Positions 1 to 51,963 of a DNA stretch of 51,963 nt are shown one piece after another. This DNA comes from Parcubacteria group bacterium. GTDB lineage: Bacteria > Patescibacteriota > Patescibacteriia > UBA9934 > GWF2-40-263. The position numbers and the translations under genes are program-made. How positions within the stretch are numbered: position 1 is the first letter of the stretch; every line of letters starts with the position of its first letter. Below the pieces are notes generated by a model. That model saw only the letters and a program-made list of their open reading frames with translations, did no database searches and was not told where the DNA came from. The stretch lies in assembly GCA_013204395.1 (NCBI GenBank), contig JABMNZ010000004.1, positions 1 to 51,963 on the forward strand. Reading direction: 5' to 3'.

Positions 1-33
1 GAAGTGGGGGGTGCGCGAGCTCCAGTTCTCGGA

Positions 34-471
34 CTAGAACGTCCTCTGCCCTGGGTTTTCGTGCCAGCCCTTTTCGGGGGTCCAGGCGCGGTAGATGATC
101 CACTGGACCTTCTGAGCGAAGTCGAGCACAGGCTCGCTGACGCTGATTGATACCACCTGATTGACGGGCTGAGCCCTTACCGGATCGAGGCTCACCTGCT
201 CCTGCTGCTTCTGCAGGAGATCTGTCAGCTGGGTGACATGATCCACACGCACCCAGCTTTCGACCAGCTCGTCATCACTGAAGCGAAAGCCGACCCTGCG
301 CATGTCCTCGAACTCGACACCTAGAAGGAGTGGAGGTGCACTCACCTCGCTTGCGGCATCTTGTTGAGGAATCTGATTGGTCGACAGACCACCTGAGAAG
401 AAGGTGGCCAACGCAACCAGCGCCGCTACCAAGCCAATCCGGAAAAACCATACGCTTGAATTTTTGCTCAT
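34..471 (-). CDS. Orphan membrane-anchored protein
   Basis: Unrecognised protein of 145 aa. Residues 10-28 form one hydrophobic segment that could be a signal anchor or an uncleaved signal peptide; the rest is soluble, acidic and Gln/Val-rich, so an extracytoplasmic domain is likely. The ATG is supported by an AGGAGG six to ten bases upstream. The gene stands where yidC often follows yidD in bacterial origin regions, but it bears no resemblance to YidC. Codons end in G or C much more often than in yidD, rnpA or dnaA next door. It has its own TTGACA promoter (506-534) behind the yidD terminator, so it is an independent unit. A perfect small inverted repeat (484-498) lies in the leader. Function unknown. 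Confidence 0.7.
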   Translation of the reverse strand: MSKNSSVWFFRIGLVAALVALATFFSGGLSTNQIPQQDAASEVSAPPLLLGVEFEDMRRVGFRFSDDELVESWVRVDHVTQLTDLLQKQQEQVSLDPVRAQPVNQVVSISVSEPVLDFAQKVQWIIYRAWTPEKGWHENPGQRTF

Positions 472-505
472 AACGTCCTCCTGCTACCAGACTGGTAGAC
501 GCTAT

Positions 506-534
506 AAGATAGCCCAAAACCCCCCTTTTGTCAA
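506..534 (-). promoter_or_regulatory. Sigma-70-type promoter of the orphan gene at 34-471
   Basis: On the minus strand TTGACA (529-534), a 17-base spacer and TATCTT (506-511). The predicted transcript starts near 499, directly at the inverted repeat CTACCAG/CTGGTAG (484-498), which could be an operator or a 5' protective hairpin. Confidence 0.7.
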
Positions 535-560
535 CGAACCTAACCAAGCTTCAATCAAAA

Positions 561-582
561 AACCACCGGTTTATTGGTGGTT
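561..582 (-). terminator. Intrinsic terminator at the end of yidD
   Basis: ACCACC and GGTGGT pair around an ATAAACC loop, followed on the minus strand by a T run. The yidD stop codon lies inside the hairpin loop, so the last codons of yidD form the 5' arm. Confidence 0.7.
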
Positions 583-843
583 TCTGCTTCCAGGTGGTTC
601 GTCGACGCCGCCGGCGTTGAAGGGATTGCATCTCAGGATTCTGAAGGTTGTCAGTATGCCACCTTTGATCAAGCCGCGGGACTCAATCACTTTGTAACCG
701 TACTCAGAGCAGGTGGGGTAGAAGCGGCAGTAACCCTTTGGGTAAAGTTTACTTGGTATACCGTGGTCAAAGGAGAGAGTTTTCTGGTACAGCCGGATCA
801 TCTTCAGCACAACGTACCTAGGGAAATACGTTAAGTGCTTCAT
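571..843 (-). CDS. yidD: Membrane protein insertion efficiency factor YidD
   Basis: YidD is a small, membrane-associated protein that assists YidC-dependent insertion of inner-membrane proteins. The 90-aa product shows the family core: an N-terminal amphipathic helix (IRLYQKTLS), the [11 protein letters not shown] motif near residue 40 with its two cysteines, and the RILRCNPF segment near residue 70 followed by GGVDEPP. The first four bases overlap the end of rnpA, as in many bacteria, so the two are translationally coupled in a rpmH-rnpA-yidD operon. No yidC follows within the window. Confidence 0.95.
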
Positions 844-1181
844 ACAATCAGCTTAGCTTTTCTAAATGTTTTCATAAGCTCCACCTCTAACTCTGCAGTC
901 TTTTTCTCAAGAGCTTCTTTACGAACAATCAGCAACACATCATACCCAGTAGCAATCTCACTAAGATGCTCATGCACTATTGCCCTAACCTGACGTTTTA
1001 TTCGATTACGATCAACAGCCTTTTTTGAAACCTTCAATCCAGCGGCCACAGCAAAGCGAGAAACCTCTAAATTGTTCTTCATCAGCTTCACTCCTACGTA
1101 CATACCAAATACGCTCCTGCCTTTGGCATAGAGCGTCTTGATATCCTTATCTAGTTTGAGCCGGTGCTTCTGGGGGAGCAT
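840..1181 (-). CDS. rnpA: Ribonuclease P protein component
   Basis: RnpA binds the catalytic RNase P RNA and helps it remove 5' leaders from pre-tRNAs. The 113-aa product has the family signature [16 protein letters not shown] (about residues 53-68), including the RNR motif that contacts the RNA, and the usual basic N-terminus (PQKHRLK). The ATG lies three bases after the rpmH stop codon, and the end overlaps yidD by four bases. The typical length is 110-120 aa, so the gene is complete. Confidence 0.97.
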
Positions 1182-1184
1182 ATC

Positions 1185-1322
1185 TTACGCACTGAGCTTC
1201 GTTCGGCCACGAGCGCGACGACGCTTCAACACCTTAACTCCACCAGGTGTACTCATTCGAGCACGAAAGCCATGCACTTTGGCACGTTGCTTTGTTTTTG
1301 GTTGGTAAGTTCGTTTTGGCAT
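1185..1322 (-). CDS. rpmH: 50S ribosomal protein L34
   Basis: A short reading frame of 45 codons gives the L34 sequence beginning [15 protein letters not shown] and ending in the [12 protein letters not shown] tail, which matches the family almost throughout (pattern KR.YQP...R...HGFR.RM.T..G..VL..RR..GR..L). L34 is a basic protein of the large ribosomal subunit buried in 23S rRNA domain I. The gene is the first of the rpmH-rnpA-yidD operon and is transcribed away from dnaA, the classic bacterial origin arrangement. Confidence 0.97.
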
Positions 1323-1373
1323 ATATTTGCAGGACAAACTGTATCACGTTTTAAGCATCGAGATGCTAACATA

Positions 1374-1433
1374 CTATCCACATTCCATCAACCTATATAC
1401 ACAGTTGCACTGCACTTGCCCACATGTGGATAG
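1374..1433. promoter_or_regulatory. Pair of DnaA-box-like sites upstream of dnaA
   Basis: CTATCCACA occurs on the plus strand at 1374-1382 and on the minus strand at 1425-1433; each differs from the consensus TTATCCACA only at the first base. They face each other between rpmH and dnaA, where DnaA commonly represses its own promoter or contributes to the origin. The rest of 1323-1499 is A+T-rich and shows no gene. Confidence 0.6.
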
Positions 1434-1499
1434 ATGTTCTAAACTATCGGCACGTGTAACTTTTTTAAGGAGGTTTTCCCCTTCATTTCATCTTTGCCT

Positions 1500-2906
1500 A
1501 TGAATACCAATGAATTATGGCACGCTGTCTTGGGTGAGCTTGAGCTCACTTTAAGCAAAGCCAACTTCACCACATGGTTTAAACATACGTTCATCTCGCA
1601 GGTGGATGAAAACTCTGTGGTCATTGGTGTTCCCAACATGTTTACAAAGGCGTGGCTTGAAAAGAAGTATGCCAAAAGCATTCTTCAGTCTTTACAAGAA
1701 CTCTCTAGTGGATCAATTAAAAACCTCACGTATAGAGTGGAAGCACGACCAGCTGTTCCACAAGTTGTTCCTATTTTTGAAAAAGAAAAAGTCGTAGAGC
1801 AGGTACCGTCCTACTCTCAAAACGCCCCATACAACCAAAACTACCAAGGAGCGGGAGAAGTTAAGGAGATTCGTACGGGAGAGTTTTCTCTTAATGGAAA
1901 GTATTGTTTCGGGACTTTTATTGTTGGTAAGCAAAATGAACTTGCTCACGCCGCCTCTCAAGCGGTAAGCGCGCAGCCAGGAGGTGTCTACAATCCACTC
2001 TTTATCTATGGAGGGGTTGGGCTTGGAAAAACCCATTTGCTGCAGGCGATTGGAAATGAGCTCATGCGAAAAAATGCTGCCACAAAGATTCTTTATGTAA
2101 CGTGCGAACGTTTCACTAACGACTTTATAGGAGCACTGCGATCAAATCGTATCAATGATTTTAAAAATCGTTATCGCACTGTAGACGTTCTTCTGGTCGA
2201 CGACATTCAGTTTATTACTGGTAAAGAGGGGACACAGGAGGAGTTTTTTCACACATTCAATCAGCTTTACCAAAATAATAAGCAAATCGTTATTTCATCA
2301 GACCGCCCACCTAAGGCCATCCCTGCCTTAGAGGATCGCCTTGTTTCACGCTTTGAGTGTGGAATGTTGGCAGATGTTGGATCCCCTGATTTTGAAACTC
2401 GTTGTGCCATTCTAGATACAAAGTGCAGAGAAAAGCAGTATATATTGGAGCGTGAGATCCTGCACCACGTCGCCACGGTCGTGCAGACTAACGTTCGTGA
2501 GCTAGAAGGAGCTCTCAATAAGATTATTGCTTTCCATCAATTCAAAAACACAAAACCAAGTCTTGAAACCATTAAACCCATTCTTACTAGCTTCCAGCCA
2601 GCATCGATCCGTAAGAGTGTCACCCCAAAACAACTCATTCACACAGTAGCCATTTACTTCGACATCCAAATTGAAGATCTTCTTGGGAAAAGCCGTCAAA
2701 AACGGTTGGCGTTTCCTCGACAGATTGTTATGTACCTCATGCGTGAGGAAATGAAGTCCTCTTACCCATCTATCGGAACAGAGCTTGGTGGCCGTGATCA
2801 CACAACCGCCATGCATGCATACGACAAGATCTCAAACTGTTTGCTAGAGGATGAAAAGTTGCAACATGACCTAGAACTCATAAAACAAAAGATGTACTCA
2901 ATGTAA
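1500..2906 (+). CDS. dnaA: Chromosomal replication initiator DnaA
   Basis: DnaA recognises DnaA boxes at oriC, forms an ATP-dependent filament and melts the origin. The product of 468 aa shows domain I (MNTNELWHAVLGELELTLSK), a short poorly conserved linker, the AAA+ domain with Walker A GGVGLGKTH near residue 171 and Walker B VDVLLVDDIQF near residue 228, and the C-terminal box-binding helix-turn-helix GGRDHTTAMHAYDKI near residue 430. The ATG at 1500 fits the family N-terminus; a TTG six bases earlier is less likely. An AAGGAGG at 1467-1473 sits unusually far (26 bases) from the ATG and may not serve it. Confidence 0.98.
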   Translation: MNTNELWHAVLGELELTLSKANFTTWFKHTFISQVDENSVVIGVPNMFTKAWLEKKYAKSILQSLQELSSGSIKNLTYRVEARPAVPQVVPIFEKEKVVEQVPSYSQNAPYNQNYQGAGEVKEIRTGEFSLNGKYCFGTFIVGKQNELAHAASQAVSAQPGGVYNPLFIYGGVGLGKTHLLQAIGNELMRKNAATKILYVTCERFTNDFIGALRSNRINDFKNRYRTVDVLLVDDIQFITGKEGTQEEFFHTFNQLYQNNKQIVISSDRPPKAIPALEDRLVSRFECGMLADVGSPDFETRCAILDTKCREKQYILEREILHHVATVVQTNVRELEGALNKIIAFHQFKNTKPSLETIKPILTSFQPASIRKSVTPKQLIHTVAIYFDIQIEDLLGKSRQKRLAFPRQIVMYLMREEMKSSYPSIGTELGGRDHTTAMHAYDKISNCLLEDEKLQHDLELIKQKMYSM

Positions 2907-3193
2907 CCACAACAAATCACAAGTTACCCACGGGGACTAGGTGTGGAAGAACCTGCCCATAACCATGTGTATGAAGGTGTGAACAGTGGGTACAGAAAAA
3001 TGCCCTTTGAATGTCACCTAAGATATCCCATACTCACACACAACTCTATACCTCTACTCATACACAAATCCACAGGCTTTTTTAAGACTCAACTCAGTAT
3101 AAAACTACTACCTATCCCCGCCATCCACACCCCTTACTATTACTACTAACTATTTAATACTCTTATATATAAATAAAGACTGATTCGGATGAT
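2907..3193. other. Probable replication origin oriC (dnaA-dnaN spacer)
   Basis: The 287-base spacer between dnaA and dnaN has no convincing gene and carries several relaxed DnaA-box-like words, such as AAATCCACA (3066-3074) and CCATCCACA (3121-3129). Its dnaN-proximal part has the ordered elements of a basal unwinding system (separate entry). Position between dnaA and dnaN is the commonest place for oriC in bacteria. The boxes are degenerate compared with the TTATCCACA consensus. Confidence 0.75.
3121..3177. other. Basal origin unwinding element: DnaA box, DnaA-trios, A+T-rich tract
   Basis: Reading from 3121: a DnaA-box-like CCATCCACA, a short C run (3128-3133), then a 3-base periodic tract TTACTATTACTACTAACTA (3134-3152), then an A+T-rich stretch to 3177. 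On the opposite strand the tract reads as repeated TAG/TAA triplets ending at the box, which is the DnaA-trio arrangement described for Bacillus subtilis, where DnaA spreads onto one strand and melts the adjoining A+T-rich DNA. Confidence 0.75.
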
Positions 3194-4330
3194 ATGAAAC
3201 TTTCTTGTACGAGAGACAATTTACACCAAGGACTAAGCATTACATCTCACTTGATGACAAAGAACGTAAATCTCCCTATCTTGCAAAATGTTCTAGTAAA
3301 GGCAGAGGGGGGAACAATTCGTTTCACATCAACAAATCTTGAGATGGCTGTTAACTGTACAGTCCGAGGTAAAGTTGAAGAACCAGGAGAATACACCATT
3401 CCATCTAAACTCTTCTTTGATTATGTTTCACTTCTTCCAAATGAAGTTATTCAAATAGAGTCCAATGATCAGGATGCACGGGTTCAGTGTGGAACATACA
3501 AAACTAAGATTAATGGATTGGGTGCATCAGAGTTTCCTTTAGTACCGTCTGTGGAGGGAACCCATTCGTACCAGATACCCGTCAGTGATCTTAAAACAGC
3601 TCTCTCACAAGTTCTGTTTGCTGTTGCGACTAATGAGTCACGACCAGAGTTAACAGGCGTCTCATTCGCTTTTCACACTCATGGAAACGAAGGGAGACTT
3701 ACATTGGCAACAACAGACTCATATCGACTAGCTGAGAAGACAATTCCAGTGATTTCAGGAGTCACAGAAGAGTTCAATGTAGTGATTCCAGCCAAGACTC
3801 TTTCAGAGGTTGGTCGAATACTATCTGTGTTCAAGGACGATGTGGAACTACCATCATTTATAACAATGGGTCTTTCTAATTCCCAAGTTGTGTTTGTGTA
3901 TGGACCCGTAGAACTTATCTCTAGAACTATTGATGAACAGTATCCTGACTACAAGCAAATCATCCCTTCAAATTTTCAGACTCAAGCAGTAGTAGATAGA
4001 GATGATTTTATTAAAGCTGTTAAAACTGCAAGTTTATTTTCAAAAACAGGGCTTTTTGATGTAAACCTTGCATTTGATCCAGACACCAAACAGCTGTCAG
4101 TGAGTGCTACAGATGCGACTCGAGGGGCAAATACAACACATAGCTCAGCGGACATCACTGGGGTGAATAACAGTGTCACAGTGAATTATCGATATCTCTT
4201 AGACGGACTTCAAGCAATATCATCTGATCAAATTATTTACGAGATGATAGATGCATCAAATCCATGTCTTCTTTCTCCTAAGGGTGAAACAGATTCGTAT
4301 CGATATGTAGTGATGCCTATCAAACAGTAA
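3194..4330 (+). CDS. dnaN: DNA polymerase III beta sliding clamp
   Basis: DnaN forms the ring-shaped dimer that tethers DNA polymerase III to its template and docks many replication and repair proteins. The 378-aa product has the expected length and the three tandem clamp domains, beginning MKLSCTRDNLHQGLSI, with the conserved ATDSYRLAEK segment in domain II (about residue 178) and the C-terminal YRYVVMPIK ending that forms part of the peptide-binding pocket. It follows oriC in the standard dnaA-dnaN order. Confidence 0.97.
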   Translation: MKLSCTRDNLHQGLSITSHLMTKNVNLPILQNVLVKAEGGTIRFTSTNLEMAVNCTVRGKVEEPGEYTIPSKLFFDYVSLLPNEVIQIESNDQDARVQCGTYKTKINGLGASEFPLVPSVEGTHSYQIPVSDLKTALSQVLFAVATNESRPELTGVSFAFHTHGNEGRLTLATTDSYRLAEKTIPVISGVTEEFNVVIPAKTLSEVGRILSVFKDDVELPSFITMGLSNSQVVFVYGPVELISRTIDEQYPDYKQIIPSNFQTQAVVDRDDFIKAVKTASLFSKTGLFDVNLAFDPDTKQLSVSATDATRGANTTHSSADITGVNNSVTVNYRYLLDGLQAISSDQIIYEMIDASNPCLLSPKGETDSYRYVVMPIKQ

Positions 4331-4360
4331 ATTGATACTTACTCGAAGAAAAAATTAACT

Positions 4361-5509
4361 ATGTCGGAGAAGAAAAAAACAGCATTTCTGTGGGGTGGCG
4401 CACTCCTCTTAATATTAGGAGGAGTAACATACTTTTCAATTGTGCCGCCACCAAATGCCATTTTAAGGGTTGGAGTTGTGACTCCACTCACTGGTGAGAA
4501 TCTTGAATATGGCTTAGTCACGCAGAAAGCCTATAACCTTGCCGTGACTCATGTGAATCAATCTGGAGGAAAGCAGGTTGAGCTTGTATACGAAGACGGA
4601 AAGTGCGATGGCGCAGAAGAGGCCGCAGCCGCGCAGAGGATTATCGATGCAGGTGGTGTAGGTGTGATTCTTGGTGGAACATGTTCAGGTAATATTTCTG
4701 CAGTGAGTGAAGTTACGCATGAGGCAGACGTGCTGCTTCTATTATCTTCTTTAGGTAACGAAGGAACAGAAAACGGAGAGCTAGTTTACTCCATGTTTCC
4801 AGATGATCTTTTTGCAGCAAAGACAATTTCTGGTCATGTCCTTGAGATGGGATATGACCGTGTGGCCATTATCACAGAAGACACAGACTCCGCGCGTGGC
4901 ATGAGTAGTGTGTTCAGGGGGGCTTTTGATGGACAAGTTGTTTTTGACGAGACCTTCTCCAGTGATGAATCTAACTTTTGGACGCTTGTATCAAATCTTA
5001 GAAATTTAAATTCTGACGCCGTATATCTGGTTGTTGAAAACCCTGAGGCTGGTGAGCTTATTTTGCAGCAAATGAACAATTTAGCTGTAAACACTGAGGT
5101 TTATGCCTCTAACGCTCTTCTCGATCAATTTGATGTTTCTCAGAAGAGGGGGCTTTACAGTGGTTTAATTTTTGCCGAACTTCAATTGCCAAGCGATGGT
5201 AGGTCATCAGAAATGCTTGCGGCTTATGAGCAGGAGTACGGAAACGCCCCTGAAGCACTATTGCTTACGGCAGCGGCCTATGACAGTGTGTTTTTGATAG
5301 CAGAGGCTGTGGGTAATGGGTCTCAAGGGGCAAATAATATTGCAGCTTATCTGGATAATAATATTTCAGATTGGGATGGAACCCTTGGAACATTGAACTT
5401 CGATGAAAACGGCAGTGCTGAGATTGATTTAGCGCTTATACAAGTTGTGGATGGAGAGCTTATGGTAATAAATGCTCAAGAAGAAATTGCAGAGGCGATT
5501 GTAGAATAA
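4361..5509 (+). CDS. Membrane-tethered LivK-like periplasmic-binding-fold receptor
   Basis: The 382-aa product resembles the type I periplasmic binding proteins of branched-chain amino acid ABC transporters. A single hydrophobic segment (residues 8-27) replaces the usual cleaved signal or lipobox, so it is probably tethered to the membrane. After it come the family landmarks VGVVTPLTGENLEYG (near residue 37), VELVYEDGKCDGAEEAAAAQRI, GVILGGTCSGN and a second lobe with MGYDRVAIITEDT. It starts 30 bases after dnaN and may be read through from it. No permease or ATPase gene is near, so it may act as a sensor or scavenging receptor; the ligand is unknown. Confidence 0.8.
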   Translation: MSEKKKTAFLWGGALLLILGGVTYFSIVPPPNAILRVGVVTPLTGENLEYGLVTQKAYNLAVTHVNQSGGKQVELVYEDGKCDGAEEAAAAQRIIDAGGVGVILGGTCSGNISAVSEVTHEADVLLLLSSLGNEGTENGELVYSMFPDDLFAAKTISGHVLEMGYDRVAIITEDTDSARGMSSVFRGAFDGQVVFDETFSSDESNFWTLVSNLRNLNSDAVYLVVENPEAGELILQQMNNLAVNTEVYASNALLDQFDVSQKRGLYSGLIFAELQLPSDGRSSEMLAAYEQEYGNAPEALLLTAAAYDSVFLIAEAVGNGSQGANNIAAYLDNNISDWDGTLGTLNFDENGSAEIDLALIQVVDGELMVINAQEEIAEAIVE

Positions 5510-5520
5510 CTTTGATTTTT

Positions 5521-5548
5521 AAAAGACGATGATAGCCCTCGTCTTTTT
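5521..5548 (+). terminator. Intrinsic terminator after the LivK-like gene
   Basis: AAAGACGA and TCGTCTTT pair around a nine-base loop and a T run follows. It separates the dnaN/receptor unit from the next gene. Confidence 0.75.
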
Positions 5549-5570
5549 GTTTTGCTAAGATATTTTATAT

Positions 5571-6113
5571 ATGCTGCACATTCCTTCACAACCAAGCACA
5601 CTATCGTTTCGAGTTGATCGGCTATGGGATGGGAATCCTTGTCCCGACGACCGTCTTTGGGCAGAACTCCAGCTTTCTAAAGAAAAAGATGGGATCAAGG
5701 TTTCTGCTCAAGCTCCCAGGATTCACGAACAGAGTGTTCCAGATGCGCCAATGGGTTCACGTGTAGATAAACTTTGGGAACATGATGTGATTGAAGTATT
5801 TTTTGTGGGGCCAGGCCATGAGTACATAGAGCTAGAGCTAGGTGCTGGCGGACATTTTCTAGCGCTTGGATTTTCTTCTATCCGTAAAAGATTAAACGAT
5901 TTTGAAACATTCAAGCCCGTGGTTCGATTTGAGCAGACAAGTGAAAAGCTTTGGACCAGCGAACTTGTTCTACCGTGGAAGATGATTCCCGAGAACCTCC
6001 GCGCGATCAATATTTTTGCTATCATGGCAGGTCAGTTCATGGCCTATGCCCCTGTCCCAGGAATCGAACCAGACTTTCATCAACCAGATTATTATCCAGC
6101 AGCTTCTTTGTAG
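5571..6113 (+). CDS. C4orf33/UPF0462-like (DOMON/CBM9-like) protein
   Basis: The 180-aa product resembles the UPF0462 family named after human C4orf33, a beta-sandwich fold related to DOMON and CBM9 domains whose function is unknown. Shared landmarks from memory of that family are VDRLWDG near the start, LWEHDVIEVFF followed by EYIELELGAGGHFLALGFS (about residues 68-103), LVLPWKMIP (about 132) and the PVPG...PDFHQPDYYP ending. There is no signal peptide, so it is cytoplasmic. The ATG lies nine bases after an extended -10 box (TGC-TAAGAT, 5553-5561), so the mRNA is probably leaderless. Confidence 0.65.
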   Translation: MLHIPSQPSTLSFRVDRLWDGNPCPDDRLWAELQLSKEKDGIKVSAQAPRIHEQSVPDAPMGSRVDKLWEHDVIEVFFVGPGHEYIELELGAGGHFLALGFSSIRKRLNDFETFKPVVRFEQTSEKLWTSELVLPWKMIPENLRAINIFAIMAGQFMAYAPVPGIEPDFHQPDYYPAASL

Positions 6114-6127
6114 ATATTAAAAACAAA

Positions 6128-6165
6128 ACACCTCGCCTGACGACAGAGGTTCACCAGTGAGGTGT
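6128..6165 (-). terminator. Intrinsic terminator of the orphan gene at 6196-6702
   Basis: ACACCTC and GAGGTGT form the outer stem of a hairpin, followed on the minus strand by a TTTTGTTTTT tail. In the plus direction it may also end the C4orf33-like gene. Confidence 0.65.
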
Positions 6166-6195
6166 CTTGTCGCCGTGGCGAGGTCGTTGCTCCGT

Positions 6196-6702
6196 TCAGG
6201 AGCGTGCTGAGACCGTGAATGCCTCGTGGCCGTCTGGGTGGATGTAGACGGAACGGCTGGACGGGTTGCTCGACCAACTCACTGTTACCGAGCAACTTCT
6301 CGGGCGAGGGCTGAGAGCGCCCTTCACAGCTTTCTTGATGCTCTCCTTTGCCAAGCCCTTGTCGGTGGCTCCCTGCAGGATTCGCAGGACATTGCTCTTG
6401 AGCGTCTCATTGACGCCACGAGGAGGAATCGTCCTCTGTTGGTGAGGTAGTCGTGAGTCACGTCCGAACCCATCTCTCTGGGAGCGGGGTCGTACGGGTG
6501 TCATTGCGATCATCGCGATGACCCAGACGCGGAAGTCTTCGTTGTCGTGTCCGTCCTTCTGCCAAGCTCTGAAGCGAAGCCACATGGGCTCTCCTCGCTC
6601 CGTCACTGTTCTGGCAAGAACTTCCAGGTCTTGATCAGAGAAGCCCATCAGGCCCATCTGAAGACCCATCTTCCCACCGACCATTTCTTCTCGAAGCGAC
6701 AT
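6196..6702 (-). CDS. Orphan G+C-rich protein
   Basis: Unrecognised 168-aa product, rich in Arg and Ser in its C-terminal half, with no signal peptide or membrane span. The reading frame stays open further upstream, but the ATG at 6702 is chosen because a GGAGG precedes it by six bases and because the promoter (6749-6777) lies inside the longer version. Residues 90-125 are Arg/Pro-rich and a helical segment (LKSNVLRILQGATDKGLAKESIKKAV) follows. Codon use is clearly more G+C-rich than in the neighbouring penicillin-binding protein and C4orf33-like genes. It is monocistronic, flanked by terminators. Function unknown. Confidence 0.6.
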   Translation of the reverse strand: MSLREEMVGGKMGLQMGLMGFSDQDLEVLARTVTERGEPMWLRFRAWQKDGHDNEDFRVWVIAMIAMTPVRPRSQRDGFGRDSRLPHQQRTIPPRGVNETLKSNVLRILQGATDKGLAKESIKKAVKGALSPRPRSCSVTVSWSSNPSSRSVYIHPDGHEAFTVSARS

Positions 6703-6748
6703 GGCTGCCTCCAGTTGTGATACCCGATCAGACGAGTTTCGACAAAAG

Positions 6749-6777
6749 AATCTACCATAAAACCGCCTGTTTGTCAA
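6749..6777 (-). promoter_or_regulatory. Promoter of the orphan gene at 6196-6702
   Basis: Minus-strand TTGACA (6772-6777), 17-base spacer, TAGATT (6749-6754). The -35 hexamer lies in the loop and arm of the upstream terminator hairpin, so terminator and promoter physically overlap. Confidence 0.7.
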
Positions 6778-6795
6778 TGGAAACAGGCGGTTTTT
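6761..6795. terminator. Terminator hairpin at the end of the PBP gene
   Basis: AACCGCCTGTTT (6761-6772) and AAACAGGCGGTT (6781-6792) form a 12-bp stem with T runs on both sides. It follows the minus-strand penicillin-binding protein gene and contains the -35 box of the next gene. Confidence 0.75.
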
Positions 6796-6810
6796 GTTGT
6801 TTTCTTTGAC

Positions 6811-9800
6811 TTAGAACAGGCTTAGGTCGCTCTCTGGGGTGAAGATGGTAGGTTCTTCTATTGGTTCACCGTTTTCATCTAAGACCGGTTCTTCGACGAC
6901 CACAACTTCTCGTCCGGCAATAATTTCTACCAAGCTTACCGCCGTAGAGAGAGTTGTTCCACTATCGTCAGGTACTGCTCTGGCAGATAGAGCCCATGTG
7001 CCAGAGGCTGGCATGGTCCACTCAAATGTTAGGAATGGCGAGGATGGGTTTATCTGCTGCCCTACTAATTGTTCACTTGATCCATCCAGAGTCTGTGCGT
7101 ACAAACTTACAGACCGATAGTTTTCAGGATTTTCAAGTTGCACTACCACCGTGTAGGTGTCTGAGGTGCGTTCGATTGTCTGTCCGTTGCTTGGGTCGAT
7201 AAGTTCAAAGGCTGTTGAGTCTCCGTCTTGCGAAACAGAGATGGTGACAGTGTCAGAGCCAGAGTTATCGATGTCGTCGTATGCGATTGCTTTGAGTGTG
7301 TGCACACCTCGACCAATGGAACTTGGCAGGCTGGTGGTTAGACTCCATGGAGCGGAGCTGTCTGAGCCAAGGAACTGTCCATCAACATAAAATTCAGTTC
7401 GAGCAACTCCACGTCTGGCACTTGCCGATAGTTGAATGGTTACCTTTCGCTCTGAGAGTTCGTCATTTCGGTTAGGTGAAGAAATTCTTACTGTTGGAAA
7501 GTTCTCTTGGACATGCACGTCATCTTCTTCTGTTGGAGGTGATTGGTTCAAGATCACCACACCAGTTTCTTCTTGTTTGTTTGCTATCCATGTGGCAATC
7601 CCTGCTTCCCAGGGTTCGTACATCTCATCGTCTTGAGGGTTTTCTGGTATCTGTCCGGTTGGGTTAGAACGATCTACAAAATGCAGAAGGCTATGATACT
7701 GGGCATACATTCTTTCCTCGCGATAACTTTCCGGAGTGAACTCAGTAGCTAATTTTCCTGACGCCCGGTCCACGATTACGGTTGTGGAAGTGATCTCTCC
7801 ATCCAGAACAGGCTTACCAGTTGCTTCGATAGTTGGGCTTGTGAAATATTCTATTGGAGTTTGTGCAAGTGCGCGGCGCATGAACGCATTCCAGATAGGG
7901 CCGGCGACATTTGATCCACCAGCCTTGGTGCTCATAGTTTCGTTGTCATTGTTTCCTGCCCACACACCTACTGCTAAAGATGGGGTGTATCCCATGAGCC
8001 AGGCGTCTCGTGAGTCGTTTGTGGTTCCCGTCTTTGCTGCCACTGGTCGATCACCAAGTTGGAGGTAGTTGCCAGCACCAAAATATGGAGTCCTGGCATT
8101 GTTGTCTGACAGTACATGAGAGATGGTGCGTGCAGTATTTTTATCAATTACTTTCTTCCCATCACGTTCCTTCCATTGTTCCAGTACAACCCCTTCTGAG
8201 TCTTCTACACGTAGGATTGTGGCTACCTCATATCGCTCACCTTCGTTGGCGAAGACTGCGTATGCATTGGTGTGCTCAAGAAGTTTTACCTCTCCACCAC
8301 CCAGAACAAGTGATAGTCCAAAGGCGCTGTGATCTCCAAAAGAGCTGTAACCAAGGCTTGTAGCAAAATCGAGGGCATTTTCAACACCTACCATGTACAC
8401 CATCTTGACCGCAGGGATGTTTAAAGAGCCCTGTAAGGCGTCTCGTAGTCTAATTGGACCTCTTTCCTTCAGGTCGTAGTTTTTTGGCGTGTAGTCGCCT
8501 GTGAAGGTTGGAAAGGATGTAATCACATCCCAAACAACTGTGTTGGGGGTGTAGCCCATCTCAATACTCTTCGTATAGACGATTGGTTTGAAACTAGATC
8601 CAGGTTGACGCAGTCGTGTTGCAACATTAACCTGCCCGTCAATTTCATCATCAAAGTAATCTTTAGATCCAACCATCACCAGGACTTGCCCAGTTTTTGG
8701 ATCGATCGCAACAAGAGCTGCGTTGGAGAAGTTGTATGTCTCAGAGAGAGCTTCAACACCCTTGGCAACCTCTTCTTCAGCAATCATCTGCTTGTCAAAA
8801 TCAAGGGTGGTGATGACACGCATACCTCCTTCTTCTACGGCTCGACGCCCATAGGTCTCTTCTAACTGTTCTTTTACATGTAGAACAAAATGAGGAGCAT
8901 CTATGTTAGTAAAAGAAGCCTCGATTGGAGTTTGCTCTTGCACGGCTGCGTCGTAGTCTTCCTGTGAGATAAATTCCAGTTCAAGCATCTCACCTAAAAT
9001 ATAATCACGTCTTGCTTGTAAACGATCTGGATTGTTGAGATAGGTGGTAGGGGCCTTGGGGAGGGATGCGATCGTTACGGCTTCAGCTAAAGAAAGTTCA
9101 CCAGCACTTTTGCCATAGTAGTTTTGTGCTGCCGCCTCGATTCCGTAGTATGTGGAGCCATAGGGTATTTCATTGAAATAGATTTGAAGGATCTCATCCT
9201 TGGTATATCGACGTTCAAGCTCTAGAGACAAGACGAGTTCCTTGGCCTTACGGATAATTGTTTTTTCGTTTGAGAGAATGGCATTTTTTACGAGCTGCTG
9301 AGTGAGGGTGGACCCTCCAACTTTATTGCCAAGTAAGTTTTGGAATACCGCGCGAGCAAAACCTTTAACATCAAAACCAGAGTGGTTGCAGAAGTTCCGA
9401 TCCTCAGCGGCAATGGTGGCCTGGAGCGCATAAAGTGGAATTCCTTCGGGGTCCAAATCAAGTTCAGAGCCATCTCCACAAAACCCTTCTTGAACCTGCC
9501 TAAGGGTACGATTTTCATCTCCGAATATTTCGTACAAAAGATGATCGCCTGTGCGATCGTAGATTTTTGTGGTCTGGGAAATGGTCCTTTCTGTCAGTGA
9601 GTTTGGATTTGGTAAATCTTTTGAGATGAAGGCCATGAAGCCCAAAAGAGTAAGGGCGCCAAGAAGCCCACCAGCTATGACGAGCAGAATAATATTCTTT
9701 ATGAGCGACTCACGATCAAATCCTCGTGATGATTGTGGACGTCGGCGCCTTTTATGCCTGCGACGATTTGATCCTTTCCATTGAGAACTTTGGCTGTAGT

Positions 9801-9813
9801 TGTGTCGAGACAT
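6811..9813 (-). CDS. Class A penicillin-binding protein (glycosyltransferase/transpeptidase) with C-terminal Ig-like domains
   Basis: This bifunctional enzyme polymerises lipid II and cross-links peptidoglycan. The 1000-aa product has a basic cytoplasmic tail (residues 1-35, many Arg), one membrane span (about 38-62), a GT51 glycosyltransferase domain with AAEDRNFCNHSGFD near residue 135, and a transpeptidase domain with the active-site SxxK in PGSSFKPIVY near 404, SLN near 463 and KTGTT near 594. After it come one or two Ig-like domains (about 775-970; TEFYVDGQFLGS, HTLKAIAYDD) that probably face the wall or surface. PBP1A proteins are usually 700-850 aa; the extra length is the Ig part. It is divergent from glmS, a precursor enzyme of the same pathway. 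Confidence 0.93.
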   Translation of the reverse strand: MSRHNYSQSSQWKGSNRRRHKRRRRPQSSRGFDRESLIKNIILLVIAGGLLGALTLLGFMAFISKDLPNPNSLTERTISQTTKIYDRTGDHLLYEIFGDENRTLRQVQEGFCGDGSELDLDPEGIPLYALQATIAAEDRNFCNHSGFDVKGFARAVFQNLLGNKVGGSTLTQQLVKNAILSNEKTIIRKAKELVLSLELERRYTKDEILQIYFNEIPYGSTYYGIEAAAQNYYGKSAGELSLAEAVTIASLPKAPTTYLNNPDRLQARRDYILGEMLELEFISQEDYDAAVQEQTPIEASFTNIDAPHFVLHVKEQLEETYGRRAVEEGGMRVITTLDFDKQMIAEEEVAKGVEALSETYNFSNAALVAIDPKTGQVLVMVGSKDYFDDEIDGQVNVATRLRQPGSSFKPIVYTKSIEMGYTPNTVVWDVITSFPTFTGDYTPKNYDLKERGPIRLRDALQGSLNIPAVKMVYMVGVENALDFATSLGYSSFGDHSAFGLSLVLGGGEVKLLEHTNAYAVFANEGERYEVATILRVEDSEGVVLEQWKERDGKKVIDKNTARTISHVLSDNNARTPYFGAGNYLQLGDRPVAAKTGTTNDSRDAWLMGYTPSLAVGVWAGNNDNETMSTKAGGSNVAGPIWNAFMRRALAQTPIEYFTSPTIEATGKPVLDGEITSTTVIVDRASGKLATEFTPESYREERMYAQYHSLLHFVDRSNPTGQIPENPQDDEMYEPWEAGIATWIANKQEETGVVILNQSPPTEEDDVHVQENFPTVRISSPNRNDELSERKVTIQLSASARRGVARTEFYVDGQFLGSDSSAPWSLTTSLPSSIGRGVHTLKAIAYDDIDNSGSDTVTISVSQDGDSTAFELIDPSNGQTIERTSDTYTVVVQLENPENYRSVSLYAQTLDGSSEQLVGQQINPSSPFLTFEWTMPASGTWALSARAVPDDSGTTLSTAVSLVEIIAGREVVVVEEPVLDENGEPIEEPTIFTPESDLSLF

Positions 9814-9982
9814 AGTTAATTGGAGGGTTTACGTTGGCTCAAGGATACCGAGTTTACGCTTGTTTTGAAAGGGAATGGTTTAAAAAGTAATTAACTGTCG
9901 GATGAATCTAAACAGGTGGCTTGTGAGATTACGCACCATTAAGGCCGCGAAGTGCGGTTGTCCACAAAAAAGGTCCATGAAA

Positions 9983-10012
9983 TTGGCTGTTCGCTGAACA
10001 GGATCGTACTAT
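9983..10012 (+). promoter_or_regulatory. glmS promoter with an embedded palindrome
   Basis: TTGGCT (9983-9988), an 18-base spacer and TACTAT (10007-10012) precede glmS. The inverted repeat CTGTTC-GCT-GAACAG (9987-10001) covers most of the spacer and could be a repressor operator. The remainder of the PBP-glmS spacer (9814-9982) shows no gene, and no glmS ribozyme was recognised. Confidence 0.45.
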
Positions 10013-10039
10013 TGAGATAGTAAAATGAACCAAATTATT

Positions 10040-11869
10040 ATGTGTGGAATCGTTGGGTACGTTGGAAACAAACAAGCTGCTCCAGTGCTCATGGGGGGGC
10101 TTCGTAAACTTGAATACAGAGGGTATGACAGTGCTGGTGTGTGTATACAAAACGGTCGGCTTACCACCGTGCGTAGCGAGGGAAAAATCGCGGCACTTGA
10201 TTTGAAACTTGCTAAGCATCACCTTCAGGGGACATCGGGTATTGCTCATACTCGCTGGGCGACACACGGAGTTCCAGAAGAACGAAATGCTCACCCTCAC
10301 AGGGACTGCTCTGGATCAGTGGCAGTGGTTCACAATGGGATTATTGAAAATTTTCTTGAGCTTCGAGAGGAGCTCACTGGTAAGGGTCATATATTTCACT
10401 CAGACACAGATAGTGAAGTACTTGCTCATTTGATTGAGCATGAGATGGAAGCTGGTCTGCCAGCTCTGCAGGCAATTCGTGCATCTCTTGCATGCGTTCG
10501 TGGAACATATGGACTCGTAGTGATTTTCAAAGACTTACCACAGACATTGTTTACAGCGCGTATGGGCAGCCCACTGGTAATTGGGATTGGAGATGGAGAA
10601 CATTACATAGCCTCTGACCCATCGGCAATAATCGAACATACGCGTGACGTGATGTTTTTAGATGATGGGGAGATTGCGTGTGTAAGTTCTGAAGGGATAA
10701 CTTTGTGTGCGTTGGATCGAGAAGATGTACCTCATAGAATTCAGCACTTGGATTGGGAAGTGGAGACAGCTAGTCGTGGAGAGCATGCACACTTCATGCT
10801 TAAAGAAATCATGGAACAGCCACAGGTGATTGAAAACAGTATTCGCGGTCGTGTTGATCTCATAGGGGGTCGCGCTGTTCTAGGTGGACTTGATGATGTA
10901 CGGGATAGATTAAAAGAAATAGATCGAATTGTGATCGTTGGTTGCGGTAGTGCTTATTATGCTGGGCTGGTTGGGGAGTATTTGATTGAGGAGCTGGCTG
11001 GAATTTCTGTGGAGGTTGAGCTTGCTTCTGAGTTTCGGTATCGCAAGCCGATCATTACTGAGAGAACGGCAGTTCTGGCTGTCAGTCAAAGTGGAGAGAC
11101 GGCAGATACTCTTGAGGCGATCGTTGAGGCAAAAAGAAAGCGCGCTTTAACACTCGGACTTGTGAACACTGTTGGCTCATCCATAGCTCGGGCAACAGAC
11201 GCCGGTGTGTACAATCACGCTGGTCCAGAAATTGGTGTGGCCTCCACAAAAGCCTTTGTGAGTCAGATGACCGTCTTGAGTTTGATTGCTGTGTACCTTG
11301 GACAACTACGAGGGTTTCTTCCTGAGTCAAAGGCTCGAGAGGTGCTGGCCGGTTTGCATGAGATGCCAGAGTTGGTTGAAAAAGTGCTGGCAAACAGGGG
11401 ACAGGTAACGCGTGTGGCTGAGAAATATCGAGGAATGGAAAACTGCCTGTTTCTTGGTAGGAAGTATCAGGCGCCGATCGCTTATGAAGGGGCCTTGAAA
11501 TTGAAAGAGGTGAGTTACATTCACGCTGAGGGGTATTCAAGTGGAGAGATGAAGCATGGGCCGATAGCACTAATCGACAAAAGCTTTCCGTCCATTGTTC
11601 TGTGTCCTCAAGATAGCGTGTATGAGAAGACGTGTTCAAACATTTCAGAATTGCGTGCACGTAAGGGCCCGATTATTGCAGTGACAACCTGTGGTTCCAT
11701 GAGCCACGTTCAGGCCGATGATGTGATCATAGTTCCACATACTATGGAAGCACTTCAGCCTATTCTCACAGTCATTCCACTTCAATTGATTGCCTATGAG
11801 GCGGCCGTGGCTAGGGGTCTAGATCCTGATAAACCAAGGAACCTAGCCAAGAGCGTAACCGTTGAATAA
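10040..11869 (+). CDS. glmS: Glutamine-fructose-6-phosphate aminotransferase (isomerizing)
   Basis: GlmS makes glucosamine-6-phosphate from fructose-6-phosphate and glutamine, the first step towards UDP-GlcNAc and peptidoglycan. The start is placed at the ATG at 10040, not the one 15 bases earlier, because the mature enzyme needs Cys as residue 1 after Met removal (MCGIVGYVG). This gives 609 aa, the usual length. The glutaminase domain (about 1-240) shows HTRWATHG and HNGIIEN; two SIS sugar-isomerase domains follow (SQSGETADTLEA near 350; APIAYEGALKLKEVSYIHAEG near 480), and the end DKPRNLAKSVTVE is the family signature. Confidence 0.97.
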   Translation: MCGIVGYVGNKQAAPVLMGGLRKLEYRGYDSAGVCIQNGRLTTVRSEGKIAALDLKLAKHHLQGTSGIAHTRWATHGVPEERNAHPHRDCSGSVAVVHNGIIENFLELREELTGKGHIFHSDTDSEVLAHLIEHEMEAGLPALQAIRASLACVRGTYGLVVIFKDLPQTLFTARMGSPLVIGIGDGEHYIASDPSAIIEHTRDVMFLDDGEIACVSSEGITLCALDREDVPHRIQHLDWEVETASRGEHAHFMLKEIMEQPQVIENSIRGRVDLIGGRAVLGGLDDVRDRLKEIDRIVIVGCGSAYYAGLVGEYLIEELAGISVEVELASEFRYRKPIITERTAVLAVSQSGETADTLEAIVEAKRKRALTLGLVNTVGSSIARATDAGVYNHAGPEIGVASTKAFVSQMTVLSLIAVYLGQLRGFLPESKAREVLAGLHEMPELVEKVLANRGQVTRVAEKYRGMENCLFLGRKYQAPIAYEGALKLKEVSYIHAEGYSSGEMKHGPIALIDKSFPSIVLCPQDSVYEKTCSNISELRARKGPIIAVTTCGSMSHVQADDVIIVPHTMEALQPILTVIPLQLIAYEAAVARGLDPDKPRNLAKSVTVE

Positions 11870-11972
11870 ACGATGTATTCATCATGGTTTGAAAAGTCAA
11901 AAAACTTAATTTTTTCTAGCAAAAATGGTTCTCAAATGAATAATTACCTTAAATGAGGTGAGGATAACATGA

Positions 11973-12001
11973 TTGACAAATGGTCTAATTCGTGCTATCC
12001 T
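11973..12001 (+). promoter_or_regulatory. Promoter of the 3D-domain gene
   Basis: TTGACA (11973-11978), 17-base spacer, TATCCT (11996-12001). Transcription should start near 12008. The 100 bases before it (11870-11972) are A+T-rich with no clear terminator for glmS. Confidence 0.7.
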
Positions 12002-12007
12002 ACAAGC

Positions 12008-12035
12008 ACTCCCAAGACAGGGGAGTTTTTATTTT
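12008..12035 (+). terminator. Attenuator-like hairpin at the very 5' end of the 3D-domain mRNA
   Basis: ACTCCC (12008-12013) and GGGAGT (12021-12026) pair around a seven-base loop and TTTTTATTTT follows. The shape is that of an intrinsic terminator, but it sits at the predicted transcription start and 40 bases before the gene, so it may instead stabilise the 5' end or attenuate. Confidence 0.5.
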
Positions 12036-12073
12036 GCCTGCCCAATGGCGTCTGTAGGAGGAAGTCACTGGGT

Positions 12074-12697
12074 ATGTTGAATAAGCTATTCAAACAATTA
12101 AAACAGCAATGGGGTGAGGATTATTTCTACACCCGTAGCGCGACATTCTTTGCGTATAAGTTTTGGCTATACCTAGATCGCCAAACGATGCCAGTTCGTC
12201 GACACGCAACGAATCTTTCAGTTCTTGCGTTTGTGGCAGTGATCTCTACCTATGTCCTGTTTCCTACAGTTGCCAATGCGGACATGGAAAATGAACGCAT
12301 GCCGCTTGATGAGGCTATCGTAGGAATGATTATCTCATCCATGCAGAATGAAACAGAGCCCTTTGGGATATTGCCTGTTGCGGAGGATGCAACTCCGCGC
12401 CACACGTACACCATCCCAATGACGGCTTATACGTCAGAGGTATGGCAGACAGATGACACTCCATGTATTACCGCTTCAGGACTGGACCTATGTGAGCGCG
12501 GTGTTGAGAACGTCGTGGCTGCTAACTTCCTGCCACTTGGAACACGTGTACGTATTCCAGAATTGTTTGGAGATCGAGTCTTCTATGTAGAGGACCGTAT
12601 GAACAAACGATATCAATATAAGATGGACGTATGGATGCTAGAGCTTGAGGACGCCAGAGAGTTTGGTGTGAAGTACGCGACCGTGGAAGTCTTTTAA
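12074..12697 (+). CDS. Secreted or membrane-anchored 3D-domain protein (cell-wall lytic fold)
   Basis: The C-terminal 90 residues carry a 3D domain, a double-psi beta-barrel related to MltA/RlpA that binds or cleaves glycan: TAYTSEVWQTDDTPCITASG, VVAANFLPLGTRVRIP, FYVEDRMNKRY and KMDVWM with the three conserved Asp. Before it lie a basic N-terminus and one hydrophobic segment (about residues 51-68) ending in ANA, a possible signal-peptidase site with an unusually long n-region. The ATG at 12074 is chosen because TAGGAGG stands ten bases upstream; longer versions would run into the promoter. The likely role is peptidoglycan remodelling outside the membrane. Confidence 0.8.
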   Translation: MLNKLFKQLKQQWGEDYFYTRSATFFAYKFWLYLDRQTMPVRRHATNLSVLAFVAVISTYVLFPTVANADMENERMPLDEAIVGMIISSMQNETEPFGILPVAEDATPRHTYTIPMTAYTSEVWQTDDTPCITASGLDLCERGVENVVAANFLPLGTRVRIPELFGDRVFYVEDRMNKRYQYKMDVWMLELEDAREFGVKYATVEVF

Positions 12698-12703
12698 AAA
12701 GAT

Positions 12704-12740
12704 AACAAAAACACCCCCGCGTTGCGGGGGTGTTTTTGTT
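12704..12740. terminator. Strong bidirectional terminator
   Basis: A near-perfect 17-bp inverted repeat (arms 12704-12720 and 12724-12740, core CACCCCCGC/GCGGGGGTG) with A/T tails on both sides. It serves the 3D-domain gene on plus and tRNA-Cys on minus. Confidence 0.9.
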
Positions 12741-12817
12741 TGGAGGCCACGGTCGGATTCGAACCGACGCATAGAGGATTTGCAGTCCCCCGCGTTAACC
12801 AACTTCGCCACGTGGCC
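12741..12817 (-). tRNA. tRNA-Cys (GCA)
   Basis: The minus strand folds as a complete cloverleaf: acceptor GGCCACG/CGTGGCC, anticodon loop CTGCAAA with anticodon GCA, T arm with GGTTCGAAT, discriminator U73 as expected for Cys, and an encoded CCA (12741-12743). Confidence 0.97.
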
Positions 12818-12879
12818 GTCTGCCAGAAGAGGTTATCAGATCCGGCTCAAGCCTTCAATCCCTGGTATACTTACTTTAT

Positions 12880-14070
12880 ATGAACTGGCTGACGGACATT
12901 CGAAAATACTATTTATATCGAGGGCTTATTAAACGGATCGTTGTACCGATCTTGTTTATTTATTTTCTAGATCAAGGCCTGACACTTTCTGAGATAGGAT
13001 CCATTGCTGCAATTTCATCGATTGTTGGAATAATTCTTGAAGTGCCAAGTGGGGCGATTGCAGATATGCTAGGACATAAGCGTTCATTAGTTATCTCTAG
13101 TTTGCTCCAAGGGGTGTCCATGCTTTTGTACATTGCTTTAGGTGGATATTCTGGCATGCTCATTGCCTCGATTGTATATTGGGGAGGTGGAACACTCATG
13201 ACAGGTACACACGATGCGTTTTTCTATGAGCTTCTTGAAAAGCGTAAACAGACACATCTATTCAAAAAGTATTGGGGCCGCGCTTTTGCTTCTGCCAATG
13301 CCATAGGGGTTGTTCTTCTTGCAGTCAGTTCTCTCCTTTATGTATGGCACCCTTGGATTCCATTTATTGCTGGTGTCGGCCAGTTTATTCTCTCGGCCAT
13401 TGTTATCAGTTCAATTTCTAGTGGACCCAAAAAGCTTTCTGTGGCTAAAGAGGAGGGGTATGTGGGATTTAGAGAAAGTGTTCGGCAAAATTTAAAACTT
13501 CTTAATTTTAGTCATCCGTTCATGTGGATCTTACTGTACCAGTCGATGTTTTTTGGAATGGCGTACGCGATTAATGAGTTTCACCAATTGTTTTTAGAAG
13601 AGGTTGGAGTACTTATTGTCTATCTGGGAATTATTTTTGCGGGAAAACGTTTGCTTACCATGTTTAGTTCCTATTATGCTCATATGGTACTGGACCGTTT
13701 TACATCCATAGCCATTCTTTGGTTGAGTACGGGATTATGGCTGATCATTCTTATGCTCTATGCAGCAGTTCACACTCCAGTTCTAGCAGCAATTCTTGTA
13801 ATAATCCCATCGGTGTTTGGAGGTCTATTACGAGTTGCGATTAATGATGCAAAAAATAAACTCATTGTTAGTGGATCTCGATCTAGTTTTCTTTCAATCT
13901 TCAATTTTGGTGACGGGCTTGTTAAAGCCTTGGGTGTGTTAATAATTGGTTTGGTTGCTACACAGCTATCAGTTCAGATAACATTGGCACTAGTTCCTTT
14001 TGTTATTTTTATACCGCTTTTAATTATTTTATTCTTCTTTCAAAAAACATATCTAGCTCACAAGTCATAG
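12880..14070 (+). CDS. MFS-type transporter
   Basis: The 396-aa product has about twelve hydrophobic segments and the major facilitator pattern, with a motif-A-like loop ADMLGHKRSLV near residue 62 (family pattern G.xxDRxGR+) and the second half starting after a basic loop near residue 195. Some MFS proteins of this type efflux small molecules, but no substrate can be inferred. An extended -10 box TGG-TATACT (12863-12871) stands eight bases before the ATG, so the mRNA is probably leaderless. It is followed after three bases by the phosphatase gene and heads a five-gene run to 16218. Confidence 0.8.
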   Translation: MNWLTDIRKYYLYRGLIKRIVVPILFIYFLDQGLTLSEIGSIAAISSIVGIILEVPSGAIADMLGHKRSLVISSLLQGVSMLLYIALGGYSGMLIASIVYWGGGTLMTGTHDAFFYELLEKRKQTHLFKKYWGRAFASANAIGVVLLAVSSLLYVWHPWIPFIAGVGQFILSAIVISSISSGPKKLSVAKEEGYVGFRESVRQNLKLLNFSHPFMWILLYQSMFFGMAYAINEFHQLFLEEVGVLIVYLGIIFAGKRLLTMFSSYYAHMVLDRFTSIAILWLSTGLWLIILMLYAAVHTPVLAAILVIIPSVFGGLLRVAINDAKNKLIVSGSRSSFLSIFNFGDGLVKALGVLIIGLVATQLSVQITLALVPFVIFIPLLIILFFFQKTYLAHKS

Positions 14071-14073
14071 TTT

Positions 14074-14574
14074 ATGGAAAATACTAAAGCAGCAATTAAC
14101 AACCATTCAGATAAGCCGCCTTTTGAGTTTAATCAGATCACTAATAGTATTTTTTTAGGAACAAATGCTTGCTGCACGGTTCACTTTGATAAGGGTTTAC
14201 TTGGTAAGGGGATTAAGGGTGATATTTCAGTTGAGCTTGAAAAGCTCGATGCAGCTCAAGGGGCAGAGTTTTTTCTCTGGCTTCCGGTTAAAGACCATCA
14301 TGCTCCGACAATGGCCCAGTTGCGCGTAGGCACGCACACCCTACGTGAACTAGTCGACTCAGGAGAAAAGGTTTACGTGCACTGTAGAAACGGTCATGGC
14401 CGTGGTCCATCACTAGTAATCGCTTACTTTATCTTATTAGGAGATGATTATGAGACTGCTTTTGAGAAAGTGAAGACAAAGCGTCCGGTTATTCATTTAG
14501 ACGATGATCAAGTTTCTAGATTAATGGAATTTGCAAAGTGGATTAAAGAAGAGCATGTAATAGACGCTGCCTAA
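14074..14574 (+). CDS. Dual-specificity/tyrosine protein phosphatase-like protein
   Basis: The 166-aa product carries the C(x5)R phosphate-binding loop HCRNGHGRGPS (near residue 109) of cysteine-based protein phosphatases, preceded by the strand KVYVH and followed by LVIAYFILLG, typical of the DSP fold. The upstream region ITNSIFLGTNAC matches the N-terminal strand of atypical dual-specificity phosphatases. It would dephosphorylate Tyr or Ser/Thr residues or another phosphoester in the cytoplasm. It is tightly packed between the MFS gene (3 bases) and ddl (1 base). Confidence 0.75.
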   Translation: MENTKAAINNHSDKPPFEFNQITNSIFLGTNACCTVHFDKGLLGKGIKGDISVELEKLDAAQGAEFFLWLPVKDHHAPTMAQLRVGTHTLRELVDSGEKVYVHCRNGHGRGPSLVIAYFILLGDDYETAFEKVKTKRPVIHLDDDQVSRLMEFAKWIKEEHVIDAA

Positions 14575-14575
14575 T

Positions 14576-15466
14576 ATGCACATAGCTATTTTGACTGGGG
14601 GAAACAATGCAGAGCGGGAGGTCGCTTTGAAATCTTCTGAAAATGTTCGAGGTGCCCTTGATGGAAAAGTTGAGCTAAGCCTGTTTGATTTCCCATCACA
14701 GATTGATGACTTTCTAGCAGTTCGAGATAAGATCGACTGCTGCGTACCAGTCTTTCATGGAAAGGGTGGCGAGGATGGGGTTGTACAGGGATTTCTTGAG
14801 ACGCTTGGCATGCCCTATATATTTTCTGATGTTAGGGCACATGCTGTTGGTATGGATAAGATGCTAACGAAAATGAAGATTGAGAAAGCTGGTTTTTTGA
14901 CACCAGGGTGGTTACTTGTTCAACCTGGAGATGAAGTAACCTTTTCAGGAACAGTCGTAGTGAAGCCAAATGATGGTGGAAGTACAATAGGTATAAGTAT
15001 TGCTCGCAACCAAGAAGAACTAGAGTTCGCGGTAAAAGAAGCTGATGGATATTGCTCAATGGTATTAGTTGAAAAATATATTCAAGGTCGAGAATTTACC
15101 GTTTCAGTTATCGACCAGGACGATGAAGTTCAAGCTTTGCCGGTTGTGGAGATTATTTCAAAACATGAACTATTCGACTACGAGAGTAAGTATGATCCAA
15201 AATTAGCCGAAGAAATTTGCCCAGCACAGATCACCTCAAGTCTCACACAGCGACTTCAGGTGATGGCGACTGATGCCCATCGTTTAATTGGAGCGCGACA
15301 TCTGAGCCGAAGTGATATGATTGTTGATGATAAGGGTGATATTTATTTTTTAGAGATCAATACCATTCCAGGGCTTACTAATGCTTCACTTGTTCCAAAG
15401 GCACTTGATGCAGCAGAGCTTGAGCTAGGTGAGTTGCTCATGAAATGGATTAACGAATCAATATGA
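14576..15466 (+). CDS. ddl: D-alanine-D-alanine ligase
   Basis: Ddl joins two D-Ala molecules using ATP for the peptidoglycan stem peptide. The 296-aa product is a short but complete ATP-grasp ligase: GGNNAEREVALKS near residue 8, FHGKGGEDGVVQGFLE near 60, the ATP-binding KPNDGGSTIGIS near 130, and the metal-binding FLEINTIPGLT near 259. The ATG immediately follows the phosphatase stop; the last four bases overlap the VIT1-like gene. Together with glmS, the PBP and the carboxypeptidase it shows that the cell makes its own wall. Confidence 0.93.
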   Translation: MHIAILTGGNNAEREVALKSSENVRGALDGKVELSLFDFPSQIDDFLAVRDKIDCCVPVFHGKGGEDGVVQGFLETLGMPYIFSDVRAHAVGMDKMLTKMKIEKAGFLTPGWLLVQPGDEVTFSGTVVVKPNDGGSTIGISIARNQEELEFAVKEADGYCSMVLVEKYIQGREFTVSVIDQDDEVQALPVVEIISKHELFDYESKYDPKLAEEICPAQITSSLTQRLQVMATDAHRLIGARHLSRSDMIVDDKGDIYFLEINTIPGLTNASLVPKALDAAELELGELLMKWINESI

Positions 15467-16008
15467 CAAAACGATCACTCAAACATGGAATAGTCGATTC
15501 AATGAGAGAGATTGTCTTCGGCTTGGAAGATTCTCTGGTTTCAACGCTTGGAGCAATTACAGGAATCGCTGTTGGTGCTGGAAGTCAGTACATCGTGATT
15601 TTATCTGGGCTTGTACTCATTGCTGCTGAGAGTATGTCTATGGCAGCGGGTAGTTATTTATCTAGTAAGAATGCTGCACAGGCAGAGGCGGCCTTTCATA
15701 ATGGGAAGAAGGCAGATGAGCCAACTAGACCGGGAAGGGGCGCAATGGTCATGGGGGTATTTTATTTCGTTGGCGGTTTTGTCCCGCTTACACCATATTT
15801 TTTCCTAGATGTGCGTTCAGCCATGTTGCCATCAGTCATTGGTACGGCCATAGTATTATTCCTTCTTGGTGTGTGGGCGGCGCAGTACACAAAACGTTCT
15901 CCATGGCGCAGTGGACTAGAGATGACGGTCGTGTCTCTAGCAGCTGCTGGTGTTGGGTATCTTATTGGAAGAGCGGTTGCATCATTTTTTGGAGTCGATG
16001 TACTATAG
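15463..16008 (+). CDS. VIT1/CCC1-family metal transporter
   Basis: The 181-aa product resembles the VIT1/CCC1 family of Fe2+/Mn2+ transporters: the first helix contains REIVFGLEDSLVSTLGAITGI (residues 10 onward, shown in part by FGLEDSLVSTLGAI), and ESMSMAAGSYLSSK near residue 48 is the second-helix signature with the metal-binding Glu/Met residues. About five membrane spans are seen. Family members move iron or manganese out of the cytosol. The next gene encodes a small metal-binding-type protein and an Fe-S assembly operon follows, which fits an iron role. Confidence 0.85.
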   Translation: MTKRSLKHGIVDSMREIVFGLEDSLVSTLGAITGIAVGAGSQYIVILSGLVLIAAESMSMAAGSYLSSKNAAQAEAAFHNGKKADEPTRPGRGAMVMGVFYFVGGFVPLTPYFFLDVRSAMLPSVIGTAIVLFLLGVWAAQYTKRSPWRSGLEMTVVSLAAAGVGYLIGRAVASFFGVDVL

Positions 16009-16014
16009 AGATGT

Positions 16015-16218
16015 ATGGGAATTCAACCAGTAAAACTTCTAGAACATTCTGACATCTGTGATGTTTGTCATGTTCCAATTCCAGATCTTGCAGAAGCTCT
16101 GACCACAGAGAGAGAAGATAGGGTGTTGAGTTTTTGTTCGCAGGATTGTTATAAGAAGTATATAGAAGATCCGGCTGTCTATACCGATTTTGAAGATGAA
16201 AAAACATCGGACCAGTGA
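16015..16218 (+). CDS. Small YHS/TRASH-like metal-binding protein
   Basis: A 67-aa protein with CDVCHVPIP near residue 15 and FCSQDCYKKYIEDPAVY near residue 41, the pattern of YHS/TRASH-like zinc or heavy-metal binding modules (CxxC ... FC...C...F/Y). It begins six bases after the VIT1-like gene and probably shares its mRNA. It could be a metal sensor or chaperone for the transporter; this is inference from position. Confidence 0.65.
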   Translation: MGIQPVKLLEHSDICDVCHVPIPDLAEALTTEREDRVLSFCSQDCYKKYIEDPAVYTDFEDEKTSDQ

Positions 16219-16230
16219 TAAGAAACTGTG

Positions 16231-16258
16231 GCACCCTTGAAAAAAGGGTGCTTTTTTG
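16231..16258 (+). terminator. Intrinsic terminator after the YHS-like gene
   Basis: GCACCCTT and AAGGGTGC pair around five A residues, followed by TTTTTT. It ends the MFS-to-YHS unit and separates it from the Fe-S operon. Confidence 0.85.
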
Positions 16259-16279
16259 TTAGCCTCTGTTCACTTACCT

Positions 16280-17479
16280 ATGAGATCTGTTTATCTTGAT
16301 CACTCTGCTACAACTCCAATAGATCCTCGTGTCCGCGAGGCTATGTTGCCGTACCTTGGAGATCTTTATGGAAACCCATCGAGTTTTCACGGGGTTGGAA
16401 AAGCGGTGACAGATGCCCTTGAGGAGGCTCGTGAGAAGATCGCTCAGATACTCGAAGTTCGATCAGATGAAATTTTGTTTACCTCTGGTGGTACAGAGAG
16501 TGATAATCTTGCCATCTTAGGGTATGCCCGTAAGAATCAGGCGGAAGGGAAACACTTGATCACGACAACCATTGAGCACCATGCAGTGCTTGAGACCATG
16601 ATGCATCTTGAAAAAAAAGAAGGTTTTGAGGTGACGTACCTGAAGCCAGATCGAGATGGGATGATTACCGTAGATCAGGTGCAGGGAGCTTTGCGAGAGG
16701 ACACCATTCTTGTATCTATCATGTATGCCAACAATGAGGTTGGAACGATTCTACCTATTGCGACCATAGGTACCATGATTGAAAAGTGGAAAAAGGATCA
16801 TCAGCGGCCAGCACTGCGGTTCCATACAGATGCGTGTCAGGCTGGTGAGTATCTCGACTTAAATACGCAGAAGCTACACGTAGACATGCTTTCCTTAAAT
16901 GGGTCTAAGATTTACGGTCCTAAGGGTGTTGGGCTGCTATTCCTCAAACGTGGAATCAAATTACAGCCGCTTCAATTTGGAGGGGCACAAGAAAGAGCTC
17001 TGCGCCCAGGGACGGAGAATATTTCTGGAATCATTGGGTTGGCTATGGCCTTGGAGATGTCGCAGTCGGAAAGAAAAGAGGAGTCTGAGCGATTGATCCC
17101 ACTGCGAGATGCGCTTATCTCAGGGCTTAGAAAAGCGGTGACCAAGACGCGCCTAAATGGACATGTGTCTGAGCGCCTTCCAAACAATGTAAATATATCG
17201 TTCATGGACATTGAGGGTGAGGCGTTATTGCTCTATCTGGATGCCAATGGAGTATATGCTTCAACAGGAAGTGCCTGTACCAGCGCCTCGCTGGATCCAA
17301 GTCATGTGATTTTAGCCCTAGGACTTCCATATGAAGTAGCGCATGGCTCTTTGAGATTTTCACTCGGTAGGTCTACTACTCAAGACGATATTGATTACGT
17401 TATTGAAACACTTCCAGCACTTGTTAAAAAGCTACGGTCGCTTAGTCCCGTGAACGTTGATGAGAAATATTTTGTATGA
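16280..17479 (+). CDS. Cysteine desulfurase (IscS/NifS type)
   Basis: This PLP enzyme takes sulfur from L-cysteine and passes it as persulfide to an Fe-S scaffold. The product of 399 aa begins MRSVYLDHSATTPIDP, the family start; a TTG eight codons earlier falls in the upstream terminator region and is rejected. TSGGTESDNLAI, the PLP His in TTIEHHAVLE, the Schiff-base Lys in NGSKIYGPKG and the catalytic Cys loop STGSACTSASLDPSHV are all present. The end overlaps the scaffold gene by four bases. First gene of a five-gene Fe-S/electron-transfer operon. Confidence 0.95.
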   Translation: MRSVYLDHSATTPIDPRVREAMLPYLGDLYGNPSSFHGVGKAVTDALEEAREKIAQILEVRSDEILFTSGGTESDNLAILGYARKNQAEGKHLITTTIEHHAVLETMMHLEKKEGFEVTYLKPDRDGMITVDQVQGALREDTILVSIMYANNEVGTILPIATIGTMIEKWKKDHQRPALRFHTDACQAGEYLDLNTQKLHVDMLSLNGSKIYGPKGVGLLFLKRGIKLQPLQFGGAQERALRPGTENISGIIGLAMALEMSQSERKEESERLIPLRDALISGLRKAVTKTRLNGHVSERLPNNVNISFMDIEGEALLLYLDANGVYASTGSACTSASLDPSHVILALGLPYEVAHGSLRFSLGRSTTQDDIDYVIETLPALVKKLRSLSPVNVDEKYFV

Positions 17480-18147
17480 CCCATAAACAAGAACCAGTAA
17501 AAGGAAGTCAGGGAGATGTGTCCTCACAAGATAAGGGGAAATCTTGGTTTTATACCGATGTGGTAAAGGATCACTTTTTCAAGCCACGCAACTTCATGCA
17601 TGAGGATGCCAATGAAGAGGATTACAATGCTGTGGGGAAAGTGGGGAGTCCTGCGTGTGGAGATGAGTTGCGTGTTTGGATGAAGGTGGATCCGGAAACC
17701 GAGCAGATTATTGATTTTAGATGGAAGACCTTTGGTTGTGGGAGTGCGATAGCGTCAACATCGATGGCGTCTGTCATGGTTACGGAAAATGAAGGGATGA
17801 CGTTGAGTCAGGCACGTAAGATTAAGCCTCAAGACATCATGAACCGCTTAGGAGGCCTTCCTCAGCGAAAGTTTCATTGTTCTGTGCTATGTGACAAGGC
17901 CCTAAGGGATGCCATTAATGACTTCTATCGCCGAACCGATCAGTTTGATAAGATTATTGCAGAGTCATCAAGAATCATCGATCCAGTATCAAAAGTGACA
18001 GACAAAGATATTGAGGAGGCGGTACTTGAAGGGGCGCATGACCTAGAGAAGGTTCAGCAAAAAACAAAGGTTGGTATTGGAAACCCAAGCTGCCTCCCTG
18101 CCGTGGAAGAGCTGATCCGTTTTTATAAAGAAAAGTACTTCGGCTAA
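17476..18147 (+). CDS. IscU/NifU-type Fe-S scaffold with degenerate BFD-like C-terminus
   Basis: The N-terminal 135 residues are an IscU domain with the three scaffold cysteines in GSPACGDELRV, FGCGSAIASTS and FHCSVLC; the cluster is built there with sulfur from the desulfurase. Residues about 170-223 resemble the central BFD-like [2Fe-2S] domain of NifU (VTDKDIEEAVLEGAHDLE...KVGIG...CLPAVEELI), but the usual four cysteines are reduced to one (GIGNPSC where GTGCGGC is expected, and no CxC before VTD). Thus it probably no longer binds a cluster. The third NifU domain is encoded separately just downstream as Nfu. Confidence 0.88.
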   Translation: MTHKQEPVKGSQGDVSSQDKGKSWFYTDVVKDHFFKPRNFMHEDANEEDYNAVGKVGSPACGDELRVWMKVDPETEQIIDFRWKTFGCGSAIASTSMASVMVTENEGMTLSQARKIKPQDIMNRLGGLPQRKFHCSVLCDKALRDAINDFYRRTDQFDKIIAESSRIIDPVSKVTDKDIEEAVLEGAHDLEKVQQKTKVGIGNPSCLPAVEELIRFYKEKYFG

Positions 18148-18211
18148 TCAAATACTCCCTGAGCCAGCTGTGCCCGCCATAGCCCAGCGGCGGTGGGTCG
18201 AAGGGGTTGAT

Positions 18212-18439
18212 ATGAATATCAAAGAAAAACTAGAAGTACGTCTTGTTCATCTAAAGCCTATTTTAAAGGCCGCTGGTAGATCGATAGAAGTTGTTTCTGT
18301 TGAGTCTCCATCTGTTACCTTCCGAGTAGCAGGTTTCTGTAGTGGTTGCGCTTGCTCATCATCTTACAAAGAAAGCCTTGAAGAGCTTGTGGCAGACACG
18401 TGTCCCGAGCTTACACAAATTTCATTCATTGAAGAATAA
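18212..18439 (+). CDS. Nfu-type (NifU C-terminal domain) Fe-S carrier
   Basis: A 75-aa stand-alone NifU C-terminal domain: an N-terminal helix MNIKEKLEVRLVHLKPIL, then GFCSGCACSSSYKESLEE with the CxxC that holds a [4Fe-4S] or [2Fe-2S] cluster for delivery to client proteins. The ATG at 18212 is chosen because the domain begins there and an AAGGGG stands shortly before; an upstream in-frame start would add an unlike segment. It sits 64 bases after the scaffold gene and 2 bases before the ferredoxin gene. Confidence 0.85.
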   Translation: MNIKEKLEVRLVHLKPILKAAGRSIEVVSVESPSVTFRVAGFCSGCACSSSYKESLEELVADTCPELTQISFIEE

Positions 18440-18441
18440 TT

Positions 18442-18711
18442 ATGCCAAAGATTAGAGTGCTCGTTGACGAAGACTTGTGCATCGGAGCCGCTTCATGTGT
18501 CACCATTGCTCCAGAGACGTTTCAATTAAACGAAGAGAACAAAGCGTGGGTATTAGATCATGGCACTGAGCCCGAGGGGAGCAAATACGAACGTTGGATT
18601 GAGGTTACTGACGATGAGAAAGAAAATATCATCCTTGCCGCGCAGTCATGTCCAACACTAGCGGTCTTTATTTTTGAAGAGGATGGAACTCAGATTTTTC
18701 CTGAGATGTAG
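18442..18711 (+). CDS. Single-cluster ferredoxin, [3Fe-4S]-like cysteine pattern
   Basis: The 89-aa product resembles short monocluster ferredoxins: VDEDLCIGAASCVTIAPETFQL near residue 8 (first Cys and third Cys present, second ligand position is Ala) and the distal SCPTLAVFIFEEDG near residue 68. The C-x2-A-x2-C...CP pattern is like actinobacterial P450-partner ferredoxins that carry a [3Fe-4S] cluster. It should pass electrons from the FAD reductase encoded immediately downstream, possibly to the Fe-S assembly machinery. The electron acceptor is unknown. Confidence 0.8.
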   Translation: MPKIRVLVDEDLCIGAASCVTIAPETFQLNEENKAWVLDHGTEPEGSKYERWIEVTDDEKENIILAAQSCPTLAVFIFEEDGTQIFPEM

Positions 18712-18712
18712 T

Positions 18713-19900
18713 ATGCGTTACTTAATAATCGGAGGCGGAGTAGCTGGCACAACAGCGGCGGGAGAACTGCGTCGGTTGGATTCATCTGCTGAGATTACAA
18801 TTGTTTGTGATGAACATCACCCGTTATATTCGCGGGTATTGTTGCCCCTTTACTTAAACGGGAAGGTTGAGCGTGAGCGCATTTTTTTAAAAAAAGAGTC
18901 TTGGTATGCAGACCAAGAGATCGAGTGGCTGAGGGGGGATGTGGCGGTGAGGCTAAATGTAAAAAATAAGTTTGTAGAACTTTTGAGTGGTCGTGAGATT
19001 GAATATGACAAATTACTGCTCACTACAGGCAGTGAAGTGAGGGTTATTGATGCCGACATGCGTGGAGTGAGTTACTTTAGAACTCTTGATGACGCCGATC
19101 ACATGAGTCAATTGTTTTTAGAACAAGGTGAAGATGCTCATGGGGGGATTTATGGTGGAGGTTTTATTGCCTGTGAGTATTTGAATCTTTTTGGACATTT
19201 TAATATTCCCATTGTGCTTGCTCATCGTGGTGAGCATTTTTGGAATGGAACACTTGAGTCTAGCTCTGGTGAGTTGATGGCCAAGCATCTTACAGAGCAA
19301 GGAGTTGAGCTTTATTCTAATGCAGATTTTAAAGATCTTGTCGGTGATAAAGAACTGACTGGGTTTACGACAAATGCTGGTGACCACAAAGCAACGCTAC
19401 TTGGAGTAGGTATCGGAGTTGGCCCAGACCTTTCTTGGTTAAAAGATTCCGGTGTTGAGACTGGCGCTGGCATAAAAGCGGATGAATATTTAGAGACAAA
19501 TGTTCCAGGGATTTTCACAGCTGGAGACGTGGCCGAGTTTTATCATCCGATTCTTGGGAGGCAGTTAAAACTTGGAAATTGGATGAATTCTATGAGCCAA
19601 GGTAGGGCTGTGGCAAAAAACATGGTCGGCGATAAAGCCCCATTTGATTTAGTGTCTTCTTACGCTATGAATGTGTTGGGACTAGATCTGATCTTTGTTG
19701 GAGATGTTGAAAAAGCTCACTCAGACCAGATTCATGTTATCGGATCAGTGGAAGATGGGGGTATTACCCAGGTCCATGAACGTGATGGGAAGGTTGTGGG
19801 TGGTGTTTGTTTGAATAGAAATACTGATAGACCCACAATAACAACAGGAATTAAAGAAAAAGCTTCTGCGTCAGACATTGTCAACACTCTGTCAGGATAG
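18713..19900 (+). CDS. FAD-dependent pyridine-nucleotide-disulfide-type oxidoreductase (ferredoxin/rubredoxin reductase-like)
   Basis: The 395-aa product has two Rossmann motifs: FAD-binding YLIIGGGVAGTTAAGELRRL at the N-terminus and a second nucleotide site GGIYGGGFIACEYLNLFG near residue 144, plus the FAD-closing GIFTAGDVAEF near 263. This is the layout of ferredoxin, rubredoxin and NADH-nitrite reductase FAD subunits. The second site reads GGGFIAC rather than GxGxxG/A, so NAD(P) preference is unclear. The ATG at 18713 follows the ferredoxin stop by one base. It completes the desulfurase-scaffold-Nfu-ferredoxin-reductase operon. Confidence 0.85.
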   Translation: MRYLIIGGGVAGTTAAGELRRLDSSAEITIVCDEHHPLYSRVLLPLYLNGKVERERIFLKKESWYADQEIEWLRGDVAVRLNVKNKFVELLSGREIEYDKLLLTTGSEVRVIDADMRGVSYFRTLDDADHMSQLFLEQGEDAHGGIYGGGFIACEYLNLFGHFNIPIVLAHRGEHFWNGTLESSSGELMAKHLTEQGVELYSNADFKDLVGDKELTGFTTNAGDHKATLLGVGIGVGPDLSWLKDSGVETGAGIKADEYLETNVPGIFTAGDVAEFYHPILGRQLKLGNWMNSMSQGRAVAKNMVGDKAPFDLVSSYAMNVLGLDLIFVGDVEKAHSDQIHVIGSVEDGGITQVHERDGKVVGGVCLNRNTDRPTITTGIKEKASASDIVNTLSG

Positions 19901-19901
19901 A

Positions 19902-19930
19902 TTGACAATTTGGGGTTTACGTGATAAAAA
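19902..19930 (+). promoter_or_regulatory. Promoter of the 724-aa membrane protein gene
   Basis: TTGACA (19902-19907) begins one base after the reductase stop codon; 17-base spacer; TAAAAA (19925-19930) preceded by the extended -10 TGA. The leader of about 145 bases that follows is structured. Confidence 0.6.
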
Positions 19931-19932
19931 AA

Positions 19933-20000
19933 GGCCTTCTTTTCGTGCGGCGAGTGCCAAACATGAGAAGGTCTTTCTGTTTCCAATTGGATAATGCTAT
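19933..20000 (+). promoter_or_regulatory. Structured RNA leader with hairpin and shared TTTCTGTT-TTGGATA motif
   Basis: GGCCTTCT (19933-19940) pairs with AGAAGGTC (19966-19973), enclosing a small GGC-GAGT-GCC hairpin (19949-19958). The stem is followed by CTTTCTGTTTCC and TTGGATA (to about 19993). Almost the same tail follows the leader hairpin of the lipoprotein gene at 22529. The T-rich tail makes an attenuator possible. The rest of the leader to 20081 shows no further gene; the SD is GAAGGAGAA just before the ATG. Confidence 0.5.
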
Positions 20001-20081
20001 GCCCAGTGCACAGTGTTTTCAACGCGGAACCCCCTAGTACCTGAACACTTATGTGCGGAAAACCGTACGAAGGAGAACACG

Positions 20082-22256
20082 ATGGCTACAACCCACAGCA
20101 TTGCTGGGAGTTTGATCAAGGAGCAGTTCGAGACAAGGTCGCGTGTTGGAGTCGAGAAACTCCTGCGTGAAGGCATCGCCGACGGCGTGGACACAAACAG
20201 CCTTCTCAAGCGGCTGAGTGTCTACCTGCTGGACAAGAACGGTGACTTCATGAGCGCCGTTCGCGGACTTCCGGGTGCCGCTCAGGTGCCCCACATCGCG
20301 ACCATCGCGGTGGCGCATGTGCTCGAAGACACCAATCTCGTAGATTCGCTTCTGCCCGGCAACAACTCCGCGGCGCTGATGGGACTGAGGTTCGCCCTCA
20401 AGACCGGACTCGCTGGCGTCATCGCCGGAATCGGCGAAGGAGCCACCTCGTTCCTTCAGAGCGAGGTCGACGGTGTGGTGGATCAGCACGTCTCACCGGA
20501 CAACCGGATTGCGAGTGGTCGCACCGGACGTCTGGACGAGTTGCTCTACATCGCCAACGACCGCTTTGGTCTGCAGCGACCGCTCCTGATGGTGCGTGAT
20601 CCGAGCACGGGCGAAGTGCAGCTCACCGAGCGTGGCAACCCACGTGTGGAAGATGCCGAAGGCATGGCCTTCATCACCATGTGGGAACAGGTCAACCCAG
20701 AGACCGTCGAGACCAAGAAGACCAATGCCAAGGGCAGCGGTCCACCGGTCGTGACGGTCAAGAAGGCGACGCCCCCCTGGCGGCGCATCTGGCTCAGCGA
20801 GTACATCGCTCAGTTGAAGTCATCCCCGGGAACCAGCGTCGACGCCGGGCTCATTGCTCAGTTGGAGAAGCTGGTGGCACCCCCCAAGTCCTCGGACTGG
20901 GAAGAGGGCTACTCGGACGATACGCTGCTGGTTCAACGCGCCATCGCACAGTCGGCTCCGGATATGGGCCCGATCATGCGCACAGAGATGGAAGAGATGT
21001 GGAGGTCCGTGCGTTCGCGCAAGCCTCCCATGCGCCTGCTGAACTACCACATCGGCGGCACGTTCGCCTCCAAGATTACGGCTGAAGGGAAGCTCTCAGT
21101 GGGCGACCTGCAGGTCATGATCGATGCGATGGACCTGCACCTTCGCGGTGACCAGAAGTTCGCCACGCGCGTTCGCAAGATGTTCGCCCTGGGCAAGGAC
21201 TGGTTCACGGACGTGGATCTGACCCCCAAGCACCTGGTGGCGCTCATCGGGGGAACGATCGGGTTCTCAGTTCCGGTGTTCATCTGGATCAGCTACGTCA
21301 GCATCGGCCTGATGGGTCTGCTCATTGGCCTGTTCGCGCCCAGCGCGCCGATGGGTTCGCCCACATTCACGATCGCGATGCTCTCCGCCCTTGTCGGCAG
21401 CTGCATCGGATGGTCTTGCACCTGGATCTTCCCGGTCATTGAGAAGATCTGCAAGCCGCTGTTCGGTGACAGCGTGTCCCCGGATTGGCTCTCATCCCTT
21501 GGTAGGCGCATCAACGCGTTCTCTCTCGGGCTCGGAGCCAAGCTCCTGACGGTCATGATCCTCATGGAGTTCCCGATGGTGGCCAAGGTGGTCATCGTGG
21601 CGGTGGGAGCTCTTGGTTCATTCGGTGACGTCTTCTCGCTCACCGAGATGAAGGAAGATGCCAAGATCCGCAAGCTTCTCCTGCGAGGGTTGTGGTTCGG
21701 CACCTGGATCTTCACGGCGACCGGAATCGCTGTGGCACTGGGTCTTGGCCTGACTCGCGGTATCACCGGAGTCTTGATCAGCGGCCCCGCCATGTTCAGC
21801 GTGATTGCTGGTGTCGTTGGCGCCGTTGCAGCCACGATCGGTTACTTCCTGTTCACGACCATCATCGGTCAACTGCTTCTGCTGGCGATCTTCGTCGGTC
21901 TGGTGGCCTGGAAGATGACCAAGCTTGAACGAGTTTGGGACGGTAGCGCGTTCAAGATCCAAGAGATCGCAGTCTGGAGACCCACCCTCGGTGGAGTCGC
22001 CGTGCTCGCGCTGGTACTGATCCTCGCCGCACCTTTCGGTGCATGGTGGAAGACCACCATTGTGAGCAGGGGTATGGAAAGCACCTTCTCCTGGGTCCAG
22101 AGCTGGAACGATCCCGAACCTGCTTCCGCGTCCGCTCCGGTTGCGGAAGGGACGGCGAGCGGTACGTCACCTGCGCCGATTCCACCGGCCAAGCCGCCGA
22201 GCGCGGAGCAGTGTGCCAGCATCGCAACGATGTTCCGGCCCTCGAGTTGCAAGTAG
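20082..22256 (+). CDS. Large polytopic membrane protein of unknown function, G+C-rich
   Basis: Unrecognised 724-aa product. Residues 1-380 are soluble and mixed charged, with helical stretches and no motif I can name. From about 386 to 655 there are about seven to nine hydrophobic segments (for example ALIGGTIGFSVPVFIWISY near 386 and IFTATGIAVALGLGL near 546). The last 60 residues form an Ala/Pro/Ser-rich tail with two cysteines. The ATG has GAAGGAGAA at an ideal distance; longer starts would enter the structured leader. Codons ending in G/C dominate, unlike the Fe-S operon just upstream. It heads a block of three such genes; a surface apparatus or transport role is only a guess. Confidence 0.75.
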   Translation: MATTHSIAGSLIKEQFETRSRVGVEKLLREGIADGVDTNSLLKRLSVYLLDKNGDFMSAVRGLPGAAQVPHIATIAVAHVLEDTNLVDSLLPGNNSAALMGLRFALKTGLAGVIAGIGEGATSFLQSEVDGVVDQHVSPDNRIASGRTGRLDELLYIANDRFGLQRPLLMVRDPSTGEVQLTERGNPRVEDAEGMAFITMWEQVNPETVETKKTNAKGSGPPVVTVKKATPPWRRIWLSEYIAQLKSSPGTSVDAGLIAQLEKLVAPPKSSDWEEGYSDDTLLVQRAIAQSAPDMGPIMRTEMEEMWRSVRSRKPPMRLLNYHIGGTFASKITAEGKLSVGDLQVMIDAMDLHLRGDQKFATRVRKMFALGKDWFTDVDLTPKHLVALIGGTIGFSVPVFIWISYVSIGLMGLLIGLFAPSAPMGSPTFTIAMLSALVGSCIGWSCTWIFPVIEKICKPLFGDSVSPDWLSSLGRRINAFSLGLGAKLLTVMILMEFPMVAKVVIVAVGALGSFGDVFSLTEMKEDAKIRKLLLRGLWFGTWIFTATGIAVALGLGLTRGITGVLISGPAMFSVIAGVVGAVAATIGYFLFTTIIGQLLLLAIFVGLVAWKMTKLERVWDGSAFKIQEIAVWRPTLGGVAVLALVLILAAPFGAWWKTTIVSRGMESTFSWVQSWNDPEPASASAPVAEGTASGTSPAPIPPAKPPSAEQCASIATMFRPSSCK

Positions 22257-22295
22257 GCTCAAAGCGGCCAAGGTCATTCGACGTTTGACCAACGC

Positions 22296-22338
22296 GGTCC
22301 GTTAATCACTGTTTCACAGTGGAAAACGGGCCTTTTTT
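22296..22338 (+). terminator. Intrinsic terminator after the 724-aa membrane protein gene
   Basis: GGTCCGTT (22296-22303) pairs with AACGGGCC (22325-22332) with one G-U pair, stacked on an inner CACTG/CAGTG hairpin, followed by TTTTTT. Confidence 0.8.
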
Positions 22339-22349
22339 GTTTGTTTAGA

Positions 22350-22378
22350 TTGACAAAAACGCCATTTTCTGCTATTAT
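22350..22378 (+). promoter_or_regulatory. Near-consensus promoter of the lipoprotein gene
   Basis: TTGACA (22350-22355), 17-base spacer, TATTAT (22373-22378). A GTTCA-TTAG-TGAAC hairpin (22384-22397) lies right at the predicted transcription start. Confidence 0.85.
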
Positions 22379-22401
22379 CCCGTGTTCATTAGTGAACTAT
22401 T

Positions 22402-22500
22402 TGAGGGGTCAGATAAGGCATAGATGCATACAGATATCCATCGAGGTATCTGTAATCCCCTCGGCATCCATGCCTTTTCTGTTCCCTTGGATAGATCTGT
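22402..22500 (+). promoter_or_regulatory. Riboswitch-like leader with pseudoknot potential and terminator-like stem
   Basis: GGCATAGATGC (22417-22427) pairs with GCATCCATGCC (22464-22474), a stem followed by TTTTCTGTTCCC. Inside, ACAGATA (22430-22436) pairs with TATCTGT (22447-22453); its loop contains CGAGG (22442-22446), which can pair with CCTCG (22459-22463) as a pseudoknot. An upstream GAGGGG (22403-22408) can compete for CCCCTC (22457-22462). Competing pairings plus a T-tailed stem are the design of a regulatory switch. The tail continues TTGGATA as in the upstream leader. I do not recognise a named riboswitch class. Confidence 0.55.
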
Positions 22501-22528
22501 GAACGAACAACCCCGAAAGGAGGCCCAG

Positions 22529-23149
22529 ATGCGAAAGCACTTCTGGCTGATCTTCGTCCTGGCTGTGGCAAGTGTCATGGCAGGATGTGCGACTGTGACC
22601 CGGACTGTCGATACCACTCCGGTGGATCTCGACGAAGACGGCGAGGCCGAGACGACGCGCGAGAGCGTGAGCGTCCGGTACGTGGGGAGCTTGCCTCCCC
22701 GTCCCTCCGTGATCCTGAGTGCGTCCGACGACACTCCGAGCAAGGCTCTGGAGCTAGCTGGACGCAGCATCGACGCCGGCATGGTGACCAACGTCATCAC
22801 CAATGAGCACGGCGTTTCCGTGAGCGCCACTCCGGTGCCTGTCTACGGTAGCCGCTACTACGGCAGCCCTGGCACGTACGCACCAAACGGTGGCGTGCAC
22901 TCGGGAGTGGACGTCGTCCGCATGCCCGACGGCACCTACCAACGTGTCGGTGGCGGGAGTTCGCTCCCTCAGCTGCAGACCACAAGGGTCGTCAGCATTC
23001 CGGCAACGCCGGTTCGGGTCACTACTTCTTCCAGCAGTGGTGAGGTGAAGTGTCCCGAGAAGGGGAAGCCCGCCTACGGCACCCCCGAGTTCGACGCCTG
23101 CGTCGAGCCGGCGCTGAAGGCGGCCTTGGAGCTGTCACACGGTCACTAG
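22529..23149 (+). CDS. Putative lipoprotein, G+C-rich, unknown function
   Basis: The 206-aa product has a lipoprotein signal: basic MRKH, a hydrophobic stretch and lipobox VMAGC with Cys at residue 20. The mature part is Thr/Ser/Val/Pro-rich with no membrane span and contains Tyr/Gly-rich turns (PVYGSRYYGSPGTYAPNGG near residue 95). The C-terminal 30 residues (VKCPEKGKPAYGTPEFDACVEPALK) hold two Cys that could form a disulfide. The ATG is preceded by GAAAGGAGG. No family recognised. It follows its own promoter and structured leader, between the large membrane protein and a secreted protein of the same base composition. Confidence 0.75.
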   Translation: MRKHFWLIFVLAVASVMAGCATVTRTVDTTPVDLDEDGEAETTRESVSVRYVGSLPPRPSVILSASDDTPSKALELAGRSIDAGMVTNVITNEHGVSVSATPVPVYGSRYYGSPGTYAPNGGVHSGVDVVRMPDGTYQRVGGGSSLPQLQTTRVVSIPATPVRVTTSSSSGEVKCPEKGKPAYGTPEFDACVEPALKAALELSHGH

Positions 23150-23152
23150 GTC

Positions 23153-23236
23153 GGTGTGGGAATAAGCCTGCTACCGACCAAGGCTCTTTTACAGGAGCCA
23201 CAAAAATTGGTCGGTCAGGCTGGTCTTGACCCACAC
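23153..23236 (+). ncRNA. Nested three-tier RNA stem in the lipoprotein-to-secreted-protein spacer
   Basis: Outer stem GTGTGGG (23154-23160) with CCCACAC (23230-23236); middle stem AGCCTG (23165-23170) plus ACCGACCA (23173-23180) with TGGTCGGT (23208-23215) plus CAGGCT (23216-23221), 14 bp with one two-base bulge; inner hairpin GGCTC (23182-23186) with GAGCC (23195-23199). The whole 84-base element ends directly before the CGGAG ribosome-binding site of the gene at 23247. No terminator tail is present, so control of translation or mRNA processing is more likely than attenuation. No known class recognised. Confidence 0.6.
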
Positions 23237-23246
23237 GGAGTACCCC

Positions 23247-24173
23247 ATGAAGAACATCACCCTGATCGCGCTGGCCCTGGTCACCGCGATGATGAGCATT
23301 CCCAGCGCACAGGCGCAGGACACCAAGGCCCTGGCGATCATCCGGTACTGCTCCGAGCAGCACCCGGACAAGGGTCGCCCCTACAGCGACTGTGTGAGTG
23401 GCAAGAGGATGAGGGCCGCAGAGCTCGAGCGAGATGTTCTGGCCCGAGAGCTCGAGGAATCTCGCCGCGAACTGTACGACCTCAAGATGGAGGTCGAGGA
23501 CGGCCGTTCGCTGGACGCGGACGTGATCGTGGAGCTCGGTCGGTTGACCGTATTGGTCGAGAGCCTTCAGGCCCAGGTGGCAGCAGCGCCCGCGCCCGCC
23601 ACAGTCCAGACGCCACCGCAGCCGGTGTCGTCGCCCCAGCCGCCCGCAGGGACGGTGTACGCCACCACAGGCGTTCCGTACCGAGTGGTGCCCCAGCTCT
23701 CCGTGATGTCGATCTACCCGATCGACGAGCGCAGTGTTGCTCACATCGACAAGTTGGACTACATCAAGTCCCACGCACGGTGCGGTGGACAGTCCGGCGA
23801 CCTGCTCATGATCACCAACCACGGCGTTCCCATGTCCGTCACAGCTCCGGCTGGACGTCAAAGTGGGTTCGTCGAGGTGTACGTGGATATGAGCGGAAAC
23901 GGGGTCCCCGACGGCGTGTACAAGGTCATGGATCCCTCGATGCAGGACGACGTGTACTTCACCTGGAGGCAGGGTGACGACATCAGGTTCGTCTACCTGA
24001 ACGAAGGCCCGCCCATCGAAGTCCCCGGACTTCGTGTCCAGAGCATGTGGAAGTACCCGCGCTCAGGCATGAAGGGTTGTGACCTCGATGATCTCCGGCG
24101 TGACACGGCGCTGGAGAGGAACGATGAAGGTCGTCCCCTTGGCTTGTACGCCATGGGTTGGCCCGTCCGATGA
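23247..24173 (+). CDS. Secreted coiled-coil protein of unknown function, G+C-rich
   Basis: The 308-aa product has a clear signal peptide, residues 1-23 ending AQA, with cleavage before QDTK. Residues about 58-115 are a charged heptad-like helix (AELERDVLARELEESRRELY), probably a coiled coil. A Pro-rich linker (PQPVSSPQPPAGT) leads to a C-terminal domain (about 145-308) with four cysteines and beta-strand-like segments (FVEVYVDMSGNGVPDGVYK, YFTWRQGDDIRFVYLNEG). No family recognised. The ATG at 23247 begins the signal peptide and follows CGGAG. Third gene of the block, co-transcribed with the lipoprotein unless the nested stem interrupts it. Confidence 0.75.
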   Translation: MKNITLIALALVTAMMSIPSAQAQDTKALAIIRYCSEQHPDKGRPYSDCVSGKRMRAAELERDVLARELEESRRELYDLKMEVEDGRSLDADVIVELGRLTVLVESLQAQVAAAPAPATVQTPPQPVSSPQPPAGTVYATTGVPYRVVPQLSVMSIYPIDERSVAHIDKLDYIKSHARCGGQSGDLLMITNHGVPMSVTAPAGRQSGFVEVYVDMSGNGVPDGVYKVMDPSMQDDVYFTWRQGDDIRFVYLNEGPPIEVPGLRVQSMWKYPRSGMKGCDLDDLRRDTALERNDEGRPLGLYAMGWPVR

Positions 24174-24246
24174 TTCTCGCGGCTCGTACGCGAGGACCCC
24201 CCAACCGCTTACGGCGGTCACGGCCTCTGAAAGGAGGTACAACGCG

Positions 24247-24308
24247 CACCCTTGAGTGATCCCAATGATGACGAAGTCATTGTGGATCCTCAAGGGTGTT
24301 GTTTTTTT
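24247..24308 (+). terminator. Long terminator ending the G+C-rich block
   Basis: CACCCTTGAG (24247-24256) pairs with CTCAAGGGTG (24289-24298), continuing inward with GATCC/GGATC and ATGAC/GTCAT, followed by TTGTTTTTTT. An unused AAAGGAGG (24231-24238) precedes it with no fitting reading frame. Confidence 0.85.
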
Positions 24309-24317
24309 GGGAAACAA

Positions 24318-24346
24318 AAAACCCCAGTCTTTCGACTGGGGTTTGA
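24318..24346 (-). terminator. Terminator of the pilin operon
   Basis: AAACCCCAGTC and GACTGGGGTTT pair around TTTC, followed by T-rich sequence on both strands. It faces the terminator of the G+C-rich block. Confidence 0.85.
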
Positions 24347-24356
24347 TTTGAATGTA

Positions 24357-24737
24357 CTAGCTTGTTGCTTGGACCAATGCGTCAATCACGAATGATGAGA
24401 TGGCATAGGCAGATATGATGATGACCAGACCAATGACTGCTTGAGTGAGAAGAGCCTTAGCCTTCTTAACTCTCTCAGCTTCACCCTGAGAGGTTAGGTA
24501 AAGGAATCCTGCGTAGACCACAAGGACCACGAAGATGATACCAAGAACGGAGAGCAAGACTTTGATCAACTCACCGACGAGGGTAGGAAGGTCGGTGTCA
24601 GCATCAGCACCGATTCCGTCACCCACATCTGCTAATTCAGTTTGTGCAGCAGAGAGTTGGGCAAACGCGGCAGCTGGGAGCAAGAGGGCTGGGAGGATGG
24701 AGAGCCAGGCAGTGATTCTTAAGTAGCTGTTTTTCAT
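24357..24737 (-). CDS. VirB2/Mbov_0395-type pilin-like protein (paralogue 1)
   Basis: The 126-aa product has a signal peptide (LPALLLPAAAFAQ, cleavage near residue 26), then two membrane spans separated by a short basic loop containing YLTSQGEAERVKKAKALL near residue 80. This is the pattern of the T4SS pilin-like family found in mollicutes and Patescibacteria. Such proteins may form pili or a secretion/DNA-uptake channel in the membrane. It is the last of five paralogues in tandem on this strand; no VirB4, VirB6 or coupling ATPase lies in the window. Confidence 0.85.
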   Translation of the reverse strand: MKNSYLRITAWLSILPALLLPAAAFAQLSAAQTELADVGDGIGADADTDLPTLVGELIKVLLSVLGIIFVVLVVYAGFLYLTSQGEAERVKKAKALLTQAVIGLVIIISAYAISSFVIDALVQATS

Positions 24738-24772
24738 ATGAGGTGTTTGTAAGTGAGTTTCAAATAGATGGA

Positions 24773-25183
24773 TTAAGTGGCTGCTACCAGAATGGTTACA
24801 ATGTATGAAGTGATGGCATAAGAGGCAACCACGATGACGATACCGATAACAGAAGTGGTAATTATGCCTTTTGCTTTCTTTACCTTCGCCTCTTCTCCGG
24901 CAGCAGTCATGTAAAGTATTCCTGCGTAAACCATTAAGACTAAGAAGAGAATACCTGTCAAAGAGAGCATAGCCGCAATAAGATTCCCGACAATCTCTGT
25001 AGCAGGAGTTGTTCTGAACGTTCCTCTTGCTGTGTCATTTAAGCCGCCTTGTACAATAGAGACAGCGTCAGTCGTAGCGGGGTCTTGGGCCATTGCAATC
25101 GGAACAAATGAGAGAGCAGATGCTGCCATCATGCCAAGAACCATCGCCACGATACTCAATTTAAGTGTACGAGAATAGGTCAT
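24773..25183 (-). CDS. VirB2/Mbov_0395-type pilin-like protein (paralogue 2)
   Basis: The 136-aa product shows the same plan as its neighbours: an N-terminal signal segment (ALSFVPIAMAQ), a polar stretch, a first span (LLSLTGILFLVLMVYAGILY), the loop MTAAGEEAKVKKAKGII and a second span ending in the very C-terminal residues. The loop keeps the conserved K-x-K-K-A-K-x-I basic face. It lies 35 bases upstream of paralogue 1 and probably shares its mRNA. Confidence 0.85.
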   Translation of the reverse strand: MTYSRTLKLSIVAMVLGMMAASALSFVPIAMAQDPATTDAVSIVQGGLNDTARGTFRTTPATEIVGNLIAAMLSLTGILFLVLMVYAGILYMTAAGEEAKVKKAKGIITTSVIGIVIVVASYAITSYIVTILVAAT

Positions 25184-25238
25184 ATAGTAGCGCTTGTATT
25201 CACATGAGCCTGCGATAGATCACATGGCTCATGTAAAC

Positions 25239-25260
25239 CCCCATCGATGATTCGATGGGG
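25239..25260 (-). terminator. Hairpin between pilin paralogues 2 and 3
   Basis: CCCCATCGA and TCGATGGGG pair around four bases with only a short T tail on the minus strand. It may reduce read-through or stabilise the mRNA of paralogue 3 rather than end transcription completely. Confidence 0.45.
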
Positions 25261-25273
25261 ATTGGTCTTGTGT

Positions 25274-25720
25274 TTAGCTTGTCGCTGTAACGATTGAGTC
25301 GATGACGAAGCTTGCGATGGCGTAGGCTGAGAGGATGATCACCATTCCAGTGATACCTGAGAAGATGAGCTGTTTAGCACTCTTCACTTTGTCCTCAGCA
25401 CCAGCGGCTGTCATCCACTTGAATCCTCCAAGCAAGATGATTACCACAGCAATAACTCCGAGGAATCCGAGAGCAACACGGATAATAGCGGCGATGGTGT
25501 CCACTAAGTTTGCGTCACCAAGTCCCGTGGCTCCTTGAAAGGCTGAGTCACCTCCAGAACCTCCACCAAATAATTCATCTGCTGAGAGTGATCCACTTGT
25601 GCTAGTTGCTCCTGCGCTGGAAAGTCCCATAAACATGATGGAACCAATTGATAGCGCTAGGATGGCACCTAGTACGTATCCAATGTGCTTTTTTGATAGT
25701 GTGTTTGTCATAGACGTCAC
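25274..25720 (-). CDS. VirB2/Mbov_0395-type pilin-like protein (paralogue 3)
   Basis: The 148-aa product begins with a basic N-terminus and hydrophobic segment (VLGAILALSIGSIMFMGLS), followed by a Ser/Gly-rich stretch (LFGGGSGGDSAFQGAT), a first span, the loop KWMTAAGAEDKVKSAKQLIF and a second span. A GGAGG six bases upstream of the ATG and a hairpin on each side suggest that this paralogue can be made in larger amount than the others, as expected for a major pilin; that is inference. Confidence 0.85.
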   Translation of the reverse strand: MTSMTNTLSKKHIGYVLGAILALSIGSIMFMGLSSAGATSTSGSLSADELFGGGSGGDSAFQGATGLGDANLVDTIAAIIRVALGFLGVIAVVIILLGGFKWMTAAGAEDKVKSAKQLIFSGITGMVIILSAYAIASFVIDSIVTATS

Positions 25721-25828
25721 CTCCTTTCTAATAGAAAAGAATTAAGGTGTTAATTGAATTAAGATTGTATTCAAAGTTATTCTACCGTTTTTTAGCTTTT
25801 TATTATAATAAGATATCCACACGAATTC

Positions 25829-26164
25829 TTAAGCGACCGTTCCACTTTCCAATATTGAGATAACGGTGTTTACCAACATGTAGGCAGTTATGATAACCAC
25901 AAGGCCTAACACAGCCCATTTAATTGTGTCTTTACCTTTTTTTACTCGGTCAGCTTCACCTGCGGAGAAAAGCCACTGAAAACCTCCCCAAACAAACATG
26001 AGCAGAGCCACAGACCCTGTGATTCCAAGCATGGCCCGAATAAGGTTTTTGACAAGACCATTTACACCTGCACCACCAAGCGGGTCTGTGAGAACCGCTG
26101 CGTAACCGATGGCTGGTAGGAGGGTGAAGAAAAGGACTATAAGCGCGTATTGTTTGCGTTTCAT
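25829..26164 (-). CDS. VirB2/Mbov_0395-type pilin-like protein (paralogue 4)
   Basis: The 111-aa product is the shortest of the set: signal segment ALIVLFFTLLPAIGYA, then GGAGVNGLVKNLIRAMLG, a first span, the loop FSAGEADRVKKGKDTIK (near residue 72) and a second span. The family pattern W-x-x-S-A-G-x-x-x-R-V-K-K-G-K is best kept here. It follows paralogue 5 by eight bases. The spacer 25721-25828 downstream is A+T-rich with no gene. Confidence 0.85.
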   Translation of the reverse strand: MKRKQYALIVLFFTLLPAIGYAAVLTDPLGGAGVNGLVKNLIRAMLGITGSVALLMFVWGGFQWLFSAGEADRVKKGKDTIKWAVLGLVVIITAYMLVNTVISILESGTVA

Positions 26165-26172
26165 ATCAGAGA

Positions 26173-26919
26173 TTAATAGTACAGAGTTATTTCACAGCAA
26201 AGCCAATTTTCATCACCTGGACATTGGTCAGTGGCACAACTGTCTCTGTTGTAGCCACTTACGACATCACCACCACTACTGTCTATTAGAAGTGTGGAAG
26301 TTCCCCCTGTGTTTACACAATCATGGTATCTGATTGAACGTTCTTCCAAATCAGAGACACTGTCTGGGTGATTTTGGCGACAGGCGCTTTCACAGACGAG
26401 ATCTTCAGTACAGGTTTCCAGCACGCCACTTCCACATTCCCATCCAACGGTAAGATTTGTACATAAGGATGTATAGGTTTCACCAGTTCCACCTGTTCCG
26501 TATACGGTTCCGTGTTTAATGGCACTTTCCAGTGCATAAATACCAGTCCAGGCAAACATGACGATAAGCAGCCCAACGGTACTGATGGTTATGTATTTCT
26601 TCCCTGTTTTGACTCTCTCAGCACTCCCTGCCGAGCTCATCATGTAAAAACCTCCAATCACATACATGAGCAATACAATGCCTCCGATGATACTCAGGAT
26701 GTAGTTTCCCACATTATTGAACACCATCATGATGTCAACAAGAGTACAGTCACCTAAGTTGCCGCAGGCTTTCGATATATCCTGCATGAACGGACCCACA
26801 TCATCGCGAGTGCAGGTTGATCTTCCTTGTGTTGTGCAGACATTTGAAGAATAGGCCAAACCAATATTTGGAGCTACCATCAGTGAGAAAAGAAAAATGG
26901 CAAGGAGAATTTTTCTCAT
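26173..26919 (-). CDS. Pilin-like protein with cysteine-rich C-terminal domain (paralogue 5)
   Basis: The 248-aa product has a signal peptide, the two-span pilin core with the loop YMMSSAGSAERVKTGKKYIT near residue 95, and then an extra soluble domain of about 105 residues with ten or more cysteines (LCTNLTVGWECGSGVLETC, ACRQNHP, CPGDENWLCCEI). If the core spans the membrane twice the domain faces outside, where disulfides could form. That makes it a candidate tip or adhesin-like minor subunit. The start overlaps the sugar-binding lipoprotein gene by four bases. Confidence 0.8.
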   Translation of the reverse strand: MRKILLAIFLFSLMVAPNIGLAYSSNVCTTQGRSTCTRDDVGPFMQDISKACGNLGDCTLVDIMMVFNNVGNYILSIIGGIVLLMYVIGGFYMMSSAGSAERVKTGKKYITISTVGLLIVMFAWTGIYALESAIKHGTVYGTGGTGETYTSLCTNLTVGWECGSGVLETCTEDLVCESACRQNHPDSVSDLEERSIRYHDCVNTGGTSTLLIDSSGGDVVSGYNRDSCATDQCPGDENWLCCEITLYY

Positions 26920-28271
26920 AAAGTTTGGTTTACTTTGTTTTGTGCATCTGCAAGAGCTCGTTCTTCTTCTGCACCTGAGAGGTAGGCATTGATGAGGTTA
27001 ATGAATGCATTTTCCGCAACGTGAGCATCCTTTCCTTTGTACCAACTCTCTGCTGTAAGTGTCTGCCCAACAAAGACAGAGAGCGTGTTATCCTCGATCT
27101 GGTCATTGATCAGGCCTCGTAGAGCCGTTGGTTTTTGAGCGGCATTTAAATAACTCATCACCCTATCACCATCTGCCGCAAATAAGATGAAGTTCCATGC
27201 CCAGTTTGAGTTGTTAGAACTTTTTGCCACAGTCTCCACCCAATAGTTAGCGATATTGACGGTTTTACCTCCTTCGATTTGAGGCATGGCAGTTATAGAA
27301 AAATCTAGTTTTCCGTTTGCAGCTCTAATGAGAGGGGCATGATAGGCATATCCAAAGAAGAAGGCTACGTTTCCAGAAACAAAAGCGTCAAAAGAATCTC
27401 GTTGTTCATTATTCCATGTGTAGACTTCTTTTAGTGGGTTGGCAAAGTCTGTATAAAATCGCATGGCCTGACCTGCCGGAAATCCAGAATCTGTTTCTTG
27501 GCCAAAGAGGGCTCTTCCACGACTGTCTGTCATTTGAGTTCCATTTTGCATCATAAGTAATGAGACAATATCAAAGGAACGTTCAACGTTCTTTCCTGTT
27601 CCAATCGCCGCTGCGGCCTGAACAATTTCATCTTTAGAACCAATTTTTACAATTTCTGTTACTTGCGTTTGAAAATCTGTCCACGTTTCTGGTGGTAGTG
27701 GAATACCAGCGGCATCAAGAAGATCCTCGTTGTAATAAAGAGCCATGGTGTCTACAGAAAGAGGGAGTCCCATGATCTTGTTGTCACGTATAACGTCTTT
27801 GGCAACCACATCAACATAGTCGCTTTTCAAGGCTCGTTGGCTAAGCGTTGGCTCTTCTTGGATGGTATAGATTACTTCCTTTTTAACTGTTCCACGTGTT
27901 TCAGAGTAGGGAATGGTTACGGAGGCCGGCATAGGTTTAATCAAACTGCTGTAAGCTCCTATCCAGGTATTGTGTAGTGAGTAAATATCAGGGCCCTTAC
28001 CCTCAGCAAAAGCACGAATCAACTCATCTTCATACTCACCAAGACGCAATTCTCGATATTCAAAGGAGACGTTTGGATGAAGGGCTTGGTAAGACTCCAT
28101 GAGGGTTCTGAACGTTTCATCTCCATCAAAGACTCGCCATATTTTTAGTGTGACAGGTGTTGTTGCCAGCTTTTCTGCCACAGCATTTCCTCCACAGCCA
28201 GTAAGAATAAAAGTGATCAACAACAGTGGTACTGCAAGAGAAACGAATCGTGTTGATCGAAAAAATGTCAT
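26916..28271 (-). CDS. Extracellular solute-binding lipoprotein (sugar ABC type)
   Basis: The 451-aa product is a family 1 extracellular solute-binding protein. It has a lipoprotein signal with lipobox LTGC (Cys at residue 26), then TLKIWRVFDGDETFRTLMESY, GKGPDIYSLHNTWIG and the typical later segments MGLPLSVDTMALYYNEDLLDAAGIPLPPETW (seen in parts). Such proteins deliver oligosaccharides to ABC permeases. No permease or ATPase gene is near. It overlaps galU upstream and paralogue 5 of the pilins downstream by four bases each, so all three are translationally coupled. Confidence 0.88.
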   Translation of the reverse strand: MTFFRSTRFVSLAVPLLLITFILTGCGGNAVAEKLATTPVTLKIWRVFDGDETFRTLMESYQALHPNVSFEYRELRLGEYEDELIRAFAEGKGPDIYSLHNTWIGAYSSLIKPMPASVTIPYSETRGTVKKEVIYTIQEEPTLSQRALKSDYVDVVAKDVIRDNKIMGLPLSVDTMALYYNEDLLDAAGIPLPPETWTDFQTQVTEIVKIGSKDEIVQAAAAIGTGKNVERSFDIVSLLMMQNGTQMTDSRGRALFGQETDSGFPAGQAMRFYTDFANPLKEVYTWNNEQRDSFDAFVSGNVAFFFGYAYHAPLIRAANGKLDFSITAMPQIEGGKTVNIANYWVETVAKSSNNSNWAWNFILFAADGDRVMSYLNAAQKPTALRGLINDQIEDNTLSVFVGQTLTAESWYKGKDAHVAENAFINLINAYLSGAEEERALADAQNKVNQTL

Positions 28272-29143
28272 AAAGTCTTGATGGTCTTTTTTAGATAGTT
28301 CTTGAGATCCTTGCCTATTTCTGGGTGCTTGAGTCCAAGTTCAACTTGTGCTTTTAAGAATCCTAGTTTGTTTCCGCAGTCATAGCGTGTTCCTTCAAAC
28401 ACACATCCGTAGAGAGATTTTCCTTCTTTGAGTCTTGTGTCGAAAGCGTTTGCCAGTCGAATCTCCCCGTCTGCTCCCGCACCTTGCTTTGGCAGCAAGG
28501 CAAAGAAATCAGGGGTAAGGATTGCTCGGCCAATGAATATGAGATCTGAAGGAGCTTTATGGATGGGTGGTTTTTCTACGAACTTAGAGATTTCGTAGAC
28601 TCCTTTGCTTACACGGACACCATCTATCACTCCGTAACTACTTACTGTTTTTTTAGATACTTTCTCAAGAGCAATAACTGGGTCTTGGTATTTGTCATAA
28701 ACATCCATGAGCTGTCTGAGTGCGGGGACTTTTCCATCGATGATGTCGTCTCCAAAAAGGACGGCGACTGGCTCGTGAGCATCTATAAACGGAAGGGCGG
28801 TAAGGACAGCATGTCCGTCGCCCAGTGGTTTGCCTTGGCGGACAAAAGCGAATTTTGCCAGTTTTCCAATCTTTTTAACAATCTGAAGTGCTTCCTTTTT
28901 CCTCTTTTGCTCAAGGCGATATTCAAGCTCGAAGTTGCGATCAAAGTGGTCTTCAATGGCGCGCTTTCCGTTTGAGGTAACAAAGATAATCTCCTCAATA
29001 CCACTAGCGACAGCTTCTTCCACGATGTACTGGATAATTGGCTTATCTACTACAGCGAGCATTTCTTTTGGTTGGGCCTTTGAGGCCGGGAGGAAACGAG
29101 TTCCCATTCCTGCAACAGGAATAATTGCTTTGCGAATTTTCAT
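28268..29143 (-). CDS. galU: UTP-glucose-1-phosphate uridylyltransferase
   Basis: GalU makes UDP-glucose for surface polysaccharide synthesis. The start is placed at the ATG at 29143 (MKIRKAIIPVAGMGTRFLPA), since this is the conserved N-terminus; the frame extends 15 codons further without support. KAQPKEMLAVVDKPIIQYIVEEAV, the GDGHAV segment, LFGDDIIDG and FVEKPP are all present. The 291-aa length is normal. It is first in the unit with the sugar-binding lipoprotein and the pilin genes and is near the polysaccharide genes at 30-33 kb. Confidence 0.95.
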   Translation of the reverse strand: MKIRKAIIPVAGMGTRFLPASKAQPKEMLAVVDKPIIQYIVEEAVASGIEEIIFVTSNGKRAIEDHFDRNFELEYRLEQKRKKEALQIVKKIGKLAKFAFVRQGKPLGDGHAVLTALPFIDAHEPVAVLFGDDIIDGKVPALRQLMDVYDKYQDPVIALEKVSKKTVSSYGVIDGVRVSKGVYEISKFVEKPPIHKAPSDLIFIGRAILTPDFFALLPKQGAGADGEIRLANAFDTRLKEGKSLYGCVFEGTRYDCGNKLGFLKAQVELGLKHPEIGKDLKNYLKKTIKTL

Positions 29144-29184
29144 AGAATTAATCCTATTGTAGCGCAATAAACAGCAAAGAAAAA

Positions 29185-29201
29185 ACACTCCTGTGGAGTG
29201 T
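29185..29201 (-). terminator. Terminator after the 33-aa membrane peptide gene
   Basis: ACACTCC and GGAGTGT pair around TGT, with TTTTTTC following on the minus strand. It lies between the small gene and galU. Confidence 0.7.
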
Positions 29202-29302
29202 TAGTCTTTCGAAATTTGATAAAGCAGAATTAACAGCGCTATGACAGCTAGGCCAGATACGACCCAGACACGAATATCAGAGGTTAAGATTGATAAGTTC
29301 AT
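29201..29302 (-). CDS. Possible 33-aa single-span membrane peptide
   Basis: A short frame (MNLSILTSDIRVWVVSGLAV...) encodes one hydrophobic span of about 17 residues followed by YQISKD and a stop that overlaps a terminator hairpin. The spacing of gene and terminator is right for a real transcript. There is no Shine-Dalgarno; a TACACT lies about 10 bases before the ATG, so a leaderless mRNA is possible. No family known. Confidence 0.45.
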   Translation of the reverse strand: MNLSILTSDIRVWVVSGLAVIALLILLYQISKD

Positions 29303-29415
29303 AGTGAATGAAGTGTATCATGGAGTAGTTGACTGTTTTGGCTTGCCACGTGAACATCGACGGTTTACTGGCATACAGCCACGTAAAACCACAAGACAGA
29401 GGGTGACCACGTGGC

Positions 29416-29451
29416 ACGTAAAAACACCGAACACAGTCGGTGTTTTTACGT
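29416..29451 (-). terminator. Terminator abutting tRNA-Ser
   Basis: A perfect 15-bp inverted repeat (arms 29416-29430 and 29437-29451, containing AAAAACACCGA/TCGGTGTTTTT) begins at the last base of the tRNA. The spacer 29303-29415 has no other recognisable feature. Confidence 0.75.
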
Positions 29452-29539
29452 GGCGGAGAGAGAGGGATTCGAACCCTCGATACCTTTCGGCATACACGAT
29501 TTCGAGTCGTGCGCATTCGACCAACTCTGCCACCTCTCC
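29451..29539 (-). tRNA. tRNA-Ser (CGA)
   Basis: Minus-strand cloverleaf with acceptor GGAGAGG/TCTCTCC, anticodon loop CTCGAAA (anticodon CGA), a long variable arm (GCCGAAAGGT region) typical of class II tRNAs, discriminator G73 as needed for Ser, and an encoded CCA. Confidence 0.97.
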
Positions 29540-29593
29540 AATTTTGATGGTTTTCTAGAAGTGAGATTAGGTTATCACGGTGATTGGCCTCGT

Positions 29594-30214
29594 TCAAGAT
29601 TCTGGTTCAGGTTCTAGTTCTATGATCGACTTTGCCATCAGAAGTAGCTCTCCGTCTGTGGCATGGGTACCGTCTGCGGAGATCATGATCAGATGGGTTT
29701 GTGTTTCAACAAGTAGTTGACGAGTGAGTTCACATCGATCGGGAATGTCATCATCATATTCAATGCAGCGCGACCGTCTATCTAACGTGACAAATACATA
29801 TTCCTTATCGTCTACCATGGCCTCTTCCTGTGGAAGAGTTCTGTAAATCGCTTTTTGTTCAACCATGGTTCTTCCTGGCAGATAATCAATTTCCACAAAC
29901 CGCCAGTCATTTTTTACATAGACGAGCGAGACGGTTTTTGCTGGAAAAGCGTCGCTGGATTGGGTGTAGAGCCCTATTTCAAAGAGTTCGCTTGAGAATA
30001 GTTCGGTTGGTGAGGTGATACCAAGGGCCGTGGTTGATTCTGGGGTGACGAGCCCGGGGGTTTGATTGAGCAGGCTTCTGTCACCAAGGTTTAGCCAATT
30101 AACAAATTGAACAATGATGGCAATGGCCACCATGGCAATAACCATCCCAACAAGAAACCTTGCGTTTGCTTCTGTGGGTCTACGATTTCTTCGAACGAGT
30201 CGAGTGAACAGCAT
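29594..30214 (-). CDS. Membrane-anchored protein of unknown function
   Basis: The 206-aa product has a basic N-terminus (residues 1-20), one membrane span (FLVGMVIAMVAIAIIVQFV, about 20-38) and a soluble domain presumably outside. The domain has beta-like segments (TVSLVYVKNDWRFVEIDYLPG) and two cysteines (CIEYDDDIPDRC near residue 155) that could form a disulfide. It overlaps the end of the O-antigen-ligase-type gene by 35 bases, so it belongs to that unit. No family recognised. Confidence 0.75.
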   Translation of the reverse strand: MLFTRLVRRNRRPTEANARFLVGMVIAMVAIAIIVQFVNWLNLGDRSLLNQTPGLVTPESTTALGITSPTELFSSELFEIGLYTQSSDAFPAKTVSLVYVKNDWRFVEIDYLPGRTMVEQKAIYRTLPQEEAMVDDKEYVFVTLDRRSRCIEYDDDIPDRCELTRQLLVETQTHLIMISADGTHATDGELLLMAKSIIELEPEPES

Positions 30215-31427
30215 AGAGGGCGATGGCCACTAACAGCCACGTGAGAATTGATAGATCATTTTTAAAATACGGCACGTCTACAAGACCATGGATAAGTATT
30301 TCCATCAATGCGAGCAAGGCAACCCAGCGAGTGTTGGATAGAGAAAAAGAGATGTGTTTAAAAGAAGAGAGAACGGTCCACGCCAGGAGCATAATGGCCA
30401 CGAGACCCAAAAGTCCCAGCTCTGTCCAAAAATTCAGGACGATATTGTGTGGGTACTGGAACAGTTCAAGATGTTTAGCTTGGTGATAGGGGGCAAGCGC
30501 GGCCGGGTATCCAGAAAGTCCTGTTCCAAGAAGCCACTTGTCTTGAAGTAGATCGATTGTCTCGCTCCATCCGGTTAGGCGAACTCCTCCTGAGTAATCT
30601 TGGAGAGTCAGTTTATCCATGACAAGCCCGCGCCACGGAGAGATGAGAACAAAAAGGATCGCGACGGAAATTACGACGGCCGTCGTATAAAACGTTCTCC
30701 TCTTTAAGAGGCCATCGACAGCTACCGTGGCAAGAACCGCCACAATAGCAGCTTCGGACTGGGCCAAGAGGATGGCAATTGATGAAAGTAGTGTTACAGA
30801 AAGCCAGAACCATTTTTCCAACTTACGTATCGATAAGGAAGACGGCCGTCGTATTTGTGTGATGGCGATGATGACCACGGGGCCCAAGAAGAGGCCTAGT
30901 GCATTAGGGTAGTCAAAAATTGATGTAACGCGCTTCTCTATGTCCCAGGGGATTGGAATGCCTGCGCCTGTTATCCATTGAACGATAGCGACCACAGACA
31001 GGACCAAGGCGGTGAGTCCTAAGGCCTTGAACAAATCATCTGCTGTTATGGATGAGCGTGATAGTTCATATCGAACGATTAGGAAAAGAAGAATTGGTTC
31101 GATGAAATAGGCCTTCCATACCCCGGCTGCTGATGAGAGATCTGGGGCAATGAATAAGGAAAGGGTTGCCGCCATCAAAATCAATGCGATGGGTAATAGG
31201 TGTGCACGCTCAGGGACAAGCGCCTTCAGTTTTGGGCGCCGCTTGATGACCCAGATGATGACAAAAACGATGACCATTAGTTCCAAGAGCGTCGTGGGGA
31301 TACCAAAAAGCTCCCCTCGCAATAAATAACTTGGGAGAAGAGCAACCAACAGAAGGAGTCCCTTACGAGGGTCCATCCAAGTAACAAGCCCGAAAGCAGC
31401 GGTGATAAAAAGGAGAATGGGCATCAT
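30180..31427 (-). CDS. O-antigen ligase (WaaL/RfaL-type) family membrane protein
   Basis: The 415-aa product has about eleven to twelve hydrophobic segments and the family landmark: a large loop near residue 290-340 containing WLLGTGLSGYPAALAPYH and HNIVLNFWTELGLLGLVAIM, with the conserved G-x-G and H-N-x-x-L-x-x-x-x-E-x-G pattern of WaaL/Wzy enzymes. These polymerise or transfer lipid-linked glycans outside the membrane. It follows the flippase gene by four bases, so a glycan could be flipped by one and used by the other. There is no lipopolysaccharide in a monoderm cell, so a glycoprotein or wall glycan acceptor is likely. Confidence 0.85.
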   Translation of the reverse strand: MMPILLFITAAFGLVTWMDPRKGLLLLVALLPSYLLRGELFGIPTTLLELMVIVFVIIWVIKRRPKLKALVPERAHLLPIALILMAATLSLFIAPDLSSAAGVWKAYFIEPILLFLIVRYELSRSSITADDLFKALGLTALVLSVVAIVQWITGAGIPIPWDIEKRVTSIFDYPNALGLFLGPVVIIAITQIRRPSSLSIRKLEKWFWLSVTLLSSIAILLAQSEAAIVAVLATVAVDGLLKRRTFYTTAVVISVAILFVLISPWRGLVMDKLTLQDYSGGVRLTGWSETIDLLQDKWLLGTGLSGYPAALAPYHQAKHLELFQYPHNIVLNFWTELGLLGLVAIMLLAWTVLSSFKHISFSLSNTRWVALLALMEILIHGLVDVPYFKNDLSILTWLLVAIALYAVHSTRSKKS

Positions 31428-31431
31428 ACGA

Positions 31432-32844
31432 TCAAGATGACATCAGAGTTTTCAACTCTTTGATGGTGATGGCACGCATGGCAAGCAGGGCTCCACCATA
31501 GACCACACCCCCAACAATTAAATCAATTAACACTGGAACATCCATTGGTTGGAGAACAAGATACATGATCCCGGCAGCAATGAGGGCCTTCAGAGTAACC
31601 AGCATAGAAGGGAGCGAACCACTGACACGCCAGACGACCGTAAAGGTTATCGCGGCAATAATCGCTTCGCTAACAAGAGTGACCCATATGGCTCCCCACA
31701 TTCCATGGGTTGGAATAAGCCATAGGTATCCTACAATTGAAATGATCGCTACAAACACATAACCAAGAGTCATGATCTTTTGCTTGTTAAGCGCGACGAT
31801 TAGATGGCCGTAGAGCGCACCGAGGAAGACTCCTATGAGCGCTAAGATTAATAGTGCCAGGGCTGGACCAGATGCGGCAAAATCATTTCCGGCAATTAAT
31901 ACCGTGAGTTCTGTTGCCACCAATTGTGCACCAACCACAACGGGAATAACGGTCATGGCGAATAGATCAAAGATGCGCGCCACTTGTTTTCGGAAGTCGT
32001 TTTTATTCCCAGCGCTCCATGTTGCGACAAGCGATGGAAGCATGAGACCCATGAACATTACTGGCACAACGGTCATGACATCGATGATGCGATAGGCCAT
32101 GCCGTAGAGTCCAACCTCGGCTTCTGGACGGAAGTAGGCAAGGAACAAAATGTCACCCTTTAGGTATAAAAGGTTAAAAGCGATAGATACGGCTATGGGC
32201 CATGATCGAGAAAGAATCCTGCGCCACATACTCATCTCAAACAGTGGTCGGATAACAACAAATTTTTTCGCAAAGTGGACGATGGCAATAAGCCAAAGCA
32301 GGTTGGCGACAACCGACGCTAGTACCATGGCACCAACAGTAGGAAGAGTTAGGGCAAAGAGCACCACGAGTCCTAGGAGGACGCCGCGGTTAATAAGTTC
32401 GGCAAGGGCAGCGCGCCACATGCTTTCATGTTTTTGAAATATTCCAATGAGCATGGTGGCACCGCCCATAAGGAAGTACGCCAGTGCCCCGATTAGCACT
32501 GCCTGCTTTACCACTGCCGTGAAAGGAAAGGCGAGGATCGTGATTGGAGCCAGTGAAAACAAAAGAGCTCCAGAGATTAGTCTGAGCCCAAAGAAGTTAC
32601 CCACCACTTTTTCTTCATCAACACCTTTTTCTGAGATCATGACAATCAACGTGAGGGTCAGTCCAAAATCTACCACCACACCGAACATCTGTAGATAGGT
32701 TACGGCCGTGGTGTACTCACCAAACGCCGCTGTACCTAAAGTTCTAGTGATTAGCGCAATTGTAATCAGGCCCAGAAGTACAGAAAGGGCTTTTCCAGCG
32801 AGTTGAATGGAGAAGTTTGACGCTAAGGATCGCGCAGAGATCAT
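31432..32844 (-). CDS. Polysaccharide flippase (Wzx/MOP superfamily)
   Basis: The product of 470 aa has fourteen or so hydrophobic segments and starts MISARSLASNFSIQLAGKAL, followed by TRTLGTAAFGEYTTAVTYLQ, the usual N-terminus of Wzx/RfbX polysaccharide exporters (pattern R.LG...FG.Y). These move lipid-linked sugar units across the membrane. The ATG at 32844 is chosen because it begins the conserved part; another ATG 21 bases upstream is possible. It is divergent from the SpoIID-domain gene and precedes the ligase-type gene. Confidence 0.88.
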   Translation of the reverse strand: MISARSLASNFSIQLAGKALSVLLGLITIALITRTLGTAAFGEYTTAVTYLQMFGVVVDFGLTLTLIVMISEKGVDEEKVVGNFFGLRLISGALLFSLAPITILAFPFTAVVKQAVLIGALAYFLMGGATMLIGIFQKHESMWRAALAELINRGVLLGLVVLFALTLPTVGAMVLASVVANLLWLIAIVHFAKKFVVIRPLFEMSMWRRILSRSWPIAVSIAFNLLYLKGDILFLAYFRPEAEVGLYGMAYRIIDVMTVVPVMFMGLMLPSLVATWSAGNKNDFRKQVARIFDLFAMTVIPVVVGAQLVATELTVLIAGNDFAASGPALALLILALIGVFLGALYGHLIVALNKQKIMTLGYVFVAIISIVGYLWLIPTHGMWGAIWVTLVSEAIIAAITFTVVWRVSGSLPSMLVTLKALIAAGIMYLVLQPMDVPVLIDLIVGGVVYGGALLAMRAITIKELKTLMSS

Positions 32845-32873
32845 ATATGGGTGCAAGTGTATCATGTTTACGA

Positions 32874-32902
32874 TTGACTGGGGACTGAAAAAATGCTATT
32901 AT
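32874..32902 (+). promoter_or_regulatory. Promoter of the SpoIID/LytB-domain gene (leaderless)
   Basis: TTGACT (32874-32879), 17-base spacer, TATTAT (32897-32902). The ATG at 32914 is only 11 bases after the -10 box, so the 5' leader should be about five bases long. Confidence 0.8.
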
Positions 32903-32913
32903 CACTTTGAATT

Positions 32914-34821
32914 ATGATTCTTTTCCGCTCGCGCGATTTCCATGCTTTGTCCGCGACGACCACGAGGATTTCGTTGGTTTTATTTTCACTGTTGCTAATA
33001 TTAGCAGCGTTTTTTTTATATGTAAGCGAAGCTGACGCTGCAAGTAAGCGTGGGTATGAAGCCATGCAGGTTTCTCTTCCTAAATCTGGCTTTACCATGG
33101 AGCCTGGGGCGACTCAGCAAGTCATGATCGGGTTTCAGAATACAGGAGAGGTAACGTGGAAAAACAGCGGCAATGCGTTTGTCTCAATCTATACCTATGA
33201 TCCAAAGTACAGAGCCAGTGATTTTACCTCTGACGACTGGACAGACTACACACAAGCAGCTCGCTTACATGAAGATTCTGTAAGAGTTGGTGAAGTGGGT
33301 CACATTTATCTCACCCTCACAGCACCAAAATACCCTGGTAAGTACGAAGAAACATTTCAGCTTGCTGCAGAGAACACCGCTTGGATTCCTGGGGGGGAAT
33401 TTACGCTTACGATTAATGTTGGAACCACGTCAGCTTCGACAATCATAAAGACTGCACCAGTAGAACAAGAGGTTGAGGATTCAGTAGACGATGGCACAGC
33501 TTCTCCTGAGACAGACGGTCTGTCAGCCATGATTCTTTTGCGCAGTGCAAAGACCGTTACGGCAAAGGCTGGTGAAGATGTGACTTATAAGATAGGTGTA
33601 AAAAATACTGGGACGCAGACTTGGGACACACGAGAACTTCGAACTAACATTCTCACTATCGCAAGCGCTGATACAGCTCACGCTTCATGGGTTTCTGCAA
33701 ATAAGTTGGTTGTAAATGAGGCTGGTTCCGTTAAGCCAGGAGGGTTAGATTTTCTTTCATTTACGTTCACGGCTCCATCGACAAGGGGCTCACACAATAT
33801 TCGCTATACAATGGCTGTTAATGACGTTGTCATTCCAGATTTCTACATAGACATTCCTGTAGAAGTGACGTCAGGTGCAGCCGCTGTGATAGATGAACCG
33901 CTAACGGTTGATGAAGGGACGGTTCAGGCTGATCGACTCATTGATGAACCGATCATGCGCATCGGACTTCTGACGGTTGATGAAGAGACTGATTGGGTAA
34001 CAGAGATTAGTTGTAATACCACCTGGAAGTTGGTTGATGAGGAGGGTGGTTTACTCGGATCAATGGCTAAGGATCAGATGGTTCGGGCATTTTATAAAAA
34101 TCAACGCTACTATTTTAACCGTGGTAATGCTATCGAACAGACTCACAAATATTTAAGATTCGTACCAGATAGCGAAGACGGAATTTGTACAATTGAAAAC
34201 TTTGACCGCCGCAAAACCCGTAATGCAGCTTACGCTGATAATCAATTTCGCGATGTGCTTGAGCTCCAGTACATTCCTTATAAGGATGAGGTTTGGGTAA
34301 TCAATGAGTTGCCTGTTGAGCAATACCTATACGGTCTAGCAGAGACATCAAACTATTCTCACAACGAATTTAAAAAGACTCTCCTTACAGTTGCACGAAC
34401 ATACGCCTTGTATCATTTCGAGCGAAATACTAAGCATCACGGGTATTTTCACATGAATGCGTATGCAGATGATCAGGTATATAAGGGGTACGAGTATGAG
34501 CAACGCCACTATCTTATTAAGAATGCAGTAGACGACACTCATGGCGTAACAGTGAACTATAACGGCCGAACAGCCATTACTCCCTACTTCTCTCGTTCAG
34601 ACGGACGTACACGTAGCTGGTCAGAAGTATGGGGCGGTGTTGTTGAGTGGATCATAGGGGTGCCAGCTCCACATGACGCAGCTGCAGGACGAACGCTTTG
34701 GGGTCATGGTGTTGGAATGAGCGCCACTGAGGCATTGGACATGGCCAGGGATGGATCGACATGGGAAGACATTTTGCACTATTTCTATACGGGAGTTGAA
34801 TTGAATCAAAGATGGGAATAA
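32914..34821 (+). CDS. Secreted SpoIID/LytB-domain protein with two NBR1/Ig-like domains
   Basis: The 635-aa product has a signal anchor (about residues 14-38), then two Ig-like domains of the NBR1 type (SGFTMEPGATQQVMIGFQNTG near 50 and KTVTAKAGEDVTYKIGVKNTG near 209), an SH3-like middle part, and a SpoIID domain (about 440-635). The last holds the catalytic Glu in YGLAETSNYSHNEFKKTLL, VARTYALYH, and WGHGVGMSATEALDMA. SpoIID/LytB proteins cleave or modify glycan strands that lack stem peptides. It is likely to act in the wall. Five bases separate it from the next gene. Confidence 0.9.
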   Translation: MILFRSRDFHALSATTTRISLVLFSLLLILAAFFLYVSEADAASKRGYEAMQVSLPKSGFTMEPGATQQVMIGFQNTGEVTWKNSGNAFVSIYTYDPKYRASDFTSDDWTDYTQAARLHEDSVRVGEVGHIYLTLTAPKYPGKYEETFQLAAENTAWIPGGEFTLTINVGTTSASTIIKTAPVEQEVEDSVDDGTASPETDGLSAMILLRSAKTVTAKAGEDVTYKIGVKNTGTQTWDTRELRTNILTIASADTAHASWVSANKLVVNEAGSVKPGGLDFLSFTFTAPSTRGSHNIRYTMAVNDVVIPDFYIDIPVEVTSGAAAVIDEPLTVDEGTVQADRLIDEPIMRIGLLTVDEETDWVTEISCNTTWKLVDEEGGLLGSMAKDQMVRAFYKNQRYYFNRGNAIEQTHKYLRFVPDSEDGICTIENFDRRKTRNAAYADNQFRDVLELQYIPYKDEVWVINELPVEQYLYGLAETSNYSHNEFKKTLLTVARTYALYHFERNTKHHGYFHMNAYADDQVYKGYEYEQRHYLIKNAVDDTHGVTVNYNGRTAITPYFSRSDGRTRSWSEVWGGVVEWIIGVPAPHDAAAGRTLWGHGVGMSATEALDMARDGSTWEDILHYFYTGVELNQRWE

Positions 34822-34825
34822 GAGT

Positions 34826-35203
34826 ATGAATGAACTTGGATCAACTCGAGATCGAGAAGGTGAACTGCGAGATGAGGTTTTTTCTTTGACTAAGGGTTTA
34901 GAACTTTCTGAAACAGCAAAAGCAAATTTTAAAAGAGTGCTTTTAAAAGAGGGGGCGGCAGCTGTTTTGGCAAAGATTAGGAATGAAATGGAGGTGGGTG
35001 AAAATCCTATTTATGTGCAAATGATTTTGGATTGGGCACAGAGCAATAACAAAATTGAAGAACTTCTTAGTCACCTAGGAGAGGAGGACATGAAGACTGC
35101 TATGGGCAAAATGCTCTCTTTGGACTCGAGGGCTCTTGCGCTTGCAGGTCATGTTATTGGAATTGATGTTCAGAAAGAACCAGGTTGGTGGGGGGAGAAT
35201 TAG
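34826..35203 (+). CDS. Small cytoplasmic protein of unknown function
   Basis: The 125-aa product is helical, highly charged and without signal peptide or membrane span (for example LRDEVFSLTKGLELSETAKANFKRVL). I recognise no family. It starts five bases after the SpoIID gene. Near its 3' end is a run of six G (35190-35195). In the frame reached by a one-base slip there, coding-looking sequence continues for 28 more codons to a stop at 35284-35286 (LGIKALFKTSTGSSEGTERL...). The real product may therefore be longer, by slippage, phase variation or a sequencing error. Confidence 0.65.
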   Translation: MNELGSTRDREGELRDEVFSLTKGLELSETAKANFKRVLLKEGAAAVLAKIRNEMEVGENPIYVQMILDWAQSNNKIEELLSHLGEEDMKTAMGKMLSLDSRALALAGHVIGIDVQKEPGWWGEN

Positions 35204-35294
35204 GGATCAAGGCACTTTTTAAAACATCAACAGGATCTTCCGAGGGTACTGAGAGATTAAATTTGGCATTAGAGTCGCTTTCTTAAATCTGTTT

Positions 35295-36356
35295 ATGAGA
35301 TCTTTATTTGTCACATTCATGTTGTTATCAATCGCCGTGGTTTATCCCACGGCGGTTTTGGCTCTGGATCCACTTCAGATGGTTTACGAGAGTCGTGCAG
35401 ATCTGCAAGTTGCGTTTGATGCTGACACGGGCCTATCTGTACCGGCGACAGCGGCAGGGTTCCTTTTGGATCTTGAAGATTGGGCTCGGCAGTATGGTTG
35501 GTCTGAACACGCGGAGCTTAGAAGCTATAGACCTGAGGAGGGCGATGGCGTGCCTGTTAGGGTAAGCGCCACTGAGATCGAATCTGCCATCGGGTCTGAG
35601 GCCTATGTGGTGATGGATCGATCTACTGGGAAGATATTGACTGTTAAGAATGAGAATCGTGTCTGGCCTATAGCAAGCCTTACAAAGCTAGTTACCGCTG
35701 ACGTGGTGCTAGATCACGATGTTTCCATGAGTTCTTACGGGGATGTTCGCAATAGCGACAATGTTGGAGGAGCACGTTTGTGGGTGTATGACGGCGATCA
35801 GTTTACTGTTGAAGATCTTTTTTATGCCGCGCTTGTGGGAAGTGCAAATAACGCAGCAAATGCTTTGTCCCGCACGGCAGGTCTTACTCGAGCAGCTTTT
35901 TTGGCTGAGATGAACAACCGTGCCGCAGCACTCAATCTTACAAAGACTTTTTTTGTGGATCCCACGGGCATCGAGCTTGGCAATGTTTCTACCGCACGGG
36001 AGATGACACGGTTAGCTCGCAATATTTTTGAGCGCGAAGAAGTGCAGAGATTTACAACTACTTCGACAAAGTACATATACGACCTTACACAAGGGACAAG
36101 CAAGAAGATGACCAATACAAACTGGATGTTGTATAAGCCGGCTTACGATGACGTGTACGTGACAGGCGGCAAGACTGGGTATCTCATTGAGAGCGGATGG
36201 AACCTTGTGGTTGCACTACGCCCAGATGGAAATGATACTGACAGAGAACTTTTGATAACGATCTTTGGTGCAGACTCTAGGGCAGATTCATTCGTCGATG
36301 CTCAGCGTCTGGCAGACTGGGCCTGGGATGTGCATCAGTGGCAGAAATATAATTAG
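35295..36356 (+). CDS. D-alanyl-D-alanine carboxypeptidase (S11 family)
   Basis: This wall enzyme trims the terminal D-Ala from stem peptides and so limits cross-linking. The 353-aa product has a signal peptide (residues 1-23, ending VLA), the active-site SxxK in PIASLTKLVTADVV near residue 127, the SxN motif in GSANNAANALSR near 184 and KTG in TGGKTGYLIESGW near 291. The order and spacing fit PBP5/DacA-type enzymes, though the extra C-terminal domain is missing. The 90-base spacer before it holds the possible extension of the previous gene. Confidence 0.93.
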   Translation: MRSLFVTFMLLSIAVVYPTAVLALDPLQMVYESRADLQVAFDADTGLSVPATAAGFLLDLEDWARQYGWSEHAELRSYRPEEGDGVPVRVSATEIESAIGSEAYVVMDRSTGKILTVKNENRVWPIASLTKLVTADVVLDHDVSMSSYGDVRNSDNVGGARLWVYDGDQFTVEDLFYAALVGSANNAANALSRTAGLTRAAFLAEMNNRAAALNLTKTFFVDPTGIELGNVSTAREMTRLARNIFEREEVQRFTTTSTKYIYDLTQGTSKKMTNTNWMLYKPAYDDVYVTGGKTGYLIESGWNLVVALRPDGNDTDRELLITIFGADSRADSFVDAQRLADWAWDVHQWQKYN

Positions 36357-36367
36357 ACATCAATTAC

Positions 36368-36399
36368 AAAGAGACCCTCCATAAAGGAGGGTCTCTTTT
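36368..36399. terminator. Bidirectional terminator
   Basis: AAAGAGACCCTCC and GGAGGGTCTCTTT pair around ATAAA with T tails on both strands, between the convergent carboxypeptidase and PH-domain genes. Confidence 0.9.
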
Positions 36400-36405
36400 A
36401 TTATT

Positions 36406-36960
36406 CTATTTTCCTGCACCAAGGGCACTCACACGCTGCTTATCTTCCTCTACGAGTTTCGTAACAATTTCCTTTACATGTTCAGGGTTGTCGATGTTTT
36501 TGAAGTGGAACCGACCTTTTTCTCCAGCTGTTTGTACGTAGACCTGTCCATAGGTAAAAACGGTCTGGAGTATTCCGCGGATTTCCGCGGTGGTGTCTTG
36601 AACAGAAGCTAGATCAAGTTCAGATGCCGTGCGGTTAAAAAGACCTTCCTGTTCTGTATTGATGATCCTTTCATTTGTCACGATCCAGGTATCTAGGTAG
36701 AAATCTGTGAACTCAATAAAAGCAAAGAGCCAGATTGATAGAAAGTAGAGACTGCCCGCTATTACCAAGAGGGGGCCGGATACGGGGCCTTGAAGCCACG
36801 CACTAACCATTCCCCAGAAATACCAACCTAAACCAAGAGGTACAATCGTTAGGAGAAGAAAGGAAGCGATAATGGTGAAGACTGCAAACCAATGTCGTCG
36901 CATGAAGAGGACGACGTGCTCATTTTCTCTTTGGTTAGGGAGATGATCTAAATGCATCAT
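36406..36960 (-). CDS. PH-domain membrane protein (bPH2/YdbT-like)
   Basis: The 184-aa product has two membrane spans (FAVFTIIASFLLLTIVPLGL near residue 30 and LLVIAGSLYFLSIWLFAFIEF near 65) followed by a bacterial PH domain of the DUF304/bPH2 type: DTWIVTNERIINTEQEGLFNRTASELDLASVQDTT (about residues 90-124, seen in parts) and FTYGQVYVQTAG. Family members are membrane proteins of unknown role. It overlaps the preceding gene by four bases and forms a two-gene unit. Confidence 0.88.
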   Translation of the reverse strand: MMHLDHLPNQRENEHVVLFMRRHWFAVFTIIASFLLLTIVPLGLGWYFWGMVSAWLQGPVSGPLLVIAGSLYFLSIWLFAFIEFTDFYLDTWIVTNERIINTEQEGLFNRTASELDLASVQDTTAEIRGILQTVFTYGQVYVQTAGEKGRFHFKNIDNPEHVKEIVTKLVEEDKQRVSALGAGK

Positions 36961-37241
36961 AGATTTGGAAATAGATCTTCGTTGTAATACTGGGCAGCAC
37001 CCTCGGCAGAGATTGGGTGAGACCAGTCATACTCCATCAACATAAAAGTGGATCCAGAGATCAACAAAATTGTTCCACCTGTAAAGATGGTGACGAGAAT
37101 ATAGAGTCCAATCCCGAATATCCCGTATTTGATGAGGTGGTAGACATTAAAAAGTCCGTAGAAAATATAAAAGAGCATGTAGGCACCAAAGACGGTAAGG
37201 AAGACAGAAACCGGAATGCTCATGGTTGAAAAGTCGAACAT
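36957..37241 (-). CDS. Small membrane protein, three spans, unknown function
   Basis: The 94-aa product has three hydrophobic segments (VFLTVFGAYMLFYIFYGL, FGIGLYILVTIFTGGTILLI) and a polar, acidic tail. The ATG stands nine bases downstream of an extended -10 box (TGA-TACAAT, 37251-37259), so its mRNA should be leaderless. It overlaps the PH-domain gene by four bases, so the two products may form a membrane complex. No family recognised. Confidence 0.75.
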   Translation of the reverse strand: MFDFSTMSIPVSVFLTVFGAYMLFYIFYGLFNVYHLIKYGIFGIGLYILVTIFTGGTILLISGSTFMLMEYDWSHPISAEGAAQYYNEDLFPNL

Positions 37242-37260
37242 AGTACAAATATTGTATCAC

Positions 37261-37287
37261 AAAACCCCCATGAGAATGGGGGTTTTG
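37261..37287 (-). terminator. Terminator after ruvB
   Basis: AAAACCCCCAT and ATGGGGGTTTT pair around GAGA, with a T run on the minus strand. It separates ruvB from the promoter of the small membrane protein. Confidence 0.85.
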
Positions 37288-37304
37288 ATAGAAATGAGAT
37301 CAGC

Positions 37305-38321
37305 CTAAGTGGATAGTCCTAAGTGTTTATAAGCGTGTTTTGTAGCCATGCGTCCACGTGGAGTGCGCTTTAGAAAACCGACTTGGATAAGGAATGGCTC
37401 GTGAACGTCTTCGATGGTTTGAATTTCTTCTTGTGTAGCTGCGGCGATTGTTGAGAGGCCAACAGGGCCACCGTCAAATTTTTCAATGATAGCTTTGAGA
37501 ATTCTGCGGTCTGTTTCGTCGAGCCCCACGTGGTCCACGTTCAACATTTTCAAAGCTTGTTCACAGACGGGTGTACTCACGGTTCCGTCTGCACGCACAT
37601 CGGCGAAGTCTCGCACACGTCGCAGGAGGCGATTCGCTATACGTGGGGTTCGTCTGGATCGTGAAGAGAGTAGCTTGCTGGCTTCAGGGTCGATGGGAGT
37701 CTCAAGAAGGCCTGCACTGCGTGTGATGATTTTTTCAATGTGGTCGTCTTCATAAAAATTGAGGTGATGGACCGCACCAAAACGATCACGAAGAGGAGCT
37801 GATAGCAGAGAGAGACGTGTTGTGGCACCGATGATTGTAAATCTCTCTAAGCTCAAACGCAGAGTTCGTGCCGTGGGTCCTTTCCCGACAATGATATCCA
37901 GGGCGTAGTCTTCCATGGCTGGATAGAGAATCTCTTCAATGGTCTTGTTCATACGATGAATCTCATCGATAAACAGGACATCACCACGACCAAGATTTGA
38001 AATGATGGCTGCCAAGTCACCAACCCTCTCAAGGGCTGGGCCTGATGTAACGCGGATTTGAGAACCTAACTCTTTTGCAATGATGTGAGCCAGGGTGGTT
38101 TTACCTAGACCTGGATTTCCGTATAGCAAGACGTGCTCGATTGGTTCGTCTCGCTTTTTTGCAGCCTCAATAAAAATCGAGAGATTTTCCTTTAAATCGT
38201 CCTGTCCGATAAATTCACCTAACGATTGTGGGCGTAGTCCAACCTCAAATTCTCGCTCCTCTTGAGGGGCATTGGTATTGGTGACACTCTTTGAAATATT
38301 CTCTTCTTCTCGTTCGATCAT
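37305..38321 (-). CDS. ruvB: Holliday junction branch migration helicase RuvB
   Basis: RuvB is the AAA+ motor that, with RuvA, drives branch migration of Holliday junctions. The product of 338 aa begins [11 protein letters not shown] and shows [22 protein letters not shown], Walker [14 protein letters not shown] near residue 68, Walker [12 protein letters not shown] near 115, sensor [18 protein letters not shown] near 167 and the DNA-binding wing ending [17 protein letters not shown]. The ATG at 38321 stands ten bases after CATAAT, so the mRNA is probably leaderless. A decayed copy of its 5' end lies at 38944-39045. Confidence 0.97.
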
Positions 38322-38331
38322 AGTCAATCAT

Positions 38332-38360
38332 ATTATGGGTGACTCGAGCATTCGTCGCAA
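38332..38360 (-). promoter_or_regulatory. ruvB promoter (leaderless)
   Basis: Minus-strand TTGCGA (38355-38360), 17-base spacer, CATAAT (38332-38337), then ten bases to the ATG. No LexA-like operator is apparent. Confidence 0.7.
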
Positions 38361-38362
38361 GC

Positions 38363-38390
38363 AATAATCACTCCATATGGAGTGATTATT
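38363..38390 (-). terminator. Palindromic terminator
   Basis: A perfect 28-base palindrome (AATAATCACTCC half-site centred on ATAT) directly follows the gene at 38386-38919. It overlaps the -35 side of the ruvB promoter region. Confidence 0.65.
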
Positions 38391-38919
38391 CAATCCCCTT
38401 TAGTTCTTGGTGAATTTCAGGAGTAAATTGTTTTAGAGCGGTATTCCATCGTTCTAGAGTTTTTAACTCCTCTTGCCAATGATCTTTAGATAGTCTCATC
38501 TGAATAACGTTGTCTGGATTACGGGGTTCGTTTTCTATATCAAGTAGTGAACCAGTTTCAAACGCTTCCACAGCAGTTTGGGGAAATCCCATAAGTTCAC
38601 CATACAGCCGGTGATCACGACTTGGATCCAGTTTTGAAAGCAATTCAACATCTTTTCTTCGTGATCCAATTAAATATGACACCCAATCTTTATCATTTCC
38701 ATCTTTTTTTTCATAAACCAGACCAGCTTCAGATAAAGCCTTCTCTACATCTGACTCATCCGAGTTCCATGGTGCCAGATCAAGTTCAGTTGCAGGTTTC
38801 AATCCCAGGATAACGAGAACGATTTCAGCTTTTGGATAGGCTCCTATTTCTAGATTACGAACTTTGCCGACTCGATCTTTTGCTCTTTCAGTTTCGATCC
38901 CAGATTCAATTGATGTCAT
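38386..38919 (-). CDS. Hypothetical cytoplasmic protein
   Basis: The 177-aa product is charged, without signal or membrane segments. The first 20 residues are Glu/Arg-rich; later parts read AEIVLVILGLKPATELDLAP, SYLIGSRRKDVELLSKL and DHRLYGELMGFPQTAVEAFE. I recognise no family. The codon use is like the host's. It lies upstream of ruvB and shares no sequence with it. Confidence 0.65.
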   Translation of the reverse strand: MTSIESGIETERAKDRVGKVRNLEIGAYPKAEIVLVILGLKPATELDLAPWNSDESDVEKALSEAGLVYEKKDGNDKDWVSYLIGSRRKDVELLSKLDPSRDHRLYGELMGFPQTAVEAFETGSLLDIENEPRNPDNVIQMRLSKDHWQEELKTLERWNTALKQFTPEIHQELKGIE

Positions 38920-38943
38920 AACTTTTTTGATTCAAGAATTCGT

Positions 38944-39045
38944 CTAAAGATTATGAGCGCAGCCCAACCTCGAAGTATTGCTCAGGGTTTGTTGTATCTG
39001 ATCCATGACTCGCTCTGGAATATTTTCTTCCTCACGCTCAATCAT
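38944..39045 (-). pseudogene. Decayed 5' fragment of a second ruvB
   Basis: The minus strand reads [18 protein letters not shown]..., matching the start [10 protein letters not shown] of the intact ruvB 700 bases away, and near the other end GAGGTTGGGCTGCGCTCATA aligns with the ruvB bases for EVGLRPQ with four differences but one frame off, leading to a stop. Total length is about 100 bases in both copies. Nothing of the AAA+ domain follows. It is therefore a frameshifted remnant of a diverged ruvB, not a gene. Confidence 0.75.
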
Positions 39046-39084
39046 ACGTGTGCATTATGCCTTCACAAGCCAACTGGCGCAAAC

Positions 39085-39115
39085 AAAAACACACCCGGTC
39101 AAGAGATGTGTTTTT
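39085..39115. terminator. Terminator-like hairpin
   Basis: AAAAACACA and TGTGTTTTT pair around a 13-base loop. It lies between the ruvB remnant and the tandem repeat and may once have ended a gene upstream of the remnant. Confidence 0.55.
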
Positions 39116-39150
39116 CAGGTTTGCTAACAATAGATTTATTTAAGCGAGTC

Positions 39151-39481
39151 TGGCTTGCCAGCCATAGCTCCATCTCAGGAGTGCACAATACGTCCTCCTT
39201 CGCTGAAGCTTCGGAGGACAGCCGTCGTTCCATCAATTAACAATACTGATGGAATGAGGATGGCCTGCCAGCCATAGCTTCATCACAGGAGTGCACAATA
39301 CGTCCTCCTTCACTGAAGCTTCGGAGGACAGCCGTCGTTCCATCAATTAACAATACTGATGGAATGAGGATGGCCTGCCAGCCATAGCTTCATCACAGGA
39401 GTGCACAATACGTCCTCCTTCGCTGAAGCTTCGGAGGACAGCCGTCGCTCCATCAACTAACAATACTGATGGAGCGACGGC
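39151..39481. repeat. Three tandem copies of a 110-bp repeat
   Basis: The unit starts GCCAGCCATAGCT at 39157, 39267 and 39377, a constant period of 110. Copies 2 and 3 are almost identical; copy 1 differs at a few sites at its edge. Each unit carries two inverted repeats: GTCCTCC...GGAGGAC, and TTCCATCA...TGATGGAA. In the last copy both arms of the second repeat have changed together (CTCCATCA...TGATGGAG), keeping the pairing. The array ends exactly at the tRNA-Leu CCA end. Confidence 0.9.
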
Positions 39482-39568
39482 TGGTGGGCGAGGCGGGAAT
39501 CGAACCCGCACGAGATTTCTCTCAAAGGTGTTTAAGACCTCAGCGTCTACCAATTCCGCCACTCGCCC
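39482..39568 (-). tRNA. tRNA-Leu (UAA)
   Basis: Minus-strand cloverleaf with acceptor GGGCGAG/CTCGCCC, anticodon loop CTTAAAC (anticodon TAA), a long variable arm, discriminator A73 and encoded CCA. The tandem repeat starts right behind it, and an HNH gene ends at its first base. Confidence 0.97.
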
Positions 39569-40044
39569 TAAGGTTTCCTTTTTATGTTCTTCCCTCGATG
39601 TGTTGGTTGAAGACTATGACAGTTGGGGCACAGAATTCGGAGGTTTTCAAGACGGTGGTCATGTCGATCTCCGTTGATATGATCTAGCTCCACTGGGATT
39701 CTGCCATCTTTTGCTTTTTTGTTCCAGCCACAGAATTCACATTGGGGTTTTTTCATGCCCTCTTTAAATAATCTAAGCTTCAATTTGTAGGCTTGGTAAG
39801 AGCTGTTCTTTGTTAAAATCTTACTCAGATGGATGGCTGGTTTGGTGCTTACCTTTAGACCTTTAAGCCATCCTTGTCCACGAAAGTGGGAGGTGTCGAT
39901 ATCAAATTCCTTCAAGTAGCGTTTTATTTGTTCGTAGTTACCACCTGCTGGAACAAGGCCTATTTTTTCAATGACTTGTCGAATACTTCTCGATGATTTA
40001 GCCGCTTTGACCAAATCTTTTTTTACCCATTTTCTTGGTTTCAT
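39568..40044 (-). CDS. HNH endonuclease
   Basis: The 158-aa product ends in a classical HNH/McrA-type nuclease module: CEFCGWN, VELDHINGDRHDHRLENLRIL and CPNCHSLQ (about residues 104-148), with two CxxC knuckles for structural zinc. The N-terminal part (DLVKAAKSSRSIRQVIEKIGL) looks like a small helix-turn-helix that could give sequence specificity, as in phage and homing HNH enzymes. The start MKPRKW is chosen over an ATG ten codons earlier. Its stop codon shares a base with the tRNA-Leu gene. Confidence 0.88.
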   Translation of the reverse strand: MKPRKWVKKDLVKAAKSSRSIRQVIEKIGLVPAGGNYEQIKRYLKEFDIDTSHFRGQGWLKGLKVSTKPAIHLSKILTKNSSYQAYKLKLRLFKEGMKKPQCEFCGWNKKAKDGRIPVELDHINGDRHDHRLENLRILCPNCHSLQPTHRGKNIKRKP

Positions 40045-40128
40045 ATGGTAGAGATGAAAGTAGTATAACACCAATAGGTCTACCAGTTGAGTGATGGCTT
40101 GTGGTTATAGGGGTAGAAAAGACTCATT

Positions 40129-40150
40129 TAAAAAAAGCCCGATTGGGCTT
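40129..40150 (-). terminator. Terminator of the small membrane protein gene at 40162-40485
   Basis: AAGCCC and GGGCTT pair around GATT; the minus strand continues with seven T residues. Confidence 0.75.
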
Positions 40151-40161
40151 GGCGTCTGGGT

Positions 40162-40485
40162 TTAGGATCCAGGGTTCAGAGGCTTCCGAAGATTCAGGGC
40201 CTCACCTTGGAAGAAGTGGCGATAGATCTCAGCGAGAGTCGGAGCTTTCCAGTATTCGTGTCTCGTCAGCCTTGTAAGGAGGTGTGCCGAGAGAAAACCC
40301 GAGGTGGTTCCAAGGAAGGCTGTCCATGGTCCAACGACCATGCTGATTGAGAAGATGCCTCCAACAAGCAGCATGAGGGTGGTCAGACCGAGCTCTGCTT
40401 GGGATGCGTGCATACTCGCTTCAAAGCATGCGGCTGCGATGAAGAGCCAGATTCCGTCGAAGAAAAGGTGTCGTGCCAAGTTCAT
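40162..40485 (-). CDS. Small orphan membrane protein
   Basis: The 107-aa product has two or three hydrophobic segments (DGIWLFIAAACFEASM near residue 10, LGLTTLMLLVGGIFSISMVVG near 32, then AFLGTTSGFLSAHLL) and a polar C-terminal tail. No family recognised. A GGGAG lies eight bases before the ATG and a good promoter at 40510-40538. With this promoter, SD and terminator it resembles the other isolated orphan genes of the window. Codons are moderately G+C-rich. Confidence 0.65.
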   Translation of the reverse strand: MNLARHLFFDGIWLFIAAACFEASMHASQAELGLTTLMLLVGGIFSISMVVGPWTAFLGTTSGFLSAHLLTRLTRHEYWKAPTLAEIYRHFFQGEALNLRKPLNPGS

Positions 40486-40509
40486 GTTCGTCTCCCTCTG
40501 TCTGGAGCC

Positions 40510-40538
40510 ATAATAGATTGGGTCACCTTCTTTGTCGA
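40510..40538 (-). promoter_or_regulatory. Promoter of the small orphan membrane protein gene
   Basis: Minus-strand TCGACA (40533-40538), 17-base spacer, TATTAT (40510-40515). The -35 box lies inside the last codons of the AlkD-like gene. Confidence 0.7.
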
Positions 40539-41260
40539 GATCTGTCCCTCTGCCGTTTTATCTTAAAAAGCTGTTTTGTCTGTTTTGGAATTTTTTCTGT
40601 CGCGTATGAGAAAGTTGTTGCACTAAGGGATGTTAGATGTTTTTCGATAAAAGCGAGCGCTTCCTTTGGCCAAAGGTTGTATGCCTCACGAAGTTGCCAA
40701 CCCACACCCTTGCGGACGTATTCATCTGTATCGGATAAGAGAGGTTCAAGAAGTTTAAAAACTGTGGTGCGTTTTGGTGGGGTTCTATTCTTGCTTGCGT
40801 AGTAGATGGTGGAAACAATTGAACAGCGTCGCTTCCACGGGCTCTTTGATTTGTTCCATTTGAAAAGAGTGGGCTCGATGGCTTTGGGGTATCGCTCATA
40901 CATCATTGAGTAGATCCAACACAGAGAGTCGGCATGTTCCCAGTTTTCAACACGATCGATCCACCCTTGAAGAAGCTTCCAGTGTTTTAGGTCTAGCTCA
41001 TTGATGTGTCGTCCAGCGTACATAAGGACAAGGGTCATGGCCTCGTGAATGGTCGATCGCTTCCAAATCTGGTCCCATATAATAAGGGTTGAATCAAAAT
41101 CTTTGTAAAAAGGGAATTCCTTTTTTTCGATCGCGTACATTACGGGCAGACGAAGTCCTAAGACGGTTAATTGCGAAGTCTTTTCTCGAGACGCTTTGTA
41201 GTTTGGGTCATGGATGACATGTGCCCTAAGAGTTTGCTCAACAATTTTAATTGGTGTCAT
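40523..41260 (-). CDS. AlkD-like DNA alkylation repair protein
   Basis: The 245-aa product resembles the AlkD/AlkC HEAT-repeat DNA glycosylases that remove bulky or charged alkylated bases: VYG-like VMYAIEKKEFPFYKDFD, WENWEHADSLCWIY (similar to W..WD..D), LFKWNKSKSPWKRRCSIVSTI and VRKGVGWQLREAYNLWPKEAL. The RK-rich tail may add DNA affinity. The ATG stands eight bases after TATAAT (41269-41274), so the mRNA is probably leaderless. Confidence 0.85.
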   Translation of the reverse strand: MTPIKIVEQTLRAHVIHDPNYKASREKTSQLTVLGLRLPVMYAIEKKEFPFYKDFDSTLIIWDQIWKRSTIHEAMTLVLMYAGRHINELDLKHWKLLQGWIDRVENWEHADSLCWIYSMMYERYPKAIEPTLFKWNKSKSPWKRRCSIVSTIYYASKNRTPPKRTTVFKLLEPLLSDTDEYVRKGVGWQLREAYNLWPKEALAFIEKHLTSLSATTFSYATEKIPKQTKQLFKIKRQRDRSRQRR

Positions 41261-41278
41261 ACGGATTCATTATAAAAC

Positions 41279-41307
41279 AAAACACCCCAGACGTGCTGGG
41301 ATGTTTT
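41279..41307 (-). terminator. Terminator after tRNA-Gly
   Basis: AAAACACCCCAG and CTGGGATGTTTT pair around ACGTG with one G-U, followed by TTTTGTTTT on the minus strand. Confidence 0.8.
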
Positions 41308-41309
41308 GG

Positions 41310-41385
41310 TGGAGCGGTAGACCAGATTCGAACTGGCGACCTCTTCCTTGGCAAGGAAGCGCTCTACCAACTGAGCTACTACCGC
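41310..41385 (-). tRNA. tRNA-Gly (GCC)
   Basis: Minus-strand cloverleaf with acceptor GCGGTAG/CTACCGC, D arm GCTCAGTTGGTAGAGC, anticodon loop TTGCCAA (anticodon GCC), T arm with GTTCGAATC, discriminator U73 and encoded CCA. Confidence 0.98.
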
Positions 41386-41404
41386 TTATGTCAGTTGCGA
41401 GGGG

Positions 41405-41433
41405 GAGTGTATCAATCTCTGATTTCTTTGACA
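41405..41433 (-). promoter_or_regulatory. tRNA-Gly promoter
   Basis: Minus-strand TTGTCA (41428-41433), 17-base spacer, TACACT (41405-41410), about 20 bases before the tRNA. Confidence 0.7.
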
Positions 41434-41476
41434 AGAGATGTCACGGATGTCTTGTTGTCGGTGACAGGCCAATCTA

Positions 41477-41506
41477 TTGACAAAGGAGGTATTTTTTGAT
41501 TGGATT
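41477..41506 (+). promoter_or_regulatory. Promoter of the orphan gene at 41564-42451
   Basis: TTGACA (41477-41482) and a weak -10 TGGATT (41501-41506, spacing 18). The leader contains GATCCGG/CTGGATC (41526-41545), a hairpin right before the AGAAGGAG ribosome-binding site. Confidence 0.5.
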
Positions 41507-41563
41507 GCCTGGACGTCAACCTGTGATCCGGCACATAGCTGGATCGCGCAAGAAGGAGAAACG

Positions 41564-42451
41564 ATGTCGCAAGAAGAAATGGTCGAGAGACCGAGAATGA
41601 CCTACGAGAGGCTACTCGCAAGGATGGCCGATTCGGATGTGTCTGACGATGAACTGGTCGCTCTGTTGAGACTGGCAAGGTACACACCTCCGCCCGGTGG
41701 CACGAAAGAGCAGTCGATCAAGGAGTTGATCTTGCTGCTGTTGCGCCATGCGCGCGAAGAGGAGTCCGATGGTGTTGGTAGACCCACCAAGGTGGGAGCT
41801 GCCGCGCGCATTCAGCTGGCACGTCAGCTAGTTTTGCTTACGCCCAGCGTGATGGGTGTGTCGGAGTGGCACGGAATCAATCAGGTCCTCAAAATGTGTG
41901 TCAATCAAGTGGTCGCGTTCTACGCGGAGCACCGCTGGACGCTTAGTGGCAACGACGCGGACAAGAAGGTCGTTCACACGTTCCTCTCCAACCTCTGGTG
42001 GTTCGAGATGAAGACGCGTGCGGGCTACGTGCCTATCGGCACGATCGAGCAGGCGATGGTCATGACGGATCACGTGGAGATGCTCCGACACCACTCCGTC
42101 TGCACCACGATTCCATTGCTGTTCAGCGCCATCCGAGCGATCGACGGCGAACAGGTATGGCCACGGCCGTCGTACGACTGGTCAGGGTGGTTCCATCTCC
42201 CCCCAACGGGCCTCCAAGGCGAGTACTTGATCCTGCCGTACGAGCGTGAGGACATTGTGGGCGCCATGAGAAAAGAAGAGGATCTGTTCCACGAGAACGT
42301 CCGCCACATCATGGCTATGCTGGGTGCCAAGGAGAGGAACACACCTCTGGCAGACACCTTGCGGTTCCTCCTTTCACGAGCCGTCTACTTCCAGCACTAT
42401 GTCAGTCGACATGGTCTGCAGGGACTGGTGATCAACGAGCAGCTTCACTAG
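41564..42451 (+). CDS. Orphan G+C-rich protein
   Basis: Unrecognised 295-aa cytoplasmic protein, mainly helical. Residues 1-75 are acidic with a helical-hairpin look (MADSDVSDDELVALLRLAR, KEQSIKELILLLLRHAR); a linker GVGRPTKVG and a larger domain with many Trp, His and Met follow (FLSNLWWFEMKTRAG, WPRPSYDWSGWFHLPP). The ATG at 41564 has AGAAGGAG seven bases upstream; a longer frame would include the promoter. G/C-ending codons prevail as in the 20-24 kb block. It is an isolated unit between tRNA-Gly and a terminator. Confidence 0.7.
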   Translation: MSQEEMVERPRMTYERLLARMADSDVSDDELVALLRLARYTPPPGGTKEQSIKELILLLLRHAREEESDGVGRPTKVGAAARIQLARQLVLLTPSVMGVSEWHGINQVLKMCVNQVVAFYAEHRWTLSGNDADKKVVHTFLSNLWWFEMKTRAGYVPIGTIEQAMVMTDHVEMLRHHSVCTTIPLLFSAIRAIDGEQVWPRPSYDWSGWFHLPPTGLQGEYLILPYEREDIVGAMRKEEDLFHENVRHIMAMLGAKERNTPLADTLRFLLSRAVYFQHYVSRHGLQGLVINEQLH

Positions 42452-42457
42452 TTGCTT

Positions 42458-42482
42458 CCCCGACATACGTGTCGGGTTTTTT
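42458..42482 (+). terminator. Terminator of the orphan gene at 41564
   Basis: CCCGACA and TGTCGGG pair around TACG, followed by TTTTTTG. Confidence 0.88.
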
Positions 42483-42490
42483 GTATAATC

Positions 42491-42521
42491 AAAAACATCC
42501 CCTCACTGCAGGGGATGTTTT
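42491..42521 (-). terminator. Terminator of the coiled-coil gene at 42526
   Basis: AAAACATCCCCT and AGGGGATGTTTT pair around CACTGC; the minus strand continues with T residues. Confidence 0.85.
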
Positions 42522-42525
42522 AGGT

Positions 42526-42894
42526 CTAAGATTCAAGTGTACAGAGGCGGTCTTCGTGATTATCAACTTTTTCTAAAACACGACGCCGTTGTCTGGTGGC
42601 TGCTGCAAATTCTTGATTCATGGTGATTTCGACTCTTGAGAGTCGGTCAGAGTTTTCTGTGACCCGGTGATTGAGCTCTGAGATGGCTTGAGTGTTTTGA
42701 TCGATCTTCTTGCCAGTGTCATCAAAACCCATCTTGGTCATGATGGTGAGATCCTGGATTTGTTCAGTGAGGATGATGAATTTTTTGTCGTTTGAATCGA
42801 ATCGCTTATCATTTGCTTCAAACTTTTTATCGATTGAATCAAAACGAATTTCAAGTGTCTCTAGGAGTTCATTTGTTGTTAGTGCTTTCTTCAT
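42526..42894 (-). CDS. Coiled-coil protein of unknown function
   Basis: The 122-aa product is almost entirely heptad-like: ELLETLEIRFDSIDKKFEAN, then two more D-K-R/K-F-D-S-N-D-K-K-F units, QIQDLTIMTKMGFDDTGKKI and RVTENSDRLSRVEITM. It should form a long coiled coil, probably an oligomer. The start MKKALT is chosen because it stands ten bases after an extended -10 box (TGA-TATAAT, 42905-42913). No partner can be named from the context. Confidence 0.7.
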   Translation of the reverse strand: MKKALTTNELLETLEIRFDSIDKKFEANDKRFDSNDKKFIILTEQIQDLTIMTKMGFDDTGKKIDQNTQAISELNHRVTENSDRLSRVEITMNQEFAAATRQRRRVLEKVDNHEDRLCTLES

Positions 42895-42925
42895 AGATAT
42901 TCTGATTATATCATATGGGTAACAA

Positions 42926-42951
42926 GGGCCTGGTGTGTTTTCACCAGGCCC
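42926..42951 (-). terminator. Hairpin between the coiled-coil gene and the 72-aa gene
   Basis: GGGCCTGGTG and CACCAGGCCC form a perfect 10-bp stem around TGTTTT. The T tail is weak, but the place fits the end of the lamin-tail unit. Confidence 0.65.
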
Positions 42952-42975
42952 ACATATTATTATCCCCACATATAC

Positions 42976-43194
42976 TTAAGTGCTGACAACTTGTTCAGAT
43001 TGCCCCTTGCGAGCCTGGGCGAAGGCCCATCCGGCGCCTGAACGATTTCCGGTTTTGTACTGCTCACGAGCCGTGGTCACTACAAAGTCCCTAAAGGCGT
43101 GACGTTGCATTTCGTCCAGACCGAACTGTTCTGCAAGCATGTTAATTTTATCGTATAGCGCCTGGAACCAAGTGTTCTTTTTTTCCTCTGACAT
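42976..43194 (-). CDS. Small helical protein of unknown function
   Basis: The 72-aa product is charged and helical (WFQALYDKINMLAEQFGLDEMQRHAFRDFV, seen in parts) without membrane span. It overlaps the preceding 58-aa gene by 47 bases in another frame, so the two are translationally coupled. No family recognised. Confidence 0.6.
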   Translation of the reverse strand: MSEEKKNTWFQALYDKINMLAEQFGLDEMQRHAFRDFVVTTAREQYKTGNRSGAGWAFAQARKGQSEQVVST

Positions 43195-43324
43195 AAGATT
43201 GAATGATTAATTCTTTTACATATTCCCCCAGGAGTGTGCAGACAGTTTCTGGAACTCCATAGGCATAGGCTTGTTGTTCTACGCAACGTTTCAAATCCCT
43301 TAAGGATAAGGATTGACTAGACAT
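43148..43324 (-). CDS. Small protein of unknown function
   Basis: The 58-aa frame (MSSQSLSLRDLKRCVEQQAY...) begins directly at the stop of the lamin-tail gene (TAG-T-ATG) and ends inside the 72-aa gene. The product is helical with two cysteines. The tight junctions on both sides favour a real gene over chance, but the evidence is limited to position and composition. Confidence 0.5.
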   Translation of the reverse strand: MSSQSLSLRDLKRCVEQQAYAYGVPETVCTLLGEYVKELIIQSYVRGKKEHLVPGAIR

Positions 43325-43325
43325 A

Positions 43326-45884
43326 CTATGTGCCAAGCGCCTCTCTGCGCTGTGGAAGTTTCCGTATGGCAGCAAGGGCACCCAACAGGGTTAGTACAAC
43401 CAGAACTACAGCCATGCCGGTTCGGGACTTTCTGTCACTAAGAATTTCTTTCCCACTACCAGTTGTAGCTGCAAGTACAGCGGATGCTGGTTCGTCGACA
43501 GTAATGTCCTCCTCGGTTCTCGGACGAATGCGTAGCTCCGCATTATATGAGGTTAGTATCCCAGCAATCGTAATTTTATCTCCACGCTCAAACTGATTTG
43601 CATCTATTTCTGGATTGGATTTGAGATAAATCGTCATTCGATCCTCTCCATCTTCAATTATTAGTTTCGTGGCAGACCGAGAGAGGATCTGGCCACTGGT
43701 CTCAATTAGCGATCCTACATGTGGGTAATTTAGATCTCTTGTGGAAAAATGAATCGGATTTGTTTGAGTCAGATTTCCAGTTGGCACAATATGGTTTGTG
43801 TCACTTATCTTTACTCGTCGTTCTCCATAGGCCGTGCTCATGGTTCCTTCAATGCGCACCTCTGTGCCGATTTCTAGATTCGGAAATGAGGCATCATAGA
43901 AGTAGATTTGAACGCCACCACTTTGGTCTTGAACATACATAATTTGTCGACCAAACGTATCTGGAATAGCCGAAACATACCCCTTGATTTTCACTTTATT
44001 CCCATCTTTTTGAGCTTTTGCCTGTTCAATAGAGAAGAAGCTCACGTAGCTAGCAGAGCTAGAGCTGCTAGCGGTTACTGAGCTGGCAGTGTTTGTTGTG
44101 GTCGTGCTTGATGTGTTTGTTGATTGGGTGGGTTGTGTTGACGAGTTTGTTGAGGTGTCTGTTGATACTAGTGTTGGCTCTGGTTGAGAAGTTGGTTCGT
44201 TTTGTGAAACAACCTCTACCTTCACCACATCTTCGGCAGTTGTTGACCAACTCCAGAGACTGCCATCTCTGTCATAGGTTCCACCTCGTGGTGCATTACC
44301 GTAGCTAACAAGATCAATAATAGATCCAGTTGGGGAAATAAGTTCCAGTGTGTCACCAGAGTTATTTAAAGACAGTGTGGTGACAGGACGGGTAATTCTT
44401 AGTGCTGTGCCACCAGCTAGATTAATTGTGTGGGGGAAGGTGTATCGGTGAGTAGAGCCGTCCTCAATACTCCAGCCGTTTAGATCAATGGTTTCAGATC
44501 CAGTGTTCATCAGTTCTATATATTCCTCCTCAGCATCTGCACCGATTGTATTCGGATATAAAGAAATGAATTGAAGTGTTGTGGGGCCAGTGTAAACCGT
44601 TTCAACTAATTCTTCTTCGACAGACTCCTCAAGGACAACTTCACTTTCGTTGTTTGAAGCAGTTGACTCGTTTGTCCCCACAGATTCAGTTACTACTTCT
44701 TCTACAGAAGATTCCGCGACATTATTTTCCGTACTATCATCGTCAAGATTCTCCTCTTCAGGTTCCGATACATCTTCAAATGTCTCTTCGACAGGTTCAG
44801 TTGTTTCGGTTTCAACCTCGACGGCTATGGCTATCAAGTTTGGTCCTCCATGTGTGACGGTTTGCGTGAGTGCAAACATTCCATTTTCATCACGGGCAAG
44901 CGCGTCACCATCCTCAGGTGCAGGTAAGTCGTCAGTGCCGTAAGTAACAGAGTCGATTACCGTGCCAGCACCATCTCTTAGTACTATGACATCCGTGTCA
45001 TTGTTAAGCTTTCCCCTCGGCGCTTCAATAACAAGGTAGTCACCTGGCTCGAGTATGAGTGCGTCTAGTTCAGTCGTTCGTTCAGTAGCATCCTCCACAG
45101 TCCAGCCAGTGGTGTCTACTGCTTCAGGGGATACGTTTAAGATCTCAATCCATTCGAATCCTTCCTCAAGAGGATCGACGACGAACTCATTGATTAACAT
45201 GGTGCCAGATATGTAGGCGACTGCTGGTTCAGTCCCAGTAACCTCTTCAATTTCCACTGTTTCTGTTTGAACAAACCACGATTCAAGGGTTCCAGGTGTG
45301 CCCATGTCTTCCACAAGATCTTTAAAACCACTTGATTCTTGGGCGTCGGCCCAGGCGGTTTCCTCTGATCCACTTAACTCTCCGCTTATTCGCACCATGG
45401 ATCTGTATCGTCCGTCATCAGTGTCTGCAGTGCTGCCAGATCGTCCAGCGAAAGCGGCTCCATCTGCTCCTGCCACATCGACGAGGGAACCGTCATTGTC
45501 ATAGAGAGATGCACTGAATCCGTTGTTTGGCAGTGACAAGGTGGCTGTGGTGTAGTTTGACTCGACGATGAGGGTCGTGTTTTCGTTGGAAGCATCATAA
45601 TTTGTAATTAGAAATGTTGAGTAAGGTTCGATGGTAGAACCATCGGGCACGACAAGGTCTGTTTGTGCGCTGCCAACTCCCGTAAGGATCCATCCAGATA
45701 GATCGATCGGGTCGTTCGTTAGATTGCTCAGCTCCAACCATTCATCAGAGCTTGAATAACTTGAACCAGCCCAGGCAATCTCGGAAAAGATGACGGTGGG
45801 TGTTTGTGCGAATGTCTTGATTGGAACGGCGATGAGCGACGTAAAAACAATCAGGGCAATCAACACGCGATTGAACATAAACAT
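43326..45884 (-). CDS. Surface protein with three lamin-tail domains and an OB-fold domain
   Basis: The product of about 852 aa has a signal peptide (hydrophobic residues 5-25, ending KTFAQ) and three lamin-tail domains, recognisable by VIFSEIAWAGSS..DEWLELSN, TMLINEFVVDPLEEGFEWIEI and LQFISLYPNTIGADAEEEYIELMN. A Glu/Thr/Val-rich linker separates the second and third. After a Ser/Thr-rich stretch comes an OB-fold domain (KVKIKGYVSAIPDTFGRQIM, VRIEGTMSTAYGERRVKI). Near the C-terminus is a membrane span and a basic tail, so the protein is anchored at both secretion and C-terminal sides of the surface. Role possibly adhesion or extracellular DNA binding; unproven. Confidence 0.85.
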   Translation of the reverse strand: MFMFNRVLIALIVFTSLIAVPIKTFAQTPTVIFSEIAWAGSSYSSSDEWLELSNLTNDPIDLSGWILTGVGSAQTDLVVPDGSTIEPYSTFLITNYDASNENTTLIVESNYTTATLSLPNNGFSASLYDNDGSLVDVAGADGAAFAGRSGSTADTDDGRYRSMVRISGELSGSEETAWADAQESSGFKDLVEDMGTPGTLESWFVQTETVEIEEVTGTEPAVAYISGTMLINEFVVDPLEEGFEWIEILNVSPEAVDTTGWTVEDATERTTELDALILEPGDYLVIEAPRGKLNNDTDVIVLRDGAGTVIDSVTYGTDDLPAPEDGDALARDENGMFALTQTVTHGGPNLIAIAVEVETETTEPVEETFEDVSEPEEENLDDDSTENNVAESSVEEVVTESVGTNESTASNNESEVVLEESVEEELVETVYTGPTTLQFISLYPNTIGADAEEEYIELMNTGSETIDLNGWSIEDGSTHRYTFPHTINLAGGTALRITRPVTTLSLNNSGDTLELISPTGSIIDLVSYGNAPRGGTYDRDGSLWSWSTTAEDVVKVEVVSQNEPTSQPEPTLVSTDTSTNSSTQPTQSTNTSSTTTTNTASSVTASSSSSASYVSFFSIEQAKAQKDGNKVKIKGYVSAIPDTFGRQIMYVQDQSGGVQIYFYDASFPNLEIGTEVRIEGTMSTAYGERRVKISDTNHIVPTGNLTQTNPIHFSTRDLNYPHVGSLIETSGQILSRSATKLIIEDGEDRMTIYLKSNPEIDANQFERGDKITIAGILTSYNAELRIRPRTEEDITVDEPASAVLAATTGSGKEILSDRKSRTGMAVVLVVLTLLGALAAIRKLPQRREALGT

Positions 45885-45932
45885 ATATTGAGTCATAAAT
45901 TGTAAGGAGCCGTCGCGACGACGAAAGAAAAA

Positions 45933-45984
45933 AGAACCCCCAACGCATATGCCAATAAAGTGACATGATACATAAGGGGGTTCT
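45933..45984 (-). terminator. Long-loop terminator of the transglutaminase/ParB-like gene
   Basis: AGAACCCCC (45933-45941) and GGGGGTTCT (45976-45984) pair around a 34-base loop, with TTTTTTCTTTC following on the minus strand. The rest of 45885-46062 has no gene. Confidence 0.7.
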
Positions 45985-46062
45985 TCTCTCTTGTTGCTTC
46001 TATGACATCACGTTTGGGACGTTGTGTCAATGGACATGGTGTGGATGGTTTTTATTTTCTCG

Positions 46063-47409
46063 CTATTTTATACGAAGAACCAAGACTTTTGGAATCAATT
46101 TTTTTGCTCTGGCCACGAGTAATCGTGTGTTGCCTGCTACCAAAAATGGATCGTCCCCCTCTTTGAAAATTACGATGGGTGCTGGAATTGAATCACCCTT
46201 TTCGAATCCATCTATCACACGCTCAACATCTCGATCAGCATCTTCTTGAAGCTTATTACGTTGTCTAATCCAAGAGACAACTTCATCAAGGGTCCAAGTT
46301 TCATCTCGAGAGTCTCCGTTACGCAACGAGGCCCAGTCTGCTATGTTTAGAACTTCCAACTGTGAATCATTAAAGACCTCTATAAGCGTTTCAAGTTCTA
46401 CTCCCAAGGCCTCAGCCGCTCCTTCTAGCTCTCCCATTTCTTCTGCTAGATCAGGTTTTGTCCATTCGGGACCCAGCGCTTCTCGTTCCCTTCGTTCCAG
46501 CCACTCCTGTATCACTTCACCACCGGCAACGTCATTAACCATTCTTTGAAACTTTTCCCATTCTGACGCATCGTTGTTTAGACTCGCTCGAAAGGATTCT
46601 CCCGTCTGTGTGTTGTATGTCGGAGCTTCTTTATTTGTGAGCATGTGCATATTCCCAAGTGTGTGGAGGGCGCCGTCCTGACGTATGCCCAAGTATTGTG
46701 GAACATGCATGATCCCATCTGGCCTGGTTGGTTCGGTTAGTATGGATGCATCTTTTATTGAGAAGATTGGATAGGCTGTCTTGGGACCATTGTTTGACAC
46801 CTCCTCGAGGTCTACTTCAGCAATGGAGCCATTTTGTGCGTCAACGTACAAGGTTCGTCCATCGGCCACCGTGACGATCCCCACCGCATGATCTGATGGG
46901 TAGCCAAACTGAAATTGAACATCGTCTTGATTACTTTGTGAGAGCTTTTCTCGTAAGCACCAGGCACTTAACGAACAATCCAGTTCTTTCATTTCTCGCG
47001 CTAAGGAGGGTGTGAAGGCATACATACCACTGCCTTGAACGTTGCTGGTCAATGTGATGATTGCTTGAATGAGTTGTATTTGTAGTTCGCTTCGTTTCTC
47101 AGGATCTGTTTCTTGTTCCAGTTGCGAGATGATCTCACTTGCCTGTTCATTAATTTGTTCTGCATCAACCCCGTCAAAATGTTCTGCTAGTTCTTCGGGT
47201 AATCCGTGGACAGCCTCAAGCATGGCTTGATCGAACTGCTCGACAAAGGACTCCGTATCGGATTCTGGAGATTCAATGCTTACACCAACAGCTTCCATGG
47301 CGGCTCGTTTTGGCTGGTTATCACCACGGCACTTTTTACATGGAAGTTTGTTTCCATGTTGTTCACAGAATCCATTGTCTTGGATGGCATCAGCATCGAG
47401 CTTTTTCAT
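46063..47409 (-). CDS. Fusion of a transglutaminase-like Cys protease domain and a ParB/Srx-like domain
   Basis: The product of 448 aa begins with a short zinc-knuckle-like stretch (FCEQHGNKLPCKKCRGD, residues 13-29). A helical part follows, then a papain/transglutaminase-like triad: Cys in ELDCSLSAWCL (about residue 153), His in YPSDHAVGIVTV and Asp in LYVDAQNG. After a variable helical region the C-terminal 50 residues resemble ParB/sulfiredoxin folds (PAPIVIFKEGDDPFLVAGNTRLLVARAKKL). The start MKKLDAD is chosen since it stands eight bases after TACAAT (47418-47423). No signal peptide. Function unknown. Confidence 0.65.
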   Translation of the reverse strand: MKKLDADAIQDNGFCEQHGNKLPCKKCRGDNQPKRAAMEAVGVSIESPESDTESFVEQFDQAMLEAVHGLPEELAEHFDGVDAEQINEQASEIISQLEQETDPEKRSELQIQLIQAIITLTSNVQGSGMYAFTPSLAREMKELDCSLSAWCLREKLSQSNQDDVQFQFGYPSDHAVGIVTVADGRTLYVDAQNGSIAEVDLEEVSNNGPKTAYPIFSIKDASILTEPTRPDGIMHVPQYLGIRQDGALHTLGNMHMLTNKEAPTYNTQTGESFRASLNNDASEWEKFQRMVNDVAGGEVIQEWLERREREALGPEWTKPDLAEEMGELEGAAEALGVELETLIEVFNDSQLEVLNIADWASLRNGDSRDETWTLDEVVSWIRQRNKLQEDADRDVERVIDGFEKGDSIPAPIVIFKEGDDPFLVAGNTRLLVARAKKLIPKVLVLRIK

Positions 47410-47445
47410 ATAACCGTATTGTACAGATGGACAGGTAAAGAACAA

Positions 47446-47466
47446 CACTCACCATGTCGGTGAGTG
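47446..47466 (-). terminator. Terminator after tRNA-Leu (UAG)
   Basis: CACTCACC and GGTGAGTG pair around ATGTC with a TTGTTCTTT tail on the minus strand. The tail also supplies the -35 region of the gene at 46063. Confidence 0.75.
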
Positions 47467-47488
47467 CTATGTTTGCTTCAAAAAAATC

Positions 47489-47573
47489 TGGTGGGCGAGG
47501 AGGGACTCGAACCCTCACGCCTTGCGGCACTAGCTCCTAAGGCTAGCGTGTATACCAATTTCACCACTCGCCC
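47489..47573 (-). tRNA. tRNA-Leu (UAG)
   Basis: Minus-strand cloverleaf with acceptor GGGCGAG/CTCGCCC, anticodon stem CTAGC/GCTAG, loop CTTAGGA (anticodon TAG), long variable arm TGCCGCAAGGCG, discriminator A73 and encoded CCA. Confidence 0.97.
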
Positions 47574-47621
47574 ATCAGTCTTTTCTGAAACTTAATGCTT
47601 TTAGCATCGAGGAGATCATAC

Positions 47622-47650
47622 TCGACAAAAGGAGCTTCTTCAAGTATCCT
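47622..47650 (+). promoter_or_regulatory. Promoter of the RBBP9-like hydrolase gene (leaderless)
   Basis: TCGACA (47622-47627), 17-base spacer, TATCCT (47645-47650), then 11 bases to the ATG. Confidence 0.75.
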
Positions 47651-47661
47651 CGCGATGACTT

Positions 47662-48270
47662 ATGAGAGTAATACTCGTTCATGGCTTTAATGCCAACCCA
47701 GAGATGAATTTTCACCCTTGGCTTGCTAACCAGCTTCGCAGCAGGGGTTTTGAGGTGGTTGTTCCAGAACTTCCACTTTCTACCAAAGAAGAGTTGGATC
47801 TCCCCTTGATTGTTGAGCGGATGAAGGACCAAGTTGGTTATTTAAAATCTACAGATATTTTACTAGGCCACTCTCTCGGTGCGTTTGCCATCCTTCAATA
47901 TTTGGAGGCCGTTGAGATGACGGAAACTCCACGTGCTGTGGTGTTGGTGGGGGCTCCTTGGAAAGTGTCTCGACCAGAGTTGCGACAACTATTTTTAGCT
48001 GACTTGGATGCGGATGTCATTATGTGGAAAGCGCGCGAGTTTGTTGTTGTGCATTCTAAAGATGATGAAATGGTTCCGTTTGAGCACGGTGAAAAAATGG
48101 CTGCTCGAATGAAGGCACGGCTTGTTAGTTCAGAGAACGACGGGCATTTCATGGGAGAAGAGTATCCGGTGTTAGTTGAGACCATTCAGAAAATTGCCGA
48201 TACACCATTTGAGTTTGCTCCAGGGATGAGCCTTGCGGATGACTATAAAGATATTGAAACATTGTTATGA
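47662..48270 (+). CDS. RBBP9/YdeN-type serine hydrolase
   Basis: The 202-aa product is a small alpha/beta hydrolase: VILVHGFNANPEMNFHPWL at the start, nucleophile Ser in LLGHSLGAFA (about residue 75), acid Asp in HSKDDEMVPF and His in NDGHFMGEE. This is the pattern of the RBBP9/YdeN family, which cleaves small esters or amides; the natural substrate is not known. The last four bases overlap the HAD gene, so the two are translationally coupled. Confidence 0.9.
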   Translation: MRVILVHGFNANPEMNFHPWLANQLRSRGFEVVVPELPLSTKEELDLPLIVERMKDQVGYLKSTDILLGHSLGAFAILQYLEAVEMTETPRAVVLVGAPWKVSRPELRQLFLADLDADVIMWKAREFVVVHSKDDEMVPFEHGEKMAARMKARLVSSENDGHFMGEEYPVLVETIQKIADTPFEFAPGMSLADDYKDIETLL

Positions 48271-48878
48271 GCAAACATTACGTACTAGATTTTGATGGAA
48301 CACTTTTTAACGTAGGAATACTGTGGGACCGTTGGCTTGATGAGCTTGAAGCGTGTGATGTGGATCGAGAAGAAGCTATTGATAAAGGGAATCAGCTTTT
48401 TGGAGAAGGTTTTACTCTGAGAGAACATGGTCAGCAGATGGGGATAGAAGCCGATGAACTTGATGAGCTTGTTAGTGGGTTTGAAGAGTATATTCAGGCG
48501 GAGGCCCTTACCATGCTTTATCCTGATGTTGTGCCATTTTTACAAGAACGGGATGCAACGTTCACTCTATTAACCTTCGGGGATCACGATTTCCAGCACT
48601 TTAAAATAGAAGCGGCTGGACTGGATGAATTTATTGAAGATATTCGCATTGCAAGACCAGAGCGCCGAAAGCCGATCCAACTAAAGGAGCTCTGTGAATC
48701 TACAGATGATGAAGTGATATTCATTGATGATAATCCAAGAGAGCTCGCTGCGGTATTAGATTATGGCTTACCCGTAACAGTTGTTCGAATGATGAGAGGT
48801 GGTCTGCGTAACTCTGATGCTCATGCAGGAGACGGAGAAAGATGGCAGACTATTAAGTCGCTTTCAGAAATTGAATAA
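48267..48878 (+). CDS. HAD-family hydrolase
   Basis: The 203-aa product has the HAD motifs: DFDGTLFN at residue 8 with both catalytic Asp, motif II Thr in FTLLTFGDHDF, a basic Lys in the PERRKPIQLK segment and motif IV in VIFIDDNPRELAAV. A helical cap lies between motifs I and II. Such enzymes are phosphatases of sugar phosphates, nucleotides or similar molecules. Coupled with the hydrolase gene upstream. Confidence 0.9.
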   Translation: MSKHYVLDFDGTLFNVGILWDRWLDELEACDVDREEAIDKGNQLFGEGFTLREHGQQMGIEADELDELVSGFEEYIQAEALTMLYPDVVPFLQERDATFTLLTFGDHDFQHFKIEAAGLDEFIEDIRIARPERRKPIQLKELCESTDDEVIFIDDNPRELAAVLDYGLPVTVVRMMRGGLRNSDAHAGDGERWQTIKSLSEIE

Positions 48879-48892
48879 GAATCAAAAAAATA

Positions 48893-48915
48893 AACGCCCG
48901 AAAGGGCGTTTTTTG
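48893..48915. terminator. Bidirectional terminator
   Basis: AACGCCC and GGGCGTT pair around GAAA with TTTTTTG on plus and T-rich sequence on minus, between convergent HAD and methyltransferase genes. Confidence 0.9.
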
Positions 48916-48929
48916 TTCGCTGACGTTCT

Positions 48930-49736
48930 CTAGCGAACAGTGATGATACCCACGTCATGAATCATCAGGTGATCATGTGGGTATTCGGCGTTCACGAATC
49001 TAGCTACTTCAGAATAGCTCTCTTCTGAAAGTTCAGAATGAGCCCGTTCCAGAAAGAAGGCGGTAAGGTTTTTTGAATCCGCTGTATTGGTGCCTTGATA
49101 GCATGATACGTTTACTGTGCTGGGGAACTGGTAGTGTTGAACGAGTCGTCCCGGCAGATCGATCGAGTCGAGAGCTGAGAGGATATCTTCATCAGTTGAG
49201 ATTACATGTGGTCCAGAGTGCACATAATCCCTAAATTTCCGATGGATGGTATTGATACCATTGTTTCCGTGGTGGACAATTACCAGCTCTCGTCCGAGTA
49301 GACACAACTTTCTTAGAGAGTCGAGAAGGTCGTTCGTATAGTAGAGAACATGACTAGCGAGAACGAAATCGAAAGTTTGATTAGGGTCAAACTTAGAGAT
49401 GTCAGAGCAGATCAACTCGATGTCCCCACGAAAGTTTTTGGGGATTTGCTGATCGAAGCGATTGAGTTGAGCTTGGTAAGGGTCTACACCCACGAAGTCA
49501 ACTGTAAGTCCCATTCCAGTGAGGACTCTCAGTAATCGTAGGCTCGTTGCACCCCAGCCACATCCAAGATCAAGGACAGTAACAGGGCGATCTTTGATTC
49601 TCGAGAAGTTGAATCTTGGAAGGTGTTCTGTGAGCCAGTGCTCAAACAAAACCTTTTCTGTGGCACAACTTAGCCATGTGTCATATGGGGTTACGCTTTC
49701 CGTACCGGCGTAAAGGCTTGAGTTAAATAGTTCCAT
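48930..49736 (-). CDS. Class I SAM-dependent methyltransferase
   Basis: The 268-aa product has the Rossmann methyltransferase core: motif I VTVLDLGCGWGATSLRLL near residue 52, VDFVGVDPYQAQLNRF near 80, motif II ELICSDISKF near 107 and FDFVLASHVLYYTNDLLDSL near 121. The C-terminal third is specific and unplaced; substrate unknown. Unlike many neighbours it has a strong SD (AGGAGG) close to the ATG. It is divergent from the Lrp-type regulator across a 93-base A+T-rich spacer, which suggests local control. Confidence 0.85.
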   Translation of the reverse strand: MELFNSSLYAGTESVTPYDTWLSCATEKVLFEHWLTEHLPRFNFSRIKDRPVTVLDLGCGWGATSLRLLRVLTGMGLTVDFVGVDPYQAQLNRFDQQIPKNFRGDIELICSDISKFDPNQTFDFVLASHVLYYTNDLLDSLRKLCLLGRELVIVHHGNNGINTIHRKFRDYVHSGPHVISTDEDILSALDSIDLPGRLVQHYQFPSTVNVSCYQGTNTADSKNLTAFFLERAHSELSEESYSEVARFVNAEYPHDHLMIHDVGIITVR

Positions 49737-49829
49737 ACCTATCCTCCTATGTGGAAGTATGGTACATTTTTATAGAAATCAGCAATATTTTCTAATAATG
49801 CGTGAGGTTTGTATACAATCTTGTTCAAT

Positions 49830-50795
49830 ATGATACTTTCTGAAAAAGAACTTCGTCTTCTTGCTGTTACTGAATTAGATGCTGGTATGCCACTGGCCAA
49901 GATTCGAAAAGAAACAAATCAACGATCTCACACGATCCGTTACTCATTAAAGCGCCTTGAAGACAAAGGGATTATTGATAGAGCGCCGTTTATTGATGTG
50001 TACCCGCTTGGTTACACTGGCCATGCCATATTTCTTTCGATTGCACCCTCAGGCATCGCCTTAAGGGATGAGTTTATTTCAACACTCAAAGCTTCACCAA
50101 AAGTTCAATGGCTTGCGGAACTTGGTGGTGACTATCAATATGTTGCGACTGTTTTTACACGTAGGCTTTCTGAGCTAGTTGTTTTTTTTGACGAGCTTTC
50201 TGAAGTTTTTGGTGATATCGTTTTTGAAAAGACTATAAGTAGTCGAATCGAGTTCGTTCAGTTCAATCGGAAATATTTTGGTGGAAAACCCAAGTCCCTA
50301 AGATTCGGTTCAGATCAGGTGGAGGACATAGATGATGTGGATCATAAAATCTTAAGTGGCATGGCAAATGACCTTTTTGAGACAGAACGTAAGCTTTCGT
50401 TGCGTTTACAAATTCCAACAACAACTCTTAGAAATCGGGTAAAAAAACTGAAAGAAAAAAAGTTGATCGTTGGGGACTTTTATCAGATAGATGCTAGAAA
50501 GTTTGGGATGGAAACTTATGAGGTTCTTGTTAGTGCAAAGGGAGCTAGTAAACAATTGCGTGATGAACTCTTTTTATTTTCAAAAGCACACGAAAATATC
50601 GTGCACTTTGTGACATGCTTGGGTCAGTGGGATTACGAAATTGGCGTAGAAGTGAATGATGGTCATGAGCTCACTGTAGTGCTTCAGGCAATTGCCGAGA
50701 AATTTGGAAGTCGCCTTGTAAGCCTTAGGACATTATCGATTTTCAAACACCTAAAATATTCTTTATATCCATTTTCATTTGAGACAAATCAGTAG
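49830..50795 (+). CDS. Tandem Lrp/AsnC-type transcriptional regulator
   Basis: The 321-aa product contains two Lrp/AsnC-like halves. Each starts with a winged helix-turn-helix: LRLLAVTELDAGMPLAKIRKETN...HTIRYSLKRLEDKGII at the N-terminus, and DHKILSGMANDL...LQIPTTTLRNRVKKLKEKKLI near residue 176. Each is followed by a beta-alpha-beta ligand-sensing type segment (GYTGHAIFLSIAP; METYEVLVSAKG). The ATG at 49830 stands ten bases after TACAAT, so the mRNA is probably leaderless. It could control the divergent methyltransferase gene. The stop codon region overlaps that of rlmH by seven bases. Confidence 0.75.
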   Translation: MILSEKELRLLAVTELDAGMPLAKIRKETNQRSHTIRYSLKRLEDKGIIDRAPFIDVYPLGYTGHAIFLSIAPSGIALRDEFISTLKASPKVQWLAELGGDYQYVATVFTRRLSELVVFFDELSEVFGDIVFEKTISSRIEFVQFNRKYFGGKPKSLRFGSDQVEDIDDVDHKILSGMANDLFETERKLSLRLQIPTTTLRNRVKKLKEKKLIVGDFYQIDARKFGMETYEVLVSAKGASKQLRDELFLFSKAHENIVHFVTCLGQWDYEIGVEVNDGHELTVVLQAIAEKFGSRLVSLRTLSIFKHLKYSLYPFSFETNQ

Positions 50796-51262
50796 TGATA
50801 AGTTTTCCCATTTATGATCGTGCCGGCTCTATATAACTGTTCAAGTAAAAGCACCGATACGGTCTCGTGTGGGAAGGTCATTGGAGAAAGTGATAGTACA
50901 TGATCGGCTTCAGACATAAGGTCTCGATCTATACCAAGAGCACTGCCGATTATGAAAGTAAGAGAACGTTGACCGTTATCGCTCCAAACAGAAAGCGATT
51001 TAGCGAATGCTTCTGAGGAAGTTATTTTCCCATGTTCGGACAAGACTATTTTGAAAGAGTCAGAATCCCAAAAATCTCTAATTTGGGTTGCCTCTTCTTT
51101 GAATACACGTTCACTATCAGCGGCATTTTTGAATCTAGTCGGCTTTAATTCTTTGACCTTAATCTTTGCATAAGGCCCAAGACGTTTGAGAAGTTCGACT
51201 TCAAGTGTTTTGTGAGATCCATCTTTGATGGATCCGATACGAATTATTATTATTGAAAGCAT
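50789..51262 (-). CDS. rlmH: 23S rRNA pseudouridine-1915 N3-methyltransferase RlmH
   Basis: RlmH methylates pseudouridine 1915 in helix 69 of 23S rRNA, on the assembled 70S ribosome. The 157-aa product is a small SPOUT enzyme with the knotted C-terminal half: KIVLSEHGKITSSEAFAKSL, LTFIIGSALGIDRDLMSEAD (GGxxG-type loop changed to GSALG), LSLSPMTFPHE and LLLEQLYRAGTIINGKTYHY, the usual family end. It lies next to the 23S rRNA gene itself. It is convergent with and overlaps the Lrp-type gene. Confidence 0.95.
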   Translation of the reverse strand: MLSIIIIRIGSIKDGSHKTLEVELLKRLGPYAKIKVKELKPTRFKNAADSERVFKEEATQIRDFWDSDSFKIVLSEHGKITSSEAFAKSLSVWSDNGQRSLTFIIGSALGIDRDLMSEADHVLSLSPMTFPHETVSVLLLEQLYRAGTIINGKTYHY

Positions 51263-51269
51263 ATTATTT

Positions 51270-51578
51270 TCAGCTTAACAGAGGCATTTTTATTTGCCCA
51301 CAGGGTCTGTGGATTCCTTGGGGGCAGATCTCTTGACAGGTGCAGGGCCCTCGACTACACTTCCCCTGACATTTGTAGATATTCACTTCCTTTTTTGTCC
51401 CGAGGATCGCAAAGATAAGCTCTTGAGGGATGGAGGAAAGGAACCGGATAGACCTATTGTTGAACAGGTGTCCACAATCGAACCAGTGCGATCCGCCGTT
51501 ATTTGGATCGCTGCTGATGTAGCGATTTTTAAAATGATCATTACAATTGAATAGGGTAGAAGAGAACAAACACTTCAT
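51270..51578 (-). CDS. Uncertain cysteine-rich small protein
   Basis: A 102-codon frame between rlmH and 23S rRNA with sensible codons and a cysteine-rich end (YKCQGKCSRGPCTCQE, PCGQIK) plus WFDCGH, which could form zinc knuckles. Against it: there is no SD, and a very good promoter for the plus strand (51333-51361) lies inside it. A plus-strand frame (51294-51554, TTG start) looks equally coding-like. One of the two, or neither, may be real. Confidence 0.3.
   Translation of the reverse strand: MKCLFSSTLFNCNDHFKNRYISSDPNNGGSHWFDCGHLFNNRSIRFLSSIPQELIFAILGTKKEVNIYKCQGKCSRGPCTCQEICPQGIHRPCGQIKMPLLS
51333..51361 (+). promoter_or_regulatory. Probable 23S rRNA promoter
   Basis: TTGACA (51333-51338), 17-base spacer, TACACT (51356-51361). 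Predicted start near 51368, giving an rRNA leader of about 230 bases. The leader can pair GGATCGCA (51402-51409) with TGCGATCC (51487-51494 region), and has a hairpin ATCGCT/AGCGAT followed by TTTTT near 51507-51530. Confidence 0.6.
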
Positions 51579-51599
51579 GTTTTATTAGTTCGAACATAG

Positions 51600-51963
51600 A
51601 AGTGGTTGTAGAGCATCATAAGAGCATATGGAGGATGGCTCGACAGAACGTGCCGATGAAGGACGTAGCAGTCTGCGATAAGCTTCGGGGAGGTGACAAG
51701 CAACCTTTGATCCGAAGATCTCCGAATAGGGAAACCTAGTACGGGTAATGCCGTATTGTCCTACAGTCAATACATAGCTGTAGGTCGGGAACCTGGGGAA
51801 GTGAAACATCTCAGTACCCAGAGGAGAGGAAAAGGAATTGTTTCGCAATTTTTTATAAATTTTAAACTTTTGTTTATTATTTATATCCTAATTGCAAAGC
51901 GAATATTCCCTGAGTAGTGGCGAGCGAAAAGGGAACAGTCTAAACCTTAGAGAATCTTAGCTA
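51600..51963 (+). rRNA. rrl: 23S ribosomal RNA, 5' part
   Basis: Domain I of 23S rRNA is recognised by GATGAAGGACGTAGCAGTCT, GCGATAAGCTTCGGGGAGGT, CCGAATAGGGAAACC, GGGAAGTGAAACATCTCAGT and GAGTAGTGGCGAGCGAAAAG. The gene runs out of the window. The exact 5' end is uncertain by about ten bases. No 16S gene precedes it; rlmH is upstream instead. An A+T-rich insertion (about 51845-51899) interrupts a helix that is short in other bacteria. Confidence 0.95.
51842..51903 (+). other. A+T-rich insertion in 23S rRNA domain I
   Basis: Between the conserved GAGGAAAAGGAA and ATTCCCTGAGTAG the usual link of about ten bases is replaced by some 65. Its edges TTCGCAATT (51842-51850) and AATTGC-AAA-GCGAA (51890-51903) can pair, leaving an A/T loop of about 40 bases. 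It extends a helix and may be removed by processing, like intervening sequences of other bacteria. Confidence 0.65.

Follow-up and report, generated by a model that had tools for sequence, protein, structure and literature searches.

The leaders of two neighboring genes in an uncultured ultrasmall bacterium (Candidatus Uhrbacteria) are probably two separate, private cis-regulatory elements: leader 1, upstream of a membrane protein gene, would act as a long-range translational off-switch, and leader 2, upstream of a lipoprotein gene, as a conserved binding or stability hairpin. Both lie in the window, i.e. the whole 51,963-nucleotide stretch of DNA analyzed, which belongs to a 1.1 Mb genome (G000); the genome of its sister species (G006) was deposited under the name Candidatus Uhrbacteria BH28. 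Conservation, covariation, linkage to gene starts and predicted occlusion of the start site were computed. The genes of the locus are:

20082..22256, + strand: gene 1, membrane protein of 724 aa, no assigned function
22529..23149, + strand: gene 2, lipoprotein, with a signal peptide ending in a lipobox-like GC
23247..24173, + strand: gene 3, secreted protein, transcribed in the same direction as genes 1 and 2

This set of membrane protein, lipoprotein and secreted protein genes recurs by position across one Patescibacteria family, a signal-peptide-bearing gene also occupying the position of gene 3 in the relatives. Genes 1 and 2 had been described in the first-pass annotation as adjacent orphan genes, a label dispelled by relatives found in synteny behind the same upstream ORF of about 400 aa: of the 73 genomes in the order, 18 contain relatives of gene 1 and 5 contain relatives of gene 2 recognized by sequence, and by position relatives of gene 2 occur in most of the family. 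The upstream ORF was present in all 19 relatives whose contig allowed a look, and the window copy reads, from its sequence, as a putative pyridine-nucleotide oxidoreductase. No phage match was found for the locus of genes 1 and 2.

Neither a Pfam domain nor a solved relative above noise was detected for gene 1, and an AlphaFold model built from two sequences (mean pLDDT 41) was discarded as unusable. Two cysteines very close to the C-terminal end (C711 and C723 of the window protein) are invariant among the gene 1 proteins and possibly form a disulfide. The region is also one of several GC-rich gene islands (20000-24300; 41564-42451, + strand; 6196-6777, - strand; 34-471, - strand), with about 60% GC versus about 45% for the genome and a GC3 of 0.77 in gene 1; this GC richness occurs in most relatives as well, but not in G005, G022 and G026. 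Most genes of the GC-rich islands have near-consensus TTGACA-17-TAnnnT promoters. That of the GC-rich gene at 6777 (- strand) has its TTGACA in the loop of a terminator-like hairpin (CCGCCTGTTTCCATTGACAAACAGGCGG; 6750-6810, - strand), which belongs to the preceding gene.

Both leaders begin at a near-consensus promoter, and in the aligned relatives TTGACA-17-TAnnnn likewise precedes leader 1. Together with this promoter, the aligned leader 1 orthologues share CUUCUnUGUGCGGCnnnnGCC, usually AGAAGGU(C)UUU, and GCCGCACAnGGAG just before the start codon. In the window, the promoter and the parts of leader 1 are:

19902..19930, + strand: gene 1 promoter, TTGACA, 17 nt, TAAAAA, from a consensus scan
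19935..19951, + strand: segment 1, CCUUCUUUUCGUGCGGC, the anti-Shine-Dalgarno strand, located at the mRNA 5' end or close to it, complementary to 20063-20075
19956..19958, + strand: GCC, conserved in most leaders, placed by predicted folds
19966..19976, + strand: segment 2, AGAAGGUCUUU, 3' arm of the 5' hairpin with its U-run
20038..20042, + strand: segment 3, UACCU, from the lowest-energy folds of G000 and many relatives
20053..20068, + strand: local hairpin GUGCGG-AAAA-CCGUAC just upstream of the Shine-Dalgarno sequence (SD), seen in the sequence
20063..20075, + strand: segment 4, CCGUACGAAGGAG, partner of segment 1, including the SD AGGAG at 20071-20075

The evidence for a switch in leader 1 is a long-range helix, found in 17 species, that joins the 5' end of the mRNA (CUUCUnUGUGCGGC) to bases of the SD and those preceding it (GCCGCACAnGGAG). 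RNAalifold, given seven short leaders and no prior input, returned this 5'-end:SD helix, of 13 pairs, as its sole helix. Double compensatory changes were found at five of the eight inner pairs (13 distinct rows). The first pair changes from U-A to C-G in the window genome and its sister species, and other compensations are C-G to U-A (G029), G-C to A-U (G037), G-C to C-G (G029, G030) and C-G to G-C (G030). In the alignment 93% of the cells are paired. This covariation was matched by 0 of 500 shuffles and approached by no slid register; because the rows were aligned manually and come from related sequences, the shuffle counts are not to be read as probabilities. Matched 5'/SD partners also pair better than permuted ones (p ~0.00015, 20000 permutations), a value that is indicative only because of the same relatedness.

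The conserved helix includes the SD itself, and in the thermodynamic ensemble pairing of the SD with the 5' end is predicted with a probability of at least 0.59 in 15 of the 17 leaders; the strongest pairing is predicted for G010 and G027. The predicted cost of opening the SD falls in 16 of the 17 when the first 22 nt are removed. The 5'-end:SD helix is kept even in G005, G037 and G040, in which the 5' hairpin is decayed. The window leader is itself a weak case, with a pairing probability of 0.04 for a start at 19931, although its lowest-energy fold does occlude the SD if transcription begins at 19933 or 19936; the probability for G025 is also low (0.22). When the 5' segment alone was shuffled, opening costs were often comparable in G000, G006, G025 and G031, and the GUGCGGC part of leader 1 has been lost in G022 and G026.

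Several strands of leader 1 have more than one partner in the predicted folds. The conserved GCC pairs with a local GGC or, in many of them, with a downstream GGC, and in many AGAAGGU pairs with a downstream ACCUU instead of with its 5' arm. With segment 1 paired to the SD, the AGGU of segment 2 is predicted to pair with UACCU. The GUGCGG-AAAA-CCGUAC hairpin competes with segment 1 for CCGUAC, and similar GCGGC/GCCGC hairpins occur in many relatives.

In the mechanism that we propose, the first ~17 nt of the mRNA would pair with a stretch that starts just before the SD and extends into it, in a helix that would close leader 1 and hide the start site, and opening of this helix would allow translation of gene 1. 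Opening might occur through capture of the 5' strand by its own hairpin during transcription, through removal of the 5' end, or through some other factor. The transcription start, the repressive effect of leader 1 on translation and the trigger we infer. Leader 1 could instead serve mainly to protect the mRNA 5' end against 5'-dependent RNases, with SD occlusion as a side effect, an explanation that we regard as unlikely: the 5' end is predicted to be paired, in the local hairpin or in the long-range helix, and the strong promoters suggest a highly expressed mRNA, but a local hairpin would suffice for protection, whereas covariation keeps a partner that lies next to and inside the SD.

The 5' hairpin of leader 1 is most likely, at least in part, the terminator of the upstream gene, because it often decays where another terminator exists. 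In 11 relatives the CCUUCU:AGAAGG stem and its U-run lie no more than about 55 nt from the upstream stop codon, with no other terminator found in this short gap, and the U-run is kept in all 11 of them. Six relatives have a separate terminator in the gap, found by scan in G029, G030, G034 and G037 and by eye in G005 and G040, and AGAAGG-plus-U has been lost in four of the six (G005, G037, G040 and G034).

Leader 2 lies between gene 1 and the lipoprotein gene, with the following features:

22286..22345, + strand: intrinsic-terminator-like hairpin and T-run after gene 1 (GGTCCGTT...AACGGGCCTTTTTT), read in the sequence
22350..22378, + strand: gene 2 promoter, TTGACA, 17 nt, TATTAT, from a consensus scan
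22395..22495, + strand: long irregular hairpin of leader 2, conserved, about 100 nt, basis of model R1
22403..22408, + strand: GAGGGG, at the stem base, complement of the bulge
22454..22463, + strand: bulge AAUCCCCUCG, with CCCCUC, nearly invariant in the alignments

The first of these was missed by a narrow-loop terminator scan. Seven species (G000, G006, G029, G030, G005, G022 and G026) have the long hairpin before the lipoprotein gene, and leader 2 has a z-score of -5.7. The stem of the hairpin comprises 27 pairs, nine of them changed on both sides, with 94% of the cells paired (0 of 500 shuffles); in the apical stem, both-sided changes occur at all nine of nine pairs among six sequences. 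The U-rich 3' arm is kept in 7 of 7 species. The gene 2 leaders of the other relatives are short or have different hairpins. Our best guess is that leader 2 is a binding or stability element. Most gene 2 transcripts seem to start with a CGUUC-like stretch a few bases past the -10 box, which in the window is a palindrome (GTTCATTAGTGAAC, 22380-22397) that might act as an operator or form a 5' hairpin.

Both leaders might also follow one design, with the mRNA 5' terminus as anti-Shine-Dalgarno strand and a hairpin in between, as a general translational control of a surface-protein locus in Patescibacteria. We hold this to be doubtful: the 5' end of the gene 2 leader is predicted to pair with the SD in four relatives (G022, G026, G023 and G024), but not in the window.

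Somewhat less probable still is that both hairpins are transcription attenuators, each a stem and U-run opened by an alternative helix. In leader 1 AGAAGG followed by UCUUU, and in leader 2 GGCAU...AUGCC followed by UUUUCUGUU, look terminator-like, and the GAGGGG of leader 2 could pair alternatively with the CCCCUC bulge. However, the terminator scan finds none at either hairpin on the + strand, and the U-run of leader 1 has been lost in four of the six relatives with a separate upstream terminator, and therefore seems to serve the upstream gene. The GAGGGG:CCCCUC alternative helix or pseudoknot, while mostly paired, lacks any compensatory change and is disrupted in some of the species, and was rejected.

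The first-pass annotation had attributed both leaders to a common regulatory RNA element, on the basis of similar strings that are present where it placed them (TTTCTGTTTCCAATTGGATA at 19974-19993 and TTTTCTGTTCCCTTGGATA at 22475-22493), each following or ending a 5' hairpin that does exist in its leader. In local alignment the two leaders score 24 against a shuffle mean of 14.7, and this score is reached by 7 of 2000 dinucleotide-shuffled leader pairs, the pair having been preselected by that annotation; the 20-nt resemblance is thus only mildly unusual. The motif pattern occurs only at these two sites in the window genome and at none in 42 family relatives. In the sister species both leaders are present and alignable, and their mutual similarity is reduced to TTTCTGTT (8 nt), with a pair score (16) close to the shuffle mean. 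The motif of leader 1 lies 3' of the hairpin and consists mostly of variable sequence; that of leader 2 forms the 3' arm of the long conserved hairpin.

Covariance models of leader 2 (R1) and leader 1 (R2) were run against 286 genomes from the class and 40 from the family. As the annotation had proposed to look for, matches with compensatory changes were recovered before orthologous genes in relatives. In neither genome set did R1 or R2 match the leader of the other, and neither had a second site in the window genome, except for the opposite strand of the same hairpin. The weak R1 matches inspected were unrelated repeats or hairpins; of the weak R2 matches inspected, several were further leader 1 sites and two were not, and three weak matches lay in other families (G055, G255 and G288). 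The part of the earlier claim that stands is that both leaders carry regulatory-looking structure. The single shared element does not, because only 8 nt of the resemblance are left in the sister species and the models do not cross-match; the similarity between the leaders is chance or weak convergence. A common RNA before both genes, read by one factor, is thus highly improbable, even with a 5' end pairing with the SD in both leaders of some relatives, the conserved positions and folds also differing between leaders.

The preferred reading of two separate elements has no counterpart in Rfam: at gathering cut-offs only tRNA and rRNA were reached in the window, and a lax search of 19880-22600 gave chance-level matches only, with no riboswitch or thermometer family. 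Known Rfam leader and riboswitch families were rejected for both leaders on the lack of a match. No description of a native RNA regulator in Patescibacteria was found in a literature search of incomplete coverage. If this reading is correct, the leaders would represent two cis-regulatory RNAs, specific to this lineage and supported by covariation, that are linked to a conserved set of membrane protein, lipoprotein and secreted protein genes with no assigned function. A native translational control element might help in Patescibacteria, where inducible expression is still lacking (PMC11665869).

Among known systems, leader 1 resembles the mRNAs of type I toxins, in which pairing, either metastable or long-range, conceals the SD (AapA3, PMC6733600; timP, PMC11228461), in having an SD-occluding leader, proposed mutually exclusive folds and covariation support. 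Type I toxins are short hydrophobic ORFs, and leader 1 is not assigned to this class because its gene encodes a membrane protein of 724 aa and no antisense RNA is known. Translational riboswitch expression platforms act by strand exchange over the SD (reviewed in PMC10907184) and, like leader 1, have a strand with more than one possible partner and an SD sequestered in one state; unlike them, leader 1 has no recognized aptamer-like conserved domain. Intrinsic terminators and attenuators share with both leaders a hairpin followed by a U-rich run, but in leader 1 the pairing with the best support is that between the 5' end and the SD, not a terminator stem.
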